Position numbers and translations under genes: made by a program. 34,858 nucleotides of DNA from Bacteroidales bacterium (GTDB lineage Bacteria > Bacteroidota > Bacteroidia > Bacteroidales > F082), in the NCBI GenBank assembly GCA_018399335.1, contig JAGYNM010000011.1, positions 1-34,858 of the forward strand. Reading direction: 5' to 3'. The notes below the pieces were generated by a model. The model did no database searches and was not told the DNA's origin. It was given only the letters and a program-made list of their open reading frames with translations. This document shows positions 1 through 34,858 of the stretch, in pieces (the first letter of the stretch is position 1; every line of letters starts with the position of its first letter).

Positions 1-635
1 TCGATGCCGACCTGATTTTATTTATGGTTGACATCAGCGATCCGGTTCAGCATCACACTACTACAATCGAGAAGTTGGAGCACAGCAAGGTTCCTGTTTT
101 TGTGCTCATCAACAAAATTGATCTTTCTGATCAACCAAAGGTTGAGCAAGCTGTTGCCTTCTGGCACGAGGCTTTGCCGGCTGCAACGGTATTTCCATTG
201 GCAGCTTTGCCAGGGCATAATGTGGCTTATCTTTTCGAGCAGATTCTTGAGAAACTTCCTGAATCACCGCCTTATTTTCCAAAAGATGAGCTGACGGATA
301 AATCCATGCGTTTTTTTATTGCCGAAATCATTCGCGAAAAAATCTTATTGAATTATAAGCAAGAAATTCCCTACTCGGTTGAAGTAGCGGTGGATGCTTA
401 CGAAGAAACTGAAAAGCTGATCAGGATACAGGCCATCATTTTTGCTGCACGCGACTCGCAAAAAGCGATTTTGATAGGCAAGCAAGGCAGCGCGATTAAG
501 AGAATGGGAACACAGGCAAGGGCAGATATTGAGGAATTTGTAGGCAAAAAGGTGTTTCTGGAATTGAGTGTGAAAGTAAATAAAAACTGGCGCGACGACG
601 AGCAAATGCTTCGCCGCTTTGGCTATGAGGCCTGA
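1..635 (+). CDS. era: GTPase Era, 5'-truncated by window edge (C-terminal part of G domain plus KH domain)
   Basis: Reads in frame from the window start ([14 protein letters not shown]...). Contains NKIDL (G4), SALxG-like region, and KH-domain stretch [67 protein letters not shown] typical of Era C-termini. Confidence 0.95.
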
Positions 636-652
636 TAATTAATAATACTGAT

Positions 653-1960
653 ATGACAAATATTGCGGCAATTGTGGGCAGACCCAATGTAGGAAAGTCC
701 ACTTTTTTTAACAGATTAGTGCAGGCGCGACAGGCAATAGTGGAGGAAACCAGCGGCGTAACTCGCGATCGCCATTATGGTCGCAGCGACTGGAACGGCA
801 AAACATTTTCGCTGATCGATACGGGTGGTTATGTGGTTGGATCTGATGATATTTTTGAAGAGGAAATCCGCAAGCAGGTAGCCCTTGCTATCGACGAGGC
901 CGATGTAATCTTTTTTGTTGTGGATGCCCGCGAAGGCGTTCATATGTTGGATAAAGAGGTGGCGAATATGCTGCGCCAATCCAAGAAAAAGGTGCTGCTG
1001 GTTGCCAACAAAGTGGATAATCCTGATCGCATTGCCGATGCACAAGAGTTTTATTCCTTCGGTTTGGGCGAGCCTTTCCCCATATCTGCTATTAATGGCA
1101 GTGGAACCGGTGAGCTGCTGGATGAAATGGTGAAACTTTTGCCTGAGGAAATGACCACCATCGAAAGTGATCTGCCTAAGTTTGCTGTGGTGGGACGTCC
1201 TAATGTGGGGAAATCCTCCATTATCAATGCTTTTCTGGGAATTGAGCGCAACATTGTTACATCCATCGCCGGTACAACACGCGATAGCATCCATACCGAA
1301 TACAATGCTTTTGGGATGAATTTTATCCTGGTGGATACTGCCGGCTTGCGTAAAAAAGGGAAGGTTTACGAAAACATTGAGTTTTACTCGGTTTTGCGTG
1401 CTATCCGTTCGATTGAGGAAAGTGATGTGGTGATTCTTTTGATTGATGCACAATCGGGTATTGAAGCTCAGGATCTTAATATTCTCAAGCTGGCCGAAAA
1501 AAACCGTAAAGGCGTTGTGATTGTGGCCAATAAATGGGATTTGATCGAAAAGGAAAACAACACCCACCTGGAATACGAAAAAGCTATCAAAGAGCGGACA
1601 GCACCTTTTACTGATCTTTCGATTGTTTTTACTTCCGTAATCAACAAACAAAGGATTTTTAAGGTGTTGGAAGCAGCGCATGAGGTTTACGAGAACCGTA
1701 GTCGCCGTATTGCTACTTCGAAGCTTAACGAATTGTTGTTGCCTATTATTCAAGCTTCTCCACCACCAGCCACTACACGCGGCAAATATGTGAAAATTAA
1801 ATACATCACACAATTGAAGACGCAAACACCACAATTTGTGTTTTTCTGTAATTTCCCGAAGGATGTAAAAGAGTCGTACAGGCGCTTCCTTGAAAACAAG
1901 TTACGCGAACAGTTCAACTTTAAAGGAGTACCTATTCAATTGTATTTCAGGCAAAAATGA
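653..1960 (+). CDS. der: Ribosome biogenesis GTPase Der (EngA), two tandem G domains
   Basis: Two P-loops ([14 protein letters not shown] and [16 protein letters not shown]), two DTGG/DTAG motifs, NKVD and NKWD, C-terminal KH-like domain; immediately after era. Confidence 0.97.
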
Positions 1961-2337
1961 GCGATTCGGTTAGGATAGACAAATGGATGTGGGCCGTGAG
2001 GCTTTTTAAAACCCGTACCATTGCTGCCGATGCCTGCAAAGGCGGAAAGGTAAAAATGGACGGACAGGCCGTAAAGGCTTCCCGCGAGGTGAAAGCTGGC
2101 GATCTGATCGAAGTGCAGATCGGGCAATTGCACCGAAAAGTGGAAGTGAAAGAACCGGCTAAAAACAGGGTTGCAGCCAAACTGGTCGAAAACCTGCTTA
2201 TTGATCATACGCCAGTGGAAGAATATGAACGTTATGAACTGGTAAAAGCCGCCAAAACGGAGTATCGGGGACGAGGATTGGGGCGCCCAACAAAAAAAGA
2301 GAGAAGATTAATAGACAAACTCAAAACAGACGAATAA
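1957..2337 (+). CDS. hslR: S4-domain RNA-binding protein, Hsp15-like
   Basis: [49 protein letters not shown] is a classic S4 domain; basic C-terminus; 4-bp ATGA overlap with der. Confidence 0.85.
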
Positions 2338-3368
2338 TGCGTTTTATTAGAAATTATTTTTTACTGCTGCTTGGCTTTACGTTTTTTTTGACGAGCTGCA
2401 ATCTGTCAAAACAATCCGTAAAAAAGCCAAATGATGCCTGGATGGCAGCCTTTTATAATGTGGAGAATCTCTTTGATACTATCAATGATCCAACCATTAA
2501 TGATGAGGAATTTCTCCCGGGATCAAAATTGGATTGGAATACGGAAAAGTATCAAAAATCCCTTGCCCAAAAAGCTCGGGTTATAGCTGCTCTTGATAGT
2601 TTGGATTTTCCGCATTTTGTTGGGTTAGCCGAAATTGAAAATAGAGCTGTGCTTGAGGATTTGGTTAAAACATCAGCACTTGCCAAGGCAGACTACAGCA
2701 TTATTCATATCAGTGATAATGACCACCGTGGAATTGAAGTTGCTGCAATTTATCGTAGCGATTATTTCAAGGTATTAGCCACTGAAGCGCTTGAACCGGA
2801 TAAGGAAAAGCCAGAAAGCATGCGGCATGTATTGTATGTGAAAGGTTTGATTTCAGGAGGAGATACCTTGCATATTTTTGTAAATCACTGGACCTCACGC
2901 TATGGCGGAAAAGACGAAACAGCTCCCAGAAGAGCTCTTTATGGCGATTTTCTGAGACATTTGTCGGATTCCCTGCTGACCCTCGATCCTATGGCACATA
3001 TTGTGATTATGGGCGATTTGAATGATAATCCCACCGATATCAGCATTACATCACATTTACAAGCTGTTGGTCCGAAGGATTTGGATGCAACAAACAGCTT
3101 GTTCAACCTTAGCCTTCCACTTTTTGAAGCAGGCGAGGGTACTCTTTACTACCGCAGCTGGGACTTTTTTGATCAGGTTGTTGTTTCACGCGCATTGCTA
3201 AATCCTGAAAAGCCATCTGTAAGAGACTTTGAAGTAGTGAAGCATCCCTGGATGTTGTATCAGCCCAAGGAAGGTGATGCTCGGCCTAACAGAATGTCAT
3301 CAGGTGGGCGTTATTTTGGTGGTTTTAGCGACCACTTGCCTGTGGTTTTATACCTGAATGTGGATTAA
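2337..3368 (+). CDS. Secreted lipoprotein, endonuclease/exonuclease/phosphatase (EEP) family
   Basis: Lipobox-like N-terminus FLTSCNLS; EEP motifs FYNVENLFDT, GLAEIENRAVLEDL, VNHWTSRYGG, MGDLNDNP, FSDHLPVVL. Starts in a TAATG overlap with the upstream stop. Confidence 0.88.
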   Translation: MRFIRNYFLLLLGFTFFLTSCNLSKQSVKKPNDAWMAAFYNVENLFDTINDPTINDEEFLPGSKLDWNTEKYQKSLAQKARVIAALDSLDFPHFVGLAEIENRAVLEDLVKTSALAKADYSIIHISDNDHRGIEVAAIYRSDYFKVLATEALEPDKEKPESMRHVLYVKGLISGGDTLHIFVNHWTSRYGGKDETAPRRALYGDFLRHLSDSLLTLDPMAHIVIMGDLNDNPTDISITSHLQAVGPKDLDATNSLFNLSLPLFEAGEGTLYYRSWDFFDQVVVSRALLNPEKPSVRDFEVVKHPWMLYQPKEGDARPNRMSSGGRYFGGFSDHLPVVLYLNVD

Positions 3369-3841
3369 GGTAGCGTTTGTTCGCTGATAAGTTCACCGTT
3401 TTCGTCCCACGAACGCCACACACCTGTGCGTTTTCCTTCTGCATAGGCTCCTTCGATATGTTTTTGTCCGTTGGGATGGTACACAATTCCCGGGCCTTCG
3501 CGCTTTCCGTTTTCAAAACTGCCTTCACTCCATAAAGTACCGTCTTCGAACCAGGATTTCCAGGTGCCAGCTCGTTTGTTGTTCAGGTAGTCGCCTTGCA
3601 TGCTTAAAGCACCTTCGGGATAATATTGTTTTTCACGCACCAAAATTTTTTGCCCGCTATTGTCTTCGCGAAAAAAACGGACAATCTTTGGTTTGCCATT
3701 ATCCCAGATATCAATGATTTCTGAAGTCAGGTCTTCTTCCTGCTCTGCTTTTTGTTGACAGGCGGGTAAAAAACTTACCATAAGAAAAAGGATGGCCAGG
3801 CTAGCGATCAAATAAAAGCCTTTGTCCGCGGACTTCTTCAT
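3365..3841 (-). CDS. Lipoprotein with MORN/YwqK-type repeats
   Basis: Repeated G-x-W-x-x-W-x-E-x-G-x-L motifs (KRAGTWKSWFEDGTLWSEGSFENGKREGPGIVYHPNGQKHIEGAYAEGKRTGVWRSWDENGEL). Start chosen at internal Met (MKKSADKGFYLIASLAILFLMVSFLPACQQ), which gives a lipoprotein signal peptide; the ORF track starts at 3874. Confidence 0.82.
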   Translation of the reverse strand: MKKSADKGFYLIASLAILFLMVSFLPACQQKAEQEEDLTSEIIDIWDNGKPKIVRFFREDNSGQKILVREKQYYPEGALSMQGDYLNNKRAGTWKSWFEDGTLWSEGSFENGKREGPGIVYHPNGQKHIEGAYAEGKRTGVWRSWDENGELISEQTLP

Positions 3842-5144
3842 GGAATTTTCCGTTCTCATATGCCAATTTTCCATTTACAAAGGTGTATTTAACCTGATGA
3901 TTTAGGCTGGCACCTTCAAGGGGCGACCAGCCGCATTTGTAGAATATATTTTCTGATGAAACTGTTTGTGATTGATTTGGATCAACAAGCACTAAATCAG
4001 CGTAATATCCTTCGCGGATAAAACCGCGTTTTTGAATTTTAAATAATTTTGCAGGATTGTGACACAGTTTTTCGATAGCCATTTCGGTTGTGAGATAACC
4101 ATTTTGAGCCAGATCGAGCATGGCAGGAAGCAAATGCTGAACCATAGGCCCGCCGGAAGGTGCTTCAAAATAAGGTCGTGATTTTTCTTCAAAAGTATGC
4201 GGCGCATGATCAGTAGCCACCACATCGATTTTTCCGCTTCGCAGTGCTTCCCATAAAGCTTGCCGGTCTTCTTCAGTTTTCACGGCAGGATTCCATTTGA
4301 TAAAATTTCCTTTTTGATCGTAATCTTTATCGCTAAACCAAAGGTGATGCAGGCAAACTTCAGCAGTGATCTGTTTTTCTTCAAGCGGAATTTTATTGGT
4401 AAAAAGTGCAGTTTCTATAGCTGTACTCAGGTGTAGAATATGTAGTCGGGTGTTATACTTTTTTGCTAAGGCAACGGCTTTTGATGAAGACAAATAGCAG
4501 GCCTCGGCATTTCTGATTTGTGGATGAACCTTCGCTGGTGCACCGTCAGGATATTTATCCCGAAAGGCGGCCAGATTTTGCCTGATGGTAGTTTCATCTT
4601 CGCAATGCACTGCAACCAGGGTAGGGGCGTTGGCAAAAATTTTAGAAAGACTATTCTCATCATCCACGAGCATATTGCCTGTGCTGGAACCCATAAAAAC
4701 CTTGATGCCACAAACTTTTTTGGGATCTGTTTTTACAATTTCGGCCACATTATCGTTTGAAGCTCCCATGTAAAACGAATAGTTGGCCATTGATTTTTGT
4801 GCTGCCAACTGGTATTTTTCTTCAAGCAATTCCTGTGTAAGCACATTGGGAATGGTATTGGGCATTTCCATAAAGCTGGTAATTCCGCCAGCAATGGCAG
4901 CGCGGCTTTCGCTTTGGATATCAGCTTTATAAGTCAGCCCTGGTTCCCTAAAATGAACCTGATCATCAATCACCCCCGGAACAAGCAGGAGTCCTTTGGC
5001 GTCAATAATACGGAAGTTATTTTCCATGTCGATTGAGCCCGGCTCAGCTATTTTTTCAATATACGCATCACGGATAAGCAGATCGGCAACAAACCGTTTG
5101 TTTTCGTTGATCAGTGTAGCATTACGGATTAATGTTGCAGGCAT
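3801..5144 (-). CDS. pyrC: Dihydroorotase
   Basis: PGVIDDQVHFREPGLTYKADIQSESRAAIAGGITSFMEMPNT, VATDHAPHTFEEK; amidohydrolase type-I dihydroorotase motifs. Confidence 0.94.
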   Translation of the reverse strand: MPATLIRNATLINENKRFVADLLIRDAYIEKIAEPGSIDMENNFRIIDAKGLLLVPGVIDDQVHFREPGLTYKADIQSESRAAIAGGITSFMEMPNTIPNVLTQELLEEKYQLAAQKSMANYSFYMGASNDNVAEIVKTDPKKVCGIKVFMGSSTGNMLVDDENSLSKIFANAPTLVAVHCEDETTIRQNLAAFRDKYPDGAPAKVHPQIRNAEACYLSSSKAVALAKKYNTRLHILHLSTAIETALFTNKIPLEEKQITAEVCLHHLWFSDKDYDQKGNFIKWNPAVKTEEDRQALWEALRSGKIDVVATDHAPHTFEEKSRPYFEAPSGGPMVQHLLPAMLDLAQNGYLTTEMAIEKLCHNPAKLFKIQKRGFIREGYYADLVLVDPNQSQTVSSENIFYKCGWSPLEGASLNHQVKYTFVNGKLAYENGKFHEEVRGQRLLFDR

Positions 5145-5148
5145 ATTT

Positions 5149-5889
5149 TTAGGCTTTTCTTGCTTTTATTTTTCCGCTTATTCCTCTTAATCTGAGATTA
5201 ATTACTCCGAAAATGGCTTCTTTAAATATACGCTTATTCATTTTGGAGGTGCCTTCGGTGCGATCGGTGAAGATTATTGGCACTTCTTTCAGATTGAACC
5301 CGAGTTTGCAGGCTGTATATTTCATCTCGATCTGAAATGCATAGCCTACAAATTTTATTCTGTTTAGATCAATGGTTTCCAGTACTTTTCGGGTGTAACA
5401 AACAAAACCTGCAGTAGTGTCGCGCACCTTAAGACGAGTAATAAATCTAACGTAAGCTGAAGCATAATACGACATCAACACACGACCCATCGGCCAGTTT
5501 ACAACATTAACGCCAGTAATATAACGTGAACCTACAGACAAATCAGCTCCTTCAACCGCACAGGCATGATAGAGTCTTTCCAAATCCGCAGGATTGTGAG
5601 AGAAATCAGCGTCCATTTCAAAAATATAGCCGTAATTGCGGGCCAGTGCCCATTGGAAACCATGGATATACGCGGTGCCCAAACCTAATTTTCCTTTTCG
5701 CTCCTCGATAAATAATCTTCCCTGAAACTCTGGTATTAAGCTCTTTACGATTTGTGCTGTGCCATCGGGGCTATTGTCTTCAACAATTAAAACGTCAAAA
5801 TCTTTTTCGAGGCTAAAAACTGTTCGAATGATTTTTTCGATGTTTTCTTTTTCGTTGTATGTGGGTATGATAACCAGGCTGTCCGACAT
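5149..5889 (-). CDS. GT2 glycosyltransferase, polyprenol monophosphomannose synthase (DPM1)-like
   Basis: VIIPTYNEKENIEKII, VEDNSPDGTAQIV, GLGTAYIHGFQWAL, EMDADFSHNP; no extended C-terminal TM region. Confidence 0.9.
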   Translation of the reverse strand: MSDSLVIIPTYNEKENIEKIIRTVFSLEKDFDVLIVEDNSPDGTAQIVKSLIPEFQGRLFIEERKGKLGLGTAYIHGFQWALARNYGYIFEMDADFSHNPADLERLYHACAVEGADLSVGSRYITGVNVVNWPMGRVLMSYYASAYVRFITRLKVRDTTAGFVCYTRKVLETIDLNRIKFVGYAFQIEMKYTACKLGFNLKEVPIIFTDRTEGTSKMNKRIFKEAIFGVINLRLRGISGKIKARKA

Positions 5890-5989
5890 TTATGCAGGCG
5901 TATTAATTATTGAAGTGCAAATTTAGCTACAAACTTAAGATTTGTTCTGAAAAGTTTACGTTTTTCGGATAATTTATCACTATAAAATA

Positions 5990-6021
5990 CGAATAGCCCT
6001 CAGCAAACTGAAGGCTATTCG
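5990..6021 (-). terminator. Hairpin terminator candidate downstream of the endonuclease I gene
   Basis: Inverted repeat CGAATAGCCCTCAG / CTGAAGGCTATTCG (14 bp with one G:T-type mismatch), 4-nt loop, 22 nt past the minus-strand stop at 6044; AT-rich, weak U tract. Confidence 0.6.
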
Positions 6022-6043
6022 TTTATAATTCAGGGATATAAAT

Positions 6044-8221
6044 CTAATAAATAATCAGCTTGTGATTTATCCTGCCACTTTCATTTGATAGTGTCAATTG
6101 ATAAAAACCGTTGTTGAGTGGTTTTGTATCTATCGTAAAACTGTTTGACCCAAATGTGAGGCTAACTTCATTTTGATAAACTAATCGGCCTCCGATGTCA
6201 TACAAAGCGATATTAATAGTTTCATTTTTCTCGGCTACCAAAGTAATCGTTGTAAAATCATCTGCCGGATTTGGATAAATGGTCGAACTGCTAACAAAGC
6301 TGATTTCACCAATTCCTACCCAGTTGAAAGTAGTTTCGAAAGGCTCCATTTCATTATCAGTAAGGTCTTTAACGCCTTGAATGTTAATAGTATAATCAGT
6401 TCCAGAAGTCATTCCGCTTACCTCCAGATTTACCTGTTTTTTATTAAAAGCATGCTGGTTTGCAGCAATTACGCTAATACCATTATCCAGGCTGTAATTG
6501 GTGATGTTTTCAGCGGATTCTTCTGTTACATCCTCGCTGAAATCAATACGGATATTATTGAAAGTAAGTGGTGTTACTTCCATAACCTGTGGCAGTACGA
6601 TGTCACTTCCAGAAGCGACATCAGTTTCGAAGCGTAATTCTATTTTCCACTCGTCGAAGTCAAAGTTCATGGGGCCGGTAATATCATAGGCAGCGTTAAG
6701 CTCAGGTTCGTATTCAAAAATACTGGTATTGTGAACTTTAAGTACGCCAGAGCCATCATCTACCCACCACATGAAGAAATTTGATTGGTAATTTTCCATC
6801 ACGCAGGTGGCGTTCATTACTTTTACCAAAATGCTTTCGTGGCCTTCTTCCACCTCGCCTGTGCGTACAATAACTGGTTCGGGTAATGGCTTGTTATCAG
6901 CAATAAAATAGTAGTCGCTAACTTCAGCAATCTCTGTTTTACCATAATATTCCTTCACTTTACCGGTAACGATAACGCTATCGCCAATAGAAGGATTTCT
7001 TCCACTCTCATAAATAAACATACCATTCCAAAGTCCTGTTCCATCCTGGATAAAGTAGAAGGACCCAAAAGATCCTGTTACAATGCCAGAGGTGCTAACA
7101 ATCTGATCTGTATATGGAGAGTTTTCAGTTTGTCCCTGGATGTCGTAAATGCTAACCAATTGTCCGGTAAAAACCTTCGGGATATAATAATTATACACCA
7201 CTGTGCTGTTTTCGTTAGTGCCGTCAGTGGCAATGATTTTGTAGTAAACAGTTTGATCTTCAGCTTGTCCGGGAATGCTAGCAGTATATTGATTTCCATT
7301 AGCGGTCATCACAATTTCATTGCTGAGATTTTCGTACGAAAGACCCCACATGATTTTGGCACTGCTTATGTCAGCTGCTGAGCTACTTATTGAAGCAGCA
7401 ATCGTAACTTCCTGATTGGCAACAGCTGTTTCGGGCATGATTTGCACGTTTGCGATGCTGATAGGGCTGGCCGCAACATTTCGCCAAATGAGATTTGCAA
7501 ATTCAGGATTGTCAATAAACGGATTCCTGTTTTGTTGGAAAGAGTATATCACATTGTTTCTGTTGCGTTCAAAGTCATCTGGCGGATCTTGCATATTCCA
7601 TTCCAACAGCGTGGAAAGCCTTCCGTGTGTAGGATTTGGATAGGTATTGATCTCATCTACAACTTCCAGATCCATCTCACCATTTTCGCCTTCGTAGCGT
7701 GTGGCCATATAGAAAATTATTCGGGCGATATCGCCTTTGGCGCCATCACGAGGTTCCCAGGTGTCGTCAGTAAAATAACAATCTGTAGCTTCAGGATGTT
7801 GTGTGCCACCATTGTCAAAGTCTTTGTTACTTCTGGAAACATTAACCGAAGCATCAGCTGGTTTCAGGTTGTGCACATCACTATCCATGGGTAAAATATC
7901 TTCAAAAGTGCCATGAGATTTAGCCCAAACGTGTTCGCGGTTTAAAAAATCTCCGCCGGTTCCATAATTGTCATTTGGTCTAGAGAAACCACCATAAACA
8001 GTAATTACATTATTGGGGTTATCGGGATCCTGATCAGAAAGCTTGAAGATTTCTTTGGAGAAAAAATACGAATAAACAGTATGTCCGCTGATGATATCAT
8101 TCAGCTGGGCTTTAAGCTCTTCGCCATCTTTGCCTTCAACGCCATTATAATAGCCTGTTTGCTGGGCCTGAAGGGTGCCAAGCAGTAGCACAAAACTGAG
8201 GAGAAAAATAATTTTTTTCAT
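6044..8221 (-). CDS. T9SS-secreted multidomain endonuclease I family protein (EndA/NucM-like domain, OB-fold-like region, Ig-like domain, T9SS sorting domain)
   Basis: Signal peptide MKKIIFLLSFVLLLGTLQA; endonuclease I motifs FLNREHVWAKSHGTFED, DVHNLKPADASVNVSRSNKDFDNGG; OB-like VSTSGIVTGSFGSFYFIQDGTGLWNGMFIY...GDSVIVTGKVKEYYGKTEIA; C-terminal IYPNPADDFTTITL...GFYQLTLSNESGRINHKLIIY. Confidence 0.9.
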   Translation of the reverse strand: MKKIIFLLSFVLLLGTLQAQQTGYYNGVEGKDGEELKAQLNDIISGHTVYSYFFSKEIFKLSDQDPDNPNNVITVYGGFSRPNDNYGTGGDFLNREHVWAKSHGTFEDILPMDSDVHNLKPADASVNVSRSNKDFDNGGTQHPEATDCYFTDDTWEPRDGAKGDIARIIFYMATRYEGENGEMDLEVVDEINTYPNPTHGRLSTLLEWNMQDPPDDFERNRNNVIYSFQQNRNPFIDNPEFANLIWRNVAASPISIANVQIMPETAVANQEVTIAASISSSAADISSAKIMWGLSYENLSNEIVMTANGNQYTASIPGQAEDQTVYYKIIATDGTNENSTVVYNYYIPKVFTGQLVSIYDIQGQTENSPYTDQIVSTSGIVTGSFGSFYFIQDGTGLWNGMFIYESGRNPSIGDSVIVTGKVKEYYGKTEIAEVSDYYFIADNKPLPEPVIVRTGEVEEGHESILVKVMNATCVMENYQSNFFMWWVDDGSGVLKVHNTSIFEYEPELNAAYDITGPMNFDFDEWKIELRFETDVASGSDIVLPQVMEVTPLTFNNIRIDFSEDVTEESAENITNYSLDNGISVIAANQHAFNKKQVNLEVSGMTSGTDYTINIQGVKDLTDNEMEPFETTFNWVGIGEISFVSSSTIYPNPADDFTTITLVAEKNETINIALYDIGGRLVYQNEVSLTFGSNSFTIDTKPLNNGFYQLTLSNESGRINHKLIIY

Positions 8222-8239
8222 TGTGAAATATTAGAGGAA

Positions 8240-11005
8240 TTAAAGATTAATTTTTAGTGAAACTGTTGCTGTGCGGCCCATGCCGAAATATACGCCAGCC
8301 GAATTGGCATCGAAAGTGCTTGAATGAACGAGATAAGGATCGTTATTTTGTGCATCAGTGATAAAGGTGTTATCAAGTAAATTGATGATACTTCCGCGCA
8401 ATTCAAATCCAATGTCTTTCATGCGCCAGGTGTAGCCGGCGTGCACATCGACAGTATAATAATCAGGTATTTTCCAGGACTGAATAGGCTTGCCTTCTTC
8501 ATCGAAAGCCCAGTCGTTGTTGTTTGGATCGTAATCAAGCGGGTTAAATTCGGCATAATGTTTTCCGAAGAAGGTGAAAACACCGGTAGCATATAATCTT
8601 GGGATAATTTCCCAGCGGATACGTTCCTGATTTTGAATCTGAGCAGCATCGCCTACGTAAAGGCCTTTGGCATCAAATGGGCGGGTTCCGACCTGTTGGC
8701 CGTTATCATCATAAATACGGGCAGTATCGGCTGAGGTCCATTTCCAGTCTCCAACAGATAAAAGGCTCTCTAGCAATAAGTTTTTGGTTATTCTATAGGC
8801 AAATTCAAATTCTATACCTTTGTGTAAAGCATTCATATTGTTGATGTTGACTGAGTAGCGCACGCCGTCAATATCCATCGATAAAGCCCTGTCGGCGGGC
8901 TTATTTTCCCATTGGGTGAGGTAAGCATTTACGTTGAGCGTAAACTTTGGTTTTACCCAGCTGTAGCCAAGTTCAACTGCTTGAACCTTTTCATTTTTAA
9001 TATCTCTAAAAAGCACATTACGACGATCAAATACATTGTTAAAACGTTGTGCTTTAGAAAGGTATCCAATATTTGCAAACACATTCATAGTTTCGTTCAG
9101 GTTGTAGTTGGCGCCACCTTTTACAGTGAATCCGGGCAAGTATTTCCAATCTGTTTCGTTAGTTCTTAAGCCTTCAGAATTTTGGTCGTAAGTGTTACCA
9201 TTGTAGTTTATCGATGTGCCATAACCAATAGCTAAAGTAGTATCGCCCACATCTAATAGTTTTGGAAGAAAATAGTCAATTCTTTTGTAACCCGTAATTG
9301 AAGTGGTAAGATTCAAAAAAGCGGTAAGTGCGCCTTTGGTGAGCTTTACCTGTCCAAATAATCCTCCCCAATTTACCAGTGCATCATTGTGATAACCAAT
9401 GATATCACCTACATATTTCTTGGTGGTATCGTTGCGTTCATTTTCGTTTCCACTATCGATGAAATAGTTTCCGCCGAAAAGATCCTGGATTTTGCGGTAG
9501 TGTTCTCCTTTGTAAGTTCTCAAATCAACACCGCCCGAAAAGCTGAGTAAGTCGCTGTGTTCATAATCAAAAGTTGAAAGCAAACCCATCCAGAAGTGGT
9601 TGTTCATGGCGGCACGATAAATATCTGATGATTTTTTATTTACATTAAAATACGGACGTACCAGGTTCATGTTTGAGTTGTACTGCACCTGAAGATTTTG
9701 CTGTCCTGTAACCGGATCATAGCTGGGTGTTGTTGAAAAAGAATTTCCACCACCGTCGCCTAATGAAAGGTACATAATATTGGAGATGTAAAGTTTATCA
9801 TTCACCGACCAAAAATCCCTGAGGCTGAACATGGGTTTGTGGTAAAAATTATTAGCGGTGCTAAAAGGTTCAGCCTGTGGATAAATCGTATCGGTGGGCG
9901 TGATTGAAGCCTTGCTCAGATAACCCCAGTTAGGATTGTAGCGCAGACCCATATTAACGGGTTCTCCATTGTTGATCAGCGTATTGATTGATTCAGGTGA
10001 AACACCGTTTTCGAGTGCAAATGTAGAATCGTAAGTAGCAATATATTTTTTATGGCTGCGTTGTCCGTGTTCCTGTGGAGCTCCCATGGCTGTGAGGCTG
10101 ATGATATGGTTGCCAATTTCTTTATCCACACGCAAAAAGTAGAAATAGCCCTCGGTCCATGTTTGGTCAACCCAGCCATCGCCTTTTTTATAGGAACCGG
10201 CAAAAGTTACGCCCCAGCCGTTTTTCATTCTTCCAGTGGTAAGTCCCAATGAAGTACGCAAAAAGCCGTCGTTGCCAACTTCCTGTTTCAGACTCAAGCC
10301 TTTTTTAGCATCAATACCTTTGGTAGCGATATTAATAGTTCCACCAACTGACGGAATAGCCAGCTTGGAGGCTCCAAGGCCGCGCTGAACCTGTGTATAG
10401 CGCATCACAGCATCGAGACCAAACCAATTTGACCAGTAAACCCAGCCGTTTTCCATATCGTTTACTGGAATACCGTCGAGCATTACTGCAACATTTCGTT
10501 GGTTAAAACCACGGATATTGATACGTGCATCACCATCTCCACCACCTGATTTTGTAGCATAAACACCTGGTGTTGAATTTAATAACATCGGAATGTCTTG
10601 CGAGGCCAGCTGTTCTTCCACTTTAACGGGTGTGATATTACTAAAAGCCACAGGTGTGTCACGTGTTTTAGCAACATCACCAACAACCTGAACCTCAGTA
10701 AGTGTAATGGTTTTTAAGGTAAAATTGAGCCGTATTTTTTCCTTGCCAACTTTAAGTTCTCTGGTCTGTTTTTCAAAGCCTACATAACTAATATCCAAGG
10801 TGTAAGTGCCTGGTTCCAGTAATAATTGGTAGGCTCCGTCAAAATCAGTAACTGTGCCGACTCCCGGACCGTAAATAATATTTACTCCGGGTAATGGTTC
10901 TCCGAGTTCGCCGTCATAAACAAAGCCTTCCACCGATGTTTTCTGTGCCATAGCACCAAACGCTAATGCAAAAAACATCACAAACAAACTTATTTTTTTC
11001 GTCAT
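8240..11005 (-). CDS. TonB-dependent receptor with N-terminal carboxypeptidase-D-like domain
   Basis: Signal peptide MTKKISLFVMFFALAFGAMAQ; VEGFVYDGELGEPLPGVNIIYGPGVGTVTDFDGAYQLLLEPGTY; plug domain (STPGVYATKSGGGDGDARINIRGFNQRNVAVMLDGIPVNDMENG); long barrel ending in an aromatic-rich C-terminus. Track start 11023; 11005 gives the better signal peptide. Confidence 0.93.
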   Translation of the reverse strand: MTKKISLFVMFFALAFGAMAQKTSVEGFVYDGELGEPLPGVNIIYGPGVGTVTDFDGAYQLLLEPGTYTLDISYVGFEKQTRELKVGKEKIRLNFTLKTITLTEVQVVGDVAKTRDTPVAFSNITPVKVEEQLASQDIPMLLNSTPGVYATKSGGGDGDARINIRGFNQRNVAVMLDGIPVNDMENGWVYWSNWFGLDAVMRYTQVQRGLGASKLAIPSVGGTINIATKGIDAKKGLSLKQEVGNDGFLRTSLGLTTGRMKNGWGVTFAGSYKKGDGWVDQTWTEGYFYFLRVDKEIGNHIISLTAMGAPQEHGQRSHKKYIATYDSTFALENGVSPESINTLINNGEPVNMGLRYNPNWGYLSKASITPTDTIYPQAEPFSTANNFYHKPMFSLRDFWSVNDKLYISNIMYLSLGDGGGNSFSTTPSYDPVTGQQNLQVQYNSNMNLVRPYFNVNKKSSDIYRAAMNNHFWMGLLSTFDYEHSDLLSFSGGVDLRTYKGEHYRKIQDLFGGNYFIDSGNENERNDTTKKYVGDIIGYHNDALVNWGGLFGQVKLTKGALTAFLNLTTSITGYKRIDYFLPKLLDVGDTTLAIGYGTSINYNGNTYDQNSEGLRTNETDWKYLPGFTVKGGANYNLNETMNVFANIGYLSKAQRFNNVFDRRNVLFRDIKNEKVQAVELGYSWVKPKFTLNVNAYLTQWENKPADRALSMDIDGVRYSVNINNMNALHKGIEFEFAYRITKNLLLESLLSVGDWKWTSADTARIYDDNGQQVGTRPFDAKGLYVGDAAQIQNQERIRWEIIPRLYATGVFTFFGKHYAEFNPLDYDPNNNDWAFDEEGKPIQSWKIPDYYTVDVHAGYTWRMKDIGFELRGSIINLLDNTFITDAQNNDPYLVHSSTFDANSAGVYFGMGRTATVSLKINL

Positions 11006-11040
11006 GATATCTGTTTTTCTCAAGACTGTTAGATAAAATT

Positions 11041-11077
11041 GCCATTATGATGATAATCTGGTTATCATCATAATGGC
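11041..11077. promoter_or_regulatory. Perfect 16-bp inverted repeat between the lamin-tail gene and the TonB receptor gene (terminator/attenuator candidate)
   Basis: GCCATTATGATGATAA - TCTGG - TTATCATCATAATGGC, exact reverse complement arms; no clear U tract. Confidence 0.7.
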
Positions 11078-11098
11078 ATGATTTGATGTGAACAAAAA

Positions 11099-12085
11099 TT
11101 AGTTAAAAAGCAACTTTTGTGTGCCGATTTTATTGGATTGATATATGATCTTAACAAGATACAATCCTTTTAGTTCCAGACTGCTTTCGAAGGTGTATTC
11201 ATTGGCACGCTGGTCAAATGTAATTTGCTCAACAAGTCTGCCACTCAGGTCGTGTAGTTCGATACGGGAAATAGCTTCTGCAGAAGTGATGCTGAATTTG
11301 TTGTCGATTGCAGGATTGGGATAAATCACTGCTTTTTCAAGCTGATTTTCTCCAACGCTCAATGTATTGCATTCGCAATTATGGAATCCTAAAGAATCAA
11401 AAGTATTTTCAGGAATGGAATCCCACTGCATATGCACCATAAAAGCAGGCTGTGGATTCTCTGTTACACCTTGTTTAACAGTTGGTTTTCTGATCAGGGT
11501 ATGATCTCTTGACCAGGCTAACCAAAACAATGGTCCAACAATATAATTTTGAATGGTATAAGATGTTGGAACTCCACCACTATTATAAGTGATTGTGGTA
11601 TCATTGAGGTTTCCCCAACCATTGTCATCCTCGAGCATTGGAGGCCCAACCTGACCAAAAATATCAATGATTTCGCCTGAAACAGTTTCCAGTGTCATGG
11701 CATCATTACCATTGAAATACATGGTGCGGTTTACATTGTAAACTGGCGATAAAAACAAATCAGCTTTTGCCTGAAGTGCCAGATCAACAGGTTGTTCAAA
11801 TCCTGTGCCATCAGGATCTCTTTTGTCGAGAACAACCACAAAAGCGGATTTTGGTTCTATCGTTCCACTCAATTGTGCATCATAAGGAACATTTTCGCCA
11901 TTACTATAGCGAACGAGCTTATATGTCGACAGATCAATGGCATTGTTGGTGGGATTGTAGAGTTCGAGCGCTTTGTTGTTGCCCGAGCCTTCAACATATT
12001 CGGAAATAAAAAGATTAGAGCAATCCTGCGCCTGAAGGCTTGTTGCCAGCATAAAAAGCATGAGATAAAGTAGATTTTTCTTCAT
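11099..12085 (-). CDS. T9SS-secreted lamin-tail-domain (LTD) protein
   Basis: CSNLFISEYVEGSGNNKALELYNPTNNAIDLSTYKLVRYSNGE is a typical bacterial LTD; C-terminal VIYPNPAIDNKFSI...LKGLYLVKIIYQSNKIGTQKLLFN is a T9SS sorting domain. Confidence 0.9.
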   Translation of the reverse strand: MKKNLLYLMLFMLATSLQAQDCSNLFISEYVEGSGNNKALELYNPTNNAIDLSTYKLVRYSNGENVPYDAQLSGTIEPKSAFVVVLDKRDPDGTGFEQPVDLALQAKADLFLSPVYNVNRTMYFNGNDAMTLETVSGEIIDIFGQVGPPMLEDDNGWGNLNDTTITYNSGGVPTSYTIQNYIVGPLFWLAWSRDHTLIRKPTVKQGVTENPQPAFMVHMQWDSIPENTFDSLGFHNCECNTLSVGENQLEKAVIYPNPAIDNKFSITSAEAISRIELHDLSGRLVEQITFDQRANEYTFESSLELKGLYLVKIIYQSNKIGTQKLLFN

Positions 12086-12223
12086 AGTAAAATTATTTAA
12101 CGGTTAAAAGTTTCTTTTTGGCAAAATTAACAACTATTGTATAACAGAGTGCCTAAAATGAAATTTCATCTGGATTTAATACAGGATTAATATTTACTTG
12201 CACAATAATTTAACATAAAATAA

Positions 12224-12259
12224 AAATCCGGATTTATCATTATTGATAAAATCCGGATT
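12224..12259 (-). terminator. Hairpin terminator candidate downstream of folE
   Basis: AATCCGGATTTATCA ... TGATAAAATCCGGATT inverted repeat (one-base bulge), lies ~70 nt past the minus-strand folE stop; followed on minus strand by TTTATTTTATG. Confidence 0.6.
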
Positions 12260-12329
12260 GTTCTAACAGAATTGCATTAGCTTCTCAGATGCAAAATTGT
12301 ATGTTTGGCTCAAAAAAATTATCGGTAAT

Positions 12330-13115
12330 TTATTTCATTCCAATATAAGTCAGAAATTCTTCTCTCATTTTCTGGTCAGTTTTAAAGACGCCGCTGAATT
12401 CTGAAGTAATGGTGGTACTGCTGTCGTCCTGAATGCCTCTGGCTACAACGCAAAAGTGTTTTGCATCAATTACAACGGCAACATCATCTGTTTGAAGTGC
12501 TTTTTTGAGCTCTTCAACTATTTGAACAGTAAGCCGTTCCTGAACCTGAGGCCGACGAGCGAAATAGTCTACAATTCGGTTAATTTTTGAAAGACCGATT
12601 ACCGTACCGCTCGAAACATAGGCCACGTGAGCTTTTCCCATGATGGGCAAAAAGTGATGCTCGCAGGTGCTTTTGAGCGTGATATTTTTTTCGACCAGCA
12701 TCTGTCCGTAGCGAAATTTATTGTCGAAAACAGACATTTTCGGTTTATTTTCAGGATTGAGGCCATGAAAAATTTCCTTCACAAACATTTTTGCTACCCT
12801 GTGCGGTGTTCCGCGAAGGCTGTCATCGGTCAGATCCAGTCCGATGGTTTCCATTATTTGCTCAAAATGTTTTTCGATGGTTGCTATTTTTGCCTCATCC
12901 GACTGCAAAAAAGCATCAGTACGCATGGGAGTTTCTATACTGCTGAAGGCGTGCTCATCGCCCATTTGCTCAGCTTCTTCATAAAAGAGTGATTTGCCAT
13001 TTAGTTTGCCATTACCATTCGAATGGTGTTTGCCATTGCCGTTTCCGTTCAAGGTAATTGTCGCAAGATCTTCGTGTTTTCCGTTAAATTTCATAATTGA
13101 GGTATTTCGAATCAT
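12330..13115 (-). CDS. folE: GTP cyclohydrolase I with Asn/Gly-rich N-terminal extension
   Basis: RGTPHRVAKMFVKEIFHGLNPENKP, TLKSTCEHHFLPIMGKAHVAYVSSGTVIGLSKINRIVDYFARRPQVQERLTVQI, HFCVVARGIQDDSSTTITSEFSGVF. Confidence 0.96.
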   Translation of the reverse strand: MIRNTSIMKFNGKHEDLATITLNGNGNGKHHSNGNGKLNGKSLFYEEAEQMGDEHAFSSIETPMRTDAFLQSDEAKIATIEKHFEQIMETIGLDLTDDSLRGTPHRVAKMFVKEIFHGLNPENKPKMSVFDNKFRYGQMLVEKNITLKSTCEHHFLPIMGKAHVAYVSSGTVIGLSKINRIVDYFARRPQVQERLTVQIVEELKKALQTDDVAVVIDAKHFCVVARGIQDDSSTTITSEFSGVFKTDQKMREEFLTYIGMK

Positions 13116-13210
13116 TAAACACGAAAGAACTCAAAATGTTTAACTAAACCACATAAATGTTAAACAAAGTTTAGAAATTTTATTGAGATTAGGCTTCCAA
13201 AAGGACTGGC

Positions 13211-16200
13211 TTAACTAAGACTTGCTTCAATCTGTCGCATCAATTCCAATGCTTTGAGCACTGTATGAACACCTTTGATGTGAATCAACAGCTTTTCAGG
13301 TGTTTCTTTCATCCGACATTGATCAGGATTAGCCTGGACAAATTTGAGAATGGCTGCAAAAGTAGGAGACTGATAGTAGGCTGATTGCTGGTCACTTACA
13401 AAATAAGCTGTAAGCATTTTGTTTTTCAGAACGAGTTTTTCGAATCCCAGGTCACGGGCCAGCCATCGCAAACGAATCGTATCGAAAAGTGCATTGGTTT
13501 GTTTGGGAATTGGACCAAACCGATCGATGAGTTCTTCGGTAAACGCTTCAAGGCCTTCCTCACCAGAAAGATTATCCAGCTCAGAATAAAGCCTGATGCG
13601 CTCAGCTGAAGTTGTTACATAGCCATTTGGTATCAGAATTTCCATGTCGGATTCAAACACACATTCGCGCACAAACTGCCTGGGTTTGTCGGATGTGAAA
13701 AGATCTTTAAATTCTGTTTCTTTAAGTTCTAGAATAGCTTCATCCAATATTTTATGGAAAGTTTCGAAGCCTATGTCATTGATGAAACCGCTTTGTTCGC
13801 CACCCAGCAAATTTCCAGCTCCGCGTATATCCAAATCACGCAGCGCGATATTAAACCCACTTCCCAGATCAGCAAATTCTTCTAAAGCCCTTAAACGTTT
13901 TTGAGCCTCACTGCTCAAGGCTGCCATTGGCGGGGCAAGCAGGTAACAAAAGGCTTTTTTATTTGAACGTCCGACTCTTCCGCGTAACTGATGCAAATCA
14001 CTTAATCCGTAATGATGTGCCTCGTTGATAATAATGGTGTTGGCGTTTGAAATGTCCAACCCCGACTCAATAATTGTAGTGGCCAGCAGCACATCATATT
14101 CCCCGTTAATGAAAGCCAGCATTGTTTTTTCGAGTCTGGCGCCATCCATTTGGCCATGAGCCACGGCCACCCTAACGCCTGGAACAAATCGCACTAACAT
14201 GTCATGAACATCCATGATGTTTTGTACGCGATTATGCACAAAAAACACTTGTCCGTCGCGGGAAATCTCGTATTGGATGGCATCTCGTATGAGTGTTTCG
14301 TTGAAGGATCTGATTTCAGTTTGAACCGGAAAGCGATTGGGTGGAGGGGTGTTAATGATACTCAGATCGCGGGCGCCCATCATCGAAAACTGTAATGTTC
14401 GGGGAATGGGAGTTGCAGTGAGCGTTAAAGTATCAACATTAGCTTTTATCTGTTTCAGTTTTTCCTTTGCTGCCACGCCAAATTTCTGCTCTTCATCAAT
14501 AACGAGAAGACCAAGGTCTTTAAAAGTTACGTCTTTGCTTATCAGCCGATGGGTTCCTATCAAAATATCAATTTTGCCTTTTTTGAGTTTTTCCAGCGTT
14601 TCCTTTTGCTGTTTGGCCGATTTGAAACGATTGATGTAATCGATCTCTGCCGGAAATCCATTTAAGCGATCTGTAAAGGTTTTGTAATGCTGAAGTGCCA
14701 GGATAGTTGTTGGAACGAGAATAGCTACCTGCTTTGAATCTGTAACGGCCTTAAAGGCAGCACGAATGGCGATTTCTGTTTTTCCAAAACCAACATCGCC
14801 GCACACCAAACGATCCATCGGTGCTTCTGCTTCCATGTCTTTTTTTACGTCCACAGTGGCTTTTAGCTGGTCGGGAGTGTCTTCATAAATAAAGGATGCC
14901 TCCAGTTCGGCTTGTAAATAAGTGTCGGGCATAAATTGAAATCCCGGACTGTTTTTGCGGGCTGCATAAAGCTTAATCAGCTCGCGAGCGATGTCCTTTA
15001 CGCGACTTTTTGTTTTATTTTTGAGTTTATTCCAAACGTTGGAGCCAAGTTTGCTCAAACTTGGTTCTGCACCATCCTTTCCGCTGTATTTTGCAATGCG
15101 ATGCAACGAATGGATGCTAACATACAAAAGGTCGCTGTTTTGATAGATAAGCCTTACAGCTTCCTGACGTTTACCATTATTATCAATCATTTCGAGTCCG
15201 TCGAAACGACCAATGCCGTGATCGATATGGGTTACAAAATCACCAGGCTTAAGCTCGTTCAGCTCCTTGATGGTGATGGCTTCTTTGGTTGCAAAGGCTT
15301 CCCGAAGCCGGAAACGGTGATAGCGTTCAAAGATCTGATGGTCAGTAAATAGACAAATTTTCTCGTCCTGATTAATGAAACCAGCATGCAGACTATGATA
15401 GACAGGAATAAAATTAGCTTGGTCTTCCTCTGGTATATCGTGCTGCAAATCTGTTAGAATGGTTTGTAACCGTTCGAGCTGTCTGCTGCTTTCAGAAAAG
15501 ATAAAGGTTTGAAATCCGGCAGCTTTTTTTTCTTTGAGATGTGAAAGAAAGAGATCAAAGTTTTTATTAAAGGCAGGTTGCGGATTGGTATGAAATTGCA
15601 AACTCGTTTCTTTTGCCAGAAGACCACTATTTCCCCATTCAATTGTTTTTTTCTGAATGAGCTGATCCAGAATTTCTTTCGCTTGAGAAAACGCCTGATG
15701 AGGAGTGCTTTTCTTATCTTCCAGCTGAAGCTTTTCGTAAGCTTCAAGGGCTTTTTCCCAGGCCAAATCTATCCTTTCGGAAAGGGCTTGAGGCTCATCA
15801 ATCCATACCAAAAGATTGTCGGGCAGGTGATTGAGTAATGTTTCACGCTCCTCCAGAAGCATGCGTTCGTGCATATTGGGTAATAAAACCACTTTTTCGA
15901 GCTTTTGCAGCGAACGTTGCGACACAGGATCAAAACTTCGGATTGACTCCACTTCATCGCCGAAAAACTCAATGCGATAGGGGTGTTCGTCGGCAAATGA
16001 AAAAACATCTACAATGCCGCCTCGCAAAGCAAACTGGCCGGGCTCAATCACAAAATCAACGCGCTCGAAATGAAATTCGGCCAAAAAATCGGTTAGAAAA
16101 TCAAGAGATACTGCTTCGCCAATTTTTATCCTGAAACTATTTTTGATGAGCAGTTTTTGTGTAAAAACTTTTTCGCTGAGGGCTTCGGGATAAGTAACGG

Positions 16201-16570
16201 CAATGGTTTTGCGGTTGGTTGCGCTCACGCGGCGCAAAACTTCGGTTCGCGATAAGATGTAGTTGTTGTCAGCTTTTTCGGGCTCGTAGGGTCTTTTATA
16301 GGAAGTGGGGTAAAAAAGCACCGTTTTCTTGTTCAGGGCTTTTTCCCTGTCGCCCATCAGATTTTCCAGGTCGTTGTAGCAATAAGCTGCAGCTTCCTTG
16401 TCGGTACAAACTACCAAATGAAAATGCTTGCTTTGATCGGCAACTGCCCTTATGAGCACTGATTTTGATGAGCCGGTTAATCCCGAGAGAAGCAAGTGCT
16501 GCTGCTGGTCGATTTCATCAAGTAGTTGTAAAATACGCTGCGAAGAGAAATAATGCTGTGTAGCTGACAA
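13211..16570 (-). CDS. mfd: Transcription-repair coupling factor Mfd
   Basis: CarD/RID region (LKPGDFVTHIDHGIGRFDGLEMI), DEAD helicase (GDVGFGKTEIAIRAAFKAV, DEEQKFGV, TATPIPRTLQFSMMGARDLSII), TRCF domain. Start is uncertain: the track ORF begins at 16654, but homology-like sequence and a -7 candidate favour a non-ATG start near 16570 (TTG). Confidence 0.95.
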   Translation of the reverse strand: MSATQHYFSSQRILQLLDEIDQQQHLLLSGLTGSSKSVLIRAVADQSKHFHLVVCTDKEAAAYCYNDLENLMGDREKALNKKTVLFYPTSYKRPYEPEKADNNYILSRTEVLRRVSATNRKTIAVTYPEALSEKVFTQKLLIKNSFRIKIGEAVSLDFLTDFLAEFHFERVDFVIEPGQFALRGGIVDVFSFADEHPYRIEFFGDEVESIRSFDPVSQRSLQKLEKVVLLPNMHERMLLEERETLLNHLPDNLLVWIDEPQALSERIDLAWEKALEAYEKLQLEDKKSTPHQAFSQAKEILDQLIQKKTIEWGNSGLLAKETSLQFHTNPQPAFNKNFDLFLSHLKEKKAAGFQTFIFSESSRQLERLQTILTDLQHDIPEEDQANFIPVYHSLHAGFINQDEKICLFTDHQIFERYHRFRLREAFATKEAITIKELNELKPGDFVTHIDHGIGRFDGLEMIDNNGKRQEAVRLIYQNSDLLYVSIHSLHRIAKYSGKDGAEPSLSKLGSNVWNKLKNKTKSRVKDIARELIKLYAARKNSPGFQFMPDTYLQAELEASFIYEDTPDQLKATVDVKKDMEAEAPMDRLVCGDVGFGKTEIAIRAAFKAVTDSKQVAILVPTTILALQHYKTFTDRLNGFPAEIDYINRFKSAKQQKETLEKLKKGKIDILIGTHRLISKDVTFKDLGLLVIDEEQKFGVAAKEKLKQIKANVDTLTLTATPIPRTLQFSMMGARDLSIINTPPPNRFPVQTEIRSFNETLIRDAIQYEISRDGQVFFVHNRVQNIMDVHDMLVRFVPGVRVAVAHGQMDGARLEKTMLAFINGEYDVLLATTIIESGLDISNANTIIINEAHHYGLSDLHQLRGRVGRSNKKAFCYLLAPPMAALSSEAQKRLRALEEFADLGSGFNIALRDLDIRGAGNLLGGEQSGFINDIGFETFHKILDEAILELKETEFKDLFTSDKPRQFVRECVFESDMEILIPNGYVTTSAERIRLYSELDNLSGEEGLEAFTEELIDRFGPIPKQTNALFDTIRLRWLARDLGFEKLVLKNKMLTAYFVSDQQSAYYQSPTFAAILKFVQANPDQCRMKETPEKLLIHIKGVHTVLKALELMRQIEASLS

Positions 16571-16587
16571 ACCAGATATTTTTGCTG

Positions 16588-16595
16588 CAAAAGTA
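16588..16595 (-). promoter_or_regulatory. Candidate Bacteroidota -7 element for mfd (TACTTTTG on minus strand)
   Basis: Plus strand CAAAAGTA = reverse complement of TAnnTTTG consensus; no good -33 seen. Confidence 0.4.
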
Positions 16596-16638
16596 AAGGA
16601 TTGATTCAATTTTCGACACCTTACTAAAGGAATTCGTT

Positions 16639-16646
16639 TAGTTTTG
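16639..16646 (+). promoter_or_regulatory. Candidate Bacteroidota -7 element for trhO (TAGTTTTG)
   Basis: TAnnTTTG match upstream of the trhO ORF. Confidence 0.4.
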
Positions 16647-16666
16647 CACTCCAAAATTTATTTAGA

Positions 16667-17704
16667 ATGATTCTTTATAACAAAATCGACCGCAGAGTAT
16701 TGAAATTACGGTTGATGCAGGAAAGTTTTGAGCGTCGCACACTGTCATTTTATCGTTTTGTGGAAGTGGAAGACCCACAGCAATATCGTGATGAGCTCTT
16801 TTTGAAGCTTCAGGAAATGAATGTTTTTGGCAGAATTTATGTCGCTAAAGAAGGTATCAATGCGCAAATTAGTGTTCCGCTTCCGGAATATGATCGTTTC
16901 AAAACCTATATCAGGCAGCATCCATACACACGCGATGTTTTAATAAATGAGGCTGTCGAAGATAACGGGAAGTCATTTTATAAACTCAAAATCCTTGTTA
17001 AGTACAAAATCCTCTCTGATGGCCTCGACAATAATAGCTTTGATATCTATAATGTTGGAGAACATCTGGATGCGGTTAGTTACAATCAGAAATTGAACGA
17101 ACCCGGCACTGTGGTCATTGACCTTAGAAATCATTATGAGCATGAAGTTGGTCATTTTCAACATGCAATTTTGCCGGATGTAGATACTTACAAGGAGTCT
17201 ATCCCTTTGATAGTGAATATGCTGAAAGAAAAACAACCTAAAAATGTGATGTTATATTGCACAGGCGGCATTCGTTGTGAAAAGTTTTCGGCCTATCTGA
17301 AACATCAGGGCTTTGAGCAGGTTTTTCAATTAAAAGGTGGTGTGATAAATTACGCGCATCAGGTGAGGGAGTTGGAGCTGGAAAGCAAATTCAAAGGCAA
17401 GAACTTTGTTTTTGACGATCGCATGGGCGAACGTGTTACAGATGAAGTGATTGCCCGTTGTCATCAATGTGGTGAGCCAGCTGATAATCATGTAAACTGT
17501 GCGAATGATGCCTGTCATTTGCTTTTTATTCAATGCGATAAATGCGCTTCAAACTTCGATCAGTGTTGTTCATCCGAATGTCAAAATGTGATTCAATTGC
17601 CAGAAGAGATTCAGAAACAACTCCGTAAAGGTCATATGCACCAGAATGCGCATCATAAAGGGCGTTTTGAAACAACACCTAAAAGGATTGATATCTCAGC
17701 CTGA
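16667..17704 (+). CDS. trhO: Rhodanese-domain tRNA uridine(34) hydroxylase family protein (TrhO/YceA-like)
   Basis: YVAKEGINAQISVP, catalytic CTGGIRCEKFSAYLKHQGF, VFQLKGGVINY, FVFDDRMGERV, C-terminal Cys-rich CHQCGEPADNHVNCANDACHLLFIQCDKC. The true start may be a later Met such as MQESFERRTLSFYRFV. Confidence 0.9.
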   Translation: MILYNKIDRRVLKLRLMQESFERRTLSFYRFVEVEDPQQYRDELFLKLQEMNVFGRIYVAKEGINAQISVPLPEYDRFKTYIRQHPYTRDVLINEAVEDNGKSFYKLKILVKYKILSDGLDNNSFDIYNVGEHLDAVSYNQKLNEPGTVVIDLRNHYEHEVGHFQHAILPDVDTYKESIPLIVNMLKEKQPKNVMLYCTGGIRCEKFSAYLKHQGFEQVFQLKGGVINYAHQVRELELESKFKGKNFVFDDRMGERVTDEVIARCHQCGEPADNHVNCANDACHLLFIQCDKCASNFDQCCSSECQNVIQLPEEIQKQLRKGHMHQNAHHKGRFETTPKRIDISA

Positions 17705-17744
17705 TTTATAGCCTAAAAAAAACGCTAAGCTTCGCAACATTCCT

Positions 17745-17752
17745 TATCTTTG
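17745..17752 (+). promoter_or_regulatory. Candidate -7 element (TATCTTTG) for hpt
   Basis: TAnnTTTG match 42 nt upstream of the hpt ATG. Confidence 0.4.
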
Positions 17753-17793
17753 TCGGTTCGAAACAGGAACCAGTTTCCATTAAATCGTTTTTT

Positions 17794-18330
17794 ATGAGCA
17801 TTATCCGTGTGCACGATAAAGAATTTGACTTGTATATTCCTCAGGATCAAATTGAAAGGGCTATCAAAAAGGTTGCCGATCAGCTCAATCGTGATATGGC
17901 CGGTAAAAATCCATTGTTTTTGGTGGTTTTAAATGGAGCATTTATGTTTGCGGCTGAGCTGTTTAAACATCTTGAAATAGAATGTGAGATTTCATTTGTG
18001 AAGCTGTCTTCCTACCTGGGAACAAGCTCTACTCATGTAGTGCGCGAATTGATTGGGCTCGATCATTCCGTTCATGGCCGGAATATTGTTTTGGTAGAGG
18101 ATATTGTTGATACAGGTTTAACGCTGAGATACACCATTGATAAGCTTATCAAACTTGAAGCGAATGATGTAAAAATCGCCACCATGCTATTCAAACCAAA
18201 AGCATTCAAATACGATTACGAAGTGGATTATGTAGGCATCGAAATTCCAAACGATTTCATTATAGGTTATGGACTCGATTATAACGAACATGCCCGCAAC
18301 TTACCTGATATTTACAAAGTGATTTCATAA
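17794..18330 (+). CDS. hpt: Hypoxanthine phosphoribosyltransferase
   Basis: LVVLNGAFMFAAELFKHL, PRPP motif VLVEDIVDTGLTL, VDYVGIEIPNDFIIGYGLDYNEHARNLPDIYKV. Confidence 0.95.
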   Translation: MSIIRVHDKEFDLYIPQDQIERAIKKVADQLNRDMAGKNPLFLVVLNGAFMFAAELFKHLEIECEISFVKLSSYLGTSSTHVVRELIGLDHSVHGRNIVLVEDIVDTGLTLRYTIDKLIKLEANDVKIATMLFKPKAFKYDYEVDYVGIEIPNDFIIGYGLDYNEHARNLPDIYKVIS

Positions 18331-18348
18331 AACCATCAAATTTTTGTC

Positions 18349-19521
18349 ATGCTGAATATTGCATTATTTGGCCCTCCCGGAGCCGGGAAAGGAACCCAAA
18401 GTAAACTGTTGCTCGAAAAGTATAACCTTACGTATATCTCCACCGGCGATATTTTGAGGGAAGAAATTTCCAACAAAACCCCACTGGGCATAGAAGCGAA
18501 AGGGATTATTGAGAAAGGAGGCCTTGTGCCTGACGATCTCATTGTTCAAATTATAGAGAAAAGAGTAACGATGAACCTGAACACTGCCGGTATTTTGTTC
18601 GATGGTTTTCCGCGTACTGTGGTTCAGGCATACATTCTTGAAGGTTTACTTTCGAAGATGAACACTAGCCTTACTTGTATGCTCAGTCTAGAAGTACCTA
18701 AAGACGAACTTATTAGCCGCATGCTCGAACGTGCAAAAATTGGTGGCAGAGCTGATGATACCATGGACGTTATAAAGGTCAGGCTCGATGAATATGAAAA
18801 CAAAACCAAGCCGGTAATAGAGTTCTATAAAGAGAAGAATAAGTATTTTCCGATTGATGGAGTTGGCTCGGTGAACACGATTTTTAATAACCTTATCGAG
18901 ACCATCGAAGGAACCATGAAACAGGATTTCTTCAATGTGGTTTTGCTTGGCAAACCCGGATCAGGAAAAGGAACCCAGGGCGAACTTCTGGCACGAAAAC
19001 ATAACCTTGTTTATATCAGTACCGGAAAGCTTTTGCGAAAAGAAATTGCAGGGAACACAGATATTGGTCAAATTGCCAAGCCTTATATGGAACGTGGTGA
19101 AATTGTTCCGGATGAAATAGCCATTCGCCTGATTGAGAAAAAAATACACCATCATCCCACGGCTGCTGGCTTTGTTTTTAAAGGTTTCCCGCGCACCGTT
19201 GTTCAGGCCTACATTTTGGACGGGCTGCTCAGAAGAATTAACTCCAGGGTGTCGTGCATGCTTAACCTTAAGCTTTCGACACTTGATGCAATCAAGCGAC
19301 TGAACGACAGGGGCAAGACCGACAGGAGACGGCTCTATGATGTGTCTACAGATTTGATACTTAATCGTTTGGATGAATATGAAAAGAAAACCAAACCGGT
19401 TATCGAGTATTATAAAAAGCAGACAATCTTTTTTGAGGTAGATGGCTCCGGAGATGAGAATCAGGTGAATGAAAGGTTGGAGGATGCTATGATAAAAGCC
19501 GTGAAACAACTCAGAGGATAG
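18349..19521 (+). CDS. adk: Tandem double adenylate kinase: N-terminal canonical domain, C-terminal degenerate domain
   Basis: Domain 1 (~18349-18915): GPPGAGKGTQ, STGDILREE, DGFPRTVVQA, GRADD. Domain 2 (~18916-19521): GKPGSGKGTQ, STGKLLRKE, KGFPRTVVQA, RRRLYD. One uninterrupted 390-aa ORF. Confidence 0.93.
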   Translation: MLNIALFGPPGAGKGTQSKLLLEKYNLTYISTGDILREEISNKTPLGIEAKGIIEKGGLVPDDLIVQIIEKRVTMNLNTAGILFDGFPRTVVQAYILEGLLSKMNTSLTCMLSLEVPKDELISRMLERAKIGGRADDTMDVIKVRLDEYENKTKPVIEFYKEKNKYFPIDGVGSVNTIFNNLIETIEGTMKQDFFNVVLLGKPGSGKGTQGELLARKHNLVYISTGKLLRKEIAGNTDIGQIAKPYMERGEIVPDEIAIRLIEKKIHHHPTAAGFVFKGFPRTVVQAYILDGLLRRINSRVSCMLNLKLSTLDAIKRLNDRGKTDRRRLYDVSTDLILNRLDEYEKKTKPVIEYYKKQTIFFEVDGSGDENQVNERLEDAMIKAVKQLRG

Positions 19522-19590
19522 CTTTTTAGCTGTTTTTGGCAATTGATCTTTCTGACATTGAATATTTTTCTATCGTTTGCATCTTTTAAT

Positions 19591-19639
19591 CACGAAATTT
19601 TCGTGCTTTTCTATTGTGCTTGAGCTCAAAAAGCACGAA
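19591..19639. promoter_or_regulatory. Overlapping inverted repeats upstream of malQ able to form alternative hairpins
   Basis: CACGAAA (19591-19597), TTTCGTG within TTCGTGCTTTT (19600-19610), AAAAGCACGAA (19629-19639); the central arm can pair with either flank. Confidence 0.55.
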
Positions 19640-19687
19640 CTTTACAAAGTGTTTCACTAACCTTACTAACTTTAAAGTTCATCTGAA

Positions 19688-22397
19688 ATGAAAATCAATC
19701 TAAGCATTAGCTATAGAAGTAGTTGGGGACAACAGCTATGTGTCTCCGGGCAAAATGAACAGCTTGGTGAGTGGCTTCCGGATTTTGCGCTGAGAATGGA
19801 GTATATTGGCAACGATTTGTGGGTTGCAACTTTTGAGCTGGATAAAGGGTCACTAACCGAATACAAATACTTCATACAGGAAGCAAACGGAACAATACAC
19901 TGGGAAAGTGGCAGCAACCGCAAATTGCCCCGGGAATTGTCCGATGAGGTATTTATTCGCGATGCCTGGCATGCCGATATCGACCCGGAGCGGGTGATGC
20001 AAACTAAAGTTTTTACAGACGTAATTTTAAAGCCTTTAAAAGCGCAGAAACAGCGAAAACGGGTTAATTCAAGCAAGCGTTTAACTTTTCGCATGCTGGC
20101 ACCAAGAGTTGGACAAGGCTTTAGTTTGGCAATTACCGGAGAAGGTAAAGCCTTTGGAAACTGGCAGAAACCGCTGCTGATGGATAACTCCCGATATCCT
20201 TACTGGCAATTAACACTTGATAGTGAACAACTTGAAGATGAAATTCGGTATAAATATGTTATTGTCGATCAGTCATCCGGCGATATTGTAACCTGGGAAC
20301 AACGATCTGATCGTGTGGTTGCATTGCCCCGGCCTGAAGCCGAAAGTGTGCTTATCGTGCTCAATGATGAGCAGTTTATTTACCCGGTTGGAGATTTCAA
20401 AGGAGCAGGTGTGGCCGTGCCGATTTTCTCCCTACGAACTGCCGAAGGATTCGGTGTTGGAGAGTTTAACGATATGAGAAAGCTTGTGGATTGGTGCGTT
20501 ATGACCGGGCTGAAAATGATACAGGTGCTTCCTATCAACGAAACGGTTGCCACACATTCCTGGCTCGATTCTTATCCTTATAAGTCGATTTCAGTAATGG
20601 CTTTGCACCCCATGTATTTGCATCTTCCGGCAATGGGTAAGCTGAAGGATAAGGAAAAAGCAGCAGAGTTTGATGCTCTACAGGTCTACCTCAATGGCTT
20701 AAGCCATGTGGATTATGTAGCGATGTTTAATGCAAAGGCACGTTATTTCAAACTAATTTTCGATCAAAATTGGGATGCTGTTAGGAAAACAAAGGCATAT
20801 GAGCAGTTTTTTAATGAAAATGAGTCCTGGCTAAAGCCCTACGCTGCTTTTTGTTATTTAAGAGATCAGTTTAAAACCAGTAATTTTAGGGAATGGAACG
20901 AGTTTGCTGTTTATGATCCAATGAAGATTGATCAGCTTTGCAACCCGTCGAATACATTTCATGAGCATATTGCTGTGCATTATTTTATTCAGTATCACCT
21001 TGATAAACAGCTTCGTGAAGCCATTTCCTATGCGCATTCCAAGGGAGTCGCCGTGAAAGGAGATATTCCTATTGGAATAAGTCCGAATAGTATAGAAGCA
21101 TGGTCAGAACCTGAATATTTCAACCTGAATGGACAGGCAGGCGCACCTCCAGATGATTTTGCCGTAATGGGACAAAATTGGGGTTTTCCAACTTACAATT
21201 GGGAAGAAATGGCGAAAGATGGATATGGCTGGTGGAAAAAGCGGTTGGGTATGATGGAAAAATATTTTGATGCCTATCGCATTGACCATATTCTTGGGTT
21301 TTTTAGAATTTGGGAGATACCACAACATGCCTTGCACGGATTGCTGGGCTATTTTAAGCCAGGCTTGCCGCTAAGCCCTTCCGATCTTGATGAATGGGAT
21401 ATTTGGTTTGATGAGGAACGCTTCACCAAACCTTATATCAGAGGGCATTTTTTGCATGATTTCTTCGGGGAATTTGAAAATGAAGTAAGGCTTAGTTATT
21501 TAAATGAAGTAGATTTTGGAGTGTTCGAACTCAAGGAAGATTTCAATACACAACGCAAAATCTATGAGTATTTTACCCCTCAGGGACAGACCAGTGAGAT
21601 TGATGGCAAAACGCTTGTGATACGTGATGGTTTAATGGGACTGCTCGACGAAGTACTTTTTACGAGATCTATGCGCGGCCGCAGGCTTATCATCCAAGGA
21701 TAGCATTTCATTTCACTTATTCTTATCGCGAACTTGATGCTGCAACTAAAGATCATTTAAATGATTTATACATTCATTATTTTTATCGCAGGCATGATGA
21801 GTTTTGGAAATGGCACGCCATGAATAAATTACCGGCGATCGTTGAAGCATCGAATATGCTGGTTTGTGGCGAGGATCTGGGGATGGTGCCCGAAGGGGTT
21901 TCGGATGATGTCGCGATTAAATATTCTAAAGCCTTGAAGTGCAGCGAATGCCAAAAACCCAAAGGTTGAATTTTGGGCATCCGGCTGATACACCTTATTT
22001 GAGTGTGCGCACACACATCAACACACGACATGTCAACAATCAGAGGATGGTGGGAAGAGGACAAGGAGAAAATTGCACGTTTCTATCACAAAATTTTAGG
22101 CCATAATGACAATCCGCCATTTTTTGCAGAGCCCTGGATTTGCCGGAAATTATTAATCAGCACCTGCATGCACCGGCCATGTGGGTTATTTTACCTATCC
22201 AGGATTTGATTGCTATTGATGGTGGTTTACGCTGGGATCAAACCGATAAGGAAAGAATCAATGTTCCCAGCGATCCTGAAAACAAATGGCGCTATCAAAA
22301 AGGATCCTTTCTTTGGATGAGTTACTTGAGGCTGAAAGTTTTAATAAGGATTTACATAATCTGGTTCATCTGTCGGGGAAGGGACGCTGCGTATTAA
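19688..22397 (+). pseudogene. malQ: 4-alpha-glucanotransferase (GH77 MalQ/DPE2-like) with two N-terminal CBM20-type starch-binding domains; 3' third disrupted by multiple frameshifts (pseudogene or sequence error)
   Basis: Open 19688-21703; CBM20-like repeats (QLCVSGQNEQLGEWLPDFALRME; SLAITGEGKAFGNWQKPLLMD), GH77 motifs (VAVPIFSLRTAEGFGVGEFNDMRKLVDWC, KGDIPIGISPNSIEAW, YRIDHILGFFRIWEIP). Continuation found in other frames: YEIYARPQAYHPRIAFHFTYSYRELD, GEDLGMVPEGV, EVQRMPK, GHPADTPYLSV, STHDMSTIRGWWEED, EIINQHLHAPAMWVILPIQDLIAIDG, LSLDELLEAESFNKDLHNL. Confidence 0.85.
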
Positions 22398-22425
22398 CTT
22401 CATATTTTAAAATGAATGAAAAGCT

Positions 22426-22461
22426 AAAAAGTTCCGAAACGGGTGTTTCGGAACTTTTTTT
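22426..22461 (+). terminator. Rho-independent terminator after malQ
   Basis: Perfect 15-bp stem AAAAAGTTCCGAAAC-GGGT-GTTTCGGAACTTTTT within a 7-T run. Confidence 0.92.
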
Positions 22462-22515
22462 AATCGGGATGCCTTTATAAGAGATGAACGTAATGCCTTC
22501 TGGGCGAAAGCTTGC

Positions 22516-22731
22516 TTATAAGAAAAAGGATCGCTTGTTAATGATGGAGTATAAGCGGAAGGTTTGTTGGTCGGCTAAAGGTTCGAAAAAGAATACTTTG
22601 GAACCATTCAGGTAAACCCTGGCATTGATATCTTTCACCTGACGTTCAACTAACCCGAATGACTCAAGTTCATTTTTGGTGTATATATCATTAATCTTCA
22701 TGGTGATACTATTTTGTAATTCAGTTATCAT
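22516..22731 (-). CDS. Small hypothetical protein (71 aa)
   Basis: ORF MITELQNSITMKINDIYTKNELESFGLVERQVKDINARVYLNGSKVFFFEPLADQQTFRLYSIINKRSFFL; no family recognised; short, so moderate confidence. Confidence 0.45.
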   Translation of the reverse strand: MITELQNSITMKINDIYTKNELESFGLVERQVKDINARVYLNGSKVFFFEPLADQQTFRLYSIINKRSFFL

Positions 22732-22748
22732 TTTATTTTAAGTCTAGA

Positions 22749-22943
22749 TTATTTCATTTTTATCGTTTTGCCATCTTTGGTACAAATAGGGCAACTCGAA
22801 TTTTTGACAATGCTGATATATCCACAACGGTCACATTTGTAGTACTTGTGATGTCTTTTTTTTGTTTTATTTACAGAAGTGGATAGTTTTAGACCAAACA
22901 TTGATTTATGACTTTGAACATAGCCTTTCAATACTTGTGCCAA
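22749..22943 (-). CDS. Small zinc-ribbon-like protein (64 aa)
   Basis: YYKCDRCGYISIVKNSSCPICTKDG: CxxC-x10-CxxC ribbon; basic N-terminus. Confidence 0.6.
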   Translation of the reverse strand: MAQVLKGYVQSHKSMFGLKLSTSVNKTKKRHHKYYKCDRCGYISIVKNSSCPICTKDGKTIKMK

Positions 22944-23053
22944 ATTATTTTTTCATTAAATTATATCGCTTTAATAGTCAGAAAATCAGCGAATAAATTA
23001 TTTTTAAGATTATTTTTGGATTATTCAGAGCAGGCTTATTTAGTAAAAGTAAT

Positions 23054-23088
23054 TATCCGATTTTAGATAGCTTATCCGGAATCGGATA
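23054..23088. promoter_or_regulatory. Inverted repeat TATCCGATT-N17-AATCGGATA upstream of deoC (operator candidate)
   Basis: Exact 9-bp dyad, plus a third related half-site TATCCGGA inside the spacer. Confidence 0.45.
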
Positions 23089-23121
23089 CTTTATTGTCGG
23101 AGAATGCAGTCAGGAAAAATG

Positions 23122-23129
23122 TATTTTTG
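23122..23129 (+). promoter_or_regulatory. Candidate -7 element (TATTTTTG) for deoC
   Basis: TAnnTTTG match 17 nt upstream of ATG at 23146. Confidence 0.45.
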
Positions 23130-23145
23130 CGGTAAATTTATCGCT

Positions 23146-23979
23146 ATGGAATTTTCAGCTTATACATTTACATCAGAAGAACTGCAGCAGCGCATCAATA
23201 ATATTACTAATGTTACGGCTTCGGCTGGAGAACTCAAACCAATTTTGCCACAACTTTTTGGATTTATTGACCTCACAACCCTAGAAGCTACTGATAATGA
23301 AATCAGTATTGCAGCTTTTTGCAAACGTGCACTGAATTATCAGCAAGCCGGATATACTGTGGCAGCTTTATGTATTTACAGCCCTTTTGTAAAACAGGTG
23401 AAAGAAGCGATGGACGGATCCGGAATTAGCGTTGCGACAGTAGCTTGCGGTTTTCCTTCGGGGCAAATGCCTTTTAAATTGAAACTTGATGAGGTGCAAT
23501 TTGCGGTAGAATCAGGGGCCGACGATGTGGATATGGTCATTTCGAGAGGGAAATTTTTACAAGGGAATTATCAGGAAGTTTTTGAGGAAATTAAAGCAGT
23601 GAAAGCACAATGTGGTGATGCACATCTTAAAGTGATTCTGGAAACCGGTGAGCTTAAAACTGTTGCCAACATTCGAAAAGCCAGTGAATTGGCGTTGCTT
23701 GCCGGAGCAGATTTTTTAAAGACTTCAACCGGAAAAGTTCAGCCTGCTGCCACACTTGAAGCCGCAATTATCATGCTTGATACAATCAGGGAGTTTTATG
23801 ACAAAACAGGGAAAAAGATTGGTTTTAAGCCAGCTGGAGGAATTGCTGATCCCGTGGATGCGTATCATTATATGCAATTGGTGAAAACCGTTTTGGGAGG
23901 TGAGTGGCTTCAAAAAACCCTCTTTCGTATCGGTGCAAGTCGCCTTGCTGATAAGGTTTTGGAGCAGTTAAAAGATTAA
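23146..23979 (+). CDS. deoC: Deoxyribose-phosphate aldolase
   Basis: FIDLTTLEATDNEISIAAFCKRAL, TVACGFPSGQMPFKLKLDEVQFAVESGADDVDMVI, VILETGEL, ADFLKTSTGK, GFKPAGGI. Track start 23104; internal Met at 23146 preferred because the -7 candidate lies between. Confidence 0.95.
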   Translation: MEFSAYTFTSEELQQRINNITNVTASAGELKPILPQLFGFIDLTTLEATDNEISIAAFCKRALNYQQAGYTVAALCIYSPFVKQVKEAMDGSGISVATVACGFPSGQMPFKLKLDEVQFAVESGADDVDMVISRGKFLQGNYQEVFEEIKAVKAQCGDAHLKVILETGELKTVANIRKASELALLAGADFLKTSTGKVQPAATLEAAIIMLDTIREFYDKTGKKIGFKPAGGIADPVDAYHYMQLVKTVLGGEWLQKTLFRIGASRLADKVLEQLKD

Positions 23980-24098
23980 GCTTCATTGGTAAAATGTGTT
24001 TTTTAATGGAAATGCTTTACTTTTGTGAAAAATTCACAATGAGTTTTTTTTAGTTTTGCAAGCAGGTCCTTTTATTTCATTTTAAATCTTGTTTCGTA

Positions 24099-24884
24099 AT
24101 GACAAAATATTTTTCACTGATTCTATTTTTTAGTCTTTTGGTTACCACTTCATTAAAAAGTCAGGTTCAAATTGATGAAGCAATTGATTTTAGTGTTAAA
24201 ACACTTGAAAGTGAAATCTTTGACTTATATCCAAAGCTTGACGAAGGAAAAATTGTCGTGATTAATTTTTTCTCTACCTCATGTGGTCCATGTCAAACTT
24301 ATGCCCATGATTTTCAAGTGGCTTATGAAAATTTTGGAGAAAATCAGGGTAATGTCTATTTTCATGGGATAAATTATAACGGAACTAATTATCAGGTGGC
24401 TCAGTTCGCTGATATTTATCAGCTGTTTATGCCATTGGCAAGCGGCCTGGAAGGAAGCGGCAATGCTGCTTTTGAACTTTATGAAACCGTTTCTTATCCC
24501 ACTGTTTTTATTATTAAACCTGACAGGCAAATTGTTGAAAATTACATTTGGGAACCTACAACCGAAAATATAACCAATGCTTTGATCGAGGCGGGTGGCG
24601 TTCTGGTAGGAAATGCAGAAAATGAAGAAACTCTTCAAACCCGTGTGTTTCCAAATCCTGCGACAGATTTTGTGAAGCTTGCTTTTAATGTAAAGAAATC
24701 TACACTTGCAAAATGGCGGGTTTATAACAGCCTTGGATTAATCGTTGAGCAAAATGAGGTTTCTGCTGCGGCAGGCGAGAATATTATTGAGCTGGCAACT
24801 TCAAGTTATACTTCTGGCACTTATTTTGTGGTTATTGAAGCCGATGATAAATTGTTGTACAAAACTACCTTTATCATTCAATAA
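24099..24884 (+). CDS. T9SS-targeted thioredoxin-fold protein
   Basis: Signal peptide; VVINFFSTSCGPCQTYAHDF (CxxC active site), YPTVFIIKPD; C-terminal VFPNPATDFVKLAF...SGTYFVVIEADDKLLYKTTFIIQ. Confidence 0.87.
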   Translation: MTKYFSLILFFSLLVTTSLKSQVQIDEAIDFSVKTLESEIFDLYPKLDEGKIVVINFFSTSCGPCQTYAHDFQVAYENFGENQGNVYFHGINYNGTNYQVAQFADIYQLFMPLASGLEGSGNAAFELYETVSYPTVFIIKPDRQIVENYIWEPTTENITNALIEAGGVLVGNAENEETLQTRVFPNPATDFVKLAFNVKKSTLAKWRVYNSLGLIVEQNEVSAAAGENIIELATSSYTSGTYFVVIEADDKLLYKTTFIIQ

Positions 24885-24902
24885 TATTTCAACCTATTGA
24901 AT

Positions 24903-25313
24903 ATGAAAACGATTCCTTATTACCTAGTTTTGTTTTTTATTGCTTTACTGGCCTTTGGCGGATGCGCTTTGGACGATGAAATTGACATTCCCGGAGGTGA
25001 TACAGATGCTGTTACAAAATACCTGGGCAGTTGGTCAGTAACTGATAATGCTTCAAAGCTTAATTATGAGGTTACTATCGATCGCAATACTATGAATTCG
25101 AGCATGGTTATTCTCAGAAATTTTGCAGGCTCGGGAGCAAATGCAGACGGATTGGTTGTTTCAAACTCCTTAATTATTGAAGGTCAGGTGATAGGTGATG
25201 GCTGGACCGTTTCGGGAACAGGCCGATATGTAGACGAAAACAGAATAAATTTCCCTTATTCTCTCGAAATTGGCGGCAATATCGAAAGCCGTAGTGCAAC
25301 GTTTAGCCGTTGA
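24903..25313 (+). CDS. Putative lipoprotein, small beta-rich
   Basis: Lipobox LLAFGGCALDDE; remainder resembles small lipocalin-like Bacteroidota lipoproteins (YLGSWSVTDNASKLNYEVTIDRN). Confidence 0.7.
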   Translation: MKTIPYYLVLFFIALLAFGGCALDDEIDIPGGDTDAVTKYLGSWSVTDNASKLNYEVTIDRNTMNSSMVILRNFAGSGANADGLVVSNSLIIEGQVIGDGWTVSGTGRYVDENRINFPYSLEIGGNIESRSATFSR

Positions 25314-25316
25314 TAT

Positions 25317-25724
25317 TTAGTTTGTTTCCTTTTCCGAATCTAAGGTTTCAGCATTTAGTTCACTCTGCATCTGGCTGAGGTTTGCCATCACTTCCTCAAG
25401 AATTTTTTCCATCTGAACGGGCTGCTCATTATAAAAGGAAAGGTTTTCCTCAAAAATTGTGGCAGTAGTTTTATGCTGCTCGAAAAGTTGTGCAAACCAA
25501 AGTTCTTTCACGTCATTTGTACTTTGACCGCGATTTCTGCGCAGGCTGAGGGCAGATTCCATGAGATGCAAATCAGTCATGATCGAAATCATTTCTTCCT
25601 CCGAAAGCTTTGTTTCCGGAACAAATTCCTGTTTTTCGCTATTGCTGCACGAATGCGTTATCCCCAAGACGAATAGGGAAAGCAAAGCGAAAAAAAAGTA
25701 TTTTGTAATGAAATTAGTTCCCAA
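25317..25724 (-). CDS. DUF4296-type lipoprotein
   Basis: Lipobox LGITHSCSNSEK; LSEEEMISIMTDLHLMESALSLRR is characteristic of DUF4296; overlaps recQ by 11 bp. Confidence 0.78.
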   Translation of the reverse strand: MGTNFITKYFFFALLSLFVLGITHSCSNSEKQEFVPETKLSEEEMISIMTDLHLMESALSLRRNRGQSTNDVKELWFAQLFEQHKTTATIFEENLSFYNEQPVQMEKILEEVMANLSQMQSELNAETLDSEKETN

Positions 25725-27921
25725 TTTCCGACATGAATTTAAGACGCATTAACCTCATTTCTTCCTCTGAATATTCAGATTCTCCCAATTCTTTCAAGGC
25801 ATCTTCAATTGAATCGGATTCGGCTTCACTGAAATATTCATAAATATCTTCCTGATGGTATTCATCCACATATTCATCAATGTAATAGTTGATGTCGATT
25901 CGCGTTCCGCTGGCAACAATACTTTCAAGCTCAGTGAGTAATTCATCGAGCGAAAGGTTTTTAGCGTAGGCAATATCCTCTAGTGGAATTTTGCGATCGA
26001 TACTTTGGATGATATATACTTTGAGGCCGGATTTATTCACTACCGACTTAACAACCATATCGTTAGGCCGAATGATTTCGTTTTCTTCCACATACTGTTT
26101 AATCAGTTTGAGGAAGGGAGCCCCGTATTTAGATGCTTTTCCTGCTCCAACACCAACAATCTGCTGGAGTTCATCCATATTAACAGGATATTGTATCGCC
26201 ATATCTTCGAGCGACGGATCCTGAAAAATAACAAATGGTGGCAGGTTTTCTTTTTTCGAAATGGCTTTTCGAAGGTCTTTGAGCATGCTAAATAAAGTGG
26301 TGTCTGTTCCACTGCCTTTCGGTCCGGAAGCTTTTGCGTTTTCAAAGTCTTCATCATCAGGATTTTCGTAATCATGGTCCTTGGCAAGCATGATGGTATA
26401 GGGTTTTTTGATAAACTCTTTACCTTCTTTAGTGATTTTCAGGATGCCATAATTCTCGATATCTTTTACCAAAAGTTTTTGTATCAGAGCCTGACGCAAT
26501 ACTGCATTCCAGTATTTGTCGTCTTGATCTTCGCCGGCACCAAAAAACTCGTTTTTTTCGTGCTTAGCAGCTTTGATGTCGCCTGTTTTCTTTCCGGTCA
26601 GCAATTCGGCAATATGCTTAGCCTTGAATAGTTGTTTTGTGCTTACTACTGCTTCCAAAGCCAGCTTGATATCTTCCTGTCCGTCAAATTTTACTTTGGG
26701 ATTCAGACAGTTGTCGCATGAGCCACAATTTTCTTTTTCATAAGCTTCACCAAAATAGTGTAGCAGTAATTTGTGACGGCAAACCGAAGACTCGGCATAG
26801 GTAACTGTTTCAATAAGCAACTCGCGTGCGATTTCCTGTTCTGCAACGTTTTTGCCTTTATTGAATTTTTCAAGCTTTTGGATGTCTTCATAATTATAAA
26901 AAACAACGCAATTACCTTCTCCATCATCCCTTCCGGCGCGGCCGGTTTCCTGGTAATATCCTTCGATACTTTTTGGAATATCGTGATGAATTACAAAACG
27001 GATATCCGGCTTGTCTATTCCCATGCCAAAAGCAATGGTAGCAACGATTACTTCCACTTCCTCCATCAGGAATTTGTCCTGATTTATCCTGCGTGTGCTG
27101 CTATCAAGCCCAGCATGATAAGGTAGCGCCCTGATGCCGTTTACAACAAGTGTTTCGGCAATTTCTTCTACTTTTTTGCGGCTCAAACAATAAACAATGC
27201 CCGATTTGCCTGGATTGTTTTTGATGTAGCGGATGATATCTTTTGTGACATCTTTAGTTTTTGGCCGTACTTCATAGTATAAATTTGGCCTGTCAAATGA
27301 CGATTTAAAAATCTTAGCGTCTTGCACTTCAAGGTTCTTCAGAATATCCTGTTGCACTTTGAGCGTGGCAGTTGCGGTAAGCGCGATAACCGGTAAACTG
27401 GGGTTAATCGCATTAATAATTGGGCGAAGTCTTCTGTATTCAGGTCTGAAGTCATGCCCCCATTCAGAAATACAATGCGCTTCGTCAATTGCAACAAAAG
27501 CAATATTTAGTCCCCTCAGAAACTCGACAGTTTCATCTTTTGTCAAACTTTCGGGAGCAACATAGAGCAATTTTGTTTTTCCGGAAACAAGATCTTCTTT
27601 CACCTGCGTAATCTCTGCTTTTGAAAGCGAGGAGTTCATTACGTGAGCGATTCCGTTTTCGGTTCCAAAATTGCGAATCGTATCTACCTGGTTTTTCATC
27701 AGCGCAATCAGCGGCGACACAACAATGGCCGTGCCATCCTTGATTAGCGCCGGGAGCTGATAACACAGAGATTTTCCTCCACCTGTTGGCATCACAACAA
27801 AGGTGTTGTTGCCATCTAAAACACTTTTTATGATTGCCTCCTGATTACCTTTGAATTGATTAAATCCAAAAATCTTTTTGAGCAGTTCATGCAAGCCGTA
27901 TTCATCCTTCTTGGCCATCAC
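25714..27921 (-). CDS. recQ: ATP-dependent DNA helicase RecQ
   Basis: QEAIIKSVLDGNNTFVVMPTGGGKSLCYQLPAL, AIDEAHCISEWGHDFRPEYRRL, QETGRAGRDDGEG, zinc site CRHKLLLHYFGEAYEKENCGSCDNC, RQC and HRDC-like regions. Confidence 0.96.
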   Translation of the reverse strand: MMAKKDEYGLHELLKKIFGFNQFKGNQEAIIKSVLDGNNTFVVMPTGGGKSLCYQLPALIKDGTAIVVSPLIALMKNQVDTIRNFGTENGIAHVMNSSLSKAEITQVKEDLVSGKTKLLYVAPESLTKDETVEFLRGLNIAFVAIDEAHCISEWGHDFRPEYRRLRPIINAINPSLPVIALTATATLKVQQDILKNLEVQDAKIFKSSFDRPNLYYEVRPKTKDVTKDIIRYIKNNPGKSGIVYCLSRKKVEEIAETLVVNGIRALPYHAGLDSSTRRINQDKFLMEEVEVIVATIAFGMGIDKPDIRFVIHHDIPKSIEGYYQETGRAGRDDGEGNCVVFYNYEDIQKLEKFNKGKNVAEQEIARELLIETVTYAESSVCRHKLLLHYFGEAYEKENCGSCDNCLNPKVKFDGQEDIKLALEAVVSTKQLFKAKHIAELLTGKKTGDIKAAKHEKNEFFGAGEDQDDKYWNAVLRQALIQKLLVKDIENYGILKITKEGKEFIKKPYTIMLAKDHDYENPDDEDFENAKASGPKGSGTDTTLFSMLKDLRKAISKKENLPPFVIFQDPSLEDMAIQYPVNMDELQQIVGVGAGKASKYGAPFLKLIKQYVEENEIIRPNDMVVKSVVNKSGLKVYIIQSIDRKIPLEDIAYAKNLSLDELLTELESIVASGTRIDINYYIDEYVDEYHQEDIYEYFSEAESDSIEDALKELGESEYSEEEMRLMRLKFMSEIGN

Positions 27922-28022
27922 ATAAGTTATATGATTAAAAATCGTTATCTCTTTTTCAATTTTCCTGCTTAAATGCAGGAAGGTCTTTCTCGATCATTTA
28001 TGGATCTGCTTAACCTGTCCAA

Positions 28023-28030
28023 CAAATATA
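28023..28030 (-). promoter_or_regulatory. Candidate -7 element (TATATTTG on minus) for recQ
   Basis: Plus strand CAAATATA; ~100 nt upstream of the recQ start. Confidence 0.3.
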
Positions 28031-28301
28031 ATGAATTAACGTTTCCACTAACAATGTATTGCTGCAAAAAAAAGTTAAAGAATTTGATGAAAAATTTTCT
28101 AAATGGATCGTAACGTACATGTAATCAAGTTTATAAGTCTAAAATAATTTATTAAATTGAGGCAAATTTCATTTGAAAACATTTTTGCAATGCGTTGTGC
28201 CGGTCGTTTGTGTGCTGAGTTGTGCGCAATTATTGATATCATTTTATTAAGTTGACTAAGCTGAGATAGCCGATAAGCCGACCAACAGTTCATATAATGT
28301 T

Positions 28302-28309
28302 TAATTTTG
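28302..28309 (+). promoter_or_regulatory. Candidate -7 element (TAATTTTG) for kdsD
   Basis: TAnnTTTG match 38 nt upstream of the GTG start. Confidence 0.4.
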
Positions 28310-28346
28310 CCAACATCAAATTGCTTATTCATCAAAAAAGCACCAC

Positions 28347-29312
28347 GTGAAATCTACAGACGAGATCATTCAAATTGCGAAGCGCGTAATCAGTCACGAA
28401 CAGGAAGCTATTGGTCATTTGATCGCTGAGTTGGACGCTGGATTTGCTCAGGCTGTTGAGCTGATTTTTAAGAGTAAAGGTAATGTTGTAGTTACCGGTA
28501 TTGGCAAAAGCGCCATAATTGCTCAAAAAATTGTTGCCACTTTCAACTCCACGGGAACCAACGCAGTTTTTATGCATGCAGCGGATGCCATTCATGGCGA
28601 TTTAGGGATTATTCGCGACGAAGATGTTATTCTGGCTTTGTCGAAAAGTGGCGAAACACCTGAAGTAAAGGTCTTGGTTCCGCTAATTAAATCCAGAGGA
28701 AACAAACTGGTTGCTGTTGTCGGCAATCCTGATTCTTACCTTGCCCTGCAGGCAGATTTTGTTTTGAATACCTATGTAAAAACAGAAGCTTGTCCTAATA
28801 ATCTGGCGCCCACCAGCAGCACAACAGCCCAACTGGTGATGGGAGATGCCCTGGCAGTTGCTTTGTTGGAGTGCAGAGGTTTTTCGGCTCAGGATTTTGC
28901 GCGTGTTCATCCCGGAGGCGCCTTGGGCAAAAAGCTTTATTTGCGTGTTGAGGATCTTTATGTAAGAAACGAAAAACCAGCCGTTAAGCCTACCGACGAA
29001 TTACCACAGGTAATTGTAGAGATTTCAGCCAAGCGATTGGGAGCTGCTGCTGTGATTGAAGATGGAAACTTGCTGGGCATCATTACCGACGGCGACTTAA
29101 GGCGTATGTTGATGAAAACCTCAGACCTTACCGGCTTAAAAGCATCTGAAATAATGACAGCAAATCCAAAAGCAATTGATCATCAATCACTTGTAGTGGA
29201 TGCATTACAGATTATGCGCAACCACAATATCACGCAACTTCCTGTTTTGAAGGAAGGTAAATATGTTGGGGTGATTCACCTGCACGATATCCTTCACGAA
29301 GGTATTCTTTAA
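28347..29312 (+). CDS. kdsD: KpsF/GutQ family arabinose-5-phosphate isomerase (SIS plus two CBS domains)
   Basis: VVTGIGKSAIIAQKIVATFNSTGTNAVFMHAADAIHGDLGI, LALSKSGETPEV, APTSSTTAQLVMGDALAVALLE, HPGGALGKKL, CBS repeats. Start codon is GTG. Confidence 0.95.
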   Translation: MKSTDEIIQIAKRVISHEQEAIGHLIAELDAGFAQAVELIFKSKGNVVVTGIGKSAIIAQKIVATFNSTGTNAVFMHAADAIHGDLGIIRDEDVILALSKSGETPEVKVLVPLIKSRGNKLVAVVGNPDSYLALQADFVLNTYVKTEACPNNLAPTSSTTAQLVMGDALAVALLECRGFSAQDFARVHPGGALGKKLYLRVEDLYVRNEKPAVKPTDELPQVIVEISAKRLGAAAVIEDGNLLGIITDGDLRRMLMKTSDLTGLKASEIMTANPKAIDHQSLVVDALQIMRNHNITQLPVLKEGKYVGVIHLHDILHEGIL

Positions 29313-29363
29313 TACTAATTGATTAAGTTTTTCGTTTTAGCCAAACAACCAGTTTTTAATACT

Positions 29364-29711
29364 ATGGATACAGTAAAAGAGTTCAATGCATATCGTGAAA
29401 GGATGAACGACAAAATGATGTCGGCTCCTAACAATAAAATCATGAAGCGCATATACAGCCTTGATACCCTTACTTATCAGGATGGAGCGCTCGATACCAA
29501 AACAAAAGAGATGCTGGGTTTGGTGGCTTCGATGGTTTTGCGATGCGACGATTGCGTCCGTTATCATTTGCAAACCTGCCACGAGCTTGGGTTGTCGACA
29601 GAAGAAATGATGGAAATATTTGGAGTGGCAAATTTGGTCGGAGGAACTATTGTGATTCCTCACACACGCAGGGCGTTGGAATATTGGGAGGCTTTATCCG
29701 AAAATCAATAA
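29364..29711 (+). CDS. Carboxymuconolactone decarboxylase/AhpD-like family protein
   Basis: TKEMLGLVASMVLRCDDCVRYHLQTCHELGLSTEEMMEIFGVANLVGGTIVIPHTRRALEYWEAL with CxxC...H AhpD-like signature. Confidence 0.88.
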   Translation: MDTVKEFNAYRERMNDKMMSAPNNKIMKRIYSLDTLTYQDGALDTKTKEMLGLVASMVLRCDDCVRYHLQTCHELGLSTEEMMEIFGVANLVGGTIVIPHTRRALEYWEALSENQ

Positions 29712-29719
29712 ATAGTTTC

Positions 29720-32194
29720 ATGCTGTTTAGGCAAAGATTATTGATTGCTTTTTTAGTTTTGTTGCTTTTTCCGCTCCTTGGAATGGCGCAAGTGACTAAG
29801 ATACGGGGCAAAGTTACAGATGCATCAACGGGTGAAGCCATACCCTTTGCCAATGTTTTTTTGATTGGTACAACCATTGGAACTACAACCGATTTTGAGG
29901 GAGAATATTATTTTGAAACCCGCGTGCTTGCCGATTCTATCGCTACAACTTATATAGGATACGAAAAGCAGGTGAAACCAATCCGAAAGTTTCAATATCA
30001 GGAGATTAACTTCGGTTTAAGTTCAGGCGATTTTACCCTTCAGGAAGTGGTTGTTGTGGCAGGTGAAAATCCGGCTGATATCTTGTTTCGCAAGGTGATT
30101 GAAAATAAAGAGAAAAATACAAACAAAGAGTTAGAAGCTTGGGAATGTGAAGTTTATAATAAGATCCAGTTTGATGCTAATAATTTTGGAGAGAAGATCC
30201 GACAGCGAAAATTATTCAAACCTTTTGAATTTATTTTTGATTATGTGGATACATCAACCGTAAACGGCAAGGCTTATCTCCCAATTTTTATTTCCGAAGC
30301 TGTTTCCAATGTGTATTATCGCGCTCAGCCTCAGTCAAAAATTGAAAAGATAAAAGCTGCCAAGGGTTCTGGAGTCGAAAACCCAAGTTTGGCGCAGTTT
30401 ATGGGCAATCTTTATCAGGAAGTGAATGTTTACGATAATTATCTGGAGCTTTTTGGGAAGAATTTTATTAGTCCGGCAGCCAATTTTGGGTCATCTTACT
30501 ACAAATATTATTTGGTCGACAGCAGCTTTATCGATGGGCAGTGGTGTTATAAATTAATGTATAAACCCAAGCGAAAGCAGGAGCTTACTTTTACGGGGCA
30601 TATGTGGATTCATGATACTACTTATGCGATTCGGAAGGTTGAAATGGATGTTGCCAATGACGCTAATCTAAATTTTGTAACAGATGCTTCCCTTCGCCAG
30701 GAGTATAAGCAAATTGATGGCACACAGTGGATGCTTGTGCGGGATTACATCATCGCCGATTTCAATGTGGTGGAAAACAATGAGAAACTGCCTGGTTTTT
30801 TTGGCCAGCGCACTTCAGTATATTCTGATTATATCCTTAATCAGCCTCGGCCTGATGAGTTTTACAGAAGTCCGGTGCGTGTTATCGTTGAAGAGGGTAG
30901 TTTAGATTATGACGAAGAATTTTGGCAGGTTGAAAGACCAGAAGCACTATCGAAAAAGGAGCTCGGAATTTATCACATGATTGATTCAATTGAGCGTGTA
31001 CCGGTTTATCGCACCTACGTTGATGTTGTTTATATGCTGTCCTTCGGCTACCTGCCCTGGCGAAAAGTGGAGTTTGGTCCTCTGGCAAAAATATATAGCT
31101 ATAATGAAGTAGAAGGACATCGTTTTCGCATTGGCGGACGAACAAGCAATCTTTTCAGTAAAAACCTGCGTTTGGATGGTCATATTGCTTACGGACATAA
31201 AGATATGCGTATCAAATATGGCGCAGGCATGCTATATGTGTTCAACAAAAACCCGCGCAGGGCTGCCGGGATGAGTTTTAAGTATGATATCGAACAGTTG
31301 GGTTCAAGTTTTAATGCTTTTAGCGAGGATAATATTATTAGTACTTTATTTCGTCGTCAGCCATCCGACAAACTAAACCTTGTGAGTCAGTTCGATTTTT
31401 ATTACGAGCATGAATTTTTCAATGGATACTCCAATCGCTTTTTCTTAACCCATCGTGAGTTGTTTCCAACCGGAAGCTTTGTAATGGAAACCCATCAGGA
31501 AGATGGCAGTCTGCTGAAGCACAATTCGTTAATTACTTCCGAAATTGGAGTTGATATCCGTTACGCACACCGCGAAAACTATGTTATCAGGGATTTTGAT
31601 CGCATTAACCTGGGAACGCGATATCCAATTCTAAATTTGCGCTATGCGTATGGCGTTCCGGGACTTATAAATGGCGAGTATGAATATCACAGGCTTCAGG
31701 GAAGTATTTCGCAATGGTTTAATGTCGGCAATCTGGGCTGGTCGAAGTATATCCTCGAAGGAGGGCAGGTATTTGGTACACTGCCTTTTCCGCTGTTGGT
31801 TTTACATCCTGGAAATGAAACATTTATATTTGACGAATATGCCTTCAATCTCATGAATTACTACGAGTTTATTTCCGACAGGTATTTTAGTTTTTACTAT
31901 ACGCATCACTTTAATGGATTGTTTTTCAACAGAGTGCCTTTATTCAGGAAATTAAAGTGGCGTGAGGTGATTTTTGCGAAAGGCCTGGTAGGAACAATTT
32001 CTGATGCAAATTTGAACCTCAATAAGCTACCTGATGTAACTTATATGCTCGACAAACCCTATTTTGAAGCAGGTGCCGGAATCGAAAATATCTTTAAGAT
32101 AATCAGGTTAGATGGAATTTGGCGGCTTTCGCACCGCGATAATGGTAATGCAAGTAATTTTGCGGTTTTCCTTTCGCTGCATTTTGATTTTTGA
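29720..32194 (+). CDS. DUF5686 outer-membrane protein with carboxypeptidase regulatory-like domain
   Basis: Signal peptide MLFRQRLLIAFLVLLLFPLLGMAQ; KIRGKVTDASTGEAIPFANVFLIGTTIGTTTDFEGEY; long beta-rich domain ending ASNFAVFLSLHFDF. The track ORF 29543 start is an upstream extension into the previous gene. Confidence 0.85.
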   Translation: MLFRQRLLIAFLVLLLFPLLGMAQVTKIRGKVTDASTGEAIPFANVFLIGTTIGTTTDFEGEYYFETRVLADSIATTYIGYEKQVKPIRKFQYQEINFGLSSGDFTLQEVVVVAGENPADILFRKVIENKEKNTNKELEAWECEVYNKIQFDANNFGEKIRQRKLFKPFEFIFDYVDTSTVNGKAYLPIFISEAVSNVYYRAQPQSKIEKIKAAKGSGVENPSLAQFMGNLYQEVNVYDNYLELFGKNFISPAANFGSSYYKYYLVDSSFIDGQWCYKLMYKPKRKQELTFTGHMWIHDTTYAIRKVEMDVANDANLNFVTDASLRQEYKQIDGTQWMLVRDYIIADFNVVENNEKLPGFFGQRTSVYSDYILNQPRPDEFYRSPVRVIVEEGSLDYDEEFWQVERPEALSKKELGIYHMIDSIERVPVYRTYVDVVYMLSFGYLPWRKVEFGPLAKIYSYNEVEGHRFRIGGRTSNLFSKNLRLDGHIAYGHKDMRIKYGAGMLYVFNKNPRRAAGMSFKYDIEQLGSSFNAFSEDNIISTLFRRQPSDKLNLVSQFDFYYEHEFFNGYSNRFFLTHRELFPTGSFVMETHQEDGSLLKHNSLITSEIGVDIRYAHRENYVIRDFDRINLGTRYPILNLRYAYGVPGLINGEYEYHRLQGSISQWFNVGNLGWSKYILEGGQVFGTLPFPLLVLHPGNETFIFDEYAFNLMNYYEFISDRYFSFYYTHHFNGLFFNRVPLFRKLKWREVIFAKGLVGTISDANLNLNKLPDVTYMLDKPYFEAGAGIENIFKIIRLDGIWRLSHRDNGNASNFAVFLSLHFDF

Positions 32195-32234
32195 TGAAGA
32201 TCCTGTAACGGGTTTTGAATTTGACAGATTAGCT

Positions 32235-32242
32235 TAACTTTG
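32235..32242 (+). promoter_or_regulatory. Candidate -7 element (TAACTTTG) for lptB with TTTG 17 nt upstream (32214-32217)
   Basis: TTTG-N17-TAACTTTG; spacing slightly short against the commonly cited Bacteroidota consensus. Confidence 0.4.
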
Positions 32243-32283
32243 TCCGCAACGGCTTGTTGCCCGGACTTTCAAAAGAATAACAC

Positions 32284-33015
32284 ATGAAGTTACGTTCCGA
32301 AGATTTGGTTAAAAAATATCGTCAGCGCACGGTTGTAAAGCGTGTTTCAGTTGAAGTAAATCAAGGTGAGATAGTTGGTTTATTGGGGCCAAACGGAGCC
32401 GGAAAAACCACAACTTTTTATATGATTGTGGGACTTATCAAACCTTTTTCGGGGCATGTTTATCTGGACGACAAGGATATTACTGAACTGCCGATGTATA
32501 AACGTGCGCAGCATGGAATTGGTTATCTGGCGCAGGAAGCATCGGTTTTCAGGCAGATGAGTGTAGAAGACAACATCTTGTCGGTGATGCAGTTCAGGAA
32601 GGGGATGACAAAAGCCCAGCAGCAAGAAAAAATGGAAAGCCTTTTAGAAGAGTTTGGGTTGCAGCATATTCGCAAAAGTAAAGGAATTCAGCTTTCGGGA
32701 GGAGAAAGAAGACGCACGGAAATTGCACGTGCTCTGGCAGTTGATCCGCATTTTATTTTACTTGACGAACCGTTTGCCGGCGTTGATCCAATTGCTGTTG
32801 AAGACATTCAGCAAATCATTGGAAAATTACGCGAAAAAAACATTGGGATTCTAATTACAGATCATAATGTTCACGAAACACTTTCAATTACCGACAGGGC
32901 TTACTTGCTTTTTGAAGGTTCTATTTTGAAAGCCGGAACATCAGAAGACCTTGCGTCGGATGATCATGTGAGAAAAGTATATCTGGGACAGAATTTCGAG
33001 CTGCGCAAAAAGTAG
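32284..33015 (+). CDS. lptB: LPS export ABC transporter ATP-binding protein
   Basis: [102 protein letters not shown]. Confidence 0.96.
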
Positions 33016-33747
33016 TTATTGCTGAATATCAGCTAAAAAAACCACCAGCGACAGAAATAGGTAAGTCAAAATAACAAAAGGAATGGCCAGTGCCTGGAAG
33101 GCAATAATCAGTCCGAGTGAGACAAGCAGAAAAAACCAACGGATTTCATTTCCTTTCCAACTCAGTTTTTTAAACTTCAAACCAAATAATGGCAGGTTGG
33201 AAACCATCAAAATAGAGGCCAGTAAAGCAATTCCTATATAAAAATAAGTATTAGTCATTACCATATAAAGTAAAGATTGGTCTTCATACAATTGAGTACG
33301 GATTAGAGGTAGCGCGGCAATAAGCAATCCGGCGGCAGGAGAGGGCAGGCCTTTAAAATTTTCAGTTTGCGATTCATCAACATTGAATTTTGCAAGGCGA
33401 TAAGCTGCAAAAAGTGGAACAATAAAAGCGATGAAAGGCAAAACGTCAAATCCGGCAATTTCCCAACTCATGCGGCCATGGCTCATCAAAATCAGTTTAT
33501 GTAGTATAAATGCCGGTGCCACGCCAAATGAAACCACATCGGCCAGCGAATCCAATTGCTCACCGATGTTGGAATATGCCTTTAGCAAGCGCGCTGCAAA
33601 TCCATCCAAAAAGTCAAAAACAGCTGCAATGAAGATCAGGTAAGCAGCTTGATCTAATTGCCCTTCAAACACAAAGTAGATCGCTAAAATCCCAGAAAGC
33701 AAATTGAGCAAGGTCAGGAGATTTGGAAGGAATTTAAAGAATCTCAT
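33016..33747 (-). CDS. pssA: CDP-diacylglycerol--serine O-phosphatidyltransferase
   Basis: CDP-alcohol phosphatidyltransferase motif DFLDGFAARLLKAYSNIGEQLDSLADVVSFGVAP; multiple TM segments. Confidence 0.94.
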   Translation of the reverse strand: MRFFKFLPNLLTLLNLLSGILAIYFVFEGQLDQAAYLIFIAAVFDFLDGFAARLLKAYSNIGEQLDSLADVVSFGVAPAFILHKLILMSHGRMSWEIAGFDVLPFIAFIVPLFAAYRLAKFNVDESQTENFKGLPSPAAGLLIAALPLIRTQLYEDQSLLYMVMTNTYFYIGIALLASILMVSNLPLFGLKFKKLSWKGNEIRWFFLLVSLGLIIAFQALAIPFVILTYLFLSLVVFLADIQQ

Positions 33748-33906
33748 AGGTCAGGTTTTCTTGGATTTCTTAGGTCAAAAGTACATGATTTTTTCTTTCA
33801 ACCGAAGAGGTTTTCCTGTTGTTGTGCAATTGTATTTCAACACAGCTTCGAAATTTTTGAAAAAGCCACTTTCGTAGTTGTTGCTGATTGTTGGTTAATT
33901 GGCTTT

Positions 33907-33939
33907 TTTGAAGCATATTGGCATTTTTTGATATTTTTG
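33907..33939 (+). promoter_or_regulatory. Candidate Bacteroidota promoter TTTG-N21-TATTTTTG
   Basis: TTTG at 33907-33910 and TAnnTTTG at 33932-33939, 22 nt upstream of ATG 33961. Confidence 0.55.
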
Positions 33940-33960
33940 CTGCAAATTAAAACAAGAAAC

Positions 33961-34858
33961 ATGAACAAGAAATTTTACTTTTTGATGGGTTTCTTTGCCC
34001 TGATTTTTTTGAAAGCAGAAGCACAGTTTGAAATTTCGGCTGAGTTAAGACCTCGTTTTGAATTGAATGACGGTTATGTAGGTGTTCCTACAATAGATAC
34101 CGAGCCAACTTATTTTGTTTCACAACGAAGCCGGATTAACCTCAGTCTGAATAAAGAAAAATACCGCATGTATTTCAGTCTGCAGGATGTTCGCGTTTGG
34201 GGTAATGATAATATTGCTACCGGTACGGGTGTTTTTATGAATACCGCATCAACCGGACTACATCAGGTGTGGGCCGAATTTGATGTGTTTAAAAACTCCC
34301 GCATTCGTGTTGGACGCCAGGAATTTAAATATGATGACCAGCGTTTGCTCGCCTGGAGAAACTGGAATCAAAATGGATTAACCTATGATGCGTTGCTCTA
34401 TTCTTACAAAAGAGAAGGCTGGCAATTTGATGTTGCGCTTTCCTATAATAACGATGGTACAGGTGCTTTTGGAGTAAATGATTTTGATGTAGATCCCATC
34501 AACAGACGTTTGCGCACCTTGAACTTTATCTACCTCAAAAATCAGATCACTGATGAATTTAGCCTTTCTATGTTAAACCTGTTGACTGGTTATCAGAAAG
34601 ACAAAACCACCTCGACCACCTACCTGATGGCTACACAAGGTTTTTATGGTGAGTATAAAAAGAATGCTTTCACCGGAAAGTTTAATGCGTATTACCAATA
34701 CGGAAAAAGCCAGACCGGCAAAGATGTTTCGGCCTATATGCTTACTGCCGAAGTAGATTATAAGGCCCGGAAAATAAGTATCGGAGCCGGAATTGACGTT
34801 TTAAGTGGTCAGGATGCCAGCAACACAGATGCTGATTATCAACAAAAATACCATGCAT
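33961..34858 (+). CDS. Outer-membrane beta-barrel/alginate-export-like porin, truncated at window end
   Basis: Own translation MNKKFYFLMGFFALIFLKAEAQFEISAELRPRFELNDGYV...FVSQRSRINLSLNKEKYRMYFSLQDVRVWG...SRIRVGRQEFKYDDQRLLAWRNWNQNGLTYDALLY...; open to the window end. Confidence 0.8.
   Translation, partial: MNKKFYFLMGFFALIFLKAEAQFEISAELRPRFELNDGYVGVPTIDTEPTYFVSQRSRINLSLNKEKYRMYFSLQDVRVWGNDNIATGTGVFMNTASTGLHQVWAEFDVFKNSRIRVGRQEFKYDDQRLLAWRNWNQNGLTYDALLYSYKREGWQFDVALSYNNDGTGAFGVNDFDVDPINRRLRTLNFIYLKNQITDEFSLSMLNLLTGYQKDKTTSTTYLMATQGFYGEYKKNAFTGKFNAYYQYGKSQTGKDVSAYMLTAEVDYKARKISIGAGIDVLSGQDASNTDADYQQKYHA

Follow-up and report, generated by a model that had tools for sequence, protein, structure and literature searches.

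What is a second adenylate kinase (Adk) domain kept for when it is fused in frame to an intact one and its own catalytic motifs are altered? The window analysed here, a stretch of 34,858 nucleotides from a Bacteroidales bacterium, raises this question through a tandem gene at 18349..19521 of the forward strand, in which the family label 'adenylate kinase' masks an altered C half. We compared this gene with its counterparts in relatives, residue by residue and locus by locus.

Two halves of one open reading frame

The gene starts with ATG and encodes a product of 390 aa (stop included) without internal stop. Pfam ADK (PF00406) matches this product twice, with 166.3 and 142.8 bits against a cutoff of 26.8, and both matches span profile positions 1–150 of 151, so the continuous frame with two full-length Adk-like halves described in the original prediction stands. 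The N and C halves are 48% identical across 184 aa (E 1e-62). An assembly artefact or frame error is excluded, as the two-domain architecture was seen again in 168 ORFs from relatives, which reduce to 136 non-redundant tandems at 97% identity. These include the window's own class (class I, 90 C halves) and a second, paralogous class (class II, 42 C halves).

The N half (18349..18912, forward strand) is a short-lid Adk domain with a complete catalytic residue set. It scores 220.8 bits against NF001381 (cutoff 187), and it has the family score and every motif of the bacterial short-lid Adk (NF001381, TIGR01351, PF00406). The P-loop Lys, TGD, LR, DGFPRT, GRxDD and lid arginines are all present in the ORF; by codon, the residues are K14, D34, R37, D85, R89, R128, R134, D136 and R145. 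The motifs of an active enzyme had been predicted for this half, and the catalytic residues are likewise intact in all relatives, with K13, R36, D84, R88, Q92, R119, R123 and R167 (E. coli numbering) retained in 136/136 N halves.

Ordinary bacterial short-lid Adks are single-domain, whereas the tandem adds a fused and altered second domain. This C half (18913..19518, forward strand; ADK 142.8 bits) is clearly of the same family descent, and its standing as an Adk-derived pseudo-domain is well supported by the sequence comparisons below. Against curated equivalog models it scores 180.3 bits for NF001381 (cutoff 187), 163.3 for TIGR01351 (cutoff 168) and 155.5 for NF011100 (cutoff 154). By codon it has K207, R230, R282, R317, R321, R328, D331 and R340, with lysine or tyrosine at the N-half Asp positions. 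As had been predicted from TGK for TGD and KGFPRT for DGFPRT, Lys227 (AAG, 19027..19029, forward strand) replaces Asp33, and Lys278 (AAA, 19180..19182, forward strand) stands at the position of D85 and replaces the catalytic Walker B residue, Asp84 in E. coli numbering. Tyr330 (TAT, 19336..19338, forward strand), at the position of D136, replaces lid Asp158. The C half therefore lacks both the Walker B Asp (DGFPR) and the lid GRxDD of an active Adk. The lid reading 'RRRLYD for GRxDD' was right about the first Asp, which is now Tyr; the alignment R328-x-Y330-D331, in a lid with two additional residues, shows that the Arg and the second Asp are retained.

Spread, origin and selection

In a protein search of 60 relatives, most genomes from the same family gave two-domain matches, and many also carry a second two-domain protein, 45–51% identical. 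Several genera of the family carry a single-domain Adk, and hence some lineages can do without the C half. Across the order, the tandem is present in about 59 of 247 sampled genomes (about 24%), this number being the sum of 58 genomes counted by hand with C-half matches >250 bits and one more (G092) checked separately. The tandem is rare outside the order: it was found in four further genomes of the class, all of one family, and in seven more genomes of the phylum. Named carriers are Marinifilum, Labilibaculum, Draconibacterium and Lentimicrobiaceae records; NCBI taxonomy places Marinifilum in Marinilabiliales and Lentimicrobiaceae in Bacteroidales, both within Bacteroidia. Viruses gave nine distant Adk-like matches only (29–37% identity).

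In a tree of halves, the C halves form a single clade (SH-aLRT 98), which makes one ancient internal duplication likely. A constrained tree with all N halves together was not rejected and fitted better than the free tree. Class II groups inside the N part of the tree as well as inside its C part, so the duplication preceded the gene copy. The internal duplication favoured in the original prediction agrees with these trees; the tree and the similarity between the halves lead us to prefer it to a fusion of distant paralogs.

Both halves are under strong purifying selection. Within the genus and within class II, dN/dS is about 0.01–0.07 for both halves wherever dS is unsaturated, and the C-half value, at about 0.02–0.07, equals that of the N half; the C half is thus not decaying. 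N and C distances also correlate (r 0.70), a value reached by 0 of 1000 permutations.

Five single-domain Adks of sister genera (L051, L053–L056) deserve separate mention. A first tree hinted at secondary loss of their C half, but the tree that unites all N halves has the better fit, and a search downstream of these genes gave no clear C-half remnant, only one weak match on the opposite strand (E 0.008). These genera may have lost the C half or may never have had it.

Residues kept and lost in the C half

The homolog search bore out the view of half 2 as a conserved pseudo-domain with motif losses shared by proteins of the same architecture. Among the 136 non-redundant tandems, position 84 of the C half is Lys in 133, Asp in two and Thr in one. 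The Asp33 equivalent is variable and non-Asp in 134/136, and Tyr stands in place of the first lid Asp in 131/132 (89/90 in class I and 42/42 in class II). We also screened for columns in which 85% or more of the C halves agree on a residue that differs from the usual one of N halves and single-domain Adks; only positions 84 and 158 in this screen replace an otherwise near-invariant Asp. A full ADK domain of 142.8 bits, with the P-loop Lys and the Args present, might suggest that the C half is an ordinary but slower Adk that doubles the enzyme; however, the losses at positions 84, 158 and 33 make this reading very improbable. The C half has kept the fold and lost a catalytic residue, and the loss is maintained by selection, which is the pattern of a pseudoenzyme at the level of sequence.

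A loss of Arg positions had been claimed as well, and this part does not hold for the window's class. Class I C halves retain K13, R36, R119, R123, R167 and Q92 in 90/90, R156 in 89/90 and R88 in 84/90. Over both classes and the remaining C halves, R119, R123, R167 and Q92 are retained in 136/136, and R88, the Arg for AMP phosphate, is replaced in some (5 Ser, 1 Lys, 1 Ile and 1 His of 136). Class II has gone further: K13 is Arg in 41 of its 42 C halves, nearly all have lost R36 and most have Met for R156, with Lys84 (41/42) and Tyr158 (42/42) retained. On these residues, the class II tandem is more decayed than that of the window. Two early-branching C halves (L168, L176) retain Asp84 and have lost R88 (to Ile or Ser); they possibly represent an earlier stage of decay.

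The same residues bear on whether the C half could be an enzyme with altered chemistry, in which Lys in place of the Mg2+-linked Asp serves another substrate or a Mg2+-free transfer or removal of phosphate. Class I retains the P-loop Lys and all phosphate-binding Args, and the replacement is one fixed residue rather than random ones, which speaks for such an enzyme. However, every single-domain and N-half Adk in the comparison has Asp84, and class II lost the Walker Lys and a lid Arg but kept Lys84, unlike a catalytic site under selection. We consider altered chemistry unlikely, though better placed than a slower Adk.

AlphaFold2 gave two confident Adk folds for the tandem protein (mean pLDDT 88) with a pTM of 0.54, so that the relative placement of the halves is unsure and there is no confident interface. 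Foldseek matched the model to the usual Adks and to a multi-domain axonemal chain, 9fqr_G8 (Adenylate kinase 8). A candidate inter-domain surface comes from the helix after Walker B, VVQAYILEGLLSK in the N half (18619..18657, forward strand) and VVQAYILDGLLRR in its C-half counterpart (19198..19236, forward strand). This helix reads YILxGL in almost all N halves and all C halves (YIL.G in 136/136 C halves), the last Leu of C halves being sometimes Ile or Met. The five nearest single-domain Adks (L051, L053–L056) also carry YIL.G, whereas the other 24 have mostly charged or small residues (E/A/K) at this patch. In PMC9599734, partners of P-loop NTPases are described as usually contacting the stretch just after the Walker B Asp. 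Since the helix is near-invariant in tandems and lies at this docking site, it is possibly a contact between the halves.

Such a surface would also suit a purely structural C half, once a subunit of a homodimer and now fused to the N half, which would stabilise its partner without sensing a ligand and keep its active-site residues for folding. The presence of YIL.G in N halves, in C halves and in the five closest single-domain Adks is consistent with an older dimer surface, and class II C halves are under purifying selection in spite of lacking the Walker Lys and the AMP-site Arg. This explanation does not readily account for the AMP-site and phosphate-binding residues of class I, which are kept almost without fail over long divergence and beyond what folding alone should call for, and the model provides no confident interface for it. 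We regard a purely structural role as possible but rather doubtful, and clearly ahead of altered chemistry.

The account that we favour, at about an even chance of being correct as a whole, is that the gene would be a Bacteroidales-like bacterium's housekeeping adk, enlarged by a single ancient in-frame duplication, with a C half that is catalytically dead, still binds nucleotide in the window's class and is a partner of the active N half. The N half, which retains the full catalytic set, would catalyse. The C half, whose catalytic death is read from motifs, would no longer transfer phosphate. D84 helps hold Mg2+-ATP in Adk, and Lys278 would occupy the place of this Mg2+-holding acid. With the P-loop, AMP pocket and arginines intact, the class I C half is predicted to still bind adenine nucleotide; in class II binding is probably weakened too, and mainly the partner role would be left. 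The C half would then be a built-in partner whose action regulates or stabilises the N half, possibly through the YILxGL helices of both halves. Weighing against this account are the C halves with a replaced R88, the two that retain Asp84, the unsure domain orientation in the model and the genera of the family that live with a single-domain Adk. In short, the C half probably controls or props up the N half rather than catalysing.

Adenylate kinase supply and gene neighbourhood

A PF00406 search of 23 relatives that are 91–99% complete gave, in every one of them, either exactly two domains from one tandem gene or four from two such genes, and nothing else. No further ADK-family gene was found in the window, as had been predicted, and no second one was found in the rest of its own assembly (77% complete). 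The N half thus appears to be the only plausible source of the cell's Adk activity. Four loci of other genomes (L201, L203, L168, L183) have a separate single-domain adk-like ORF on the same stretch as the tandem; at R88, the C halves of L201 and L203 have Ser and that of L168 has Ile.

The gene for hypoxanthine phosphoribosyltransferase, hpt (17794..18330, forward strand; TIGR01203, 166.7 bits), lies 18 bases upstream of the tandem gene and is separate from the fusion. It directly precedes the class I tandem in 67/90 loci, and a gene that we take to be Obg-like from our own reading of its sequence often lies downstream; class II loci have no widely shared neighbour gene. The original prediction proposed a special coupling of half 2 to hpt. 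This is not supported, as single-domain adk has the same neighbour: hpt is just upstream at 17 of 22 such loci and fused to adk in one. The adjacency is therefore an ancestral gene order and says nothing particular about the C half. Two other genomes of the order encode Hpt and Adk in one ORF with Pribosyltran and ADK domains (L071:1989-3119 and L197:1589-2740, both forward strand); in these fusions too Adk is joined to a partner, but the partner is Hpt and not a second Adk. A further ORF of 354 aa (L198:1845-2906, reverse strand) has ADK at residues 169–328 after about 165 N-terminal residues without Pfam match.

More than one Adk domain per chain is familiar from eukaryotes. AK5 is a eukaryotic multi-domain adenylate kinase. 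AK8 (9fqr) has several domains as well. In PMC2680645, multi-domain Adks are treated as already known in eukaryotes, and a sea urchin sperm flagellar Adk is cited with triplicated catalytic domains. These eukaryotic proteins belong to a different lineage, and their similarity to the tandem is much lower. The flagellar domains are described as catalytic, whereas one half of the tandem studied here carries Lys in place of Asp as a fixed change. In the open-licence papers searched, we found no description of a bacterial tandem Adk fusion with an inactive half. Pseudoenzyme partner domains are known elsewhere, one example being dead protein-kinase domains with a regulatory role towards an active one. 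They likewise place a dead and an active homologous domain on one chain, but fold and chemistry differ.

Adk serves as a model in studies of catalysis and protein motion and is usually treated as one self-sufficient domain. More tentatively than the favoured account, and a little ahead of the purely structural role, the C half may be a built-in adenine-nucleotide sensor, which would bind without Mg2+-dependent catalysis and set the activity of the cell's only Adk allosterically. If this is true, the enzyme, which normally passes for a self-sufficient single domain, exists in a regulated form in these Bacteroidota. The tandem also lets one ask how a pseudoenzyme emerges after duplication. Moreover, with a natural and widespread fusion of the sole Adk to a conserved inactive twin at hand, one can ask whether adenylate balance in bacteria is regulated through Adk itself.
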